64,000 nucleotides of DNA from Nocardiopsis coralli (GTDB taxonomy: Bacteria > Actinomycetota > Actinomycetes > Streptosporangiales > Streptosporangiaceae): contig NZ_JADBGI010000002.1 of the NCBI RefSeq assembly GCF_014892575.1, positions 124,001-188,000 of the forward strand, read 5' to 3'. This document shows positions 1 through 64,000 of this stretch, in pieces. A model generated the notes under the pieces. It was given only the letters and a program-made list of their open reading frames with translations. It was not told the origin of the DNA and did no database searches. A program made the position numbers and the translations under genes. Each line of letters opens with the position of its first letter. Within the stretch, counting starts at the first letter, position 1.

Positions 1-401
1 GCGCTGTGCCGCACCAGGACGCAGCGCAGCGGCGGGGCGACGGTGAGGTCGAAGGGGGTCCGGTCCTCGTCCTCTGCGATGCGCGCGAGCTCGTCCCGGG
101 TCTCCTCGGGGGTGGCCGCGCTCAGGTCGACCGGCCGGACCGGGACGGTGGCCTCGCGCGCCACGAACTGGACTGGGCGGTCCAGGTCCTCGTACCAGAA
201 ACCGACACGCAGGTTGGGGTACCGGCTGAGCACGGTGGCCCAGGCGGCCCGCAGCCGGTCGGGGTCGAGCGGCCCGGTGAGGCCGATGGTGGTGCGCACC
301 GTGTAGACGTCGTCCCGGTCACTGCCGGCGTGGAAGAGCAGCCCTTCCTGCAACGGGGTGAGGGGGAGGACGTCCTCCAGGGCGCGCTCTGGCGAAGCCA
401 T
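1..401 (-). CDS. Nonribosomal peptide synthetase, N-terminal condensation domain (partial, runs off left edge)
   Basis: Only the first 133 codons are in the window; the gene continues beyond base 1. The ATG at 399-401 is followed by PLTPLQEGLLFHA, the opening motif of a condensation (C) domain. That form of the motif is typical of C domains that accept a D-configured donor, which fits because the NRPS just upstream ends in an epimerisation domain. It begins 49 bases after that gene's stop, so the two are probably co-transcribed and work in sequence. By inference this protein adds the next residues after D-Ser, perhaps N-hydroxyornithine made by the neighbouring monooxygenase. The rest of its modules and any thioesterase cannot be seen. 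Confidence 0.88.
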   Translation of the reverse strand, partial: MASPERALEDVLPLTPLQEGLLFHAGSDRDDVYTVRTTIGLTGPLDPDRLRAAWATVLSRYPNLRVGFWYEDLDRPVQFVAREATVPVRPVDLSAATPEETRDELARIAEDEDRTPFDLTVAPPLRCVLVRHS

Positions 402-450
402 GTCTGTCCTGTCCGTTCGGGTCGTGTGTGTCGTGCGGGGGCCGCGGGGG

Positions 451-3400
451 TCAGCGGCGTCGTCGGAGCAGGGCCTCCAGTTGGTCGACCTGACCCTGTT
501 GGAGGTCGACCATGGCGAAGTCGGAGGGTGTGTGGCCCCCGGCGCCGTCGGATCCGGTGTGGGTGACCAGGGCGCGCAGGGCCTCGAACCACCCGTCGAG
601 CAGGGCCCGTACGCGTTCCTCGTCCCAGAGCCGTTCGGCGAAGGTCCACCGGGCGCGGAGCCGCCGGCGGTCGGGGCCGTCCTCGGCCACCGCGTTGAGC
701 GCCAGGCCGTGGGTCAGGGGCAGTTTCGGTTCGAACTCCAGGGGCACGTCCCAGGTCTCCTCGGTGAGCTCCCAGTCCTTGCCCGAGGCGGAGGGCATGC
801 GGCCCAGGTAGTTGAAGAGCAGGCCCGGGCGGGGCCCTTCGGCGAGTTCGTGCGCGGTGTCCCGGTTGAGGTACCGGAGCACGCCGAAGCCCACACCCCC
901 GTCGGGCACGGCCCGCAGGATCTCCTTGACCCGCTTGAGCGCCTGACCGGCGGCGGGCCCTCCGGCCAACGCCTCGTGCACGTCCACACGGCCGGTGCCG
1001 GGGCCGCCCAGGTCGAGTCGGAGCGGGTACAGACTGGTGAACCAGCCGACGGTGCGCGAGAGGTCGGCACCCTCGACCAGGTCCTCGCGGCCGTGGCCCT
1101 CGACGTCGACCAGCAGCGGGCCGGCCGGGTGCCCGGTGCGTTCGCGCCAGGCCTGGACCGCCAGGGCGAGCGCGCTGAGCAGGACGTCGTCGGGGCGTGC
1201 GCTGTAGGCGTCGGTGACGCGGTCGAGCACGGCCTCGGTCGTGGCGGCGTCGAGCAGGCCGGTGACGGTGCGCGACGTACCCACGGTGTCCTGGCCGGGG
1301 TCGGGGGCGGGTAGGGCCTCGGTCCCGGTCCGGCCGCCGTGGTCCGCCCCGGCGAGGACACCCCGCCAGTAGGGCAGCTGGCCGGTCCAACGCGGTGTGG
1401 TGGCCGCGTCCTCCAGAGCCGACGCCCACGCCCGCAGCGGGGTTCCGGGGGCAGAGAGCTCCGGGGTGTGCCCCTCGGAGCGGGCCCGGACCGCGGCCTC
1501 CAGGTCGGGCAGGAGTACTCGCCAGGAGACCCCGTCCACGGCCAGGTGGTGGATGATCAGCAGGAGACGCCCGGTGCCCCGCTCCCCGGCGTCGAACCAG
1601 ACCGCGCGCAGGAGCACGCCCGCGTCCGCGTCCAGCTCGTGGGCGGCAGTCTCGGCCGCGCCGGCCACCTCGGCGGACGGGACACCGCCCGGAGCCGCGG
1701 GTGCGGCCACACGCCTGAGGCAGTCGGCGGCCGGGACCGATCCCGGGGGCCGGATCTCCAGCACGGGCCCGTCTGCGGACCGGTTCAGGCACAGGCGCAG
1801 GGCGTCGTGGCGGTCGAGCACGTCGGCGAGCGCGGCGGTCAGCACGTCCTGGGTCAGACCTGCTGGTGTGGCCACGACCTGGCGCTGGGTGACGGTGTCG
1901 ATGTGCTGGCCGCGCCCGAGCAGCCAGTGGCCGATCGGGGTCAGCGGGAGCTCGCCCCAGGGCGAGAGGTCCGAGCCGAAGGTCTGCGCCGCCTCCCGGC
2001 CGGGGTCGACCGGTGTGGCGGCCCGGGCCAGGGCGGCCGGGGTGCGTGCGCTGAACACGTCGGCGACCTCCAGGGCCCATCCCTCGCGGTGGAGGCGGTT
2101 GACGACCTGGATCGAGGAGATGCTGTCGCCGCCGATACGGAAGAAGTCGTCGTCCGCGCCCACCTCGGGCAGGTGCAGCACCTCGGCGTAGACGCGGCAG
2201 ACCGCCTCTTCGACGGGGGTGCCGGCCCGGCGGCCCTGTCCTGCGCCGTCCCCGAGGCCGGGGGCGGGCAGGGCGGAGCGGTCGAGCTTGCCGTTCGGGG
2301 ACAGCGGCCACTCCTCCACCGCCACCAGGACGGAGGGCACCATGTACTCGGGCAGCGCCTCGGAGACCGCCTCGCGGACCCGGGGGTAGGAGCCGTCGGG
2401 GTCCTGTTCCGGGCCGCTGATGTGGGCGACCAGGACCTGTTCGCCCGAGGCGTTCTCGGCGACCGAGGCGACCGCGCCGGTGACCCCGGGGGCGGCCGCC
2501 AGCGCGGCCTCGATCTCGCCGAGCTCGATGCGTTGGCCCCGCACCTTGACCTGGAAGTCAGATCGGCCGGCGAACTCCAGCACGCCGTCGCGGAACCGGG
2601 CCAGGTCCCCGGTCCGGTACATGCGCCCGCCCTCGGCCGAGAAGGGATCGGCGACGAAGCGCTCAGCGGTCAAGCCGAACCGGCCCCGGTAACCCCGGGC
2701 CAGCTGTGCGCCGGCCAGGTACAGGTCGCCGGCCACCCCGTCGGGCACGGGACGGAGCAGACCGTCGAGCACGTACACACGCGTGTTCCACACGGGGCGG
2801 CCGATCGGTACCGTCCCGGGCCCGGTGTCGTCGAAGGCGTCGAACCAGGTCACGTCGACCGCGGCCTCGGTCGGGCCGTAGAGGTTGAACAGCCCCGTAC
2901 GTGGCAGGGTGCGGCCGAAACGCTCGGCCGTCTCCGTGGGCAGGCCCTCCCCGGAGGCGAAGACCCTGCTCAGGCCCGTGCAGTCGGCGGCCGTGGGCTC
3001 GTCCAGGAAGACCCGCAGCATCGAGGGCACGAAGTGGCACGTGGTCACCTGCCGCTCGCGGATCACCCGCGCGAGGCGGGCCGGGTCGCGGTGGGCACCG
3101 GGCGGGGCCACCACGAGGGCGGCGCCGACACGGAAGGGCCAGAAGAACTCCCAAACCGACACGTCGAAGGCCGACGGGGTCTTCTGCAGCACACGGTCGT
3201 CCCCGCTGAGCGGGAAGCGGTGCTGCATCCAGTCCAGCCGGTTGACGATCGCCCCGTGCGAGACCCCGACCCCCTTGGGGCGGCCCGTGGAGCCCGACGT
3301 GTAGATCACGTAGGCCAGGTCGTCGGGGTGGACCGGTGCGAGGCGTTCGTCCTGGGACAGTTCCGCGCCGGAGGTGTCGGCGAGCAGTGCAGCGGTCCCG

Positions 3401-6400
3401 GGTGTGTCCAGGACCAGGAGGCCGTCGGTCCCGCCGGGGAGCGCGCCGGAGGCCTCGGGCGTGGTCACGACGGTCCGGGGCGCTGCGTCCTCCAGCACGA
3501 ATCGCAGCCGGTCCTCGGGGTGGTCCAGGTCCAGGGGGAGGTAGGCGCCGCCGGCGACCACGACCGCGTGCAGCGCGACGACCAGGTCGGCCGAGCGCGG
3601 AAGGGCCACCGCGACCACCTCGCCCGGTCCCACGCCCCGCGCGACCAGCACGCGCGCCAGCCGGTTCACCCGGGAGCGGAACTCGGCGTGGTCCAGCACC
3701 GCGCCCGAGTCGGAGTCCACCAACGCGACACGGCGGTCCCACGCGGCCGCGGCGCCGGGCAGGTCGCCCAGCAACGCGGGGGTCACGGCCGTGTCGGTGG
3801 CGTTCGCCCGCGTGAGCCGCTGTGTCTCTTCCCCGGTGCGGGGGTCGATCTCGGCGAGCGGGCGCGCGGGGTCGGCGAGCAGCGTCTCCAGCAGGTGCCC
3901 GAAGCGTTCGGCGAGCAGGTGGGCGGTTGCGGCGTCCAACAGGGCGGTGGCGTAGCGCAGTTCACCGACGAGCTCCTCCGAGCCCGGCAGTTCCACCACG
4001 GTGAACTCCAGGTCCACCTTGGCCACGTCGGTCTCGACCCGCTGGGGTTCCACACGCGCGCCGAAGAGGTCCTGCGAGCCGCCGGGTTCGCGCTGGTGGC
4101 TGAGCATGACCTGGAACAGCGGGTGCAGGCCGGGTTCGCGGGCGGGGGACGCGGCCTCGACGATCTGGTCGAAGGACAGCCCGGCGCGGGCGTAGGCGGC
4201 CGTGTCCGCGGTGCGCGCACGCTGCAGCAGGTCCTCGAAGGTCACGTCACCGGAGACGTCCATGCGCAGCGGCACGAGGTTGAGGAACAGGCCCACGAGG
4301 TCGTGTGCGGAGGTCTCGTCCCGGCCGGCGACCGGTGTGCCGACGGTGATGTCGTCGCCCGCGCCGAGGAGGTTCAGCTGGAGGGCGAGGGCGGCGTGCA
4401 GGACCATGAACTCGGTGGCCCCGTGCTTCCTGGCCAACTCGCTGATCCGGGCCGTGGTCCGCGGTGTGATGCGGAAGGGGGCCACGGCGCCCGCACCGTC
4501 GGGCTGTGCCGGGCGCGGCCGGTCGGCGGCAAGGTGCATCCGGTCGGGCGCCCCGGCCAGCGCGGTACGCCACTCCCCCGCCAGGCGCGCCGCGGCGCTG
4601 TCGGGGTCGGAGGGGGAACCGAGGCGTTCCCACTGCGCGAGGGCGTGGTCGATGTAGTCGGTCCCGCGTTCGGGCCACCGGGGGCGCTCGCCCCGGGCGC
4701 GGTGGCGGTAGGCGGTGTCCAGGTCGCGCAGGAGCGGCTGTTCGGAGCCCTCGTCGGTGGCGATGTGGTGGACGACCAGGAGCAGGACGCTCTCGTGGTC
4801 GCCGGTCCGGAAGAGGGTGGCGCGCAGGGGCACCTCGGCGGCGGTGTCGAAGGCCCGGTGGACGCGCTCCTTCATGGCGGCCACGAGGTCGCTCTCCCGT
4901 ACCTCGGCCACCTCCAACAGCTCGGGCAGGGACTCGGCCGGGAGGACGTCCTGGAAGGCCCCGTCGCCGTCGTCGGTGTACACGGTCCGCAGGGGTTCGT
5001 GCCGCAGCACGGTGTCGTGCAGGGCGAGGGCGAGCGTGTCCGCGTCGACGTCGCCGTGCAGCCGCAGGGCGACGGGCACGTTGTAGACGGGGCTGGGGCC
5101 GTTGAGCTTCTCGAGGAACCAGAGCCTGCGCTGGGCGGGCGACAGGGGCGGCCGGGCCGGGCGCGGACGGGCGGCCGGGGCGCCTCCCACCGGTTCCGCG
5201 CTGCGCAGGCGTTCGGCCAGGCCGGCGGCGGTGGCGGCCCCGAAGACGACGCGCAGGGCGATGTCGCGGCCGAAGCGGTCGCGTACCCGGTTGGCCAGGC
5301 GGGCGGCCAGCAGGGAGTGCCCGCCCAGGGAGAAGAAGTCGTCGCGGGTTCCCACGCGTTCGAGCCCGAGCACGTCCGCCATCAGGGCGCAGAGCACCTC
5401 CTCGTCGGCGTCCGCGGGTTCGTCCCCGTGGGTGTGCGCCGGGCCGAGGCCGGGTTCGGGGAGGGCCTTGCGGTCGATCTTGCGGTTCTCGGTGAGGGGG
5501 AAGGAGTCCAGCGCCACGACGGCGGCCGGGACCATGTAGTGGGGCAGCCGGTCGGCCAGGGCGGCGCGTGCGGCGCCGGTGTCGAGGGTGTGTCCCGGGG
5601 CGGGGACGGCGTAGGCCACGAGCGCGGGGCCGCCGGTGCGGTCCTCGCGTGCGACGACCACGCCCTGCCCGACCTCGGGCAGCTCTGCGAGGGCGGTCTC
5701 GATCTCGCCGAGTTCGATACGGAACCCGCGGATCTTGACCTGGTGGTCGGTGCGGCCGAGGTAGTCCAGGGCTCCGTCGGGGCGGCGGCGCACGAGGTCG
5801 CCGGTGCGGTACATGCGGCTGCCGGGCGGGCCGAAGGGGTCGGCGACGAAGCGGTCGGCGGTCAGGCCGGTGCGTCCGGCGTAGCCGCGGGCCAGACCGT
5901 GGCCGCAGATGTAGAGGTCGCCGGGGCGCCCGGTCGGCACCGGGCGCAGGGAGGGGTCGAGCACGCGCAGGCCGGTGTTGGCGAGGGGCCGGCCGATGTG
6001 CACGGCCTCGCCCGGGAGCACGGTCGTTGCGGTGGACCAGATGGTGGTCTCGGTGGGCCCGTAGAGGTTGGTCACCTCGGCGGCGCGTGCGGTGAGGTCC
6101 TGGGCCAGGTCGGGCGGCAGGGCCTCGCCGCCGACGAGGACGCGCAGCCCGTCCAGGGCGTGGGGGGCCTCGTCGGCCAGGGAGCGCCACAGCGTGGGGG
6201 TGGCCTGCATGACGGTGGCGCCGCCGTGTTCCAGGTGGGCGGCCAGGGCCCGGGGGTCGCGGGTGGTGTCGCGGTCGACGAGGTCGAGGGTCGCGCCGGA
6301 AAGGAGCGGCAGGTACACCTCGAGCAGGGAGATGTCGAAGCCGATCGTGGTGACGGCCGCCCACCGGTCGCCGGGGCCGAGGGGGACGCGTGCGCCCATG

Positions 6401-8319
6401 TCGGCGAGGAAGTTGCGCAGGCCCAGTTCCGGTACGGCCACGCCCTTGGGGCGGCCGGTGGAGCCGGAGGTGTACAGGATGTAGGCCAGCGCGTCGCCGG
6501 TCACGGGCCCGGGGGCCGGGCGTTCCTGCTCCGGGGCGGGTTCGGCGGACTCCTCGACGAGCAGCCGGGGTGTGCCCTGGGGCAGGCGGGCTCCGAGTTC
6601 CCGGTCGGTCAGGAGCGCCAGGGCGCCGGCGTCCTCGAGCATGTAGGCGATGCGGTCCGGCGGGAAGTCGGGGTCCAGGGGGAGGAAGGCGGCACCGGTC
6701 CGGGGCACGGCGACCAGGGCCGCTGCGAGGTCGGCGCCGCGGGGCAGGGCGACGGCGACGGTGCGTTCCGGGCCGGCCCCGCGTGCGCGCAGGTGCGCGG
6801 CGAGGCGGTCAGCGCGTTCGTCGAGCTCGGCGTAGGTGAGCTGCTGCCCTTCCGCGCACACGGCGACGGCCTCGGGGGCCTGGCGGGCCCGGGCGCGGAT
6901 CTGCTCGGTCACGGGGGCCGTCGGTAGGTCGCGCACGGCGGCCCGGTCGATCTCCCGGTGGGCCCGGCGTTCCTCGTCGGAGACGGTGTCCAGGTGGCCG
7001 ACGGGTGTGGTGCCGGCGGGGTCGGATCCGTTGAACCCGTCGAGGAAGCGGGAGAACTCGGCGGCGCGCCCACGCAGGTCCTCTGCGGTGTGGCCCGCGG
7101 CGTTGGCGTTGTACTCGAACCGGAGCCCGCCGGTGGCGCGGTCCGGGTGCACGGTGAGGGACAGGTCGTCGATCGGGCCCTCGGAGAGGGTGCGGGCTTC
7201 GGCTCGCACGTCGCCGAAGCGCAGGTCGTCGTCGAAGGCCTTGATGTTGATCACCGGCCCGTACAGCCCGCTCTCCCGGCCGACGAGCCCGAGGTCGCGC
7301 CGGATGTCCTCGGCGCGGTGGTTCTGGTGGGTGCGGAGTTCGCCGAGCCGCGCGCTCACCCGGCGCACGAGGTCGGCGGGGGTGCTGTCGGGGTCCACCC
7401 GCACGCGGAGCGGGAGGATGTTGACGACCATGGTGGGCACGCTGAGCGCGGCCGACCCGAGCCGGCCCATGGCGGGCACACCGATCACGACGTCGCGGTG
7501 GCCGGTGGCCCGGTGGACGTAGGCGGCGAAGGCGGCGATGAGGGCCTCGGCCCAGTTGGCGCCGGCGGCCCCGGCGACGCGGCCCAGCGCGGCGAACCCG
7601 TCCCCGCCGAGGGTGCCGTGTTCCCGGCGGCTGCCGTCGGGCGAGGCCGAGGGCACGGTGCCGAGCACGGCGGGTTCCGGGCGGCCCTCCAGCGTGCGGG
7701 TCCAGTACTCGCGGTCCCGGGCCTTGCGGTCGGAGCCGGCGTAGTCCTGCTCCTCGGCGACCACCTCGGCGAGGGTGCGGGTGCGGGGCGGCGGTGTGCT
7801 CTCCCCGTTCCCGTGGCTGTAGATCTGGGCCACGCGCCGGTTGACCATGGTGATCGCGTAGGCGTCGACGAGGATGTGGTGGTAGCGCTGGAACCACATC
7901 CAGTGGTGGTCGGCCACGCGCAGCAGCGCGAACGTGAAGAGCAGGCGGCCCGTCCCCCACACCGGGGTGGACATGCGCTCGCGCATCCACTCCTCGGCGG
8001 CTTTCCGGGGGTCGTGGGCCGAGCGCAGGTCGAGCACCTCCAGGTCCCAGGAGGGGTCCGGCCGGATCTCCTGGACGGGGGTGCCCCCGTCCTCTGCCCC
8101 GGGCGCCCCGTCCTCGGCCACGATGTGGGCCCGCAGCGTCTCGGTCTCCCGGACGGCCCGGCGCAATGCGGCCTCGAACAACGCGGGGTCGATGTCACCG
8201 GGCAGGTCGACGTACTGGCCGACGTTGTAGGCGGGGGTGCCGTGCAGGACCTGTTGGGCGTACCAGACCCCGGTCTGCGCGCCGGTCAGAGCTGTTCGTG
8301 TGGTCACCGGATCGGCCAT
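451..8319 (-). CDS. Siderophore nonribosomal peptide synthetase, C-A(Gly)-T-C-A(Ser)-T-E
   Basis: A 2622-residue two-module synthetase. C1 spans about 10-440 (HHILVDAY at 147, so the usual HHxxxDG has Ala for Gly). A1 spans about 465-960 ([11 protein letters not shown] at 616), and T1 has its phosphopantetheine Ser near 1002 (LGGHSL). C2 spans about 1055-1490 (HHIATDEGS at 1184). A2 spans about 1515-2020, T2 is GGDSI near 2066, and an epimerase spans about 2120-2600 ([10 protein letters not shown] at 2257, FNYLG at 2502). Reading the ten pocket positions by eye gives DILQLGLIW(K) for A1, the known glycine code, and DVWHFSLVD(K) for A2, the serine code of EntF. The GGDSI carrier motif is the form that precedes epimerases, so serine should leave as D-Ser. 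There is no adenylation or aryl-carrier segment before C1, so dihydroxybenzoate must arrive on a separate carrier. The gene lies between the ornithine hydroxylase and the next NRPS in one operon. Confidence 0.95.
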
Positions 8320-8369
8320 GGTGTGCGCTGGTTCCTCTTCGTTCGTCGATCGGCTGCTGCGGGGGCGGT

Positions 8370-9671
8370 TCAGCGGTCCGCGGTACGGGTCGCGACGGAG
8401 TCGACGATCTCGGCGACCCGGGTGGCGATGTTGGACAGCAGCGACGCGGAGACGCCGTGGGTGTGTTCGGTACCGCCCTGCAGGTAGAGGCCGCAGGTGA
8501 GGGTGTCGTCGGTGACGACCCGGTAGTCGCGGTCCACGGCGGGGCGCCCGTCGCGTGCGGTGGCCAGGCTCTCGGCGAGCCCGCCCAGGAGGGGCCGGGC
8601 GTCGGCGGGGTCGTAGCCGGTCGCGAAGACGACGTAGTGGGCGGGCAGCGGTGTCTGCTTACCGGTGACCAGGTCCTCCACGACCACGGCCACACCCTCG
8701 GGGCTCTCGGTCAGGCCGGCCACCCGTGAGGTGTTGTGCAGGTGCAGACGCTGGTTCCCATGGACCTTCTCCATGTAGTGGCGCCGGTACAGCTCACCGA
8801 TGAGGTCGGGGTCGACCACGGAGTAGTTCGTGTTGCCGTGGTAGCCCATGAGCTTGCGCTTGACGTCCTCGGGCGCGGAGTGGAAGGCGTCCACGGCCTC
8901 GGGGTCGAAGATGCGGTTGGCGAAGGGGCTGTCGTCCGAGGGGCTGTAGCCGTACCGGGACAGGACGGCGTGGACCTGGGCCCGGGGGAAGCGCTGGTGG
9001 AGGTGGTCGGCCGCCTCCGCGGCGCTCTGCCCGGCGCCCACGACCACGAAGGAGCGGGGGTCGTCCTTGGGCGATAGCTCGTTCAGGCGCGTGAGCAGGT
9101 ACTCGTTGTGCCAGATCCGCGCGGACTGCTCCACGCCCTCGGGCATGCGGGGGCGCAGGCCCGGGCCGAAGACGACGTTGCGGGCGCGCAGCACCGTGCG
9201 CTCGCCCGCGGCGTCGCGGGAGACCACGTCCAGGTGGGTGACGCGCTCACCCGAGTGCACCGGCAGGACCTCCACGACCTCCTGGCCGTAGCGGACCTGG
9301 TCCTGCACGCGGCCGGCGCACCAGGACATGTAGTCGTGGAACTCCTGGCGCAGCGGGAACAGCGTCTTGTGGTTGATGAAGTCGTGCAGGCGGTCCACGT
9401 GCTGCAGGAACGACAGGAAACTGAAGTCGCTGGAGGGGTTGCGGGTGGTGACCAGGTCCTTGAGGAAGGACACCTGCATGGTGGCGTCCTCGATGAGCAT
9501 GCCCTGGTGCCAGCCGAAGGTGTCCTGCTTCTCGAGGAAGACGGCGGACAGCTGCGGCGCTGTTCCCTGGGCGCGGCGCTCGTGCAGGGCGATGGCCAGG
9601 CCGAGGTTGGAGGGGCCGAACCCCACCCCGACGAGGTCGTGGACGGTGGGGTCTTGGTCGTTGCTGGACAC
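8370..9671 (-). CDS. L-ornithine N5-monooxygenase (siderophore hydroxamate)
   Basis: A 433-residue FAD- and NADPH-dependent N-hydroxylating monooxygenase of the SidA/PvdA/IucD family. It makes N5-hydroxyornithine, the hydroxamate precursor. The FAD motif [11 protein letters not shown] lies near the N terminus, an NADPH motif [13 protein letters not shown] in the middle and the family motif FATGY near the C terminus. I chose the GTG at 9671 because GAAGGA lies 7 bases upstream. A longer GTG start at 9722 abuts the previous stop but has no ribosome site. Its presence beside catechol genes predicts a mixed catecholate-hydroxamate siderophore. Lysine cannot be excluded as substrate from sequence alone, but ornithine is the usual one in actinobacterial NRPS loci. 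Confidence 0.92.
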
Positions 9672-9723
9672 GGTGGTTCCTTCGGGGTGGGGGTCGGCCC
9701 TCGGGGGCCGGAGGACGGACACG

Positions 9724-10382
9724 TCAGTTGCCGGCGGGTACCGGGGCCGCCCGGAGCGCGCCGAGGGCCTGTTCGGTGGTGAAGACGGCGCCGCACCGTC
9801 CGGCCGCGTAACGCAGGGCCGCGCGGTGCTGGTCGGGTCCGAAGTCGGCCAGGGCGTCGGCGATCATGAACGCCTGGATGTCGCGCATGAACGCGTCCGC
9901 GGCGGTGAGCTGGCAGCCGATGTGGGCGTAGACGCCGGTGACGACGATCTGGTCGCGTCCCTGGGCGGCCATGCGTTCGGCCAGGTCGGTCTGGGCGAAC
10001 GCGCTGTAGCGCCACTTGGTGAGCAGCAGGTCGTCCTGTTCGGGGGCGAGGTCGGGCACGATCTCGGTGTGTTCGTCCACGGCCCGCATGCCCCCGCCCC
10101 AGAAGTCGACCTCGAGGCCGCGCTGTTCGGAGGTCATGTCCCCGGGCTTGGCGGTGTAGACGACCGGGACCCCGGCGGCGCGGCAGGCGGTGAGCAGGGC
10201 GGCGATGTTGGCGGTGGCCCCGGCCACGGGCTGGGCGCCCTCGGGGTAGGCGCGCAGGAAGTAGCGCTGCATGTCGTGCACGAGCAGGACCGCGCGGGCC
10301 GGGTCGACGGTCCAGGGGGCGCGGTTGTCGGGGAGCTCGTCGGCGGTGGGCAGCGGGTAGGGGTCGATGGTGGGCAGGGCCA

Positions 10383-10383
<1 letters not shown>
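9724..10383 (-). CDS. dhbB: Isochorismatase (2,3-dihydro-2,3-dihydroxybenzoate synthase), no aryl carrier domain
   Basis: A 219-residue isochorismatase-fold hydrolase that removes pyruvate from isochorismate to give 2,3-dihydro-2,3-dihydroxybenzoate. The family sites are visible: Asp in LLVHDMQRYF, Lys in LLTKWRYSAF and Cys in YAHIGCQ. EntB and DhbB are about 285-310 residues because they carry a C-terminal aryl carrier domain. This protein stops right after the hydrolase domain, with no GGDS-type carrier motif. A stand-alone carrier must therefore be encoded elsewhere. The start ATG overlaps the dhbE stop (TGATG), indicating translational coupling. Confidence 0.9.
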
Positions 10384-12086
<1,703 letters not shown>

Positions 12087-12088
12087 GT

Positions 12089-13249
12089 TCAGGCGGTTCC
12101 GTCCACTCCGAGGGCCAGCAGCAGGGTGCGCAGCTTGTCCGAGGTCTCGGCCAGTTCGGCCTCCGGTTCGGACTCGGGCATCACGCCTCCGCCCGCGTAG
12201 AGGTCGAGGGAACGCCCGGCCACGTCGGCGCAGCGGATCGTCACGACCCACTCCCCGTCGCCGGCGGCGTCGGTGTAGCCGACCGCACCGGTGTAGAAGC
12301 CGCGGTCGAAGGGCTCCAGGCCGGTGATGGTGTCGAAGGCCCGGCCGGTGGGGCTGCCGCAGACGGCCGGCGTGGGGTGCAGGTCGGCGGCGAGCCGGTG
12401 CGCGGGCACGTCGGGGTCGGTGAGTTCCCCGCTGATCCGGGTGGACAGGTGCCACATGGTGGCGGTCCTGACCAGTTCGGGTTCGGTGGGCACCGTGAGG
12501 TTGCGGCAGTGGGGGGACAGCGCGTCGGCGACCGCGTCGACCACGACGGCGTGTTCGTGGCGGTCCTTGGACGAGGTGAGCAGGCCGACCGCGCGCCGCT
12601 GGTCCTTGGTGGCATCGGCGCTGCGCGGCGCCGATCCGGCGAGCGGGTTGGACTCCACGCGCCCGCCGCGCTTGGAGACGAGGAGTTCGGGGCTGGCGCC
12701 CAGGAGGGTGCGCACCCCGTCACCGCGTTCGGGCAGGTTGGTGGCGAAGACGAAGGCGGTGGGGTCGCGGCGCAGGAGGTTGGCCAGCACGGTGGCCACG
12801 TCGACGTCCTCGGTGCTCTGCGCACGCAGGCAGCGGGCGAGCACGACCTTGCGCAGCCCCGGGTCCTCGGCCATGGCCTTGACGGCGCGCTCGACGGCGG
12901 CCACGTGCGCCTCGGGTTCGGGGTGCGCGGTCAGGCTCCACGTGCCGGCCAGGGCGTCCCAGCGGGTGTTGGCGGCGCTCTCCCGGGACGGGGACGGCGA
13001 CCACTGGACGGTCTCGGGCACGACCACGTGGGCGGGCCGGGTGGCGTCGAAGGGGACCGCGCCCACGGCGACGGCGTTCCCCCCGGCCTCGGCGAGGACG
13101 GCGGGGATGTCGTCGAGCCGGTCGGCGGTGGCGAGCGCACCGGTCCCGTGGAGGGCCGTGGTGGAGGTGGAGAAGAACGAGTCCCCCGGCCGGTAGGCCG
13201 TGAGGAGGTCGTCCGCTGTGGCAGCGGGGGCGACGGTGCGCTGGGGCAT
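12089..13249 (-). CDS. dhbC: Isochorismate synthase
   Basis: A 386-residue chorismate-binding enzyme that converts chorismate to isochorismate, the first committed step to 2,3-dihydroxybenzoate. The C-terminal half carries the conserved run of this superfamily: [43 protein letters not shown] and FYTGAVGY. The length matches DhbC/EntC rather than the larger MenF-like or salicylate synthases. An AAAGG lies about 10 bases before the ATG. It is the second gene of the operon, following the repeat-bearing 3' end of dhbA. Confidence 0.94.
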
Positions 13250-13343
13250 GCGTGGGGGCCTTTCTGTGTTCGTGGCACGCGCGTGCGGTGCGAGGTGAGG
13301 CGGGGCCGCGTGGGGGGACTGCCGGGATCGGCGGAGGGGCGGA

Positions 13344-13394
13344 CTCAGCGCAGGGTGGCGCTCAGCGCAGGGTGGCGCTCAGCGCAGGGTGGCG
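13344..13394. repeat. Three perfect tandem copies of a 17-bp unit at the 3' end of dhbA
   Basis: The unit CTCAGCGCAGGGTGGCG occurs at 13344-13360, 13361-13377 and 13378-13394 without a mismatch. The last copy contains the real dhbA stop codon (TCA at 13379 on the plus strand) and the codons for its final residues ATLR. The other two copies are downstream duplications. Because 17 is not a multiple of three, each copy repeats the gene end in a different frame. Confidence 0.97.
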
Positions 13395-14146
13395 CCGCCG
13401 TCCACGTACAGCTCGTGCATCGTGATGTGGCGGGCGGCGTCGGAGAGCAGGAAGCGCACGGCCTCGGCGACGTCCTCGGCCCGGCCGAGGCGCCCGAGGG
13501 GGATGCCGACCTTGAACCGGTCGGGGTCCCCCTGGACGAGTGCACCGGTGTCGGGCGTCATGGCCCTGAGCATCGGGGTGTCGGTGGAGCCGGGCGAGAC
13601 GATGTTGCAGCGCACGCCGGAGGGGGCCAACTCCAGTCCGAGGGATTTGGTGAAGGCGACGGCGGCGGCCTTGGAGGCCGCGTAGCCGGCCATCCCGGAC
13701 CGGGGGACGCCCGCGGCGTTGGAGGCGACCGTGACCAGGGCGCCCTCGCCGCGGGGACCCATCCGGCGCGCGGCGGCCCGGCCGACGGCGAAGACACCCG
13801 TGGCGTTGACCGCGAGCATCCGGTCCCAGTCGCGGTCGGTGCACTCGGTGACGGGGCCGGTGGAGAGCACGCCCGCCGCGTTCACCACGGCGGTGAGGGG
13901 CCCGCAGGCCTCCTCGGCCTCGTCGAAGAGCTCCTCGACGCGGGCTGTGTCGGTGACGTCGACGGTGTGGGCGGAGGGTTTGTGCCCCCATTCCTCCAGC
14001 AGTCGGACGGTCTCAGCGAGGCCTGCGGGGTCGACGTCGGCGACGGCGACCCGGGTTCCCTGTGCGGCCAGGTCCGTGGCGACCGCCCGTCCGACACCGC
14101 TCGCCGCTCCGATGACGAGCCCTACCGAACCGCCGGTCCCATCCAC
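13379..14146 (-). CDS. dhbA: 2,3-dihydro-2,3-dihydroxybenzoate dehydrogenase
   Basis: A 255-residue short-chain dehydrogenase that oxidises 2,3-dihydro-2,3-dihydroxybenzoate to 2,3-dihydroxybenzoate with NAD. The nucleotide-binding loop GAASGVGRA lies near the N terminus, NAAG follows, and the catalytic YAASK is in the middle. The GTG at 14146 is chosen because a perfect AGGAGG (14155-14160) lies 8 bases upstream. An ATG 45 bases further up (14191) would place the start inside the iron-box region. It is the first gene of the siderophore operon. Its last 17 bases are duplicated twice downstream. Confidence 0.93.
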
Positions 14147-14183
14147 GCTCAACGCCTCCTGTGTGACACCATGACTGACTTGG

Positions 14184-14222
14184 CAAGGCAAAGCTTGCCT
14201 TATTTAGGCAAGGCTTACCTTA
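14184..14222. promoter_or_regulatory. DtxR/IdeR-type iron boxes in the dhbA / thioesterase divergent promoter
   Basis: TTAGGCAAGGCTTACCTTA at 14203-14221 matches 15 of 19 positions of the classical DtxR/IdeR operator TTAGGTTAGGCTAACCTAA. Just beside it, 14184-14200 is a second, weaker dyad, AAGGCAA-AGC-TTGCCTT. Both lie between the two divergent siderophore transcripts, where an iron-loaded repressor would block both. The site is read from sequence; binding is inferred. Confidence 0.82.
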
Positions 14223-14303
14223 AGACCCACCCGGGCCCCGGTGTCAATCCGGGCTCGACGGTGACCTGGGACACATGGACAGGACGGCAGGAGGCAGGAG
14301 TCG

Positions 14304-15047
14304 ATGACCGAGTGGACACGGTGTTTCCACCCCTCGCAGGAACCGCGGGCGCGCCTGGTGTGCTTTCCGCACGCCGGCGGTTCGGCGAGCGCGTTCCACC
14401 CCCTTTCGAAAGGGCTGGCGGAACGGGGCGTGGAAACACGGGCCGTGCAGTATCCGGGGCGCCAGGACCGTTACCGCGAACCGTTCTTCGAAAAGGTCGA
14501 CGCACTCGTGGAGACCGTGGTGGAAGAGCTCTCACCACTGGCGGACGAGGGGATTCCCCTCGCGTTCTTCGGGCACAGCATGGGTGCCGTTCTGGCCTTC
14601 GAGGCCGTGCGGCGCCTGGAGAGGGAGGGCCGACGCCCTGCGGCCCTGTTCGCCTCGGCCTCCCAGGCCCCCTCGCTGCCCTGGCCGCCGCCGGGAACGC
14701 CCTCGGCCCGCGGGGCCGACGACGCGGCGCTGACCGAGGATCTGCGCCTGCTGTCCGAGGGCACTTCACCGGTCCTGCAGCACCCCGCGCTGCTCGAACT
14801 CGCCCTTCCGGCGCTGCGCGCGGACTTCCTCATGCTCGAGGGATACGAATACACGCCCGGAGAACAGCTCGACTGCCCGGTCGTCGCCCTGGCCGGCGAC
14901 CGTGACCCGCGCGTTCCGGTCGATTCCGTCGGCCCGTGGGAAAAGGAGACCGCGGCCGGTTTCCACATGCGGGTCATGCCCGGCGGGCATTTCTACCTCG
15001 AGGATCAGCTGCCCCAGGTCGTCGAGGAGATCGTTACGCGCATCTGA
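14304..15047 (+). CDS. Type II thioesterase of the siderophore NRPS
   Basis: A 247-residue alpha/beta hydrolase of the GrsT/external thioesterase family. Such enzymes clear misloaded or stalled acyl groups from carrier domains. The motif FFGHSMGA holds the nucleophile Ser92; the Asp of AGDRDPRV and the His of GGHFYLED complete the triad. GGAGG lies 9 bases before the ATG. It is transcribed divergently from the dhb operon across the shared iron boxes, which ties it to siderophore assembly. Confidence 0.92.
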   Translation: MTEWTRCFHPSQEPRARLVCFPHAGGSASAFHPLSKGLAERGVETRAVQYPGRQDRYREPFFEKVDALVETVVEELSPLADEGIPLAFFGHSMGAVLAFEAVRRLEREGRRPAALFASASQAPSLPWPPPGTPSARGADDAALTEDLRLLSEGTSPVLQHPALLELALPALRADFLMLEGYEYTPGEQLDCPVVALAGDRDPRVPVDSVGPWEKETAAGFHMRVMPGGHFYLEDQLPQVVEEIVTRI

Positions 15048-15125
15048 CCCCGCCGACAGCAGAAAACCGCCCCCGCGCGAGGCCGAGTGCGGCGAACGCA
15101 GCGAGGGCGGCCGGGCGGGACGGAT

Positions 15126-15725
15126 TCATGCAGGGATGATGACCTCTCCGGTCCGAGCCCCTTCCACGGACTTCTGGTAAGCGCGGGCGACCTCGGCCAG
15201 ATCGACCGGGGCGAAGCCGGGGAAGTAGTCCCCGTAGTCGGGCAGGCTCTCGGTGAAGACCGAGGGGCTCACCGCGTTGATGCGCTGCGGGGCGATCTCC
15301 ACCGCGGCGGCGCGGACGAAGGATTCGACCGCGCCGTTGGCCATGGCCGCCGCGGCTCCCTGAAGGATCGGATCCCGAGCGGTGACCCCGGTGATGAGGG
15401 TGAAGGACCCGCGCTCGGCGACATACGGAAGGCCCGTGCGGACCAGGTCGATCTGGCCGTGCACCTTCTGGTCGAAGGCCGACCGGTAATCGTCCGGGCC
15501 GAGCTTTTCCAACGGCGCGTACGGCACGTCCCCCGCGGCGCTGACCACGGCGTCGACCCGGCCGACGCGCGACCAGAGTTGGCTCAGCTGTTCGGGTTGG
15601 GAGATGTCGCAGCGGATGTCGCCGGAATTCCGACCCACCGTCACGATCGTGTGCCCGCGCCGGGACAAGAGTTCGCGGGTCGCCTTTCCGGCCTTTCCTG
15701 ATGCTCCTACCACCATGATCTTCAT
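15126..15725 (-). CDS. Short-chain dehydrogenase/reductase family protein, compact
   Basis: A 199-residue NAD(P)-binding protein. VVGASGKAGKATRELL at the N terminus is the dinucleotide loop, SAAG follows, and the middle has FTLITG. The classical catalytic YxxxK is not present in its usual place, so the substrate and even catalysis are uncertain. It matches the group of roughly 200-residue SDR-like proteins often sitting beside LysR regulators. It is divergent from the LysR gene with a 69-base shared promoter, so that regulator probably controls it. The ATG at 15725 begins the Rossmann fold almost at once; an ATG at 15743 is possible. Confidence 0.8.
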   Translation of the reverse strand: MKIMVVGASGKAGKATRELLSRRGHTIVTVGRNSGDIRCDISQPEQLSQLWSRVGRVDAVVSAAGDVPYAPLEKLGPDDYRSAFDQKVHGQIDLVRTGLPYVAERGSFTLITGVTARDPILQGAAAAMANGAVESFVRAAAVEIAPQRINAVSPSVFTESLPDYGDYFPGFAPVDLAEVARAYQKSVEGARTGEVIIPA

Positions 15726-15794
15726 GGCTCGGACTCTAGGCATTCTGGAGGAAAAAGAGAAATACGTTCTTGCGGCCGCCCATACGCTGGACGC

Positions 15795-16685
15795 ATGAGT
15801 GTCGAACTGCGTCATCTGCGTGCACTGGTGGTCCTCGGTGAATGCGACACGTTCACCACGGCCGCCGCCGTTCTTGGCACCACACAGCCCACGCTCTCGC
15901 GCACGATCGCGCAGTTGGAGGAGGCCCTGGGGGCCCGCCTGGTGGAGCGGACCACGCGGGAGTTCGCCCTCACCCGGGCGGGCCTGCGCTTCGCGGAGGA
16001 CGCACGCGGTGTGCTCGGACGGTTGGACACCGCCGTGGCCCGGGCGCGGGAGGAGCCGGCCCGACCCCTGCGGCTGGGGTTGGCCTGGGCGGGGCTCGGT
16101 GAGCACACCGTGCCGCTCCTGCGCGCGTGGCGGGACCACTCGGCGACGCCTGTCGAGGTCGCCCGTCCGGAGGATCCCCGCGCCGACCTCGTGCGGGGCC
16201 GCCTCGACGCCGCCGTTGTCAGGGGCCTGGAGACCGGGGACCGGGGACCCGACGGTTTGGTCTCCCACCCTCTGTTCACGGAGTGCCTGGTCGCTGCGGT
16301 CGCCTCCTCGAACCCGCTCTCACGGCGACGGTCGGTGGACCTGGCCGAGCTGTCCGGGCACCCGGTCGCCCTGTGCCGGACCGCGCCCACGGTGACGCTG
16401 GATCTGTGGGAGAGCCGCGGCCATGCGGCGCACGGGGTCGCGGTGGCCAACACGGACGAGTGGCTGACCCGTATCGCGCTCGGTGAGGCCGTGGGGGTGA
16501 CCGCTTCGGCCACGGTGTACGGGCGCTCCCACCCGGAGGTGGCCTACCTGCCCGTCGAGGACTCCCCGCGGGTCGACGTGGCCCTGACCTGGCACGCCGA
16601 GCGCCGCCACCCGGACATCGACGCCTTCGCCTCCTTCTGCGCCCGGTACTTCGCCCAGCACGCCCCGGAGAGCGTCGCCCCGTAG
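15795..16685 (+). CDS. LysR-family transcriptional regulator
   Basis: A 296-residue regulator. The N-terminal winged helix-turn-helix is clear: LRHLRALVVLGECDTFTTAA, then TQPTLSRTIAQLEEALG. A type 2 periplasmic-binding-like effector domain fills the rest. LysR proteins usually control the divergent neighbour, here the SDR gene at 15126. The effector cannot be deduced. Confidence 0.92.
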   Translation: MSVELRHLRALVVLGECDTFTTAAAVLGTTQPTLSRTIAQLEEALGARLVERTTREFALTRAGLRFAEDARGVLGRLDTAVARAREEPARPLRLGLAWAGLGEHTVPLLRAWRDHSATPVEVARPEDPRADLVRGRLDAAVVRGLETGDRGPDGLVSHPLFTECLVAAVASSNPLSRRRSVDLAELSGHPVALCRTAPTVTLDLWESRGHAAHGVAVANTDEWLTRIALGEAVGVTASATVYGRSHPEVAYLPVEDSPRVDVALTWHAERRHPDIDAFASFCARYFAQHAPESVAP

Positions 16686-16714
16686 AGCGACACCACCGGG
16701 CACCGGCCCCGGGG

Positions 16715-17179
16715 TCAGCCGGCGCGGCGCTCCTGGTCGCGCTGGAGCACGGCACGCAGGCCGAGCTCGTAGCCGAACGTGCCGCAGCCGGCGATGTAGC
16801 CGGCGGCCACGGGCGCGGTCACGGAGGTGTGGCGGAAGGCCTCGCGTGCGTAGATGTTGGAGATGTGGACCTCGACGACGGGGGCCTCGACGGCGTCGAC
16901 GGCGTCGCGCAGGGCGATGCTGTAGTGGGCGTAGGCGCCGGGGTTCATCACGACACCGGCCCAGCCGCGCGCGCCGTGGATCAGGTCGACGAGGTCGCCC
17001 TCGCCGTTGCGCTGGGCGCAGACGACCTCCACCCCCAATTCCTCCCCCAGCGCGACCACGCGGGCCTCGATCTCGGCGAGGGTGGTGGTGCCGTACTGGG
17101 CGGGGTCGCGGGTGCCCAGGAGGTTGAGGTTGGGCCCGTTCAGGAGCAGGACCTTGCGGGCGGGCTCGGGGTGGGTCAT
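16715..17179 (-). CDS. aroQ: Type II 3-dehydroquinate dehydratase
   Basis: A 154-residue shikimate-pathway enzyme that dehydrates 3-dehydroquinate to 3-dehydroshikimate. Family motifs are [20 protein letters not shown] (with the active-site Arg and Tyr), [23 protein letters not shown] and VEVHISN. Length is typical of the dodecameric type II enzyme. GAGG lies about 9 bases before the ATG. It stands alone here and supplies chorismate precursors generally; no link to the siderophore locus is visible. Confidence 0.95.
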
Positions 17180-17421
17180 GCGGTGCGCCTCGGTCGTCGG
17201 TGGCTGGGGTCGGTGCGCCCCGGCCGGGTCGCCGGTGCTCCCCCGCCGCGGGCGCGGCGCCCCCGAGCATAACCAACCCGCCCCGGAACAGGGCGGTCCG
17301 GGGCCGAGCCGAGGAACGCTCGCTCCCCCGCTGCCGAAGGGGGCGGTTCCGCCCGCCCCAACTGCGTCTGCATCCTCCGCGGCGCCTCCGGGGTGACCCG
17401 GGACACGGCGTCAGATAGCAT

Positions 17422-17435
17422 ACCGACCAGTCGGT
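17422..17435. promoter_or_regulatory. Palindromic operator upstream of the acyl-CoA dehydrogenase
   Basis: ACCGAC-CA-GTCGGT is a perfect dyad with 6-bp arms lying 24 bases before the GTG start. It directly follows a TAGCAT (17416-17421) that could be a -10 element. This size and symmetry suit a TetR-family repressor of fatty-acid genes, but the regulator is not in the window. Confidence 0.55.
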
Positions 17436-17458
17436 TCACGATGGTTTGGAGGAACCCC

Positions 17459-19255
17459 GTGGCGTCCAACCTTTTGTCCGCACGCGACCTGAGCTTCCTG
17501 CTCTACGAATGGCTCGGCACCGAGGAGCTGACCGAGCGCCCCCGCTACGCCGAGCACTCCCGCGAGACCTTCGACGGAGCCCTGGAGCTGGCCGAACGTG
17601 TGGCCACCGACCACTTCGCCCCGCACAACAAGACCAACGACGCCGACGAACCCCACTTCGACGGCGCCCAGGTGCACGTCAACGCCGAGGTCGGCGAGGC
17701 CCTGAAGGTCTACGCCGAGACGGGGCTGAGCTCGCTGGGCATGCCCGAGTCCGTGGGCGGCGCGCAGGTCCCGCACGTGGTCTCCAGCGCCTGCAGCGCC
17801 TGGTTCCAGGCCGCGAACCTGGGCACCTCCGCGTACCCGTTCCTGACCACCGGCAACGCCCGGCTGCTGCTGGCCCACGGCACCCAGGAGCAGATCGACA
17901 CCTACGTGCGCCCGATGGTCGAGGGCCGGTGGACCGGAACCATGTGCCTGTCGGAACCGCAGGCGGGCAGCTCCCTGGCGGACATCACCACCCGCGCCGA
18001 ACCGGCCGAGGACGGTGCGTTCCGCCTCTTCGGCAACAAGATGTGGATCTCGGCCGGCGACCACGAGCTGACCGAGAACATCGTCCACCTGGTGCTGGCC
18101 AAGCTCCCCGGCGGCCCGCCCGGGGTCAAGGGCATCTCGCTGTTCATCGTGCCCAAGTACCTCCCCGGACCCGACGGCTCCCCCGGCGAGCGCAACGATG
18201 TGGTCCCGGCCGGGCTCAACCACAAGATGGGGTACCGAGGCACCGTCAACGCGCTGCTCAACTTCGGCGAGGGGGCCCACACCCCGCAGGGCCGGCCCGG
18301 CGCGGTCGGGTACCTGGTCGGCGAGGCCCACCAGGGCCTGAAGTACATGTTCCACATGATGAACGGGGCCCGGATCGGCGTCGGCGCGGGCGCCACCGCG
18401 GTGGGCTACACCGGGTACCTGAAGTCGCTGGAGTACGCGCGCGAGCGGGTGCAGGGCCGCCCGGTCACCGCCAAGGACCCGGCCCGGCCGCAGGTGCCCA
18501 TCATCGAGCACACCGACGTGCGCCGCATGCTGTTGGCCCAGAAGAGCTACGTCGAGGGGGCGATGGCGCTCGTGCTGTACAGCGCCCGGCTGGTCGACGA
18601 CACCCTCAGCCACGCGGACGCGCAGGTGCGCGAGCGCGCGGAGCTGCTGCTCGACGTGCTGACGCCGATCGTCAAGAGCTGGCCCTCGCAGTGGTGTGTG
18701 GCCGCCAACGACCTGGCGATCCAGGTGCACGGCGGGTACGGGTACACGCGCGAGTACGACGTGGAGCAGCACTACCGCGACAACCGGCTCAACGCGATCC
18801 ACGAGGGCACGCACGGCATCCAGGCGCTTGACCTGCTGGGCCGCAAGGCGGTGCAGGACGGAGGCAAGCGCCTGTCGCTGCTGGTGGAGGAGGCCCGAGG
18901 GACGGTCGAGCGTGCGCGGGCCCTGGGCGGCGCGGAGGCCGAGCACGCCGAGCTGCTGGACGCGGCGCTGGAACGCGTGGCGCAGACGGCCGCCGCGGCC
19001 TGGGCGCAGGGCGCGCCCGAGTCCGCGCTGGCCAACGCCACCGCCTACCTGGAAGCGGTGGGGCACGTGGTGCTGGCGTGGATGTGGTTGGAGCAGTCGG
19101 TGGCCGCGCACGGGCAGGAGGGCACGTTCTACGACGGCAAGCGTTCGGCGGCGCGGTACTTCTTCCGGCACGAGCTCCCGCGCACCGGTCCGCAGTTCGA
19201 CCTGGTGGCCTCGGGTGAGAGCACGGTGCTGGACACCCCGGCCGACCTGCTGTGA
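17459..19255 (+). CDS. Acyl-CoA dehydrogenase, long form
   Basis: A 598-residue flavoenzyme for alpha,beta-oxidation of acyl-CoA. Motifs: CLSEPQAGSSLADI and FGNKMWISAGDHEL (FAD/substrate binding), YVEGAMAL in the C-terminal helical domain, and QVHGGYGYTREYDVEQHYRD followed by AIHEGTHGIQALDLLGRK. It is about 200 residues longer than short-chain members and matches the FadE5/AidB-like long subfamily with an extra C-terminal helical region. The GTG at 17459 is chosen because GGAGG lies 6 bases upstream. A perfect palindrome overlapping the promoter suggests repression. Confidence 0.93.
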   Translation: MASNLLSARDLSFLLYEWLGTEELTERPRYAEHSRETFDGALELAERVATDHFAPHNKTNDADEPHFDGAQVHVNAEVGEALKVYAETGLSSLGMPESVGGAQVPHVVSSACSAWFQAANLGTSAYPFLTTGNARLLLAHGTQEQIDTYVRPMVEGRWTGTMCLSEPQAGSSLADITTRAEPAEDGAFRLFGNKMWISAGDHELTENIVHLVLAKLPGGPPGVKGISLFIVPKYLPGPDGSPGERNDVVPAGLNHKMGYRGTVNALLNFGEGAHTPQGRPGAVGYLVGEAHQGLKYMFHMMNGARIGVGAGATAVGYTGYLKSLEYARERVQGRPVTAKDPARPQVPIIEHTDVRRMLLAQKSYVEGAMALVLYSARLVDDTLSHADAQVRERAELLLDVLTPIVKSWPSQWCVAANDLAIQVHGGYGYTREYDVEQHYRDNRLNAIHEGTHGIQALDLLGRKAVQDGGKRLSLLVEEARGTVERARALGGAEAEHAELLDAALERVAQTAAAAWAQGAPESALANATAYLEAVGHVVLAWMWLEQSVAAHGQEGTFYDGKRSAARYFFRHELPRTGPQFDLVASGESTVLDTPADLL

Positions 19256-19264
19256 CCCGACCCC

Positions 19265-19294
19265 GGCGGCCGTCCTGTTCCCGGGCCGGCCGCC
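19265..19294. terminator. Hairpin between convergent acyl-CoA dehydrogenase and peroxidase genes
   Basis: GGCGGCCG (19265-19272) pairs with CGGCCGCC (19287-19294) around a 14-base loop, within the 54 bases separating two convergent stops. There is no T tract. Confidence 0.45.
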
Positions 19295-19309
19295 AGGCGG
19301 GCCCCGGCC

Positions 19310-19804
19310 TCAGCCGGCCTGCTCGGGCAGGGACTTCTCGATGAGTTCGACCACCTCGGGGTCGTCCGGGCGGGTGCTGGTGCGGAACCGGTGCACGGCG
19401 CCGTCGGGCAGCACGAGGAACTTCTCGAAGTTCCACTTGACCTTGCCGGCCTTGCCCTGGGCGTCGGGGGCCTGGGTGAGCTCGGCGAACAGGGGGTGCG
19501 CTCCACGGCCGTTGACCTTGGCCTTGCTCGCCATCGGGAAGGTCACGCCCCAGGTGGCCGAGCAGTACGCGGCGATCTTGTCGTCACCGCCGAACTCCTG
19601 CAGGAACTGGTTGCTGGGAAAGCCCACGACGGTGAACCCGCGGTCGGCGTAGCGCCGCTGGAGCTCCTCGAGCTGCTCGTACTGCGGGGTGAACCCGCAC
19701 CGCGAGGCGACGTTGACCACGAGGCGGACCTGTCCGGCCCACTCCCCGAACGTGGTCTCGCGCCCGTCGATGAGGGTCACGGGGATGGGGTCCAGTGTCG
19801 GCAC
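19310..19804 (-). CDS. Glutathione peroxidase-family thiol peroxidase
   Basis: A 164-residue thioredoxin-fold peroxidase reducing hydroperoxides. VNVASRCGFTPQY holds the peroxidatic Cys36 (cysteine, not selenocysteine), FPSNQF holds Gln66, and KWNFEKFLV holds the conserved Trp and Asn. Bacterial members usually take electrons from thioredoxin, or in actinobacteria possibly a mycothiol system, rather than glutathione. The GTG start has GGAGGAGA a few bases upstream. Confidence 0.93.
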   Translation of the reverse strand: MPTLDPIPVTLIDGRETTFGEWAGQVRLVVNVASRCGFTPQYEQLEELQRRYADRGFTVVGFPSNQFLQEFGGDDKIAAYCSATWGVTFPMASKAKVNGRGAHPLFAELTQAPDAQGKAGKVKWNFEKFLVLPDGAVHRFRTSTRPDDPEVVELIEKSLPEQAG

Positions 19805-19894
19805 GGTCTCCTCCTGCGGCGGTCGGTGCAGTGGTGGCCACCGTACCGACCGCCGCGGGTGCCCACGGACGCGGGCCCGGAGGGGCGCTCCCGG

Positions 19895-20245
19895 TCAGGC
19901 GGGGCGCATGCCCTCGGCCGGGACGTCGACCTCGAAGACGTGGCCGATGTCGACCTCGTCGTAGCCGTAGTCGGCGTTGGCGACGCGCATGCGGCGGGGC
20001 GAGACCTCGAGGATGCGCACCTGGACGGGCTCCTCACGGCCGGGCAGGGTGAGCAGCCACGGGTCGGCGAGGTAGGTCAGGCCCCGGCTGTCGAGCGCGG
20101 CCCGGGCCTCGTCCTCGCTCTGGGGACCCTCCAGGGCGTGGCCGAACGGGGTGACGGGCACGTGGCCCTCGCCCTCGGGGCGCAGGTAGCCGAGCACCTC
20201 GCCGTCCTCGTCGCGGTGGTGGGCCCTCCAGTGGCCGGGGATCAT
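19895..20245 (-). CDS. Conserved hypothetical protein
   Basis: 116 residues with no family I recognise. It opens MIPGHWRAHHRDEDGEVLGYL and is rich in acidic residues, with a beta-like pattern near the C terminus (VQVRILEV, MRVANADYGYDEVDIGHVFEVDVP). No signal peptide or membrane segment is seen. AAGGAG lies 7 bases before the ATG, which supports translation. It stands between the peroxidase and a large membrane protein on the same strand. Confidence 0.75.
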   Translation of the reverse strand: MIPGHWRAHHRDEDGEVLGYLRPEGEGHVPVTPFGHALEGPQSEDEARAALDSRGLTYLADPWLLTLPGREEPVQVRILEVSPRRMRVANADYGYDEVDIGHVFEVDVPAEGMRPA

Positions 20246-20358
20246 GGCCTCTCTCCTTCGTCTCGGGTCGCCACAGTGCAGCAGAGCGCCCGTGCGGGAG
20301 GCAACGGGTTTTCCGGCGCTCCGGGACCCGGCGCCCGACCGCTCGCGCCCGCCCCGGC

Positions 20359-22743
20359 TCAGATGGCCTCCTTGCGCTGAAGATGGGAGAAGGCCGCCCA
20401 CCCGGGCAGCACCGGGAGCCAGAAGGTGAGCAGGCGGAACAGCAGCACCGCGGGCAGGGCGACCGCGGCCGGCACCCCGGCCACGGCGGTGAGCCCGCCG
20501 ATGAGCGCGGCCTCCACGGCGCCGAGCCCGCCCGGTGTGGGCGCGGCCGAACCGATGGCGTTGCCGGCGAGGAAGACCACGGCGACGGCGACCAGGCCGA
20601 TCTCCTCCCCCGGGTGGGCGAAGGCCAGCACGGAGAAGTGCAGGCAGAGCACGAACCCGACGGTCAGCAGCAGCGTGCCGCCCAGTCCGAGGATCAGTCC
20701 GCTCGGGCTCTGCAGGGTGTCGAGCAGCCGCGGCAGGACCCCGCTGAGGTAGGGCCGCACCCGTTCGCCGACGGCCCTGCGCATGCGCGGCCGCAGCAGT
20801 ACGGCACCGATGGCGGCGGTGGCGGCCAGGCACAGCACGACCACCGTGGGCGAGGGTGTGAACCCGGTCCAGTAGGACGTCCCGGTCAGGTAGGCGCACA
20901 CCAGCAACAGGGGCACGTGCACGAGGAACCCCACGACCTGGCTCAGCCCGACGGCGGACAGCGCCAGGGACGCGGGCGCCCCGGCCTTGATGACAAAACG
21001 GGTGTTGATCGCGATGGACCCCAGCCCGGCAGGTGCGGCGATGCGCACGAAGGAGGCGGCGTACTGCACGGCCAGGGTCCGCCACCAGGGCAGGCGCAGG
21101 GGCACGAAGCCGATGAGGACCATGGCGGCGGCGACCATGCACACGGTCGCCATGGCCAGCGCGGCCGCGGCCCATCCCAGGTCCGCTCCGGCGATGGTGC
21201 TGAGGTCGACCCCGGTGAGCTGGTACAGCAGGACGAGCCCGACGGCGGTGGCCACGACGACGCTGACGACGGTGCGCGGGCGCATGCGTTCGAGGCGGGC
21301 CGGTGCGGCGGGCGCCTCGGGGGCCATGGCCACGATGTGGTCGCGCAGCCGGGCGAGCAGGCCGCGGTCGGAGCGCAGTCGGGCCCGCAGGGCGTAGGGC
21401 ATGCCGGCGGGTTGGAGGAAGGGCAGCAGGGCGGCGGTGTCGGTGACCCCGAGTGCGCGTACGGCGGCGTCGGCGGCGCGGTCGGACCCCATGCGCAGGG
21501 CGAGCAGGGTGACCAGTGCGGCGGCGTCGAGGGAGAGGCGCAGCTGGGGCGCGGCGATGGTGCCGCGGTCCACGCCGGTCAGGACGAGGTCGCCGTCGTC
21601 GGTGAGGCCGAGGGTGGAACCGCTGAGGTCGCCGTGGGCGATGCGGTGGCGCTGCAGGGTCTCCAGGAGGTTCCAGCAGCGGTCGGCGAGGTGGTCGGTG
21701 ATCTCGGCGTCGGGGAGGGCGTCGAGCGGGCGGGCGGCCACGACCTCCCGGATGAGCAGCACGGTTCCGGGGCCGATCTCGCCCACGCCCAGGACCCTGG
21801 GGGTGCGCACCCCGGCGCGGCGCACGGTGTGGCCCATGAGGGCGGCGTGCTCGGCTCGGCGGCGGACCCCGTAGAGCATGCGGGGGGCGACGGGGCCGCG
21901 CAGGAAGAGCAGGTCGCGCAGGCGCAGCCAGAACCCGGTGGTGTTCTCGGAGCTGAGCGCGGACAGTTCCACGCGGGCGCCGTCGGCCAGGTCGGCGAGG
22001 AACCGGGGGTTGCCGTCGTGGTCGTGTCCGGCGGGGGTGATGAGGTCGGCGGGCATCCCGAAGCGCACGAGCTCGCCGTGGGCGCGGGCGACCAGGTCGG
22101 TGGGTGCGCCGCTGGTGCCGACGGCGTACAGCGCCAGGAACCCGCAGGCGAAGCCGACCAGGACGGTGACCAGCAGCGCGAGGAAGCTGGTGACCCCGGC
22201 GAGGATGGCGCAGGCGGTGGCGGTGGCCGCGGCGCCCCAGAGCCAGGCGCGCACGCGCGGCAGCCCGGTCGGCAGGGTGCGGGCCACGGCGATGGCGGCG
22301 GCGACGTAACCGAGGCTGGCGCTGGTGAAGACGTCCCCGGGCGCCCCGGTGAGGGTGGGTTCGCCCGGGCCGACGAGGGTGGCCAGGGCGGCGTTGACCA
22401 GTGAGGCGAGCCCGTAGGCGGCGATCCCCGCGGTGGCCGCGCGGGTGAAGTCGCGCAGGCGGCGCAGGAAGAGGGCGCGCAGGGCGCTGACGCAGAAGAG
22501 GAGGATGATGAGCAGGTTCGCGCCCAGGGCCACCAGGAAGAGCAGGCTGGAGGGGACCAGGGCGCGCAGGCCGTCGGGGTCGGCGGCCTGTCCGGGGTCG
22601 GTGGCCAGGCGCACGGTGGCCAGAACGGCGGCCAGCAGCAGGAGTCCGGAGGCGCCCGCGAGGAGGTCGACGGGTCTGCGTGGCACGTGTGCGACCGGTG
22701 GGGTGTCCGGTGCCCCGGGTTCGGTGTGGGTTCGGGTTGTCAC
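20359..22743 (-). CDS. Multi-pass membrane protein: flippase-like (LPG-synthase TM family) with embedded kinase-like domain
   Basis: A roughly 794-residue protein. The N-terminal third has about six hydrophobic segments. A soluble middle section carries a degenerate kinase-type catalytic loop (RHRIAHGDLSGSTLGLTDDG) after a region of the aminoglycoside/RIO-kinase kind. The C-terminal third has seven or so membrane segments with AAPAGLGSIAINTRF and GSAAPTPGGLGAVEAAL, motifs of the lysylphosphatidylglycerol-synthase flippase family (UPF0104/AglD). The expected DFG is replaced by LTGVDRG, so kinase activity is doubtful. A lipid or lipid-linked substrate is inferred. The start is uncertain: GTG 22743 is used, and ATG 22782 is possible. 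Confidence 0.82.
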   Translation of the reverse strand: MTTRTHTEPGAPDTPPVAHVPRRPVDLLAGASGLLLLAAVLATVRLATDPGQAADPDGLRALVPSSLLFLVALGANLLIILLFCVSALRALFLRRLRDFTRAATAGIAAYGLASLVNAALATLVGPGEPTLTGAPGDVFTSASLGYVAAAIAVARTLPTGLPRVRAWLWGAAATATACAILAGVTSFLALLVTVLVGFACGFLALYAVGTSGAPTDLVARAHGELVRFGMPADLITPAGHDHDGNPRFLADLADGARVELSALSSENTTGFWLRLRDLLFLRGPVAPRMLYGVRRRAEHAALMGHTVRRAGVRTPRVLGVGEIGPGTVLLIREVVAARPLDALPDAEITDHLADRCWNLLETLQRHRIAHGDLSGSTLGLTDDGDLVLTGVDRGTIAAPQLRLSLDAAALVTLLALRMGSDRAADAAVRALGVTDTAALLPFLQPAGMPYALRARLRSDRGLLARLRDHIVAMAPEAPAAPARLERMRPRTVVSVVVATAVGLVLLYQLTGVDLSTIAGADLGWAAAALAMATVCMVAAAMVLIGFVPLRLPWWRTLAVQYAASFVRIAAPAGLGSIAINTRFVIKAGAPASLALSAVGLSQVVGFLVHVPLLLVCAYLTGTSYWTGFTPSPTVVVLCLAATAAIGAVLLRPRMRRAVGERVRPYLSGVLPRLLDTLQSPSGLILGLGGTLLLTVGFVLCLHFSVLAFAHPGEEIGLVAVAVVFLAGNAIGSAAPTPGGLGAVEAALIGGLTAVAGVPAAVALPAVLLFRLLTFWLPVLPGWAAFSHLQRKEAI

Positions 22744-22822
22744 GGGTCCCAGCCTGCCCGACCGGTGGGGTTTCGGGCACATGGGGCGGGGGTGTTTCGT
22801 ACGGCCCGTTGCCCGGCCACAG

Positions 22823-22853
22823 CACCGCCGCCGGAGGTCGTCCGGCGGCGGTG
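22823..22853 (-). terminator. Terminator after the zinc-free ribosomal protein operon
   Basis: CACCGCCGCCGGA (22823-22835) pairs perfectly with TCCGGCGGCGGTG (22841-22853) over 13 bp with a 5-base loop, 26 bases past the bL32 stop. Confidence 0.75.
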
Positions 22854-22878
22854 GGCAGGGGTGTGGCGTGCGCCCGGT

Positions 22879-23049
22879 TCAGGCCGGCGGGTCGATGAGG
22901 CCGCGCCGGTAGGCGGGGACGAGGTTGCGCGGAACGCGGTACTCGCGTCCCTGCAGGTGGACGGTGACCAGCTCGGGGCGCTGCGCCTTCCACTGGGAGC
23001 GGCGCGTGCGGGTGTTGGCGCGCGACATCTTGCGCTTGGGGACGGCCAC
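22879..23049 (-). CDS. rpmF: 50S ribosomal protein bL32, cysteine-free paralogue
   Basis: A 56-residue bL32. [20 protein letters not shown] is the universal N terminus. The zinc-binding cysteine pairs of the ordinary form are absent and replaced by a short tail ([17 protein letters not shown]). The GTG at 23049 is chosen because GAGAGGA lies 6 bases upstream and it gives the conserved N terminus. It is the last gene of a three-gene operon of zinc-free ribosomal proteins; such paralogues replace zinc-holding versions in zinc shortage. Confidence 0.93.
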
Positions 23050-23125
23050 GGCGGTCCTCTCAGGGGTCGTTCGGGGGTCGTTCGGGGTTCGGTGGGGCGC
23101 GGTGGTGCCGCGCCCCGGCGGGTGG

Positions 23126-23374
23126 TTACCGCTGCTTCTGGTACCGGCGGTTGAAGCGCTCCACACGTCCGGCGGTGTCGACGACCCGCGCGGCACCCGT
23201 GTAGAAGGGGTGGCTGGCGCTGGAGATCTCGACGTCGATGACCGGGTAGGTCTGCCCGTCGGTCCATTCGACGGTGCGGTCGCTGGTGACGGTGGAGCGG
23301 GTCAGGACGGAAAAATCACCGGCCCGGTCGCGGAAGACGACGGGGCGGTACTCGGGGTGGATCCCCTGCTGCAT
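23126..23374 (-). CDS. rpmE2: 50S ribosomal protein bL31 type B (zinc-free)
   Basis: An 82-residue type B bL31. It has the signature [13 protein letters not shown], a longer middle and SHPFYTG near the C terminus, and no cysteine at all. Type B bL31 displaces the zinc-binding type A protein when Zur repression lifts. The ATG at 23374 lies 2 bases after the bL33 stop, showing co-transcription. Confidence 0.95.
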
Positions 23375-23376
23375 GT

Positions 23377-23541
23377 TCAGCGCTCCTCTCGGAACTCGAC
23401 GTGGCGGCGCACGACGGGGTCGTACTTCTTCAGGCGCAGGCGGTCGGGTGTGTTCCGGCGGCTCTTGCGGGTGACGTAGGTGTGGCCGGTCCCGGCGGTG
23501 GACCTGAGCTTGATGACGGGACGGGTCTCGCTGCGTGCCAT
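23377..23541 (-). CDS. rpmG: 50S ribosomal protein bL33, cysteine-free paralogue
   Basis: A 54-residue bL33 with [20 protein letters not shown] and the C-terminal [15 protein letters not shown]. The CxxC pairs that bind zinc in the other form are replaced, and no cysteine remains. A perfect AGGAGG lies 5 bases before the ATG. It is the first gene of the operon, with a Zur-like box 42 bases upstream. Confidence 0.95.
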
Positions 23542-23582
23542 GTGTGCCTCCTGGGTCTCGGTGTCCGACCCTTACAAGGATA

Positions 23583-23600
23583 CGATAACCGTTTTCATTC
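23583..23600 (-). promoter_or_regulatory. Zur-like zinc-uptake-regulator box
   Basis: On the minus strand the sequence AATGAAAACGGTTATCGT is a near palindrome (TGAAAAC facing GGTTATC). It resembles the TGAAAATGATTTTCA-type operators of actinobacterial Zur. It lies just upstream of three cysteine-free ribosomal protein genes, the standard targets of Zur. Binding is inferred. Confidence 0.8.
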
Positions 23601-23701
23601 CTAGTCCAGTCGCCGAGTTCGTTCGGCGACCCATGAGCCACACACCGTGACGACCCCCGGTCGGCCGGATCCCCGGAAGCCCGCTACGGCCGACAACAGC
23701 A

Positions 23702-23736
23702 GAGGGCGGGGCCACCGGATCGGCGGCCCCGCCCTC
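23702..23736 (-). terminator. Terminator after the peptide ABC transporter operon
   Basis: GAGGGCGGGGCC (23702-23713) pairs perfectly with GGCCCCGCCCTC (23725-23736) over 12 bp with an 11-base loop, 16 bases past the fused ATPase stop. On the minus strand it is followed by TGCTGTTGT. Confidence 0.75.
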
Positions 23737-23752
23737 GGGGGTGTGATTCGGG

Positions 23753-25549
23753 TCAGACCGTGGCCTGCTCCTGCGCGCGGCCCTGCACGCGCTCGGCCCG
23801 CAGGCGCCGGGACTCGTCGGCGTCCAGCACCGGGGCCGCCGCCAGCAGGGAACGGGTGTAGTCGCTCTGCGGGTTCTCGTAGACGGTGTCGCTGTCGCCC
23901 ATCTCCACGATCTCGCCCTTGCGCATGACCGCGACCCGGTCGCTGACCTGGCGCACCACAGCCAGGTCGTGGGCCACGAAGATGTAGGTCAGCCCGAAAT
24001 CGTCCTGCAGCTCCGACAGCAGGCGCAGCACCTGGTCCTGGGTGGACACGTCCAGGGCCGAGACCGGCTCGTCGCAGATGATCAGCTTCGGCTTGAGGAT
24101 CAGCGCCCGCGCGATCGCGATCCGCTGGCGCTGCCCGCCCGAGAACGCATGCGGGAACCGGTTGTAGTGCCCGGACTCCAACCCGACCCGTTCCAACAGC
24201 TCGCACACCTGGTTGCGGATCTCACCGCGGTTGCGCTCGCCCTGCACCCGCAGCGCCGTGCCGATCGCGTCGCCGACCGTGACACGGGGGTTGAGCGAGG
24301 AGTACGGGTTCTGGAAGACCATCTGGATGTCGCGCCGCAACGGCCGCAGCGCCCGCTCCGACAGATGGGTGATGTCGCGGCCCTCGAACTCCACCGTGCC
24401 CTCGGTCGGCTCCAACAGCCGCATCACCATCCGCGACAACGTGCTCTTGCCCGACCCCGACTCGCCCACCACACCGAGCGTCTGGCCCTTGTGCAGGTCG
24501 AAGCCGGCGCCCTTGACCGCCCAGAAGTCACTGGAACGCCCCCACAGACCACCGCGCACCTTGAACCGCTGCGACAGGTCGCGCACGCGCAGCAGCGGTG
24601 TGTCCCCGTCGGTCGTGCCCGAGGGGGTGAACGCGGCGAACTCACCCGGTTCGGTGATGCGCCCGGCGGCCTTGTCGCGCTCGACCCGGTCGGCGCGGTC
24701 CTGGGCGCGGCGCTGTGCTCGCGAGACCTCCACGCGCGGAACCGCGTCCAACAGCGCTCGCGTGTAGGCGTGCTCCGGCTCGGCAAGCACCCGGCGTACA
24801 TCGCCGCGCTCGACCGCCTCGCCGTGGCGCATCACCACGACCTCGTCCACCGAACCGGCCACCACCGCCAGGTCGTGCGAAACGAGAATGAGCGCCATCC
24901 CGAGGTCGCGGCGGAGCTCGTCGAGCAGGTCGAGCACCTGGGCCTGGACCGTCACGTCCAGAGCCGTGGTCGGCTCGTCGGCGAGCAACACCTTCGGATC
25001 GCACATGAGCCCCATCGCGATCACCACACGCTGGCGCATACCCCCCGAGAACTCGTGCGGGTAGGAGTTGATGCGCTTGGCCGGCTCCGGGATCCCCACC
25101 CGCTCCAACGACTCGATCGCACGGGCGCGGGCTGTGGCCCGGCCCGCCTTGGGGTGATGGACCCGGTAGGCCTCGACGAGCTGGTTGCCGATCGTGTACT
25201 GCGGGTGCAGGGACTGCATCGGGTCCTGGAAGACCATCGCGATGTCGTTGCCCCGCATCGCCCGCAACTGCTTGTCGCTGGCGGCGTTGACGTCCTGGCC
25301 CGCGACCTCGACGGAACCGGAGATCCGCGCCCGACTGCCGCGGTGCAGACCCATCAGCGCCAGCGAGGTCACGCTCTTGCCCGACCCCGACTCCCCCACG
25401 ATGCCGAGGGCTCCCCCGGCGGGCAGCTCGAAGGAGAGCCCCTTGACCGCGTGGACGTCGTCGGCGTCCATGATCGGGAAGCTCACCCGCAGGTCGTCCA
25501 CGCGCACGACGGCGTCTGGGGCGGTCGCTGCCGGTCCGGTCGAGGCCAT
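23753..25549 (-). CDS. Fused dipeptide/oligopeptide ABC transporter ATP-binding protein (DppD-DppF)
   Basis: 598 residues holding two complete ATPase domains in one chain. Domain 1 has GIVGESGSGKSVTS and FSGGMRQRVVIA; domain 2 has GVVGESGSGKSTLS and FSGGQRQRIAIA. A linker near the middle resembles the peptide-transporter C-terminal extension. Each domain is the length of a single DppD or DppF. The pair powers uptake of peptides (or nickel or other small ligands) through the two permeases upstream. The ATG at 25549 has GAAGGAAA 7 bases upstream. It is the last gene of the operon, after permease C, binding protein and permease B. Confidence 0.93.
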   Translation of the reverse strand: MASTGPAATAPDAVVRVDDLRVSFPIMDADDVHAVKGLSFELPAGGALGIVGESGSGKSVTSLALMGLHRGSRARISGSVEVAGQDVNAASDKQLRAMRGNDIAMVFQDPMQSLHPQYTIGNQLVEAYRVHHPKAGRATARARAIESLERVGIPEPAKRINSYPHEFSGGMRQRVVIAMGLMCDPKVLLADEPTTALDVTVQAQVLDLLDELRRDLGMALILVSHDLAVVAGSVDEVVVMRHGEAVERGDVRRVLAEPEHAYTRALLDAVPRVEVSRAQRRAQDRADRVERDKAAGRITEPGEFAAFTPSGTTDGDTPLLRVRDLSQRFKVRGGLWGRSSDFWAVKGAGFDLHKGQTLGVVGESGSGKSTLSRMVMRLLEPTEGTVEFEGRDITHLSERALRPLRRDIQMVFQNPYSSLNPRVTVGDAIGTALRVQGERNRGEIRNQVCELLERVGLESGHYNRFPHAFSGGQRQRIAIARALILKPKLIICDEPVSALDVSTQDQVLRLLSELQDDFGLTYIFVAHDLAVVRQVSDRVAVMRKGEIVEMGDSDTVYENPQSDYTRSLLAAAPVLDADESRRLRAERVQGRAQEQATV

Positions 25550-25637
25550 GTCAGGTTTCCTTCGTTCGAGGCGGGAGATCGGGGGCCGGGGCAGGGGTCC
25601 CGGCCGGTGGGTGCGGTGCGGCGTCACGCGCCCGCGG

Positions 25638-26651
25638 TCAGGCGTTGATGCGCACGCGCGGGTCGACGATCGGGTAGAGCAGGTCGACGACCAGGTTGCA
25701 GAGCACGACGAAGACCGCGCCGAGCAGCGTCACGCCGATGACCACGGGCAGGTCGTTGCTGATGATGGCGTCGATGGCGTAGGCACCCACACCGTTGAGG
25801 GAGAAGACCTTCTCGGTGAGGATCGCGCCGCCCATGACCAGGCCGATGTCCAGGCCCAGGATGGTCACGATCGGGGTGAGCGTGGGGCGCAGCGCGTGCT
25901 TGAAGATGACCTTGCGTTCACTCAGCCCCTTGGCGCGCGCGGTGCGGATGTAGTCCTCGTTGAGCGTCTCGAGCATGCCCGCCCTGGTCTGGCGCGCGTA
26001 CTGGGCCGCGTGCAGGAACGCCAGGGTGATCCAGGGCAGCAGCATCACCTGGAACCACGAGACGGGGTCCTCGGTGAGGGGCACGTAGCGCGAGACGGGG
26101 AACAGGCCCCACTGGTGCACCAGGAAGGCCAACGCCAGCAGACCCGTGAAGTAGATGGGCATGGACACGCCCACCAGCGCGGTGGACATGGCGATGCGGT
26201 CGAAGACGCTGCCCTTCTTGACGGCGGAGACCACACCGACGGTCACACCGCCGATGACCCAGATGACGGCCGCGCCCGCGGCCAGGGACATCGTGACGGG
26301 CAGCCGGTCCAGGATCTGCGGCAGGACCGGGGAGTTGGTGATGAAGGAGTAACCCAGGCAGGGCGCCGCGCACTCGACCGTCTCCCGGCCGAAGGTGAAC
26401 TCCTGGCCGAACAGGAGGCCGCGCACGAACTCGACGAACTGCACGGCCACCGGCTGGTCCAGACCGAGCCGGTCGACGGTGGCCGCGAGCGCCTCCGGGG
26501 TCGGGGCACGGCCCACGTACATGGCGGCCATGCCCTGCGGGGTGACGCCCGCCCACCGGGGCAGGACGTAGAAGATCCAGAAGGTCACCATCGTGACGAC
26601 GGCGAGCAGCAGCAGCCCCGCTCCGAGGCGCCGGAGGATGTAGGTCAGCAT
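25638..26651 (-). CDS. Peptide ABC transporter permease, DppB type
   Basis: A 337-residue inner-membrane protein with six hydrophobic segments, starting MLTYILRRLGAGLLLLAVVT. The conserved cytoplasmic EAA-like loop (YIRTARAKGLSERKVIFKHALR) binds the ATPase. A long external loop between the first two segments is typical of DppB/OppB. It lies 87 bases after the binding-protein stop. Confidence 0.92.
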   Translation of the reverse strand: MLTYILRRLGAGLLLLAVVTMVTFWIFYVLPRWAGVTPQGMAAMYVGRAPTPEALAATVDRLGLDQPVAVQFVEFVRGLLFGQEFTFGRETVECAAPCLGYSFITNSPVLPQILDRLPVTMSLAAGAAVIWVIGGVTVGVVSAVKKGSVFDRIAMSTALVGVSMPIYFTGLLALAFLVHQWGLFPVSRYVPLTEDPVSWFQVMLLPWITLAFLHAAQYARQTRAGMLETLNEDYIRTARAKGLSERKVIFKHALRPTLTPIVTILGLDIGLVMGGAILTEKVFSLNGVGAYAIDAIISNDLPVVIGVTLLGAVFVVLCNLVVDLLYPIVDPRVRINA

Positions 26652-26738
26652 CGCGGACGGCGGCGGGGTACCCGCGGGGGCGAGCCCGTGGGCCCCGCCG
26701 CCTTCACCTGCCTTCTCGTATCAGTTCAGGCGGTAGGG

Positions 26739-28484
26739 CTACTGGTCCCGGTCCACGCCCAGGGCCATGAAGTCGTAGCCCATGAACGCGGGGTGGAAGT
26801 AGACGTTGGTGAGGTCGTCGGGCCGGTAGAACAGCGACCGGTCGAAGACGGCGGGCAGGATCGCGGCGTTCTCCATGACCAGCTTCTCGATCTGGCCGTA
26901 GAGGTCGGCGCGCTCGTCCGGGTCCTCGGTGGTCAGGGACTGGTCCCACAGCTCGTTGATCTCGGGGTCGTCGAGCTCGGCGGTGTTGTAGTTGCCGGTC
27001 TCCTGGATGTTCTCGCCGTGGGTGATGGCGGAGGCGAAGCCGTAACCGGTGGGCCAGTCGGCGCCCCAGCCGGAGACGCTCAGGCCGATCTCGTTGTCGC
27101 GCACGAAGTCCTGCGAGCCGGCGTACTGGCCGAAGAACTGGGCGGCCGGGTACTGCTCGATGTCGACCTCGATGCCGACGCGGGCCAGGGACTCCTGGAG
27201 GGCCTCGGCGGTGTCGATGTCGCGCTCGCTGGTGTCGCGGACGGCGATGGTGGTGCTGAAGCCGTCCTCCTCACCGCAGTCCTCGAGCTTGGCCTCGGCG
27301 GCCTCGAGGTCGCCGGTGCCGTCCTCGGACGGGTAGAGGTCCAGGTCGGTGTCGGCGCCGGCCAGGTCGGGCAGGAGCAGGCTGGTGGCGATGTCGCCGC
27401 CCATGTCGCCGCCCCAGGCGCGGTGCATGCTCTCGCGGTCGGCCGCGTACATGATGGCCTGGCGGCACGCGAGGTCGTCGATGATCGGGGCGTGGATGTT
27501 GACGTAGCGCAGCGACCCGGCGATGGGGTTGTCCAGGTTGTCCTGGACGGACTCGTCGTCGACGAGGCGGCCGTACATGGAGGTGCCGACACCGTTGGAC
27601 TCCAGGTCCACGTCGAGCTCACCGTTGGTCAGGCGCTCGTCGACCTCGTCCTTGCTGACGCCGAGCTCGACCTCGATGCGGTCGGGCAGGGCGGGGCGGA
27701 TCGGGTCGGTCTCGGGGTCCCACTCCTCGTTGCGCTCCAGGTTCAGGCCCACACCGGGCTCGTAGGAGCCGTCGAACTTGTAGGGGCCGGAGGAGAGCAC
27801 GTTCTCGCTGTAGAGCTCGCCGCGGTCGGCCTCGGGCGGCACGGGGGCGGTCTGCAGCTGCGTGAGGATGTAGGGGAACTCCGAGAAGGAGTCCTCGAGG
27901 TGGAAGAGCAGGGTGTGGTCGTCCGGCGTCTCGATGGAGTCGAAGCCCTCGAGCGGGTCGGCGCCGTTCTCGTAGACGTCGATGTCGTCCTGGTCGAGGA
28001 ACTGGGCGAAGAAGTCCGGGCCGTGCGAGAGGGTGCCGCCGCCGAAGTTGGAGCGTGCGATGGCGTACTTGATGTGCTCGGCGACGATCTCGGTGCCGTC
28101 CTCGTAGGTGAGGCCGTCCTGGATCTCGATCGTCCACTCGGTGAAGTCGTCGTTGGGCTCGGGCAGGTCGACGGCGAGGTCGGTCACCAGTTCGTTGCCG
28201 GCCTCACCCGGCTCGGGGCTGAAGTCGAGCAGCGTCCGGGCGAAGTAGCGGGAGAAGTTCCAGCTGAAGGCGTAGTAGGTGTCGCCCGGGTCCGTGGAGT
28301 CGAAGTCCGCGGCCATGGCGTAGCGCAGGGTGCCGCCCTGCTCCTCGGAGGGGTTGACGACCTCCGTCGAGCCCAGGTCGAAGCCGCCTTCGTTGTCGCC
28401 GCTCTCGGTGGCGGCGCCGCAGGCGCTCAGGAACAGGGATGCCGCCGCGCCGACCGCGACGAATCCGAGGGTGCGTTTCCTCAT
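26739..28484 (-). CDS. Peptide ABC transporter substrate-binding lipoprotein (SBP family 5)
   Basis: A 581-residue extracellular binding protein. The N terminus MRKRTLGFVAVGAAASLFLS ends in the lipobox LSAC, with Cys22 as the lipidation site. The body has the family 5 solute-binding pattern, for example TEWTIEIQDGLTYEDG and YADREMHRAWGG-like blocks through the middle. The ATG at 28484 is preceded by GAGAGG. It sits between the two permease genes, an unusual but not rare order. Substrate is not evident; peptides are the default. Confidence 0.92.
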   Translation of the reverse strand: MRKRTLGFVAVGAAASLFLSACGAATESGDNEGGFDLGSTEVVNPSEEQGGTLRYAMAADFDSTDPGDTYYAFSWNFSRYFARTLLDFSPEPGEAGNELVTDLAVDLPEPNDDFTEWTIEIQDGLTYEDGTEIVAEHIKYAIARSNFGGGTLSHGPDFFAQFLDQDDIDVYENGADPLEGFDSIETPDDHTLLFHLEDSFSEFPYILTQLQTAPVPPEADRGELYSENVLSSGPYKFDGSYEPGVGLNLERNEEWDPETDPIRPALPDRIEVELGVSKDEVDERLTNGELDVDLESNGVGTSMYGRLVDDESVQDNLDNPIAGSLRYVNIHAPIIDDLACRQAIMYAADRESMHRAWGGDMGGDIATSLLLPDLAGADTDLDLYPSEDGTGDLEAAEAKLEDCGEEDGFSTTIAVRDTSERDIDTAEALQESLARVGIEVDIEQYPAAQFFGQYAGSQDFVRDNEIGLSVSGWGADWPTGYGFASAITHGENIQETGNYNTAELDDPEINELWDQSLTTEDPDERADLYGQIEKLVMENAAILPAVFDRSLFYRPDDLTNVYFHPAFMGYDFMALGVDRDQ

Positions 28485-28554
28485 CGGGGAACTGCCTCTC
28501 TCTGAACAGGGGATGTGATGGCCTGGACCGGACTCGGCCCGGAGGGGGTCGGCG

Positions 28555-29601
28555 TCAGTCCGAGGTCTTGGGGTCGAAGGCGTCGCGGAGGCCGTCACCG
28601 AAGAGGTTGAACGCCAGGACGGTGACGAAGATGGCCAGGCCGGGGATGATGATGAAGTACGGGGCCTGCTGGTAGAGCGGCACCGCTTCGGCGAGCATCT
28701 TGCCCCAGCTGGGCGTGGGCGGGTTGATCCCGACCCCGAGGAAGCTCAGCGCGGCCTCGAAGAGGATGTTGGTGGGGATCAGCAGCGTCGAGTAGACGAT
28801 GATCGGCGTCACCAGGTTGGGCAGGATCTCGCGCACGAGGATGTGGGTGTTGCTCGCGCCCAGGCTGCGGGAGGCCTCGACGAACTCGCGCTCGCGCAGC
28901 GACAGCGTCTGGCCGCGCACGATGCGTGCGATGTAGGGCCAGTTGAAGAACCCGATGATGAAGACGATGACCCCGATGCGCAGCCCGTTGCCCTCCAGGC
29001 CGAAGACGCCGTCGGGGATGACGCCGACCAGGGCGATCGCGAACAGCATCAGCGGGAAGGCCAGGAAGATGTCCATGGCGCGGCTGATGACGGTGTCGAC
29101 CCAGCCGCCGACGTAGCCGGCGATGATGCCCATGACGGTGCCCAGGGCCACGCACACCAGGGTGGACAGGAACGCCACGAGCAGGGAGATCTGCGCGCCG
29201 TAGAGGATGCGGCTGAACAGGTCGCGACCGGTGGTGGGTTCCACGCCGAGCAGGTGCTGCCCGCTCATGGCGCCCCAGGGGTCGGTGCCGAGCTCGGGGT
29301 TGTCGGGGTCGACGTAGGGCACGCGGCGGACCGGGTCGATGAGGTCCTGGTGGAACTGGGTGGGCGGGTGCCCGAACCACTTGACCAGCAGGGGCGCCAG
29401 GAGCGCGGCGAGGATGAGCAGCACGACCACGGCGCCGGAGACCATCGCGACCTTGTCGCGGCGCAGGCGCTGCCAGGCGATCTGCTTCAGGGACCAGGTG
29501 TCCGGGCCGCCGCGTTGCGGGGAGGCCTTCGCGCCGGGGTCGGCACCGGCGGGGCTGTCGGACTGCTCCGCCGGCTCAGGGGCACGTGAGCGCGCGCTCA
29601 T
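28555..29601 (-). CDS. Peptide ABC transporter permease, DppC type
   Basis: A 348-residue permease. A hydrophilic N-terminal stretch precedes the first membrane segment (VAMVSGAVVVLLILAALLAP), and five more follow. The EAA loop REREFVEASRSLGASNTHIL is clear, and GINPPTPSWGKML is the DppC/OppC hallmark. The ATG at 29601 is chosen because GGAGAG lies upstream; a GTG at 29619 is the alternative. It is the first gene of the importer operon. Confidence 0.92.
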   Translation of the reverse strand: MSARSRAPEPAEQSDSPAGADPGAKASPQRGGPDTWSLKQIAWQRLRRDKVAMVSGAVVVLLILAALLAPLLVKWFGHPPTQFHQDLIDPVRRVPYVDPDNPELGTDPWGAMSGQHLLGVEPTTGRDLFSRILYGAQISLLVAFLSTLVCVALGTVMGIIAGYVGGWVDTVISRAMDIFLAFPLMLFAIALVGVIPDGVFGLEGNGLRIGVIVFIIGFFNWPYIARIVRGQTLSLREREFVEASRSLGASNTHILVREILPNLVTPIIVYSTLLIPTNILFEAALSFLGVGINPPTPSWGKMLAEAVPLYQQAPYFIIIPGLAIFVTVLAFNLFGDGLRDAFDPKTSD

Positions 29602-30086
29602 CAGGCCACCACTCTCCACTCATGCTTCCGGCCGGGGCCGTCGCGGCACACGTGTGGCGTCAGGGCTCCTCGGGGGTTCCTGTGAGGACGCCTTACGGTG
29701 GCCGGCCGGGTCTCGGCACTGGCGGGGGCGGGCGTCGGCCGGGCGCGGAGACGGGGTTTCCACCGCGCGCGGTGCGCGGACGGGGCCGGGTCCGGGTCAC
29801 GGGGGAACTGAACACGGCCGGGCGTTCGCGCCGCCCTGGCTGTTACACAGCGCCAAATTTACTGCGCCCGGCTGCACAGATCGTCCACTTTCTGGCTATG
29901 TAGCTCAATCGTGACGAACAATCGAAAAAGGCACGAAAGGTCACTGAACGTGAACAGACTTCACATTCATCGGATGACCTGCGTGTCAGGGCGGCTCACG
30001 GCTCTCCCCCAGCTCAACTCAGGTGCGCCCCCGGCCCGGGTCTTATGGGAAGCGTTATGGGGGGCACGGGGCCCGATATACAAGAA
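29602..30086. other. Non-coding region upstream of the peptide importer
   Basis: About 485 bases with no supported gene. The part 29840-30000 is clearly richer in A and T than its surroundings and probably contains the importer promoter on the minus strand. No riboswitch or strong palindrome was found. Confidence 0.6.
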
Positions 30087-30117
30087 GCGGCGGCCCCGCT
30101 CTCGCGGAAACCGCCGC
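30087..30117 (-). terminator. Terminator after the small membrane protein gene
   Basis: GCGGCGG (30087-30093) pairs with CCGCCGC (30111-30117). On the minus strand the stem is followed by TTCTTGTAT, a rare U-rich tail for this genome. Confidence 0.65.
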
Positions 30118-30144
30118 CGTGCTGCCGGCCGGGTCAGCCCTGGG

Positions 30145-30645
30145 TCATTCGATACCGCGCTTCTTGAGAAGGGCCTCGATGTCGCCGAAGTCCATGTCGT
30201 CTCCCCCGCCCGAGGAGCCCGCCCCTGCACCGGAAGCGCTCTGGCCCCCGGACACCTGGGTGGGGGCCGCGGCACCGCCCGCTTCGGGGGTGCCGCCCCC
30301 GCCGGAGGAACCCTTGGCCCCGCGCTGCTTCACACCCATGCCCCGGGCCTTCATGAACCCGGAGACGAAGTACAGGAGCACGGCCAGCCCGGCCAGGGCG
30401 GTGCCGGCCCACACGATCGGGTTGAAGACCATCGTCGCCACGATGGTGAAGAGGCTGTTGACGAACACGATCACCGAGTGCATCAGGCCCAACAGCCCCG
30501 CGGCGAGGGGGACCAGGGCCCAGGACAGGGCCCGCAGGCCGTGGGCCGCCCCCTTCCTGCGCCAGAGGAAGAACGCGATGACGAAGCCCACCAACGCGAG
30601 TGCGGCTCCCAGGGCCAGACCGAGTGTCGCCATATCCGAGTTCAT
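30145..30645 (-). CDS. Conserved membrane protein with glycine-rich tail
   Basis: 166 residues with three or four hydrophobic segments (MATLGLALGAALALVGFVIA; ALVPLAAGLLGLM; WAGTALAGLAVLLYFVSGFM). A Gly/Ser/Ala-rich linker follows, ending in DMDFGDIEALLKKRGIE. That acidic-then-basic tail is a recurring feature of an actinobacterial membrane-protein family whose function I do not know. GGGAG lies 8 bases before the ATG. It appears monocistronic with its own terminator. Confidence 0.8.
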   Translation of the reverse strand: MNSDMATLGLALGAALALVGFVIAFFLWRRKGAAHGLRALSWALVPLAAGLLGLMHSVIVFVNSLFTIVATMVFNPIVWAGTALAGLAVLLYFVSGFMKARGMGVKQRGAKGSSGGGGTPEAGGAAAPTQVSGGQSASGAGAGSSGGGDDMDFGDIEALLKKRGIE

Positions 30646-30801
30646 GGCACCAGTCTCCCATCCGGCGCCCGCGCGCACATCCGGCCGACCCCTGAGGCTT
30701 CCCCGAGTCGCCGCCCCGGACCGGCGCCGGGGCCCGGGGTCCCTCTCACGCTACCCACCGCCGGCGCGGCCGCCCAGCCCCTCCCGGACGCCCAGCACGC
30801 C

Positions 30802-31509
30802 TCAGTCGCCCGAGACCAGCGACTCCAACCAGTCCAGGTCGACGCCGACCAGGCTCTCGCGCACGACCACACCGTCGCGCGGGGGGATCTCCACGTGGTT
30901 GGGCACGGCCACGGTCACACACCCGGCGTCGGCGGCCGAGGCCACACCCACCGCTGAGTCCTCCACGGCCACACACCGGGCCGGATCCACGCCCAGGCGC
31001 TGGGCAGCGGTCAGGTAGGGCTCCGGGTGCGGCTTGTTCGCACCGACCTCGTCGCCGGCCACGGAGTCGTCGAACAGGTCCAGCCCGATGCGGCCCAGGG
31101 CCGTCTCGATGAGCTCGCGCTCGGTGGAGGTCACCAGCACCACCGGAACCTCGGATCCGGCGAGCGTGCGCACGAGCTCGGCCGCGCCCGGGCGCACCTC
31201 GGCCCCGCCGGCGAGCTTGCCGCGGAAACGGTCGTAGAGCTTGGTGGCCACCTCTCGCGGGGTGAGGTGGTGGGCCCCGGTGAGCTCGATGATGTAGCGG
31301 CCCACGGGCACGGCGGCGTTGCCGACGTTGCGCTGGTGGTCCTCGTCGGTCCACCGGCCGCCCAGCTCGGCGACCAGTTCGGCCTCGGCCTCGTTCCAGA
31401 GCCCTTCGCTCTCGATGAGGGTGCCGTCCATGTCGAGCAGGACGGCCTGCAGGCGGCGTGCGGGCGCGGGCTCGGCGGCGTGCGGGCTCAGGGTGCTCGG
31501 TTCGCTCAT
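30802..31509 (-). CDS. HAD-superfamily phosphatase (beta-phosphoglucomutase/GS1-like group)
   Basis: A 235-residue haloacid-dehalogenase-fold hydrolase. Motif I LLDMDGTLIES supplies the nucleophile and acid Asp, motif II is VTST, and motif III/IV is KPHPEPYLTAAQRLG with VAVEDSAVGVASA. The four-helix cap lies between motifs I and II. It probably dephosphorylates a small sugar phosphate or similar metabolite; the substrate is not readable. No good ribosome site precedes ATG 31509. Confidence 0.88.
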   Translation of the reverse strand: MSEPSTLSPHAAEPAPARRLQAVLLDMDGTLIESEGLWNEAEAELVAELGGRWTDEDHQRNVGNAAVPVGRYIIELTGAHHLTPREVATKLYDRFRGKLAGGAEVRPGAAELVRTLAGSEVPVVLVTSTERELIETALGRIGLDLFDDSVAGDEVGANKPHPEPYLTAAQRLGVDPARCVAVEDSAVGVASAADAGCVTVAVPNHVEIPPRDGVVVRESLVGVDLDWLESLVSGD

Positions 31510-31658
31510 AAGTGCTGCGGCCGCCCGGACTCCCGGTCGGGAAGGGGGCGCCGCGGTCTCCCCTCGTGTGTGTGGGAACGGTCTTTCCACGGTACGGACA
31601 CGGGCTCTGCGACCTGCCCCACAGCCCGGGGTCCCCGGGAGGGGCCCGGACGCACGAA

Positions 31659-31688
31659 CGGGGTCCCCGGGCGAGCCCGGGGACCCCG
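31659..31688 (-). terminator. Terminator of metH
   Basis: CGGGGTCCCCGGGC (31659-31672) and GCCCGGGGACCCCG (31675-31688) form a perfect 14-bp inverted repeat with 2 bases between, 20 bases beyond the metH stop. Confidence 0.78.
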
Positions 31689-31707
31689 TGGTGGAGGCGT
31701 GGGCCGG

Positions 31708-35184
<3,477 letters not shown>

Positions 35185-35345
35185 ATTCGGCCACTCTAGC
35201 TCTCCGGCACCGCGGCGACCCGAGGTGGCCCCCGTGATCCGCGGCACTGGGTCGACCGACGGCGCTGTGGACGGGTCGTGCGAGGGGACGGCGGTGTCCG
35301 CTCTCGGTCGCAGCGGTGAGCGTACAACATCGTGCGTTTCAGCAC

Positions 35346-35374
35346 GTGGGACGCGTGTCCCACCCGGTGTGGGA
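35346..35374. promoter_or_regulatory. Overlapping alternative hairpins in the metH / PAC2 divergent region
   Basis: GTGGGAC (35346-35352) can pair with GTCCCAC (35357-35363), while TCCCAC within that second arm can instead pair with GTGGGA (35369-35374). The two stems exclude each other. This could be an attenuator-like leader for metH or a repeated repressor half-site; the sequence does not decide. Confidence 0.35.
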
Positions 35375-35464
35375 TGCGGCGTTCGTACCGTGTGCGTGGA
35401 ACGGTTTCCCGCTGAGGGCACCAGCCCATAGGGTGGACGGGTCCGCGTGCAGGAAGGGGCCACG

Positions 35465-36304
35465 ATGATCAAGCTCGTCCGGGAGCTTGTCGAGCCTGTC
35501 ATGGTGGTGGCGTTCGAGGGATGGAACGACGCCGGCGAGGCCGCGAGCCTCGCAGTGGACCACTTGTCGAACCAGTGGGGGGCGCGCCAGTTGTGCGCGC
35601 TCACGCCGGACGACTACTACGACTTCCAGGTGGCGCGACCGCGGATGTCGGTCGTGGACGGTGCCGTGGAGGAGATCGAGTGGCCCACCACACGGGTGCG
35701 GTTGGCCTCCCCACCGGACCAGGGGCGGGACGTGGTCCTGGTCGACGGACCCGAGCCGAACATGCGGTGGCGCTCCTACGCCGCCGACCTGCTGGCGATC
35801 GCCCGCGAGCTCGGTGTGACACGCGTGGTGATGCTGGGTTCGCTGTTGGCGGACGCACCGCACACGCGGCCGGTACCGGTCACGGGCATGGCCGCCCCGG
35901 TCGAGCTGGGGACCCGCCACGGGCTGGACGCGACCACCTACTCGGGCCCCACGGGGATCCTGGGCGTGGTGCACCAGGCCTTCGCTCAGGCGGGCCTGGA
36001 CACGGTGTCGCTGTGGGCGGCGGTGCCGCACTACGTGGCCCAGCCGCCGTGCCCGAAGGCGGCACTGGCGCTGTTGGCGTGGGTCGAGGACTTCTCCGGG
36101 GTCCGGGTGCCCCTGGGTGAACTGCCCGAGGAGGCGGTGTCCTGGGAGACCAACGTCGACGAGCTCACGGCAGAGGACGAGGAGATCTCGGCCTACGTCC
36201 GGGGCCTGGAGGAGGCCAAGGACACCGCCGACCTCCCGGAGGCGTCCGGGGACGCGATCGCGCGCGAGTTCGAGCGCTACCTGCGCCGCCGCGACGAGAG
36301 CTGA
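35465..36304 (+). CDS. PAC2-family (proteasome assembly chaperone-like) protein
   Basis: 279 residues of the PAC2 fold, related to archaeal and eukaryotic proteasome-assembly chaperones. Actinobacteria carry one or two, often near mshC as here. Recognisable blocks: VVAFEGWNDAGEAAS at the N terminus, LVDGPEPNMRW, LGSLLADAPHTRPVP and SLWAAVPHYVAQPP. The C-terminal helix is acidic and ends REFERYLRRR. ATG 35465 is chosen over GTG 35447 because GGAAGGGG lies just upstream. The exact role in bacteria is unclear. Confidence 0.88.
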   Translation: MIKLVRELVEPVMVVAFEGWNDAGEAASLAVDHLSNQWGARQLCALTPDDYYDFQVARPRMSVVDGAVEEIEWPTTRVRLASPPDQGRDVVLVDGPEPNMRWRSYAADLLAIARELGVTRVVMLGSLLADAPHTRPVPVTGMAAPVELGTRHGLDATTYSGPTGILGVVHQAFAQAGLDTVSLWAAVPHYVAQPPCPKAALALLAWVEDFSGVRVPLGELPEEAVSWETNVDELTAEDEEISAYVRGLEEAKDTADLPEASGDAIAREFERYLRRRDES

Positions 36305-36335
36305 TCCCGGTGCCGGGGCGGAGCCCGGTTCCGGC

Positions 36336-36358
36336 CCCGGGCATAAGATATGCCCGGG
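36336..36358. terminator. Perfect 10-bp-arm hairpin downstream of the PAC2 gene
   Basis: CCCGGGCATA (36336-36345) and TATGCCCGGG (36349-36358) are exact inverted repeats with a 3-base loop. It lies 31 bases past a stop, so a terminator is likely. The A/T-containing arms and lack of a T tract also allow a protein-binding site for the glycosyltransferase promoter. Confidence 0.5.
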
Positions 36359-36557
36359 TGAAAGTATTATGCACGCCTTACTCTCGACTGGGTAGTGTCG
36401 GGCCCAGCTCGCGGACCGAGGAACCGGTTCCATCAGCGACGGCACAGGCGTGTGGACGGGGATCACGCCGGCCGCGCATCCCGCTCCGCATGGACCGTTC
36501 CCGGGAAACAGGACGGAAGACCCGCCCAACCGCGAGGGGCGTGGCCGGGGGGCCGGC

Positions 36558-37718
36558 GTGAAGATCGCCTTCGTCATCGCCAACGGGTACACCATGGGTG
36601 GCACCGTTCGCACCGTCTACAACCTCGCCGAGGGGCTGTCGCGCAACCACGAGGTGGAGATCGTCAGTCTGGCGCGCAAGCGGGAGGACACGTTCTTCCG
36701 GCTTCCCGAGGGTGTACGGATCATCCCTCTGAGCGATGCCCGTCCCGGAGCGCCCGAGCCTGAGCACAAACCGGGCGACCTGGCACGGTTCTGGTGGTCG
36801 CGGCGGGCGGAGCAGATCGTTCCCGAGTCCGAGCGCGCACGCAACCGCAACTACACCCCCGAGGCCGTGGCGGCGCTGCACCGGTACCTGCGCACCACCG
36901 ACGCCGACGTGGTCATGGGCACCCGCCCCGGCATCAACCTCCTCATCGCCTCCTGGGCGCCCAAGCGTGTGCGCACCATCGGGCAGGAGCACCTGAACCT
37001 CAACGAGCACACGGCCGAGGTGGCCGAGGCGATCTCCCGGCTGTACCCCCGCCTGAACGGCGTGAGCGTGCTCACCGACACCGACCGCAAGGCCTACGCC
37101 GAGCGCACGGCCGTGCCTCAGCAACGCCTGGTGGTCATGCCCAACCCCCTGGACGCCGAGCAGCGGCCGCGTTCGGCGCTGAGCGAGCCGGCGATCGCCG
37201 CGGCCGGGCGCCTGTCCCCCGTCAAGCAATACCCCAAGCTCCTGAAGGCCTTCACCCACGTGGTGGAGAAGCACCCCGAGTGGCGGCTGCGCATCTACGG
37301 TTCGGGTGACCAGGAGAAGAAGATCCGCCGCACCATCGAGCAGCTGGGCCTGGAGGACAACGTCGAGCTCATGGGCCAGACCAAGGACGTGCTCGGCTCC
37401 CTGTCGCAGGCCTCGGTCCTGGCCATCAGCTCCCGGGTGGAGGGCTTCGGCATGACCATCGTGGAGGGCTTCTCCGTGGGTGTGCCGGTGGTCAGCTTCG
37501 ACTGCCCGCACGGGCCCAGGGAGATCATCGAGCACGGCCACGACGGGCTCCTCGTGCCCCCGCAGGACGTGGACGCCCTGGGCAAGGCCATGCTGAGCCT
37601 GGTGGAGGACCCGGCCGAACGCGAGCGGATGGGTGACAACGCCCTGGTCTCCGCGCAGCGTTACGGCCTCGACGACATCACCCGGCGCTGGGAAGGGTTC
37701 CTCAAGACCCTGCGCTGA
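36558..37718 (+). CDS. GT4-family glycosyltransferase
   Basis: A 386-residue GT-B-fold glycosyltransferase. The N-terminal MKIAFVIANGYTMGGTVRTV is the acceptor-side loop. The donor-binding half has AAGRLSPVKQYPKLLKAF, ELMGQTKDVLGSL and SSRVEGFGMTIVEGFSVGVP, which contains the E-x7-E motif. Similar actinobacterial proteins glycosylate wall teichoic acids or lipids; acceptor and donor are not known. The GTG at 36558 follows a G-rich ribosome site and gives the conserved N terminus. There is no signal peptide, so it acts in the cytoplasm or at the membrane face. Confidence 0.9.
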   Translation: MKIAFVIANGYTMGGTVRTVYNLAEGLSRNHEVEIVSLARKREDTFFRLPEGVRIIPLSDARPGAPEPEHKPGDLARFWWSRRAEQIVPESERARNRNYTPEAVAALHRYLRTTDADVVMGTRPGINLLIASWAPKRVRTIGQEHLNLNEHTAEVAEAISRLYPRLNGVSVLTDTDRKAYAERTAVPQQRLVVMPNPLDAEQRPRSALSEPAIAAAGRLSPVKQYPKLLKAFTHVVEKHPEWRLRIYGSGDQEKKIRRTIEQLGLEDNVELMGQTKDVLGSLSQASVLAISSRVEGFGMTIVEGFSVGVPVVSFDCPHGPREIIEHGHDGLLVPPQDVDALGKAMLSLVEDPAERERMGDNALVSAQRYGLDDITRRWEGFLKTLR

Positions 37719-37746
37719 GGCGACGGACTGACCGGAGGAACACAGT

Positions 37747-37775
37747 GCCGCCCGCGGAAGAGCGCCGCGGGCGGC
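37747..37775. terminator. Bidirectional terminator between glycosyltransferase and ABATE genes
   Basis: GCCGCCCGCGG (37747-37757) pairs perfectly with CCGCGGGCGGC (37765-37775) over 11 bp with a 7-base loop. It sits between convergent stops. Confidence 0.72.
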
Positions 37776-37797
37776 CCTGCGTGTGCGGGGACTCGTG

Positions 37798-38205
37798 TCA
37801 GGGACGCAGCGTGCGCCACTCCCCCGTGGCCAGGACGGTGGCCCAGGCCCCGGCCACGCGGGCCAGGCCGCGCCGGACCTCGTCGACCACGGCCGGCGCC
37901 AGCACACTGGCGGCCTCCGGTTCGGGGGTGATGCGCACGGTCACACGCAGGCCGTCCAGGACCTTCTGCCCGCGGGCGACGGCCTCGGGGTCGCCGTCGG
38001 GCCCGCGCAGGGCCTCGCGCAGACCCTCCCGGAGTGTGACGGCCTCGTCCAGATCGGCGAGGGTGATCGGGATGGCCCCTTCGGTGACCAGGCCGTGCTC
38101 GCGCATGAAGCGTGCGAGATCGGCCCGGTCGCCGAGCGCCTCCCCCGAGGTGACGAAGTCCGAGACGAGCGCGGCGGCTGTGCTGTGCTGTGTGGGGGTA
38201 CTCAT
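37798..38205 (-). CDS. ABATE-domain protein without the CGNR zinc finger
   Basis: 135 residues resembling the ABATE domain of putative stress-induced regulators: LVSDFVTSGEALGDRADLARFMREHGL, then LDEAVTLREGLREAL. Family members usually run to 180-200 residues and end in a CGNR zinc-finger DNA-binding motif. Here the chain stops at GEWRTLRP with no cysteines, so DNA binding by that route is lost. It could be a remnant or an interaction-only form. The next gene upstream on the strand is mshC. Confidence 0.75.
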   Translation of the reverse strand: MSTPTQHSTAAALVSDFVTSGEALGDRADLARFMREHGLVTEGAIPITLADLDEAVTLREGLREALRGPDGDPEAVARGQKVLDGLRVTVRITPEPEAASVLAPAVVDEVRRGLARVAGAWATVLATGEWRTLRP

Positions 38206-38340
38206 GCCCTCATCCCACCACGTCCGCGGGCGCGCTTCAGCACAACGCGTGAAATCGTGGCCACAGGTGGCCACATGCGACGGCCCGCCCCGGGAGCCGG
38301 TCTCCGGGGCGGGCCGCGCGTGTGCTCGTCGCGGGAGGGC

Positions 38341-39570
38341 TCAGCGGCCCAGGTCCACGCCCAGCAGGGTGTCGATGGTGGAGCGCACCAGGGCGGGGGC
38401 GCCGGTGTCGGTGCCGCCCTCGGCCAGCGCGGCCTCGGCCCAGGCATCGACGGCGCGCAGGGCCGCCGGGGAGTCGAGGTCCTCGGCCAGGGCGGCGCGC
38501 ACGGCGGCCAGGACCGGCTCGGCGGAGGGCGCGGAGTCCAGGGCCAGGGCCGCGCGCCAGCGGTCGGCGCGGGCGGTGGCGCTCGGGATCTCGGCGCCGG
38601 TCCAGTCCCAGGGGGTGCGGTAGTGGTGGTCGAGCATGGCCAGGCGGATCACGGCCGGGTCCACGCCCTGTTCGCGGAGCTTGGAGACGAAGACCAGGTT
38701 GCCCTTGGACTTGGACATCTTCTCGCCGTCGAGGCCGACCATACCGACGTGCATGTGGGTGTGGGCGTTGGGTCCGCCCGTGGCACATCGGGTCTCGGCG
38801 CCGCCCATCTCGTGGTGCGGGAAGATGAGGTCGCTGCCGCCGCCGTTGAGGTCGAAGGCGGGGCCGAGCCGGTCCAGGGCGATGGCGCTGCACTCGATGT
38901 GCCAGCCGGGGCGCCCGCGGCCCAGAGGGCTGTCCCAGGCGGGTTCGCCGGGGCGCTCGGCGCGCCAGAGCAGCCAGTCCAGCGGGTCCTTCTTGCCCGG
39001 ACGGTCGGGGTCGCCACCGCGTTCACCGAAGAGCTCGAGCATCTCGGTGCGGTCCATGTGCCCGAGCTCGCCGAGGTGGGGCGCGTCGGCCGCCGAGAAG
39101 TACAGGTCGCCGTCGATCTCGTAGGTGGCCCCGGTGTCGCGCAGGCGCACGGCCAGGTCGCTGATGAGGTCGACCGACTCGACCACGCCCACGTAGGAGG
39201 AGGGCGGCAGGATACGCAGTGCGGCCATGTCGGCGCGGAAGACGTCGATCTCCCGGTGGGCGAGGTCGCGCCAGTCCTCCCCGGTGGCGGCGGCGCGCTC
39301 CAGGAGCGGGTCGTCGATGTCGGTGGTGTTCTGGACGTAGTCGACCTCGTGTCCGGCGTCGCGCCAGACCCGGTTGACCAGGTCGAAGGCCAGGTAGGTG
39401 AACGCGTGGCCCAGATGCGCGGCGTCGTAGGGGGTGATGCCGCAGGCGTACATCCCGGCCGTGGGTCCGGGCTCCGTGGTCACGACGCGCTCGCTCGCGG
39501 TGTCGTGGAGTCGGAGGGGACCGCCGGTACCCGGCAGGGGGACGATGTCAGGCGCAGACCATGAACGCAT
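38341..39570 (-). CDS. mshC: Cysteine:1D-myo-inosityl 2-amino-2-deoxy-glucopyranoside ligase
   Basis: A 409-residue class I synthetase-like ligase. With ATP it joins cysteine to glucosaminyl-inositol in mycothiol biosynthesis, the main thiol buffer of actinobacteria. The N terminus MRSWSAPD is characteristic. The HIGH-like site is AHLGH at 50, KMSKS at 284, and the zinc-site residues include Cys43, Cys227 and the HH of [10 protein letters not shown]. It resembles a short cysteinyl-tRNA synthetase lacking the anticodon domain, and the C terminus ends soon after the KMSKS region as expected for MshC. Confidence 0.95.
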
Positions 39571-39702
39571 GCCCGAAAGCCTATCCGGACGACCCCAGGA
39601 CGAACCCCCTGGGTGCGGGGCCCGGGGTCGGTGATGTTCACCCCAGAGGGCCTGGGAATAAGCGCTTGCGCGACGGGGTTCGGCGTTCGGTGGCGCCGGG
39701 GC

Positions 39703-39900
39703 TCAGCCGTGCGCGAGCGGGCGCGGGTGGGTGCGGGCGATGAGCAGGGCGCCGCTGACGGCGGCGAAGGCGCACAGGGCCGCGAGGAGGCCGTTGCCCG
39801 AGTTCCAGTGCAGGAGCGCACCGCACACGGAGACCACGTAGAAGAGCCAGTAGGCCCCGCTCTCGAGTATCTCCACGAGTGCACCGCGTCTGCCGTCCAT
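39703..39900 (-). CDS. Small membrane protein, hypothetical
   Basis: 65 residues with two hydrophobic helices (AYWLFYVVSVCGALL; NGLLAALCAFAAVSGALLIA) joined by a short loop. AGGGGGA lies 6 bases before the ATG. No family is recognised. Confidence 0.65.
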   Translation of the reverse strand: MDGRRGALVEILESGAYWLFYVVSVCGALLHWNSGNGLLAALCAFAAVSGALLIARTHPRPLAHG

Positions 39901-40083
39901 GGTGTCCCCCTGCAGGTGTGACACGTGATGCGCGTGCCCGCGCCGTCGACGGCCGTTCCGTCGCCTTGGAGACGCTGTGTTCACACAGAGGGTTTACGCG
40001 GTCCTTATACGTGGCCGCTCACAGGGGGCCGAGAGGCGTACCACCGGGGCCGGGCGCCGAACGTCCCCGGTGGCGGGAGGCGC

Positions 40084-40449
40084 TCAGGGCTGGGCGGTCA
40101 GCTCGAGCTCGAGCAGGTCGAGGTCGTGCTCGGCGAGGTCCCGCTCCGCGGTGGCCTCGGGTGCGTACTCGGCGAGGTCCGCGCACAGGGCGCGCAGCTG
40201 GTGGCGGGCGCGGCGGGTGCGCGGCAGGGCGTGGCGGCTCAGCGGGGCCGCGTGGGGGTAACCGGTGCCTTCGGCTCGGCCCTCGGGGGTGCGCAGGCTC
40301 CAGTGCCAGCGGCCGTCGCGGGAGCGGTCGGCGCCGGTGAGCACACCGGCCCCGGTGTCGCGCAGGTAGACCCACCGTCCGGTCAGCTCGGCGGGGTGGG
40401 TGGTGGCCACGGCGGCGGCCTGGAGGTCACGGACGGGTTCGGCGCTCAC
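40084..40449 (-). CDS. Hypothetical protein
   Basis: 121 residues, soluble. A WVYLRDTGAGVLTG-like beta section precedes an Arg-rich stretch (RHALPRTRRARHQLRAL) and an acidic helical end (ERDLAEHDLDLLELELTA). The GTG start has GAGGAGA 6 bases upstream. The family is unknown to me. It lies downstream of the NRDE gene on the same strand. Confidence 0.65.
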   Translation of the reverse strand: MSAEPVRDLQAAAVATTHPAELTGRWVYLRDTGAGVLTGADRSRDGRWHWSLRTPEGRAEGTGYPHAAPLSRHALPRTRRARHQLRALCADLAEYAPEATAERDLAEHDLDLLELELTAQP

Positions 40450-40576
40450 GGGGGTCTCCTCACGAATCGGGGGTCGGTCACCGCCGAAGCGGGGTCATGC
40501 GGTCTGACGCACGCCTCGGCCTCCGCGTTCACCTCACCCTGTCCCATCGCGCCTACACGGGACCTTCGGTCGGCTT

Positions 40577-41383
40577 TCAGCGGTGGGGTGCGGGGCGTTG
40601 CACGTCGACCGTTTCCCAGGCGGCGGGGTCGGCGGGATCCGAGGTGAAGGCGTAGCGGACGGTGTCGCGGTCGGCCGCCACGAGGGTGACCGACCCGGTG
40701 GCCCAGACCTGGCCGTCTCCCAGGTCGGCGTGGGCGATGAGGCCGGAGGGGTCGCCGCTGTCGTCGGTTCCGGCCGAACGGGTGGGCTCGTGTGCGGCCC
40801 GGGTGATGAGGGCGGGCCAGGCGCCCCAGATGCTCTCCGGGTCGCTGAGGCCGGACAGGTCGTCGGGGTCGGGTCGGGTGGCCGCGAACTCGGGTGTGTG
40901 GCGTACCGAACGCGGGTCGGCGGGGTCGAGGCCGGTGTTGACGACGGTGGCCACGCCCACGGGCAGGGGGCGGGTGTCCAGGCAGCGCCCGTCCCAGCTG
41001 TGCAGGGTGGCGCGGTAGGGGTCGGCGTCGAGCAGGTGGAAGGGGGCGTAGCGGGTCAGGTCCAGCCCTTGGAGGGGGTCGCGCCCCTGGCCGGCGAGGG
41101 CGATCAGGGGCAGGTCGCCGCGGCTGGCGGGATAGGAGCCCTCCCAGGGCATGCTGCCGTCCCAGGGCCACCCGTTGAGCAGGGCGGCGGTGCGCGAGCG
41201 CGCGGGGTCCACGGCGAGCCAGGTGCCACCGGCGAGGCGGTCGCGTCCGCCGACGAGCCCGGGCCGCTCGGGCCAGTGGTGGGCGGGCCGGTCCCAGGGG
41301 CGCGAGCGGATCTCGTCCCGCAGGGCGGCCACCACCAGGGGTGTGTGCGCCTGGGGATCGAAACCGACGACGACGGTGCACAT
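40577..41383 (-). CDS. NRDE/TANGO2-family protein
   Basis: A 268-residue member of the NRDE family, related to the eukaryotic TANGO2 heme-handling proteins. The start is set at the ATG giving MCTVVVGF, because an N-terminal Met-Cys-Thr is the hallmark and Cys2 is thought to be exposed. The NRDE-like block is WPERPGLVGGRDRLAGGTWLA (here GRDRLAGGTW). The bacterial function is unproven. A GTG two codons upstream is possible. Confidence 0.85.
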   Translation of the reverse strand: MCTVVVGFDPQAHTPLVVAALRDEIRSRPWDRPAHHWPERPGLVGGRDRLAGGTWLAVDPARSRTAALLNGWPWDGSMPWEGSYPASRGDLPLIALAGQGRDPLQGLDLTRYAPFHLLDADPYRATLHSWDGRCLDTRPLPVGVATVVNTGLDPADPRSVRHTPEFAATRPDPDDLSGLSDPESIWGAWPALITRAAHEPTRSAGTDDSGDPSGLIAHADLGDGQVWATGSVTLVAADRDTVRYAFTSDPADPAAWETVDVQRPAPHR

Positions 41384-41592
41384 GGGCACACTCTACGGGC
41401 GGGGTGCGTGCTGTGGGGAGGTACGTCGCAACGTGTGCCGGGGAACGCGCGGGGGCGCCGGTGCACTCGTGAGGTCCTCTACCCTTGTGTTCCACCTTGT
41501 GACCAAGGCGTCATGGGGCGGAGACCGGCCGGTGTCCCACCGGCCCGGACCGCCCTCGGACATCCTCATCTCGTACTCACCGGGGAGTGTGC

Positions 41593-44178
41593 GTGCCCGA
41601 ACATGCCGATCGCGACGACGGTGCCCCGAGCACCGGGCCGACGGGGACGCCCGGGTCGTTGCGTGCCGTGGACGATGCGGTCCGAGGGGCCGCTCCCCCG
41701 CACCTGGCGGGGCCTCCCCCCGAGAACGGGCTGAGCGCCGCCGAGGTCGCCGACCGGGTCGCCGCCGGCCGCACCAACGACGTGCCGGTGCGGGCCAGCC
41801 GTTCGGTGGGCCAGATCGTGCGGGGCAACGTCTTCACCCGCATCAACGCGATGATCGCGGTGCTGTTCGCCATCATCGCGGTGATCGGGCCCGTGCAGGA
41901 CGGCCTGTTCGCGCTGGTCATCCTGATCAACACCCTGATCGGCATCGTCCAGGAGCTGCGGGCCAAGCGCACCCTGGACAAGCTCGCGATCGTCAACGCG
42001 GCCCGGCCCCGGGTGGTGCGCGACGGGGAAACGGTGGAGGTGGCCACACAGGACATCGTGCTCGACGAGGTCCTGGAGGTGGGCGTCGGCGACCAGATCG
42101 TCGTGGACGGCGTGGTGACCTGGTCGGGCGGCCTGGAGGTCGACGAGTCGCTGCTGACCGGTGAGGCCGACCCGGTCGTCAAGCAGCCCGGCGAGACGGT
42201 GATGTCGGGCAGTTTCGTCGTGGCCGGTACGGGACGGTTCCGCGCGACGAAGGTGGGACGGCACGCCTACGCCGCCCGCCTGTCCGAGGAGGCGAGCCGG
42301 TTCTCGCTGGTGCGGTCGGAGCTGCGTTCGGGCATCGACCGGATGCTGGCCTGGATCACGTACGCGATGTTCCCCATCGGTGCGCTGCTGATCTACAGCC
42401 AGCTGTTCATGGGCGGGCACGTGGCCATGGACGCCCCCGCGGCCAACGGGCAGATGACCGGCCCGCTGGCCGACGCCCTGCGCGGGATGGTGGCCGCGCT
42501 GGTGTCGATGATCCCCGAGGGCCTGATCCTGCTGACGAGCATCGCCTTCGCGGTCGGTGTGGTGCGGCTGGGGCAGCACAAGTGCCTGGTGCAGGAGCTG
42601 CCGGCGATCGAGGGCCTGGCCCGGGTCGACGTGGTGTGCACCGACAAGACCGGAACGCTGACCGAGGTGGGCATGAAGCTCGCCGAGATCCGCGACCTGG
42701 GCGGGCACCGGGGCGTCGCTGCCGACGACCCCTCGTCGGTGCTGACCGCGCTGGCGGCGGCCGACCCGGACCACAACGCGAGCATGGCCGCGATCGCACA
42801 GGGCTGCGAGGCCTCCGGGCGGCAGGTGCCGGACTGGACGGTCACCGCGGTGGCGCCGTTCTCGTCCGCGCGCAAGTGGAGCGGCGCGAGCGTGGCCACC
42901 CCGGAGGGCGAGCGGCACTGGGTCCTGGGCGCCACCGACGTGCTCGCCGATCCGGACTCCCCGGCCGCGCAGGAGGCGGCCCGCCTGGGCGCCCAGGGCC
43001 TGCGTGTGCTGTTGCTGGCGCGGGCCTCGGTCCGGGTGGACTCCGACGATGCGCCGGGCACCGTGCAGCCGGTGGCGCTGGTGGTGCTGGACCAGAAGGT
43101 GCGCCAGGACGCGGGCCCGACCCTGGACTACTTCTCCGACCAGGGCGTGGACGTCAAGATCATCTCCGGCGACCACGCGGCCTCGGTCGGTGCGGTCGGG
43201 CGCGAGGTCGACCTTCCGGGGGCAGAGGACCCGGTGGACGCGCGCGAGCTGCCCGAGGACCCGGACAAGCTCGCCCGGCGCGCGGAGGAGGCCTCCGCGT
43301 TCGGCCGGGTCACGCCCGAGCGCAAGCGCGAGCTGGTGCGCGGGCTCCGCGACCGCGGGCACACGGTGGCGATGACCGGTGACGGGGTCAACGACGTGCT
43401 GGCGCTGAAGGAGGCCGACATCGGTGTGGCGATGGGCTCCGGCAGCCCGGCGTCGCGGTCGCTCGCGCAGCTGGTGCTGTTGGACAACCGGTTCGCGGTG
43501 CTGCCGCGGGTGGTGGCCGAGGGGCGCCGGGTCATCGGCAACATCGAGCGGGTGGCGAGCCTGTTCCTGACCAAGACCGTCTACACGATGGTGCTGGCGA
43601 CGGTGGTGGGGCTGCTGGCGGTCTCCTACCCCTTCTTCCCTCGGCACGCCACGCTGATCAACGCGGTCACGTTCGGGATCCCGTCGTTCTTCCTGGCACT
43701 GGCGCCCAACACCGACCTTGCGCGGCCGGGCTTCGTCACACGCACGCTGCGGTTGGCGATCCCCTCGGGGGCGATCGCCGGCCTGGCGGCGGTGACGACC
43801 TATCTGCTGGTGCTCGGCGGGCAGAGCGTGCCCACCGACGCCGACCGCACGGCCGTGGTCATCACGCTGTGCGCGACGACGCTGTGGGTGCTGCTGCTGG
43901 TGGCCAAACCGTACGTGTGGTGGAAGGTCGTGCTGGTGGCATCGATGGCCGGGCTGCTGACCCTGGCCATGGTGACCCCGGCCGGGCAGTGGTTCTTCGC
44001 GCTGGACGTGAGCGAGCCCGCCAAGGTGGTGACCGCCCTGGTCGTCGCGGGTGTGGCGATCGCGGCGATCACGGTGGTGCGGGTGGTCGACGACCGGATG
44101 ACGGCGCGGGCCGAGGCGCGGCGCGAGGCCGAACGGCGTGCGGAGGAACGGGCCGAGGCGGAGGCCGAGACCGTGTGA
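41593..44178 (+). CDS. P-type cation ATPase, CtpE-like (calcium/other cation)
   Basis: An 861-residue P-type transport ATPase. The phosphorylation site is CTDKTGTLT with Asp351. The actuator motif is LLTGEADPV, the hinge MTGDGVNDVLALKEADIGVAMG is clear, and the fourth membrane segment carries MIPEGLILLTS. That PEGL ion-site motif and length match the mycobacterial CtpE group, reported to take up calcium. About eight to ten membrane segments are seen, with an acidic Ala/Glu/Arg-rich C-terminal tail. The GTG at 41593 is preferred because GGGGAG lies 5 bases upstream. Confidence 0.9.
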   Translation: MPEHADRDDGAPSTGPTGTPGSLRAVDDAVRGAAPPHLAGPPPENGLSAAEVADRVAAGRTNDVPVRASRSVGQIVRGNVFTRINAMIAVLFAIIAVIGPVQDGLFALVILINTLIGIVQELRAKRTLDKLAIVNAARPRVVRDGETVEVATQDIVLDEVLEVGVGDQIVVDGVVTWSGGLEVDESLLTGEADPVVKQPGETVMSGSFVVAGTGRFRATKVGRHAYAARLSEEASRFSLVRSELRSGIDRMLAWITYAMFPIGALLIYSQLFMGGHVAMDAPAANGQMTGPLADALRGMVAALVSMIPEGLILLTSIAFAVGVVRLGQHKCLVQELPAIEGLARVDVVCTDKTGTLTEVGMKLAEIRDLGGHRGVAADDPSSVLTALAAADPDHNASMAAIAQGCEASGRQVPDWTVTAVAPFSSARKWSGASVATPEGERHWVLGATDVLADPDSPAAQEAARLGAQGLRVLLLARASVRVDSDDAPGTVQPVALVVLDQKVRQDAGPTLDYFSDQGVDVKIISGDHAASVGAVGREVDLPGAEDPVDARELPEDPDKLARRAEEASAFGRVTPERKRELVRGLRDRGHTVAMTGDGVNDVLALKEADIGVAMGSGSPASRSLAQLVLLDNRFAVLPRVVAEGRRVIGNIERVASLFLTKTVYTMVLATVVGLLAVSYPFFPRHATLINAVTFGIPSFFLALAPNTDLARPGFVTRTLRLAIPSGAIAGLAAVTTYLLVLGGQSVPTDADRTAVVITLCATTLWVLLLVAKPYVWWKVVLVASMAGLLTLAMVTPAGQWFFALDVSEPAKVVTALVVAGVAIAAITVVRVVDDRMTARAEARREAERRAEERAEAEAETV

Positions 44179-44220
44179 GGCACCCGGGGCCGCTGTTCGG
44201 CCGGCCCCCGGAGACAGAGA

Positions 44221-44258
44221 ACGGGCCCGCCGCGGATACCTCTCCGCGGCGGGCCCGT
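44221..44258. terminator. Bidirectional terminator, P-type ATPase / fxsA
   Basis: ACGGGCCCGCCGCGG (44221-44235) and CCGCGGCGGGCCCGT (44244-44258) form a perfect 15-bp stem with an 8-base loop between convergent stops. Confidence 0.8.
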
Positions 44259-44298
44259 CGTGGACCCGGGGGCGCGCCTCCCCGGGGGTTCGTGGGGG

Positions 44299-44889
44299 TC
44301 AGTTCTTGTCGTCGTCCTCGACCGGTTCGAACTGGCCCTTGATGACGCGGCCCTCCTGAGGGCTGCGCGGCTCCTCGCTCTGGTCCTGCCCCTGGGCGGG
44401 CCCGCCGCCGGGACGCGAGCCGAAGGGGTCGGCGCCGGGGCGGGCACCAAACGGGCTCGCGGGGCCCTGGCTGGGCACGCGCATGCCCTGGTCGGCCATG
44501 CGCTCCTCCATGCGGTCCTGCATCCGGCGCATGCGGCGCTCGGCCCAGCCCACGAACACCCAGCGCAGGAGCGGCCGGGTGAAGGGCAGCACGAGCAGCA
44601 GCCCGAGGGCGGCCGTGAGGAAGCCGGGGATCACCAGCAGGACACCGCCGGCCATGAGCATGAGGGGATCGAGCAGCCCGCCGCGGGGCTGTTGGCCGGT
44701 GCGCATCGCCTCGTCGGCGTCGCGGAAGGCCTTGGTCCCGGCCCGGCGCAGCACGGCCACACCCAGGATCATCAGGGACACGAGTGCGGCGAGGGTCCAC
44801 GGCACTCCGATCGAGCCGCCGACCACGATCATCAGCCACACCTCGACGAAGGGCAGTGCCATGAGCGCCAGCACTGTCAGCAGCGGCAT
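44299..44889 (-). CDS. fxsA: FxsA-family membrane protein
   Basis: 196 residues. The N-terminal half matches FxsA: MPLLTVLALMALPFVEVWLM, then the LxxAGGxLLxxPGFLT block (LMAGGVLLVIPGFLTAALGLLL) with four hydrophobic segments. The C-terminal half is a cytoplasmic Arg/Gln/Pro-rich tail ending in a very acidic segment. E. coli FxsA suppresses phage exclusion by binding PifA; the function in actinobacteria is unknown. ATG 44889 is used; ATG 44904 would add five residues. Confidence 0.85.
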   Translation of the reverse strand: MPLLTVLALMALPFVEVWLMIVVGGSIGVPWTLAALVSLMILGVAVLRRAGTKAFRDADEAMRTGQQPRGGLLDPLMLMAGGVLLVIPGFLTAALGLLLVLPFTRPLLRWVFVGWAERRMRRMQDRMEERMADQGMRVPSQGPASPFGARPGADPFGSRPGGGPAQGQDQSEEPRSPQEGRVIKGQFEPVEDDDKN

Positions 44890-44979
44890 CGCGAATCCAT
44901 CCAATCATCGGCGGGGCCGGGAGGACCTCCCTGCGGGGAGAACGCTCCCGGGCCGCACATGGTTCCCTCGTGGGTCGTC

Positions 44980-46659
44980 CTACCCGTTCGACGCGTCCGG
45001 TACGGCCGCGGTGCCTGTGGCGCGGGCCGCACGGCGCCGGGTAGCGACCACGGCCCCGGCCACGGCGGCCAGGCCCAGTCCGGCCAGGACCGCTTCGGGG
45101 CCCGCGCCCAGGCGGGTGGCGACGGTGGGCCCGTCCATGGCGGTGACCTCGGCGACGTGGACGTCGGGTTCGGCTTCGGGCGAACGGTATTCGACGGTGC
45201 CGTCGGGGGCGACGACGGCGCTGATGCCGCTGGTGCTGGTCACCACGGCGGGGCGGCCGTGTTCGACGGCGCGCAGCTGTGTGATGGCCAGCTGCTGGTC
45301 GGACTGGCCGGTGAAGTTGTAGTTGGCGTTGTTGGTGGGGATCACGATGATCTGTCCGCCGGCGTCGACGGCCTCGCGCACGGGGCGGTCGAAGGCCACG
45401 TCGAAGCAGATGCCCACGCCCAGGGTGGTGCCGGCGACGTCGAGGGCGCCGGGTTCGGTTCCCGGGATCGCATCGGAGCTGACCTGTTCGAGGCGCTCGA
45501 CGAACTGCGTGAAGAAGTCGCGGTAGGGGATGTACTCGCCGAAGGGCACGAGGTAGCGCTTGTCGTAGTGGTCGCCGGGGCCCTCCTCCGGGTCCCAGAC
45601 CACACTCTGCACGTGGCGGGTGCCGTCGTCGTTGAACCTGCTGATGCCCCACAGCATCGGGACCCCGATGTCGTCCGCGGCCGCGTCGATGGTCTCGCGG
45701 GCGGCGGGGTCGCGGAACGGGTCGATGTCGCTGGCGTTCTCGGGCAGCAGCACCATGTCGGGTTCGGGGACCGAGCCCTCGCGGACGGAGTCGGCGAGCT
45801 CGTGCACCCCGTCGGCGTGGTTCTCCAGGACCTGCATGCGCTCGCCCAGGACCGACATCTCCCCGACGTTGGGGACGTTGCCCTGCACCATGCCGACGGT
45901 GACCTGCTCGTCCACGGCGGGGCGGCCGATCGCGGGCGCCAGGACCCCGCCGGCCACGATCGCGGCGGTGGCGGCCAGGCCGATGCTTCCGGCGAACAGC
46001 CGGGTGCGGCCGCGGGCGGCGACGGTGCGCAGGAGGGTCCACAGCAGCAGGGCGCCGGTCAGGGCGACGGCGAAGGAGACCAGCGCGGAGGAGCCCAGGG
46101 CCGCGTATCCGGAGAAGGCGGTGTCGGGCTGGGCGAAGGCGAGCTTGCCCCAAGGGAATCCGCCCAGGGGCCAGCGGGCGCGCACGGCCTCCTGGGCCAC
46201 CCACAGGGCGGCGGTCCACACCGGCCATCCGGGCAGTCGGCCGACCAGGGCCAGGCCGATCGCCATGGGCAGGAAGTAGACGGTCTCGGCGGCGGCGATG
46301 GCCAGCCACACGTCGACGCCGAAGATGTCCTGCCAGCTGACCAGCGGGACCATGAGCGTGGCGCCGGCGAGGGCGCCGAGCCAGGCGGCGCGGCGGGGCC
46401 GGGACCCGGCGACGGCGAAGAAGAGGAGGGCGGCGCTGAGGGGACCGAGCCACCACTGGCCGTAGGGCGGCAGGGCGAGGAGCTGGGCGAGGCCGGAACC
46501 GAGGGCGGCGAGCACGCGCCAGAGGAGGTCGTAGCGGCCCCAGTGGTGCCCGGGGAGGAAGACGGTTCCCAGGGAGGGTCTCGCGGGTTCTTCGGCGCGT
46601 TCGGCCGGGGGGTGGAGGGTCTCGCTGACGCTGTCGGACCCGGTGTACTCGGCGGCCAC
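44980..46659 (-). CDS. lnt: Apolipoprotein N-acyltransferase
   Basis: A 559-residue membrane enzyme that adds the third acyl chain to the N-terminal Cys of lipoproteins. The N-terminal half has about six to eight membrane helices. The C-terminal half is a nitrilase-fold domain with the triad Glu307 (LLPENA), Lys367 (YDKRYLVPFGEYIP) and Cys418 (GVGICFDVAFD). A final hydrophobic helix follows near the C terminus (LAGLGLAAVAGAVVA). Many actinobacterial Lnt genes are followed by or fused to a polyprenyl-phosphomannose synthase; none is fused here. The GTG start lacks a clear ribosome site. Confidence 0.93.
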   Translation of the reverse strand: MAAEYTGSDSVSETLHPPAERAEEPARPSLGTVFLPGHHWGRYDLLWRVLAALGSGLAQLLALPPYGQWWLGPLSAALLFFAVAGSRPRRAAWLGALAGATLMVPLVSWQDIFGVDVWLAIAAAETVYFLPMAIGLALVGRLPGWPVWTAALWVAQEAVRARWPLGGFPWGKLAFAQPDTAFSGYAALGSSALVSFAVALTGALLLWTLLRTVAARGRTRLFAGSIGLAATAAIVAGGVLAPAIGRPAVDEQVTVGMVQGNVPNVGEMSVLGERMQVLENHADGVHELADSVREGSVPEPDMVLLPENASDIDPFRDPAARETIDAAADDIGVPMLWGISRFNDDGTRHVQSVVWDPEEGPGDHYDKRYLVPFGEYIPYRDFFTQFVERLEQVSSDAIPGTEPGALDVAGTTLGVGICFDVAFDRPVREAVDAGGQIIVIPTNNANYNFTGQSDQQLAITQLRAVEHGRPAVVTSTSGISAVVAPDGTVEYRSPEAEPDVHVAEVTAMDGPTVATRLGAGPEAVLAGLGLAAVAGAVVATRRRAARATGTAAVPDASNG

Positions 46660-47273
46660 GTGGCGCGCTCGCTTTCGGCTGGCGGACGGGGTGCGCCGAC
46701 CAGCATATGGGGGGTATGGGGGGACGCGGAAAAGGCCCGAGCCACCCTTCGGACCGGCTCCGTCCCGTCGGCGGCGAGCTCGGAAAACCGTTGTCTACTG
46801 GATGTTCGGGCCTTTTCCGGGTCCAACCCCCCGCCCGGTCGCGGTACTCCGCCCCTCACCCGATCCCAACCGCACCTGGCACGTGGTGCAGCATCCAATC
46901 GGACGAGCGGGGGCCGCAGAACCGGTCCGTCCAGTGCTGGACTGGTCGTCAGGTTACCCAGACTCCCCGACCCGGTGGTTCAACTTACGAAGCCGTGTCG
47001 TGGCCACGCAGCCGAGTGGAGGATGGGGAGAACGTGGCGAACCGTCGGACAGGCTAACGCACCTGCCGGACGCACGCCAGTTGGGTGACCTGGGGTCGGG
47101 GTGTGCCGGGAGCGGACCGAAACCGGCGCCCCCATGGACATTTTGATCAAGATCGTGTCTGATGTGATCAGCGATAGCCGCTTTTTCGATCAACTTCAAA
47201 AGCGGTGGCCGGAGGTCCCTGATCAGCCACGAGGGCGCGCTCCGCCACCCCCAGCGGAAACGGAGCACGATCC
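46660..47273. promoter_or_regulatory. Long intergenic region with promoter(s) of the MsiK-type ATPase; hairpin at 47178-47205
   Basis: 614 bases between divergent lnt and the sugar-ABC ATPase with no supported gene. Bases 47130-47210 are strikingly A/T-rich for this genome and hold repeated TGATCA/GATCA elements. CCGCTTTT (47178-47185) pairs with AAAAGCGG (47198-47205) over 8 bp around a 12-base loop, 68 bases before the ATG. A leader hairpin or repressor site is possible. Confidence 0.5.
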
Positions 47274-48482
<1,209 letters not shown>

Positions 48483-48489
48483 AGCTGCC

Positions 48490-48557
48490 CCCCGCCCGAC
48501 ACGAGGGAGCGGCCCCCGACCCGTCGGTCGGGGGCCGCTCCCTCGTGTCGGGCGGGG
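48490..48557 (+). terminator. Perfect 32-bp-stem hairpin after the MsiK-type gene
   Basis: The arms 48490-48521 and 48526-48557 are exact reverse complements over 32 bases with the 4-base loop CGTC. The stem begins 7 bases after the stop. It is the longest perfect stem in the window and lacks a T tract. Confidence 0.85.
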
Positions 48558-48728
48558 CCGGCCTGCAGGGGCGCATTCTGTGTGCCGGGCCCGGGACGGC
48601 GGCTGTGGATGTCGGCCGCGGGGTTCTCAGCTCCCGCCAGGGTAGGCCCTCGGTACTGCCAGGGGCTTCGCGCGCCAAACCTTCCCCTCACGTGACAGTC
48701 GCGTTGCCCCGGGTGAGGAACCTGTGCA

Positions 48729-48758
48729 TTGACCCCCGCTCCCTGGCCACTCAAACAT
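48729..48758 (+). promoter_or_regulatory. Candidate promoter of the peptidase / small peptide / JmjC locus
   Basis: TTGACC (48729-48734) followed after 18 bases by AAACAT (48753-48758) is a plausible sigma-70-like promoter. Transcription would start about 7 bases later, at or next to the GTG at 48765, suggesting a leaderless message. This explains the absence of any ribosome-binding site before that gene. It is an inference from spacing only. Confidence 0.4.
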
Positions 48759-48764
48759 GTGAAG

Positions 48765-50894
48765 GTGACTGACCGAGGAGCCCACGGAGCCGCCCTCTCG
48801 ACCGCCCTCTCCCCCGCCCCGGGGCCCGACGGACCGGGGTCGGTCGTCGACACCCTCCACGGCCGCCCGGTCGCCGACCCCTACCGGTGGTTGGAGACCG
48901 CCGACAGCTCCGCCACCCGGCGCTGGTTGGCCGAGCGGGGCCGCGAGTTCGAGCAGCGGGCTCGGCAGTGGCCGCTGCGCGGGCGCCTGGGCGAGCGCAT
49001 CCGTTCGCTGGTGCGCGCCGAGCTCTGGTCGTCCCCGCGCCACCGCACCGGGCGCATGTTCGCCACCGTGCGCCGGGCCGGCGACGAACACCCCCGGGTG
49101 GTCTCCCTCGACCGCGAGGGCGGCGACGAGCAGGTGGTCTTCGACCCGGCGGCGCAGGACCCCTCCGGCCGCACCACCCTGGACTCCTGGGAGCCCGATC
49201 CCTCGGGTCGGCTCCTGGCCGTGCAGACCTCGTCGGGCGGGGTGGAACGCGGTGAGCTGCGGGTCCTGTGCACCGGTACCGGCACCCGTGTCGGCCCCCC
49301 GGTGCGCGGCGTGCGCTACTCCCACGTGGCGTGGCTCCCCGAGGGCCTGTTCTCCCACGGCGCCTTCTACTACGTGCGCCGCGACGACCGGCACGGAACG
49401 CGCGGTGTGTGGCTGCGCCGGGTCGCGTGCGGGACCGAGACCCTCGTGCACCGGTGCACCGCCCCGGGCACCGTTCCGGGCGTGCGGATCCTGGGCGGGC
49501 GCCGCCTGCTGGTGACCGAGAGCCACGGAACCGGGCACCGCACCGACCTGTGGATCGCCGACCTGCACACGTCCGCGCCGGACCGCCCCGATCTGCGTCC
49601 GGTCCAGGTCGGGGTGGAGGCCGAGACCGAGGCCCGCCTGGGCACGGACGGCCTGCTGTACCTGCGCACCACCCTCGGTGCTCCCCTGCGCCGACTGTGC
49701 GCGGCCGACCCCGACGATCCCGGGGTGGAACGCTGGCGCGAGGTCGTGCCCGAGGACCCGGAGGCGACTCTGGACGCCTTCGCCGTCTGCCCCGCCGATG
49801 CCGACGCCGGGGCCGGGGCCGCGCTCCTGGTGGTGCGCACCCGCCTGGGCATCAGCGAGGCGGCGGTGCACGACGCGGTCACGGGGGCGCCCCTGCGCAC
49901 GGTCCGGCTCCCCGGGGAGGGCATGGTCACCGTGCCCGAGACGGCGCCGAACGGGACCGTGTTCCTGGGGTACGCCGACGTGGCCACCCAGCAGCGGGTG
50001 CTGTCGCTGGCACCGGGCGCGGACCGGCCGCTCCCCTGGCCTCCGCACACAGGGGACGGGGTTCCGGCTCCGCGGATCCGGCGTTCGGTGGTGCGGTGCC
50101 GGTCGGAGGACGGGACCGAGGTCCCCGTGACGGTCTTCGAGCCCCCGCACGCGGCGGAGGCCCCGGGGCCCACGATCCTGCACGCCTACGGCGGGTTCGG
50201 CCGCCCGCGCCAGTTCGGGTTCAGCGCGACGGTCCTGGCGTGGCTGCTCTCCGGCGGGCGCTACGCCGTGGCGCACGTGCGCGGTGGCGGCGACGCGGGG
50301 CGTTCCTGGCACCTGCGCGGAGCGGGTCGGCACAAACCGCGGGCGGTCGAGGACCTGGTCGCCGCGGCCGACGCGCTGGTCGGCGACGGGCTGTGCACGC
50401 GGGAGCAGTTGTGCCTGTCGGGCGGTTCGGCCGGGGGCCTGTTGGTCCTGGCCGCGGCGCTGTGGCGGCCGCACGTGTGCGGGTCGGTGATCGCCTCCGC
50501 GCCGCTGGCCGACATGGTCCGGTTCGAACGCCTGGGACTGGGCCGGATGTGGACCCGTGAGTTCGGCACCGCCGCCGACCCCGAGGACTTCGCGGCGCTG
50601 ATGTCGTACTCCCCCTACCACCGTGCGCTGGACCCGGCCCGGCGCCGCCCGGACCCGGGGCTGCCGCGGGTACTGCTGACCGGTTTCGACGGCGACACCC
50701 GGACCGACGCCGCCCATCCGCGCAAGATGTGCGCGGCCCTGCTGGGCGCCGGCCACGACCCCGACCGCCCGCCGGCCCTGCTGCGCTACGAGCGCGACGT
50801 CGGGCACGGACCGCGCTCGGTGAGCCGGGCGGTCGCCCTCGCCGCGGACGCCCACGCGTTCGCGGCCCACGAGACGGGGCTCCCGCCGCGCTGA
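48765..50894 (+). CDS. Prolyl oligopeptidase-family serine peptidase (S9)
   Basis: About 709 residues: an N-terminal seven-bladed beta-propeller followed by an alpha/beta-hydrolase domain. The nucleophile is Ser555 in LSGGSAGGL. The acid is in LLTGFDGDTRTDAAH and the His is 681 in RDVGHGPRS. YGGFG and HVRGGGDAGRSWHLRG match prolyl endopeptidase (S9A) rather than oligopeptidase B. No signal peptide is seen, so it is cytoplasmic. It is followed 58 bases on by a tiny acidic peptide gene and then a JmjC oxygenase. Prolyl oligopeptidases remove leader peptides in some RiPP pathways (class III lanthipeptides), which suggests that role here. GTG 48765 is used; GTG 48759 or TTG 48729 are alternatives. 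Confidence 0.88.
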   Translation: MTDRGAHGAALSTALSPAPGPDGPGSVVDTLHGRPVADPYRWLETADSSATRRWLAERGREFEQRARQWPLRGRLGERIRSLVRAELWSSPRHRTGRMFATVRRAGDEHPRVVSLDREGGDEQVVFDPAAQDPSGRTTLDSWEPDPSGRLLAVQTSSGGVERGELRVLCTGTGTRVGPPVRGVRYSHVAWLPEGLFSHGAFYYVRRDDRHGTRGVWLRRVACGTETLVHRCTAPGTVPGVRILGGRRLLVTESHGTGHRTDLWIADLHTSAPDRPDLRPVQVGVEAETEARLGTDGLLYLRTTLGAPLRRLCAADPDDPGVERWREVVPEDPEATLDAFAVCPADADAGAGAALLVVRTRLGISEAAVHDAVTGAPLRTVRLPGEGMVTVPETAPNGTVFLGYADVATQQRVLSLAPGADRPLPWPPHTGDGVPAPRIRRSVVRCRSEDGTEVPVTVFEPPHAAEAPGPTILHAYGGFGRPRQFGFSATVLAWLLSGGRYAVAHVRGGGDAGRSWHLRGAGRHKPRAVEDLVAAADALVGDGLCTREQLCLSGGSAGGLLVLAAALWRPHVCGSVIASAPLADMVRFERLGLGRMWTREFGTAADPEDFAALMSYSPYHRALDPARRRPDPGLPRVLLTGFDGDTRTDAAHPRKMCAALLGAGHDPDRPPALLRYERDVGHGPRSVSRAVALAADAHAFAAHETGLPPR

Positions 50895-50952
50895 GCGTGT
50901 GCCGGTTGCCCTGCTGCAAGGAGAAACGGCGAACAGAAAGGCAGAGGTGCGT

Positions 50953-51060
50953 ATGGACCCCATCGAGGTCGAGGTCGAGGACCTGGCAGAGGTGACCTCC
51001 CGCGACGTCACCGCCGGTGGCGACAACGACGGCACCGACTCCAGCTCCGACTTCATCTGA
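50953..51060 (+). CDS. Small acidic peptide, candidate RiPP precursor
   Basis: 35 codons, beginning MDPIEVEVEDL and ending DNDGTDSSSDFI. It has 11 acidic residues, one Arg (position 17), no Lys and no Cys. Pattern: an amphipathic acidic leader-like start, a TAGG at residues 20-23, then a short tail rich in Asp, Ser and Thr. GAGG lies 5 bases before the ATG; a GTG two codons upstream (50947) also has AAAGG before it. It fills the space between the peptidase and the JmjC oxygenase on the same strand, where precursor genes often sit. Lack of Cys argues against a lanthipeptide. Function is inferred only from size, composition and neighbours. Confidence 0.62.
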   Translation: MDPIEVEVEDLAEVTSRDVTAGGDNDGTDSSSDFI

Positions 51061-51134
51061 TGTGTGCCCGCCCGGCCCCGCGCGGGTCGGGCGGGCGCCC
51101 GCCGCCGACCGAACCACCCCTGTCGGGAGGGACC

Positions 51135-52343
51135 GTGACCGATCCGGGGCAGATCTTCACCCGGGACCTGTGCGAGACCGTGGGCCGCGAGGCCCTGACC
51201 ACACGCCTGTCCGAGGAGTTCTTCCTGGCCGACCTGGGCGCGGACGCGGTGCGCTCGCTGTTGACCTTCGAGGACCTCAACCATCTGCTCGCCACACGCT
51301 CGCCCGAGCCTCCGCGGCTGCGCCTGCACCGCGACGGGTCTCCGGTGCCGCTGGAGGCCTACACCGACCTGGCCTCGGAGTCGCGTTCCGCCCGGCGGGT
51401 GATCCGTCCGGAGTCGCTGTACGGGCAGTTGCGCAAGGGCGCGAGCCTGGTGCTGGACAGCATCGACCGCATGCATCCGCCGATCGGGGCGGCCGCCGAC
51501 GACCTGATGCGGCTGGTACGCGAGCGCGCGCAGGCGAACCTGTACCTGATCTGGGGTGAGTCGCGCGGTTTCGACACCCACTGGGACGACCACGACACGG
51601 TCATCGTGCAAGTGGCCGGCACCAAGCACTGGCAGGTGCACGGCCCGGGGTCGCGCCCGTTCCCGATGCGCAACGACACCGATCACAAGCACGGGCCGCC
51701 GCGGGGTGCCGACGGCGAGCTCTCCATGGTGTGGGAGGGCGTGCTGCGTCCGGGGCAGGCGATCCACGTGCCGCGCGGCTGGTGGCACACGGTGACCGGG
51801 ACCGGCGAGATGAGTATGCACCTGACCTTCGGGTTCACGCGGGCGACCGGGGTGGACTGGGCGGAGGCGCTGGTGCGGCGCCTGTACGAGGAGGAGGCCT
51901 TCCGCCGCGACCTGCCGCGGTTCGCCTCGCCCGAGCAGCGCCGCAAGCACCGGCACGTGCTGCTGTCGCGCCTGCTGGAGCTGGCCGAGGAGGGGGACCT
52001 GGACGCCTTCCTGGCCGAGCGGGACGGCCGGTTCCCGCGCCGGGCCTCCTACAGCCTGCCGTGGCCCGTGGAGGAGGGGCTGCCGCCGGAGGACGCCCGC
52101 GCGGAGTTCGTGCCGATCCTTCCGCCGCCCGTCACCCGCGAGGACGACGGGAAGGTGGCCCTGACGGTGGCCGGACGCCGGTACCGGTTCCCCGCGGTGG
52201 TGGAGCCGGTGCTCGAGGTGCTGGCCGAGGAGCGCTCGCTGACCGTGGGTGAACTGGGCGAACGCGCTGGTGTGGGCACCGAGACCGCCGCCCAGGCCGT
52301 CTCGGCCCTGGCCCGCCACCACCTGGTGCTCATCGGGACCTAG
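51135..52343 (+). CDS. JmjC/cupin (ROX-like) Fe(II)/2-oxoglutarate oxygenase
   Basis: 402 residues. The cupin core has the iron-binding facial triad His149-x-Asp151 (FDTHWDDHDTV) and His218 (HVPRGWWHTV), with VQVAGTKHWQVHGP between, as in Cupin_4/RoxA hydroxylases. A C-terminal winged-helix-like segment (LTVGELGERAGVGTETAAQ) matches the dimerisation/wHTH end of that family. RoxA-type enzymes hydroxylate ribosomal proteins, but this one lies beside a tiny acidic peptide gene, so the peptide is the likely substrate. The GTG at 51135 is chosen for its GGAGG 4 bases upstream. An in-frame ATG at 51060 overlapping the peptide stop would add 25 low-complexity residues. Confidence 0.88.
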   Translation: MTDPGQIFTRDLCETVGREALTTRLSEEFFLADLGADAVRSLLTFEDLNHLLATRSPEPPRLRLHRDGSPVPLEAYTDLASESRSARRVIRPESLYGQLRKGASLVLDSIDRMHPPIGAAADDLMRLVRERAQANLYLIWGESRGFDTHWDDHDTVIVQVAGTKHWQVHGPGSRPFPMRNDTDHKHGPPRGADGELSMVWEGVLRPGQAIHVPRGWWHTVTGTGEMSMHLTFGFTRATGVDWAEALVRRLYEEEAFRRDLPRFASPEQRRKHRHVLLSRLLELAEEGDLDAFLAERDGRFPRRASYSLPWPVEEGLPPEDARAEFVPILPPPVTREDDGKVALTVAGRRYRFPAVVEPVLEVLAEERSLTVGELGERAGVGTETAAQAVSALARHHLVLIGT

Positions 52344-52353
52344 CCCCGTGTGC

Positions 52354-52384
52354 GAGGGCCTGCGTGCGCCGCGCGCGGGCCCTC
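52354..52384. terminator. Hairpin between convergent JmjC and TetR genes
   Basis: GAGGGCC (52354-52360) pairs with GGCCCTC (52378-52384) around a GC-rich 17-base loop. It lies in the 72 bases between convergent stops. Confidence 0.45.
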
Positions 52385-52415
52385 CGCCCGAGAACCGCGC
52401 TTTCGTGCGTGCGCG

Positions 52416-53216
52416 TCAGGCCTGCGTGCGCGCCCGGGCGTGGGCCTCGATGCCGTCGAGGATGCGGTCGATCCCGAACCCGAGCCCTTCGGCGGGGCCT
52501 CCGACCTGGTCGGGGTCGTAACGCACATCGAACTCTTCATCCTCGGTCCCGAACCGCTCCAGGATCCCGGTGACCGTCGGGAACGCGGCCGGGTCCAGCA
52601 CGCCGAGCAGCCCCTGCGCCCAGGCGTTCTCGCTCTCTCCGATGGGTGTGCCCCGGCGTTCTGCCGCCTCCGACATCTCGATCTGCGTGCGCAGGGTCTC
52701 GCGCAGGACGGTGGAGAGCACGGTCAGCATCTGGAGCGAATCGAGCGGCCCCAGCCCGGAGGCGCAGATCTCGCGCAGCGCGGCCTCCATCCACCGGATC
52801 CCGTTGGGGCCACTGGGCGGGCCGGACACGGGCAGACTCACCATCCACGGGTGGGCTCGGTAGAGCGCGACCACCTCCTGGCACCACCGCTCCAGCCCGG
52901 CCCGCCAGTCGCCGTCCTCACGGGGACCGGGGGGCGTGGCGTCCATGGCGGCGTCGACCATGAGCAGGAGCAGGTCGTCCTTGCGCTCGACGTAGCGGTA
53001 CAGGGACATGGTCGTGTACCCCAGGGCCCCGGCCACACGCTGCATGGACACCGCGGCCAAGCCCTCGGTGTCGGCGAGGCGGACCGCGGCGGCCACGATC
53101 TCGCCCCGTGTGAGTTTGGGCCGCGGCCCCCTGCGCCCGCGGCCGGACGCGTGGTCGCCCCACAGGAGTCGGATCTCGTCGGTCGTGGAGGCCGGGGCCG
53201 GTTGCTCGCTCGTCAT
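52416..53216 (-). CDS. TetR-family transcriptional regulator
   Basis: A 266-residue repressor. The DNA-binding domain is KLTRGEIVAAAVRLADTEGL followed by VSMQRVAGALGYTTMSLYRYVERKDDLL, a clear helix-turn-helix. The larger-than-usual C-terminal ligand domain is of the kind paired with drug exporters. It is divergent from the DrrAB-type exporter genes across a 103-base region containing a split palindrome, so it very probably represses them. ATG 53216 has GGTGGA upstream. Confidence 0.92.
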   Translation of the reverse strand: MTSEQPAPASTTDEIRLLWGDHASGRGRRGPRPKLTRGEIVAAAVRLADTEGLAAVSMQRVAGALGYTTMSLYRYVERKDDLLLLMVDAAMDATPPGPREDGDWRAGLERWCQEVVALYRAHPWMVSLPVSGPPSGPNGIRWMEAALREICASGLGPLDSLQMLTVLSTVLRETLRTQIEMSEAAERRGTPIGESENAWAQGLLGVLDPAAFPTVTGILERFGTEDEEFDVRYDPDQVGGPAEGLGFGIDRILDGIEAHARARTQA

Positions 53217-53245
53217 GTTCCACCAGGGTCCGGTTCGGTTCGGCG

Positions 53246-53317
53246 TTGACACCATCCTAGTTCTGTGTACTACTTACACTAATAAGTATGCGACATATAC
53301 AGTTTATGGAGTACACA
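53246..53317 (+). promoter_or_regulatory. Divergent promoter and operator region, tetR / drrAB-type exporter
   Basis: TTGACA (53246-53251) with a weak TACTAC 16 bases on is a plausible promoter towards the exporter. TGTGTAC (53264-53270) and GTACACA (53311-53317) are exact inverted repeats about 40 bases apart. Between them lies an A/T-rich stretch with further dyads (AGTATGCGACATATAC). These are likely TetR operator half-sites. Confidence 0.5.
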
Positions 53318-53319
53318 TC

Positions 53320-54327
53320 ATGGCGCAGCCCACCCCGCCGACACCACCGGCCCCGGCCGTCCACGCCGAGGGGCTGACCAAGCGCTACGGCGCCGTCCGG
53401 GCCCTGGACGGCCTCGACCTGCACGCCGAACCCGGCACAGTCCTGGCGCTCCTGGGACCCAACGGCGCAGGCAAGACCACCGCCGTACGGACCCTGACGA
53501 CCCTCACCGCCCCCGACACCGGGTGGGCGCGCATCCACGGCCTGGACACGGTCGCGCGCGGCGACGAGGTACGCGCCCGCATCGGCCTGACCGGCCAGTA
53601 CGCGACCGTGGACGAGCTCCTCACCGGCCGCGAGAACCTGGAGATGTTCGCCCGCCTGCACGGGATGACGGCCACGGCGGCACGGGGGCGCGCCGAGGAC
53701 CTGCTCACCGAGTTCGACCTCACCGACGCCGCCGACCGGGGCGCGGCCACCTACTCCGGGGGCATGCGCCGGCGCCTCGACCTCGCAGTGAGCCTGCTCC
53801 GCGAACCGGACGTGCTGTTCCTGGACGAGCCCACCACCGGCCTCGACCCGCGCAGCCGCATGGGCGTGTGGGAGTCCGTGGCCGAACTGGTGCGCGGCGG
53901 CACCACCGTGCTGCTGACCACCCAGTACCTGGAGGAGGCCGACCGCCTCGCCGACCGGGTCACCGTGATCGACCACGGGCGCGCCGTCGCCGACGGGACC
54001 CCCGACGACCTGCGGGCCCGCGTGGGCGGTCTGCGCCTGGACGTGGCCGTGCACGACCCCGCCGACCTGGGCCGGGCCGCCGAGCTCCTGGGCGGGGCGC
54101 TGGGGGCCGCACCCACCGTCGACACCCGCGGCCTGCGTGTGGGCGTGCCGGTCACCGACCGGGTCCAGGCCCTGTTCCGCGCCGCCCGGGCCCTGGAGGA
54201 CATGGGCCCGCGCATCGCCGACCTCGACGTGCGCCGCCCGAGCCTGGACGAGGTCTTCCTGTCCCTGACCGGGCACGCGACCGCCCCGGCCGAGACCGAC
54301 GGCACCACCGTGGGGGCCACACGATGA
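53320..54327 (+). CDS. Drug-export ABC transporter ATP-binding protein, DrrA type
   Basis: A 335-residue ATPase of the daunorubicin-resistance family. Walker A GPNGAGKTT, signature YSGGMRRRLDLA, Walker B DVLFLDEPTTGLDP, and the DrrA C-terminal region (VDTRGLRVGVPV and RRPSLDEVFLSLTGH) that contacts its permease. GGAG lies 8 bases before the ATG. It overlaps the permease gene by 4 bases, so the two are translated together. The exported compound is unknown; the RiPP-like locus next door is one candidate source. Confidence 0.93.
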   Translation: MAQPTPPTPPAPAVHAEGLTKRYGAVRALDGLDLHAEPGTVLALLGPNGAGKTTAVRTLTTLTAPDTGWARIHGLDTVARGDEVRARIGLTGQYATVDELLTGRENLEMFARLHGMTATAARGRAEDLLTEFDLTDAADRGAATYSGGMRRRLDLAVSLLREPDVLFLDEPTTGLDPRSRMGVWESVAELVRGGTTVLLTTQYLEEADRLADRVTVIDHGRAVADGTPDDLRARVGGLRLDVAVHDPADLGRAAELLGGALGAAPTVDTRGLRVGVPVTDRVQALFRAARALEDMGPRIADLDVRRPSLDEVFLSLTGHATAPAETDGTTVGATR

Positions 54328-55172
54328 GCACCGCCACCGCACCTGCACCCGCACCGACCCGGCGCAGGACACCGCGGCAGGGACCGGCCAAGACGTGGTC
54401 GGACACGCTGACCCTGACCCGCCGCAACCTGCGGCACATGGCGCGCGAACCCTTCGAGCCGGCCATCGCGCTGAGCATGCCGGTACTCATGGTGCTGCTG
54501 TTCGGTTACGTGTTCGGCGGGGTGATGTCCCCGACCGGCGACGAGGCCGAGTACCGGGCCATGCTCGTGCCCGCGATGATCGCCATGGTCATGTTCTATG
54601 GGATCGCCGGAACCGCGACGGGGGTCGCCCGCGACACCTCGCTCGCGGTCATGAGCCGGTTCCGGACCCTGCCGATGTCGCCCGCCGCCCTGCTGTGGGC
54701 GCGGGTACTGACCGACATGCTCCGCGCCGTCGTGGAGATCGCGCTCCTGCTCGGGGTCGGCCTGCTCCTGGGATGGCGCGTGGAGTCGGACCCGGCCGGC
54801 GCGCTCGCGGCGATCGCGCTCCTGCTTCTGTTCCGGTTGTCACTGGTGTGCGCCGGGGTGCTGCTGGGACTCGTGGTACCGAACCCGGACGCGGCGAGCA
54901 TGCTCATCTACCCGCTGGCGTTCCCGATGACCGTGCTCTCGACCAGTTTCGTCCCGGCCCAGGCCATGCCGGACTGGTTGGCCCCCGTGGCCGAGTGGAA
55001 CCCGGTCTCGTCGCTGGTGACCGCCGCGCGCGAGCTGTTCGGGAACCCGTCGCTGCCCTCGGACGCCTGGCCGGCCGAACACGCCGTACTCGTGGCCGCC
55101 GTCGTCCCACTCCTCCTGATGGTGGTTGTGGTACCTCTGGCTCTGCGCCGCTTCGCCCGCCTCGGACGCTGA
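54324..55172 (+). CDS. Drug-export ABC transporter permease, DrrB type
   Basis: A 282-residue ABC-2 type permease with six hydrophobic segments after a short Pro/Arg-rich cytoplasmic start. The family block is RFRTLPMSPAALLWARVLTD. Later, FPMTVLSTSFVPAQAMPDWL and NPVSSLVTAARELFGNP are the standard DrrB C-terminal motifs. The ATG overlaps the drrA-type stop (ATGA). It forms an exporter with the preceding ATPase. Confidence 0.93.
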   Translation: MSTATAPAPAPTRRRTPRQGPAKTWSDTLTLTRRNLRHMAREPFEPAIALSMPVLMVLLFGYVFGGVMSPTGDEAEYRAMLVPAMIAMVMFYGIAGTATGVARDTSLAVMSRFRTLPMSPAALLWARVLTDMLRAVVEIALLLGVGLLLGWRVESDPAGALAAIALLLLFRLSLVCAGVLLGLVVPNPDAASMLIYPLAFPMTVLSTSFVPAQAMPDWLAPVAEWNPVSSLVTAARELFGNPSLPSDAWPAEHAVLVAAVVPLLLMVVVVPLALRRFARLGR

Positions 55173-55331
55173 CCGCAGCCCCGGGCGGGATCGCGTCCCG
55201 CAGGCGCGCGCTCGGGGCTCCCTCTTCGCTCCCCGGCACGCTGCCCGGGCCGTGCGTATCCGCTCACCTGCCCGGATCCACAACGGATCCGAACGGATCG
55301 GGGCGGACACGCATTGCCCGGGCCGAGCCCG

Positions 55332-55350
55332 TTAGGGTAGCCTCACTTAA
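55332..55350. promoter_or_regulatory. DtxR/IdeR-type iron box upstream of the fhuF-like gene
   Basis: TTAGGGTAGCCTCACTTAA matches 15 of 19 positions of TTAGGTTAGGCTAACCTAA. It lies 90 bases before the start codon, where it should confer iron repression together with the siderophore operon at 14 kb. Confidence 0.82.
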
Positions 55351-55440
55351 GAGGCGCAGATGTACCCGCCGCTCCGGAGGTAACTGCGACCACATCACCC
55401 CCGGACATGACGGCATCATGCGACGAAGGGCAGGTCCGCG

Positions 55441-56301
55441 GTGACACCACAGCCGATCGCCACGCTGCACGAAGCGTGCGCCACGCTGAAGTTCGCCCCG
55501 CTCCCCGACCTGGTCGAGGCGGGCCGACCGCAGGCACCGGCCCCGGCCGACGTGCAGTGGCACAGCGCCGCGTCCATGGCCGAGCAGGGCTGGATCCCGG
55601 TCCTGTTCGACAAGCTCCGTACCGAGCACGGCCCCGGGCACAACCTGCCCGCCGCCACCAACTTCCTGCGGGTGACCCTGCGCGAGCCGATCTTCCTCGC
55701 CGCTGCCTCGCTCTACCTCACCGGACGCGCCCCGCTCATCGACGCGCACACGCTCCGCCTGCCCTGGCACACCGACCGTTCCGAGTTCGGCCGGCCCGCC
55801 GTGGTCGGCGCGCGCTGGGCGGTCCTGCCCGACGACCCCGCCGCCGACGACGCCGACACCGTGGTCGCCCGCGACGAGGACGAGCAGTTCACGATGGCGG
55901 GCGAGGCGGTCTTCTCGGCCTTCGCGCCGATCGTGGACGAGGTGCACCGGCACTCGCGCTCGGGCAAGCGCACCCTGTGGGGCTGGGTGCTCGACACACT
56001 GCACTTCTACATGCTCAACCCGGCCCGGTTCCTTGGCCGCGACGCCGAGGCCGCCTGGGAGAGCGCCACCCGTCTGGGCGACGCCGTGGTCGCTGCCGGG
56101 GCCGTCACCCGCAAGCGCCCGCGCCTGTTCCCCTTCGCCCCCGAGCACCCGCGGGGCACCTGGGCGGTGCGAGGCACCTGCTGCTTCGACTACAAGGGCG
56201 ACCCCGAGCACGGCTACTGCACGACGTGCCCGCTCAAGTGCGACGCCGAGCGGCAGCAGGACCTCTCGGAGTGGCTGCGCGACCCGGCGCTGGCACCCTG
56301 A
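55441..56301 (+). CDS. Siderophore ferric-iron reductase, FhuF-like
   Basis: A 286-residue protein of the FhuF family, which reduces and releases iron from imported ferric siderophores in the cytoplasm. The C-terminal [2Fe-2S] motif is Cys247-Cys248, Cys260 and Cys263 (TCCFDYKGDPEHGYCTTC), with a further Cys267. Spacing CC-x11-C-x2-C is one residue longer than the classical form. An iron box 90 bases upstream links it to the dhb/NRPS genes about 40 kb away. The GTG at 55441 follows GAAGGGCAGG. Confidence 0.87.
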   Translation: MTPQPIATLHEACATLKFAPLPDLVEAGRPQAPAPADVQWHSAASMAEQGWIPVLFDKLRTEHGPGHNLPAATNFLRVTLREPIFLAAASLYLTGRAPLIDAHTLRLPWHTDRSEFGRPAVVGARWAVLPDDPAADDADTVVARDEDEQFTMAGEAVFSAFAPIVDEVHRHSRSGKRTLWGWVLDTLHFYMLNPARFLGRDAEAAWESATRLGDAVVAAGAVTRKRPRLFPFAPEHPRGTWAVRGTCCFDYKGDPEHGYCTTCPLKCDAERQQDLSEWLRDPALAP

Positions 56302-56320
56302 GGGACCGGCACACAGCATC

Positions 56321-56352
56321 GGGCCCCGGAACCGTCGACGGTTCCGGGGCCC
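56321..56352. terminator. Perfect 32-bp palindrome, bidirectional terminator
   Basis: Bases 56321-56352 are an exact palindrome whose halves, 56321-56336 and 56337-56352, are reverse complements. It lies between convergent stops of the fhuF-like gene and the proline-rich protein. Confidence 0.75.
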
Positions 56353-56382
56353 TGTCGTGTGCGCGGCCGGTGGTGCGCCGGG

Positions 56383-57792
56383 TCAGTTGACCGGTACCTC
56401 CAGGGGCTGTCGGCCGATCGGCGCGAAGACCACCCGCTCCGGCGTCAGGCTGCCCTCCACGGTGACCGCCCCGCTGGTGGCCTGGCCCGGGGACAGCGTC
56501 TCGGCGCCGATCTCGTTCTCGTCCATGCCCACCCCCGTGCGGCTCGAGTGGTTCTGGCCGTCGTCGTCGACCACCGTGAAGTAGAGCGGGTTGACGTCGA
56601 CCTGTTCCTCGCTGTTGTTGGTCACGCTCACGTCCACGCTCGTGTACTCCCCGCCGTTGTAGAGCGGGCTGGGCACGAAGTCGGCGTCCTCCGCGGTGAT
56701 GTCGGTGCCCTCGATGGGGGGCTCGTCGGTCGGCCAGGGGTCCTCGCTGGTGGGCTCCTCCGCGGTCGGGGAGGTGTCGGAGACGGTGAACATCGCCAGC
56801 GCCATGCACCCGCCGGCCACCAGCATGAGCAGCAGTGCCACGCCGCACCCGATGCCGAGGATCTTGCCCCAGGGCGTGGGCGCGGGATCGGGCCGTGTGT
56901 AACCGCCGGGCGGGTAGCCGTATCCCCCGGCGGCGTAGGTGCCCGGCGGGTAGTTGCCGGGAGGGCCGGGCGGGTAGATGCCCCCGCTCCCGTACCCCGG
57001 CTGGGGGCCGGAGCCCGCGTAGCTCCCCGCGCCCATGCCGGGCACGTTCGTCTCCCCGTACCCGGGCGCGTACCCTGCGTGTTCGTAACCGGCCTGATCG
57101 AGCCCGCTGGGGCCCTCGGACAGTTCCCCGGAGTTGCGGACCGGTTCGGGTGGCCCCCCGGTGGGGTGCCCGCCGGGCGGATACCACCCGGGTTGCCCCC
57201 CGGACGGCTGAGCGGGCCCCTGTCCCGGCGGGTACCCGAAGGGATCCTGTCCCCCGGGGCCGCCGTAGGGGCCCTGGGCGCCGGGGGCGGCAGGACCCCC
57301 GTGGCTCTGGTACGGGTCGCCGTGGAACTTCTCGGAGCCGCCCTCAGAGGACGGGCCCCCGGGCGGGCGAGGGCCTCCACTGTGCCCGGAACCCAGGTAG
57401 GGGTCCCCCTGAGCCTTGTAGGGGCCCCCTGGTACCGGCGGCGGGGCGAAGGCCGGGTGGGAGCCCTCCACCGGCGGGCGGCCGTACCCGCTCCCCTGCG
57501 GCGCGTCCCCGCGGTACGGCGGGGATTCGTGCGGGGGCTCCCCCGGCGGCTGCGGTCCGCCCCGCATCGGGTCGCCGGGATCACCGGGCCGCCACTCCTC
57601 GGGCGGGTGACGGTCCACGGGCGGATCGTGGTGGGGGAAACGGTGGGGTGGTTCGCCCGGCGGCTGCGCGCCTCCGGACATGGGATCGCCGGCGTCACCG
57701 GGACGCCATTCCTCAGGCGGATGGTGGTCGACCGGGTCCTGTTCCCGATCCGGTTCTCTGCCTCGCCCGTCCTCGGGTCCCCGCTCGGTCAC
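56383..57792 (-). CDS. Proline-rich membrane protein with C-terminal DUF4352-like domain
   Basis: A 469-residue protein. The first 300 residues are Pro/Gly/Tyr-rich cytoplasmic sequence, with two near-identical blocks near the start (HPPEEWRPGDAGDPM and HPPEEWRPGDPGDPM). One membrane helix follows (ILGIGCGVALLLMLVAGGCM) and then an extracellular immunoglobulin-like domain: YTSVDVSVTNNSEEQVDVNP and TSGAVTVEGSLTPERVVF. That domain resembles DUF4352/telomeric-repeat-binding-like domains common in actinobacterial surface proteins. The GTG start has GGAGG 5 bases upstream. Function is unknown. Confidence 0.85.
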   Translation of the reverse strand: MTERGPEDGRGREPDREQDPVDHHPPEEWRPGDAGDPMSGGAQPPGEPPHRFPHHDPPVDRHPPEEWRPGDPGDPMRGGPQPPGEPPHESPPYRGDAPQGSGYGRPPVEGSHPAFAPPPVPGGPYKAQGDPYLGSGHSGGPRPPGGPSSEGGSEKFHGDPYQSHGGPAAPGAQGPYGGPGGQDPFGYPPGQGPAQPSGGQPGWYPPGGHPTGGPPEPVRNSGELSEGPSGLDQAGYEHAGYAPGYGETNVPGMGAGSYAGSGPQPGYGSGGIYPPGPPGNYPPGTYAAGGYGYPPGGYTRPDPAPTPWGKILGIGCGVALLLMLVAGGCMALAMFTVSDTSPTAEEPTSEDPWPTDEPPIEGTDITAEDADFVPSPLYNGGEYTSVDVSVTNNSEEQVDVNPLYFTVVDDDGQNHSSRTGVGMDENEIGAETLSPGQATSGAVTVEGSLTPERVVFAPIGRQPLEVPVN

Positions 57793-57912
57793 CGTTCCTC
57801 CCCCAGATCGCGTCCGGGCCGGTCAGCCCGGCGGGCGGCGCGCGCCCTCAACCGCACGGTAACCGTGGGTGAGGTCGACACAGGGCAGGAAAGAGGGCGT
57901 TTCCGGTAAAGG

Positions 57913-59196
57913 TCAGGCCGCGTTCGTGTCGCCCGTGTCAGCGCCCCGCCCCGCGGTGATGAGGGTCCGCACGGCGAGGACGAACACCGGGAGGGTGAAC
58001 AGGGCGGCGAAGAGGTTGAGCCCGCCGAACCCGGCCTGGGACAGCACGAAGCCGGAGAGCCCGCCTGCCGCCGCGCCGCCCAGGTTCATCACCAGGTCGC
58101 TGATGCCCTGGACGCGGGGCCGGACCTCGGCCGACAGGGACTCCGCCAGCAGCGCGGTGCCCGAGACCAGCCCGAAGGACCACCCGAGCCCGAGCAGCAC
58201 CAGCCCCGTGGTCACCCACACCTCGTCGTGGCCGGCGGTGCCGGAGACCGCGGCGGCCGCCACGAGGATCCCCTGTCCGGTGAGCAGCATCGGGACCCGG
58301 CCCAGGCGGTCGGTGAGCCAGCCGACGACCGGGGACAGCGCGTACATCCCGGCGATGTGCAGGGAGATGGTCAGGCCGATGACGGTCAGCGCGGCCCCGT
58401 GGTGGGACATGTGCACGGGGGTCATCGTCATGACGGCGACCATCACGGTGTGGCTGGCGACGATCCCCACCACCGCGAGCAGCGCGCCGGGGCTCGCCGC
58501 GACCACACGGAGGGCACCGGGAACCGAGAGCTTCGCCGAGGCCGGGACGCCACCGGTCTGCGGGCGGGTGGCCAGGAGCAGCGGGTCCGGGCGCAGGAGC
58601 ACGGTGGTCAGGACCGCGCCGACCGCCATGCCCGCCGTGGTCGCCAGGACCGGACCCAGGAGGTCGGGCAGGCCGAGCGCCCGGGCGAGCGGCGCGGTCG
58701 GGCCGACCAGGTTGGGGCCGAGCACGGCGCCGACGGTGGTCGCCCAGACCACGATCGACAGGTCGCGGGCGCGTGTGCGTTCGGTGGCCAGGTCGGCGGC
58801 GGCGTGACGGGCCTGGAGGTTGGTGGCGGTGCCCGCGCCCACGAGCAGCATGGCGGCCAGGAAGAGCACGAAGCTCTCCAGCACGGTCGCCGCCATGACG
58901 GCGGTGCCGCCCAGCGCGCCCAGGGCCCATCCGGCGGCCAGGCCGGGGCGGCGTCCGCGGCGTGCGGCGAGGGAGGCCAGGGGCAGGGCGAAGACCGCTG
59001 CCCCGAGCGTGATCATGGTGGTGGCCATGCCCGACCAGGTGTCGGACCCGGACAGTTCCAGGGCAAGGAGCGCACCGACCGCGAGCATCGCGCCCATGCC
59101 GATACCGCCGGCGATCTGCGTCAGGCCCAGGACCAGGACCGTACGGCGCTGGACCCCGGCTGTGTCACGCACCGGTCCTGTCGTCTCGGCCGACAC
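57913..59196 (-). CDS. Major facilitator superfamily transporter
   Basis: About 427 residues with 12 predicted membrane segments. The signature between segments 2 and 3 is LASLAARRGRRPG, and its second-half counterpart is GWLTDRLGRVP. No periplasmic-binding or sugar motif allows a substrate call; the drug-efflux group is most likely. GTG 59196 is used because a G-rich ribosome-like site precedes it. ATG 59217 is an alternative. Confidence 0.88.
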   Translation of the reverse strand: MSAETTGPVRDTAGVQRRTVLVLGLTQIAGGIGMGAMLAVGALLALELSGSDTWSGMATTMITLGAAVFALPLASLAARRGRRPGLAAGWALGALGGTAVMAATVLESFVLFLAAMLLVGAGTATNLQARHAAADLATERTRARDLSIVVWATTVGAVLGPNLVGPTAPLARALGLPDLLGPVLATTAGMAVGAVLTTVLLRPDPLLLATRPQTGGVPASAKLSVPGALRVVAASPGALLAVVGIVASHTVMVAVMTMTPVHMSHHGAALTVIGLTISLHIAGMYALSPVVGWLTDRLGRVPMLLTGQGILVAAAAVSGTAGHDEVWVTTGLVLLGLGWSFGLVSGTALLAESLSAEVRPRVQGISDLVMNLGGAAAGGLSGFVLSQAGFGGLNLFAALFTLPVFVLAVRTLITAGRGADTGDTNAA

Positions 59197-59251
59197 CGCC
59201 CCACCCCTCACATGCATCCCATCAACGGACGAACCGTAGTGTTCCACACCC

Positions 59252-59515
59252 TCACACACGGGGGCGCGGGGCGGGGGTGCGGCCGCGGCCGTAGCGCCAC
59301 CACAGGTATCCGTGCATGCGTTCGACGTAGCGCATCTCGGAGTAGAGGGTGTCGGGGTCCTCGGCCCGGATCACCACACCCTCGCGGGGGACGACGGGCC
59401 AGCAGGCGAAGGCCCAGAAGCAACGGGTGTAGGGGCCCCACAGGACCACCCACGCACCCTGCTTCTGCCATTCGACGTACTCGGCGACCCGCCGTCCCTC
59501 GTCCGCTGTGTCCAT
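59252..59515 (-). CDS. Small conserved hypothetical protein
   Basis: 87 residues, rich in Trp (eight) and Tyr: EYVEWQKQGAWVVLWGPYTR, AFACWPVVPREG, then LWWRYGRGRTPAPRPR at the C terminus. The density of aromatics and strong codon bias support a real protein. No family is recognised. It ends 55 bases before the MFS start on the same strand. Confidence 0.6.
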   Translation of the reverse strand: MDTADEGRRVAEYVEWQKQGAWVVLWGPYTRCFWAFACWPVVPREGVVIRAEDPDTLYSEMRYVERMHGYLWWRYGRGRTPAPRPRV

Positions 59516-59622
59516 ACCGACCGGGGACCTACCCTCGGGCGGTTCGCCCCGATCCGACCGGAACCGGCCAGCCTGTGGGGTTGCGCCCGGGGGCGGTGTC
59601 CCCCGTGTCGGCGTCCTCCGGG

Positions 59623-60030
59623 TCAGCGTCCGGCGACCAGCGTGGTGTCACCAGGGACCGGCTCACCCGGGTCGTTGCCGATCTTGACGATGCGGTTGCC
59701 GCGGTCCACGTGCACGACGTTCTGGCGGTGCTCGGCGCGCTCGGCCTCCTCGACCTGCGCGTAACCGATGATGATGACCAGGTCGCCGGGGCTGACCAGG
59801 TGTGCGGCGGCGCCGTTGATGCCGATGACGCCGCTGCCCCGCTCCCCCACGAGGGCGTAGGTGACCAGGCGGGCGCCGTTGTCGATGTCGACGATGTGGA
59901 CCTGTTCGCCGTCGACGATGTCGGCGGCCTCCATCAGGTCGGCGTCGATGGTCACCGATCCGACGTAGTGCAGGTCGGCCTGGGTGACGGTGGCTCGGTG
60001 GATCTTGCCGTTCATGAGAGTGCGCAGCAC
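59623..60030 (-). CDS. panD: Aspartate 1-decarboxylase (precursor)
   Basis: A 135-residue pyruvoyl enzyme making beta-alanine for pantothenate and Co[21 protein letters not shown] contains the self-cleavage site Gly24-Ser25, Ser25 becoming the pyruvoyl group. [12 protein letters not shown] and [14 protein letters not shown] with IIIGYAQ complete the fold. The GTG at 60030 gives the standard N terminus (VLRTLMNGK), with AGAGG about 9 bases upstream. It stands apart from other pantothenate genes. Confidence 0.95.
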
Positions 60031-60092
60031 AGCTCGGGCCTCTTTTCGGGTGGTGTACGGATTACAGGCCCCCGCGGGGGTCCCGTGCCCTG

Positions 60093-60118
60093 GGGTGTGC
60101 GGCCGCGGCCGCACACCC
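60093..60118 (-). terminator. Perfect palindrome downstream of the helicase gene
   Basis: GGGTGTGCGGCCG and CGGCCGCACACCC join without a spacer to give a perfect 26-bp palindrome. It lies between the helicase stop and the panD start and probably ends the helicase transcript. Confidence 0.6.
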
Positions 60119-60241
60119 TGCTCACCATGATGGCCGCTGCGCCCCACCGGCCGGCCCACCGGCCCCACCCGAAGCCTCACTCCCCGGCGGGGCCTACGGC
60201 GGGCGCGGACCCTTCGGTCCGGGCCGCCGTCATGTGTGGCC

Positions 60242-63091
60242 TCAGTTGAAGGAGGAGTAGGCGACCACGCCGCGCAGCATGAGGTCGGCGGCCTTTCGGG
60301 CGTTGCGGCGCACGCCCGGGTCGCCCGCGGCGCCGCCGATCTGGCCGAGCATGTCCACGAGCATCTTCGTGGTGCGCACGAAGTCGCCCGCGGTCATGTC
60401 GGACTGGCGCAGCACCGAGTCCAGGCGGTCGCCGCGCGCCCACCGGTAGGCGGTCCACACGAACCCGAGGTCGGGTTGGCGCAGGAACGTCACCTTGTGG
60501 CGGCGCTCCACCTCGTTCAGGTCGCCCCACAGGCGCACCATCTCCTCGAGCGTCTCCTCGACGTCGCCCTGAGGGATACGCGGGTAGGGGTCGTCGTCGC
60601 GCCGGGACTCGTAGACCAGAGCAGCGGCACAGGCGGCGATCTCCTCCGGGCCCAGGTGCTCCCAGATCCCGCGGCGCAGGCACTCGGCCACGAGCAGGTC
60701 GAGCTCGGAGTAGACCTTGGCCAGGCGCTTGCCGTCGTCGGAGACGGTGTCGCCGTCCAGGTACTCCAGGTCCTCCAGCACCCCGCAGACCCGGTCGAAG
60801 GTGCGCGAGATGATGTGGGAACGCCCCTCGACCCGGCGCTGCAGCCCCTCGGTCTCCTTCGCGAGCCGGAAGTAGCGCTCGGCCCAGCGGGCGTGGTCCT
60901 CGCGGTCGTGGCACCCGTGGCAGGGGTGCGCCTTCATCTCCGACCGCAGCCGCGCGACCTCGGGGTCCTCGGCGTCGGCGCCCCGGCGCCCGCGGCGCTC
61001 GCTCGCGGACTCGTCGCCGTTCTCGCGGAGCTTGTTGCGCAGCGTCGAGGCCAGGTCCTGGCGCGAACGCGACGACTTGGGCGAGAAGGTCTTGGGGATG
61101 CGCAGGCGCTGGATCGCCTCGACCGGCCGGGTGAAGTCGCCCGCGTTGAGGCGCTTGATCTGCTTGTCCATCGTCAGCACGAGCGGAGCCGGGGTGTCGT
61201 TGCGCAGCCCCGGGTCGAGGACCACCGCGTGCCCGGCGAAGCGGCCGGCGGGAACACGGATGACGTCGCCGCGCCGCAGCACCTCGAGGCTGCGCACGGC
61301 GTCGTCCCGCCGGCGGGCCGAGCGGCCGCGGGAGAGCTCGCTCTCGCGGTCCTTGATGGCCCGGCGCAGGGCGGCGTACTCCATGAAGTCGCCCAGGTGG
61401 CACTCGGCGGCCTGGGCGTACCCCTCCAGGGCCTCCTCCTGCTTGCGCAGCTGCCGGGTCAGCCCGACCACGGCCCGATCGGCCTGGAACTGGGCGAAGG
61501 ACTCCTCCAGCATGGTGCGGCTGCGCCTGCGGCCGACCTGGCCCACCAGGTTGACCGCCATGTTGTAGGAGGGCTGGAAGCTGGAGTTGAGCGGGTAGGT
61601 GCGGGTCCCGGCCAGGCTCGCGACCGCCTCGGGGTCGGTCCCGGCCTGCCACACCACGACGGCGTGGCCCTCCACATCGATGCCGCGGCGTCCGGCGCGC
61701 CCGGTCAGCTGGGTGTACTCGCCGGGGGTCAGCGGCGCGTGGGTCTCACCGTTCCACTTGTCGAGCTTCTCGATGACCACGGTGCGGGCGGGCATGTTGA
61801 TGCCCAGCGCGAGGGTCTCGGTCGCGAAGACCATGCGGATCAGCCCGCGGGAGAACAGGTGCTCGACGATCTCCTTGAAGGTCGGCAGCATGCCCGCGTG
61901 GTGGGCGGAGATGCCGGCCTCCAGGGCGCGCAGCCACTGGTCGAACCCGAGCACGGCCAGGTCGGCCGGCGGGATGTCGGCGCAGCGCGTCTCGGCGTAC
62001 TCGCGGATCTGCGCGGCTTCCTCGGGGGTGGTCAGCACCAGCCCGGAGGACACGCACTGGCGGACCGCGTCGTCGCAGCCGGCGCGGCTGAAGACGAAGG
62101 TGATGGCGGGCAGCAGGCCCTCGTCGTCGAGCTCCTCCACGAGGGTGGGGCGCGAGGGCGGTGCGTAACGCGTGCGCGGGCGCATGCGTCCGCGGGCCCG
62201 GTTCTGCGGATGGCGCTTGCGGTGCGCGAGCTGGGTGGTGCGCGCGTCCTCCTCGGCCATGCGGATGAGCCGCGGGTTGATGTGCAGGACCTGGCCGCCG
62301 ACCTCGATCTGGCGGGGCCGGTCCTCCCGGCGCCGGCGTTCGCGGCGGCGCTTGCGCCCGCGGCCGGCGCCCTCCTCCTCGTCGCCGTCGGTGGCCTGCG
62401 GCTCCGGTTCAGCCTCCACGAACAGGTCGTGCACACGCTTGCCGACCATGACGTGCTGCCACAGCGGCACGGGGCGCTTCTCGTCGACGATGACGGTGGT
62501 GTCGCCGCGCACCTGCTGCAGCCATTCGCCGAACTCCTCGGCGTTGCTGACCGTGGCGGAGAGGGCGACCATGCGCACCGACTCGGGGAGGTGGATGATG
62601 ACCTCCTCCCAGACGGCGCCGCGGAACCGGTCGGCGAGGTAGTGGACCTCGTCCATGACCACGTAGGCCAGCCCGGAGAGCGTGGAGGAGCCCTCGTAGA
62701 GCATGTTGCGCAGCACCTCGGTGGTCATCACGACCACCGGGGCCTCGCCGTTGACGCTGTTGTCCCCGGTCAGGAGCCCGACCTGGTCACTTCCGTAGCG
62801 CTTGACGAGGTCGTTGTACTTCTGGTTCGACAGCGCCTTGATGGGCGTGGTGTAGAAGCACTTGGTGCCCTCCTGCAGGGCCTGGTGCACCGCGAACTCG
62901 CCGACGACGGTCTTTCCGGACCCGGTGGGTGCTGCCACCAGGACCCCGTGCCCGTTCTCCAGGGCCTTGCACGCCCGGAGCTGGAAGGGGTCGAAATCGA
63001 AGCCGTACAGGCCCTGGAAGGCCTCGATCGCGGCGCTGGTGGCGGCCTGGCGCCGACGGAAGGCGGCGTACCGCTCTGCTGGACTACTCAT
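60242..63091 (-). CDS. helY: Ski2-like DExH-box RNA helicase (HelY family)
   Basis: A 949-residue superfamily 2 helicase. Walker A is AAPTGSGKT near residue 54, motif Ia [18 protein letters not shown] in [15 protein letters not shown] in [10 protein letters not shown], and motif VI as [12 protein letters not shown]. The C-terminal part resembles the Ski2/Mtr4 DSHCT region. An Arg/Glu-rich insertion ([15 protein letters not shown]) lies after the first helicase lobe. Mycobacterial HelY is the closest named relative. Role: RNA unwinding and turnover, inferred from family. It follows the diacylglycerol-kinase gene by 10 bases on the same strand. Confidence 0.93.
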
Positions 63092-63101
63092 CACGTTCAG
63101 A

Positions 63102-64000
63102 CTATGAGGTCAGGTCCAACATCTCGACCGCTTTGGGGGCGGTCTCGCACACCAAGGGCAGGGCGCTCATGCGTTCCCCGTCGGCGTAGGCGGGGCCCGA
63201 TCCGTTGCCCCGCACGGTCACGGTGCGCCCGCGTTCGACGACGACCTCGGGCAGGTGGGTGTGTGCGCCGGTGTAGGCCAGGGGGAACAGGCGCAGGAAC
63301 CGGTGGAGGGGGCCTTCGCGCATGAAGGTGACGTCGAGCAGCCCGTCGGCGGGGTCGGCGTCGGGGCAGACCTGCATGCCGCCGCCGTAGGTGGAGGTGT
63401 TGCCGACGGCCACGAGCATGCCGGGTTCGGCGATGCGGGTGCGGCCGTCGATCTCGATCTCGTAGTCGATGGGCACGAAAGAGCGCAGTTCGGCGAGCAG
63501 CCCGGCGACGTATCCGGCCCGGCCGACGCGGAACCGGAACCCGTTGACCCGTTCGTTGACGCGGGCGTCGAACCCGCAGGCCAGCACGCTGAGGTAGTAG
63601 CGGTGAGTGCCGTCGGCCAGGCGCAGGCGCACGGCGTCGGTGGCGCGGGTGCGGCCCGCCAGGATCGCCTCGGCCGTGGCTCGGGCGGTGCGGGGCGGGC
63701 GGCCCAGGACGCGGGCGATGTCGTTGCCGGTGCCGGTGGGCACGACGGCGAGGGGGACACCGGTCGAGGCCACGCCCTGCAGGGCCTGGTGGACGAGGCC
63801 GTCCCCGCCCACGGCCACGAGCGCGTCGGGGCGGTCGGCGGCGGCCAGGCGGGCCATGCGGCGGCTGTCGGCGGCCGAGCTTCCGGTGTAGACGTGCACG
63901 CGGGCCCCGGCGGCGCGCAGGGCGTCCTTGAGGCGGACGGCGGCCACAGCGGCGCGACGGCGGCCGGAAGCGGGGTTGACCAGGAGGGCGATGTGGGGGG
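63102..64000 (-). CDS. Diacylglycerol kinase / lipid kinase, YegS-LCB5 family (5' end beyond window)
   Basis: About 299 codons are visible; the start lies past base 64000. The first readable part gives IALLVNPASG, the N-terminal motif of the family. VAVGGDGLVHQALQG is the nucleotide-binding GGDG loop and VVPTGTGNDIAR follows. The C-terminal half has GGGMQVCPDADPADG. It phosphorylates diacylglycerol or a related lipid at the membrane, recycling phosphatidate. It lies immediately upstream of the helicase gene and may share its transcript. Confidence 0.9.
   Translation of the reverse strand, partial: PHIALLVNPASGRRRAAVAAVRLKDALRAAGARVHVYTGSSAADSRRMARLAAADRPDALVAVGGDGLVHQALQGVASTGVPLAVVPTGTGNDIARVLGRPPRTARATAEAILAGRTRATDAVRLRLADGTHRYYLSVLACGFDARVNERVNGFRFRVGRAGYVAGLLAELRSFVPIDYEIEIDGRTRIAEPGMLVAVGNTSTYGGGMQVCPDADPADGLLDVTFMREGPLHRFLRLFPLAYTGAHTHLPEVVVERGRTVTVRGNGSGPAYADGERMSALPLVCETAPKAVEMLDLTS

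Follow-up and report, generated by a model that had tools for sequence, protein, structure and literature searches.

A short acidic peptide gene beside a JmjC oxygenase gene in Nocardiopsis coralli: a candidate RiPP precursor and its modifying enzyme

Introduction

BipG/BpmG is the JmjC ornithine hydroxylase of biphenomycin and is encoded in a RiPP cluster; according to the available text of the reports, it hydroxylates a residue of the ribosomal precursor, and this tailoring step on Orn stands alongside those of one multinuclear iron enzyme, one arginase and one radical SAM enzyme (PMC12707348, PMC12257519). Members of PF08007 that combine a JmjC and an RRE-like domain and occur in RiPP-like contexts have also been published; as far as the accessible portion of that report goes, they share the Pfam family, the C-terminal RRE-like topology and the suspected RiPP context with the oxygenase described here, but it gives no account of the bacterial members' precursors, clades or neighbours, whereas precursors and gene partners are given below (PMC12710340). 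In the open-access literature that we searched, which leaves out most subscription journals, we recognised no description of precursors of these oxygenases. Also close to the oxygenase are the ribosomal oxygenases NO66, MINA53 and YcfD. Prolyl oligopeptidases also belong to RiPP pathways, namely FlaP, OphP and PCY1.

Here, we analysed one 64,000-nucleotide window of Nocardiopsis coralli, in which a first-pass annotation had proposed a RiPP locus consisting of a peptidase gene, a 35-residue peptide gene and a JmjC oxygenase gene. The trio was confirmed in the window and is syntenic in all 50 fetched loci. The same annotation had suggested that an oxygenase-only pathway, for example with Asp/Asn/Ser/Thr hydroxylation, would be new; BipG is already known as a JmjC hydroxylase of a RiPP precursor. 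Different from biphenomycin, the core of the window peptide lacks the Phe-Arg-Phe motif; a scan of six window proteins revealed no MNIO, B12 radical SAM or arginase.

Organization of the locus

The upstream bound of the unit is one terminator-like perfect inverted repeat with two 32-nt arms (48490–48557, plus strand), in agreement with the terminator noted earlier. It is followed on the same strand by the gene of an S9A prolyl-oligopeptidase-family serine peptidase (48765–50894; the start is 48729, 48759 or 48765) and by the 35-residue peptide gene (50953–51060), whose coding part and stop codon occupy 50953–51057 and 51058–51060, respectively. One GC-rich stem-loop (51066–51096, plus strand) is located directly 3′ of the peptide stop codon; then comes the gene of the PF08007 JmjC Fe(II)/2-oxoglutarate oxygenase (51135–52343, plus strand).

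The oxygenase most likely starts at GTG 51135, giving 402 aa, and not at 51060, because of the alignment-fitted starts and lengths of 50 related loci. The best-fitting start lies 62–144 nt past the peptide stop in 48 of them, and 345 and 355 nt past it in the remaining two; with these starts, 49 of the 50 oxygenases are 390–405 aa in length.

The peptide is a real gene under purifying selection

The sequence of the peptide is MDPIEVEVEDLAEVTSRDVTAGGDNDGTDSSSDFI. The N-terminal half, up to TSR, is acidic, and the C-terminal half, DVTAGGDNDGTDSSSDFI, is near-invariant. As judged from the sequence, the acidic half is likely the leader and the C-terminal half the core; the boundary would lie near the invariant Arg of TSR-D. 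Neither NCBIfam nor Pfam gave any precursor-family match for the window peptide; among five related peptides compared to NCBIfam, the only match was that of one type D peptide to CPC_1213, below the cut-off.

The peptide is present in 23 of 25 same-genus genomes (its own included) and in none of 16 others, so it is not a chance reading frame; the two same-genus genomes without it (G009 and G016) look like assembly gaps. In the family, 53 of 250 sampled genomes carry the peptide, and these are exactly the 53 that have the oxygenase at E 8e-150 or better. Profile matches were obtained in 70 genomes, of which the 17 weak ones, at E 9.8e-4 or worse, were treated as chance hits and left out; two of the 17 were fetched, and neither contained the trio. 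The pN/pS ratio of the peptide is 0.15 among 21 genus sequences and 0.23 among 51 sequences. Because its genome set is identical to that of the oxygenase and its pN/pS (0.15) is lower than that of the oxygenase (0.39), we regard the peptide as a real gene. Thus, the locus has a gene-encoded short precursor candidate that is under selection as a protein and, as the peptide adjoins the oxygenase in 50 of 50 fetched loci with identical genome sets, a modifying enzyme linked to it. The opposite pattern, in which related genomes keep the enzymes and have no peptide, was looked for and was not found.

In most loci, the stem-loop recurs immediately behind the peptide stop codon, as would be expected if the short ORF were a translational leader or attenuator of the oxygenase gene. 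We consider this extremely unlikely: selection acts on the amino-acid sequence of the peptide, most strongly at its C-terminus, and the peptide contains no run of any single regulatory amino acid. Moreover, the stem-loop equally fits expression of the precursor over the enzyme, which is usual in RiPP operons.

The oxygenase and its RRE-like C-terminal domain

The oxygenase matches PF08007 with 79.0 bits (cut-off 22). Counted from the 51135 start, its metal triad consists of His149 (51579–51581), Asp151 (51585–51587) and His218 (51786–51788); the HxD...H triad is unchanged in all 52 homologues aligned, which bears out the intact triad claimed at first. Structurally, it comes closest to NO66, MINA53 and YcfD, with 15–20% identity in structural alignments. 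Like these enzymes, the window oxygenase has the ribosomal-oxygenase fold, with a JmjC_2 core, the intact metal triad and a C-terminal winged helix; it also keeps a Lys at the position of the conserved NO66 Lys, which we take to bind 2OG. Different from them, it has a short acidic peptide gene as its partner and is patchy in distribution.

The winged-helix domain (52086–52340, plus strand) was modelled in isolation with a mean pLDDT of 96.1. Its order is E16–18, E23–28, E31–36, H37–49, (E51–53), H54–61 and H64–77; apart from one preceding strand (E5–8) and the short strand between helices 1 and 2, the model contains three β-strands followed by three α-helices. This is the β-β-β then α-α-α order of the strict RRE definition, as given in the available text of PMC12710340. 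In its modelled topology, the domain is thus RRE-like.

The fold and the structural matches, together with the finding of only one PF08007 gene in the genome, would also suit an ordinary ribosomal oxygenase of YcfD/NO66/MINA53 type, which acts on a ribosomal protein and has the peptide as an unrelated or regulatory neighbour. Ribosomal proteins are universal, yet no more than 75 of 250 family genomes have any oxygenase of the profile at E 1e-40, and the clade of the window occurs in 53 of the 250, plus one fragment. This patchy distribution argues against a ribosomal protein as the substrate. As the oxygenase also co-occurs exactly with the peptide, and most of its homologues in other clades have a small acidic ORF upstream, we find this explanation very unlikely.

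Most related oxygenases have their own small acidic ORFs

At E 1e-30, 108 of the 394 genomes sampled from the class contain relatives of the oxygenase. Among more distant JmjC homologues in Actinobacteria, a small Asp/Gly/Ser-rich ORF lies just upstream in 75 of the 80 named loci and in 35 of the 40 class loci, compared to 1 of 151 control genes. The survey has 11 misses. In L075 the peptide is present further upstream, and the L131 sequence begins at the oxygenase; L150, L155, L161 and L163 (type D) have a small ORF of another kind; the peptides of L214 and L239 are visible and fail the criterion; for L218, L223 and L231 no small ORF was found. In the tree of these loci, type labels were assigned by text patterns, by which 9 of 76 rows are none/other, some of them with peptides of a named type; the long branches (L170 and L218) were flagged.

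Profile comparison related several small acidic ORFs of other Actinobacteria to the window peptide. The related peptides share the N-terminal pattern up to the invariant Arg, which is followed by an Asp-rich C-terminus. The putative core motif is D-x-D-G-T-D-S-S-S-D-F-I in the window peptide, and S-D-G-G-G-T-G-K-S-D, D-N-D-G and D-G-G-A-D-G elsewhere. Of two cross-family patterns, both written after the fact, the first matched 16 of 50 loci; the second matched 50 of 50 loci and 85 of 2500 shuffles, as well as 84 of 3838 ORFs of 28–115 aa on the same loci, peptides included.

These comparisons also bear on another possible role of the peptide, that of an unprocessed small protein (adaptor, metal-binding regulator or inhibitor) which attaches to the oxygenase and is no biosynthetic substrate. 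With a mean column identity of 96% among 20 genus sequences, the peptide would suit a binding partner, and its D-x-D-G-x-D presumably resembles a metal-binding motif. However, the small ORFs of related oxygenases are quite different in C-terminal sequence, one sister clade adjoins radical-SAM and arginase genes, and the oxygenase itself carries the RRE-like domain; we therefore judge this role quite unlikely.

We return to the peptide as substrate. Since its gene sits between those of the peptidase and the oxygenase and is almost unchanged in many related bacteria of the soil, the peptide is probably the substrate of the oxygenase. The dedicated pairing proposed in the first-pass annotation has good comparative-genomic support from exact co-occurrence, synteny, purifying selection, the small acidic ORFs, the RRE-like domain and the radical-SAM neighbour of the sister clade. 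If so, the peptide would be a ribosomal natural product of a little-known kind; its core, being near-frozen, points to a conserved physiological function and not to an arms-race antibiotic. With the pairing right, many PF08007 proteins named only cupin or JmjC would modify peptides, and their precursors could be identified among proteins annotated, at best, as hypothetical or uncharacterized (one subtype checked). Side-chain hydroxylation would be the first committed step of such a RiPP type, the ribosomal-oxygenase fold would be tied to natural-product biosynthesis, and precursor/enzyme pairs would be ready to test.

The peptidase is a prolyl-oligopeptidase-type enzyme

The prolyl-oligopeptidase fold noted earlier was confirmed: the peptidase matches PF02897 and PF00326, thus having the propeller and hydrolase domains of S9A enzymes. 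The catalytic residues are Ser555, Asp644 and His681 (counted from the 48765 start). Each of them, and the S1 Trp, is present in 45 of the 47 rows aligned, with gaps or misalignment in the others; 4 of 51 rows (L028, L032, L071 and L083) were left out for odd length. Among solved structures, prolyl endopeptidases are its nearest relatives, with those of PCY1 and OphP among the PDB matches, and the S1 Trp is, we assume, that of prolyl enzymes. Like FlaP, OphP and PCY1, the peptidase has the S9A fold; different from those systems, the window peptide has no conserved Pro. The sole NCBIfam match of the protein is oligopeptidase B, far below the cut-off. Oligopeptidase B-type cleavage after the peptide's lone Arg was set aside, given the solved relatives and the retained S1 Trp.

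As the proposed leader peptidase, the protein is syntenic within the family; its place in a wider system was not borne out, as the fetched flanks of Pseudonocardia, Streptomyces, Actinomadura and further class loci yielded no S9 homologue. From these gene neighbourhoods, it is best read as an addition of the window's family, outside the wider precursor/oxygenase system. Within the family, it may well act on the 35-residue peptide.

A possible pathway and the FhuF-like partner

Taken together, we regard it as likely that the oxygenase holds and hydroxylates the peptide and that the peptidase trims it. The RRE-like domain is predicted to hold the N-terminal half of the peptide. The oxygenase would then hydroxylate the invariant Asp-rich C-terminal half on side chains of Asp (or Asn/Ser/Thr), and hydroxylation probably falls within the core; trimming by the S9A peptidase would follow. 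One FhuF-like [2Fe-2S] protein might be the redox partner, or act on the metal-loaded product. A metal-linked role is doubtful. The broadest version, a pan-actinobacterial RiPP class in which a single RRE-bearing JmjC oxygenase makes iron- or calcium-binding β-hydroxy-Asp peptides from Asp-rich cores, comparable to hydroxyaspartate siderophores yet of ribosomal origin, with a neighbouring [2Fe-2S] partner as the reductant, is unlikely as a whole.

Regulation by an iron box was rejected: in 21 loci, no 19-mer upstream of the S9 gene scored above 10/19 against an iron-box consensus. Anti-phage defence was also rejected, with no PADLOC match for four proteins.

Downstream of the oxygenase gene, the TetR-family regulator gene (52416–53255, minus strand) is indeed convergent. 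It is probably not the end of the unit, because the FhuF-like gene (55441–56301, plus strand) lies further downstream; of the 46 named loci that include 4 kb or more of downstream DNA, 44 have this conserved neighbour on the strand of the oxygenase, and it is found in 36 of 50 family loci. The FhuF-like gene likely belongs to the unit, which would extend past the TetR gene; in several other genera, no TetR match was found between the oxygenase and FhuF genes. Also between them in the window are an ABC transporter ATP-binding gene, named from its sequence (53320–54327, plus strand), and its probable permease partner, known as a reading frame (54438–55172, plus strand). The FhuF-like protein has the FhuF C-terminal 2Fe-2S domain (PF11575, 29.0 bits, cut-off 20.5), with the main FhuF domain below its cut-off. 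In other clades, the putative [2Fe-2S] partner gene is sucrase/ferredoxin-like.

The trio and its conserved peptide gene

The trio consists of one S9A prolyl-oligopeptidase gene (48765–50894), the gene of the 35-residue peptide MDPIEVEVEDLAEVTSRDVTAGGDNDGTDSSSDFI (50953–51060) and one PF08007 JmjC oxygenase gene (51135–52343), all on the forward strand. In a Pfam scan, the S9 protein matches both the propeller and the catalytic domains of prolyl oligopeptidases; the oxygenase matches PF08007 with 79.0 bits. The first-pass annotation had placed the three genes as they are given here, except for the oxygenase start, which we moved to 51135. Upstream of this start, the oxygenase frame runs on without a stop codon as far as the peptide stop. 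Of 50 relatives, 48 have their alignment-best start 62–144 nt 3′ of the peptide stop, and the other two have it at 345 and 355 nt; with these starts, 49 of the 50 proteins are 390–405 residues long. GTG 51135 is therefore the most likely start.

The 35-residue peptide ORF is a real gene. In the first sample, it was present in 23 of 25 same-genus genomes, the own genome included, and in none of 16 more distant ones; one sampled genome (G016), whose assembly is 85% complete, carries an S9 fragment. Of 250 family genomes, 53 matched a profile built from 20 peptides with E-values of 2.6e-17 or better; 17 further genomes, with matches of E 9.8e-4 or worse only, were dropped. The oxygenase profile picked out 53 of the 250 with E-values of 8e-150 or better, and these are the same 53 genomes. 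Among 22 other family genomes with an oxygenase-profile match at E 1e-40, 21 hold more distant homologues only; in the last one (G009), a fragment of the oxygenase lies at a contig edge and the DNA upstream of it is missing.

A conserved short ORF between peptidase and oxygenase, which the first-pass annotation had proposed to look for in relatives, is present in all 50 fetched loci (20 within the genus and 30 beyond), in the order peptidase–peptide–oxygenase on one strand. Six of their S9 genes read as split, shortened or otherwise odd frames (L028, L032, L060, L066, L071 and L083). The opposite case, enzymes without the peptide, had been named as evidence against a RiPP locus; among 49 named loci, only L131 lacks peptidase and peptide, and its DNA starts at the oxygenase. 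Within the genus, the peptide has a pN/pS of 0.15 (21 rows); the values of the oxygenase and the peptidase are 0.39 (20 rows) and 0.43 (19 rows), respectively. V-T-S-R-D, T-A, D-x-D-G, D and S-S-D-F-I are held in place in 51 of 51 peptides.

Downstream extent of the unit

The convergent TetR gene had been taken as the downstream end of the block. However, a FhuF-like gene (55441–56301, forward, in the window) recurs downstream on the oxygenase strand. As far as the fetched DNA reaches, 36 of the 50 family loci have it; of the 46 named loci whose downstream DNA spans 4 kb or more, 44 do, and in nine of the 44 it lies within 450 nt of the oxygenase. The unit therefore likely extends to 56301. 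In the window, TetR and two probable ABC genes (52416–55172) lie between the oxygenase and the FhuF-like gene, and TetR and probable ABC exporter genes separate the two in many Nocardiopsis loci. In several other genera the FhuF-like gene follows within about 130–420 nt. The cassette may have been inserted, or it may export the product.

Related oxygenases and their upstream peptides

The oxygenase search found 231 proteins at E 1e-10. Among the best 120 of them, from which names were taken, Nocardiopsis and its relatives came first, followed at ∼50% identity by Pseudonocardiaceae and one Mycobacteriales MAG. In the scan of named genomes, the best 80 of 93 loci were retained; at E 1e-30, 108 of 394 genomes of the class have relatives, and 40 of those loci were fetched. 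By a composition test, devised after the peptides had been seen, 159 of 170 loci have a small upstream ORF (49/50 family, 75/80 named and 35/40 class, sets that overlap in genomes); among 151 other genes from 37 loci, only one passed the test.

The small ORF carries RRETNGDNDGSDLHSDFI and the like in Pseudonocardia, SDGGGTGKSDGND or SDGGSTGKSDLNDG in Streptomyces and Actinomadura, SDSDGSDG or SDSTGTSAGDDGENRDG in further Streptomyces and other genomes, LTDNDGND in one MAG, and DGGADG repeats in another group of genomes. Profile comparison supported homology between the window peptide family and a pool that included Pseudonocardia (E 1.7e-7), gave weaker support with a pool that left it out (E 1e-4), and gave no support for homology to the repeat type. 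Those Streptomyces-subtype homologues that bear a source name are called hypothetical or uncharacterized protein only.

Most SDGGGTGKSDGND/SDGGSTGKSDLNDG-type loci continue with an aldo/keto reductase, then a protein without Pfam match. At 6173–7907 of the comparison locus L152 and in similar loci, the oxygenase is followed by the reductase and by a protein of 267 residues that matches no Pfam family; this arrangement occurs in Streptomyces, Actinomadura and Catenulispora, and as second copies in the window's family. L110 and L112, titled Glycomyces fuscus and Streptomonospora nanhaiensis, contain Nocardiopsis-like trios with peptide identities of 91% and 89%, respectively; these records are possibly misnamed.

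In a tree of 76 oxygenases, precursor type tracks the clades, with 15 changes; 200 shuffles averaged 48.7 changes, and none of them gave so few. Pseudonocardia is the sister group of the window's clade (14 rows; support 99/95); four Streptomyces-type loci are next (98/93). The Streptomyces-type cluster (L155 4692–11117; likewise L150, L161 and L163) encodes a 53-residue peptide ending in FGDSVK and the JmjC oxygenase, followed by genes for an arginase, a radical SAM protein, another JmjC/cupin protein and an aldo/keto reductase, and by an ABC gene. The radical SAM protein resembles peptide maturases, with scores below every NCBIfam cut-off shown. This appears to be a separate RiPP cluster, and owing to its radical SAM neighbour, a peptide substrate is the natural guess for the whole oxygenase clade.

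Iron-sulfur neighbours

In most of the loci L227–L240, one GEGTADGGSNPEGHDGGADGTA-like or GGAD-repeat peptide lies upstream of the oxygenase; its kinship to the window precursor type is not provable. In 12 of these 14 repeat-type loci, a sucrase/ferredoxin-like gene lies downstream of the oxygenase in the same orientation. Such a gene lies on the opposite strand upstream in the three Pseudonocardia loci and downstream in five others (L208–L210, L213 and L214), and the MAG locus L170 has one FhuF-like gene with a Pfam score below the cut-off. Most other loci, Streptomyces and Actinomadura types included, gave no clear FhuF-like or sucrase/ferredoxin-like match. Different [2Fe-2S] proteins thus accompany the same oxygenase in several of its clades, which suggests either a redox partner or a product that binds metal.

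Proposed function

The simplest reading is a precursor with its oxygenase, plus a trimming peptidase in the window's family only. In this reading, the oxygenase would hold the peptide by its acidic N-terminal half and hydroxylate the Asp-rich C-terminal half. RRE-like PF08007 proteins (PMC12710340) and JmjC hydroxylases in RiPP pathways (PMC12707348) are already in print; BipG of the biphenomycin pathway is a JmjC protein able to hydroxylate a residue of a RiPP precursor (PMC12707348). Searches of mainly open-access literature found no description of the conserved precursors or of their occurrence in several actinobacterial families, nor of the trio or the [2Fe-2S] partners.

Asp, Asn, Ser and Thr are the candidate residues for hydroxylation; Arg is possible as well, since the entry title of one YcfD-like relative names it an arginyl hydroxylase. 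In the peptidase, the triad is intact and the S1 Trp is of the prolyl type. The peptide has no conserved Pro, and 4 of 51 peptides lack Pro altogether; the invariant Ala may be another candidate cleavage site.

RNA stem-loop and possible promoter motifs

In an alignment of 12 genus sequences, the stem-loop after the peptide stop comprises 14 predicted pairs; in 8 of these pairs, both positions are changed in one sequence or more. Within 80 nt 3′ of the peptide stop, 49 of 51 loci have an uninterrupted stem of nine or more pairs, versus 104 of 299 coding stretches; for the window sequence alone, the folding energy is only mildly below that of shuffles (z −1.98). A hairpin between precursor and enzyme genes is in keeping with strong expression of the precursor and weak expression of the enzyme, and the window hairpin would be compatible with such a pattern. 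Upstream of the S9 gene (window 48505–48770), CAAACCTT occurs in 12 and CTTGACC in 17 of 21 genus loci, possibly as a shared promoter.
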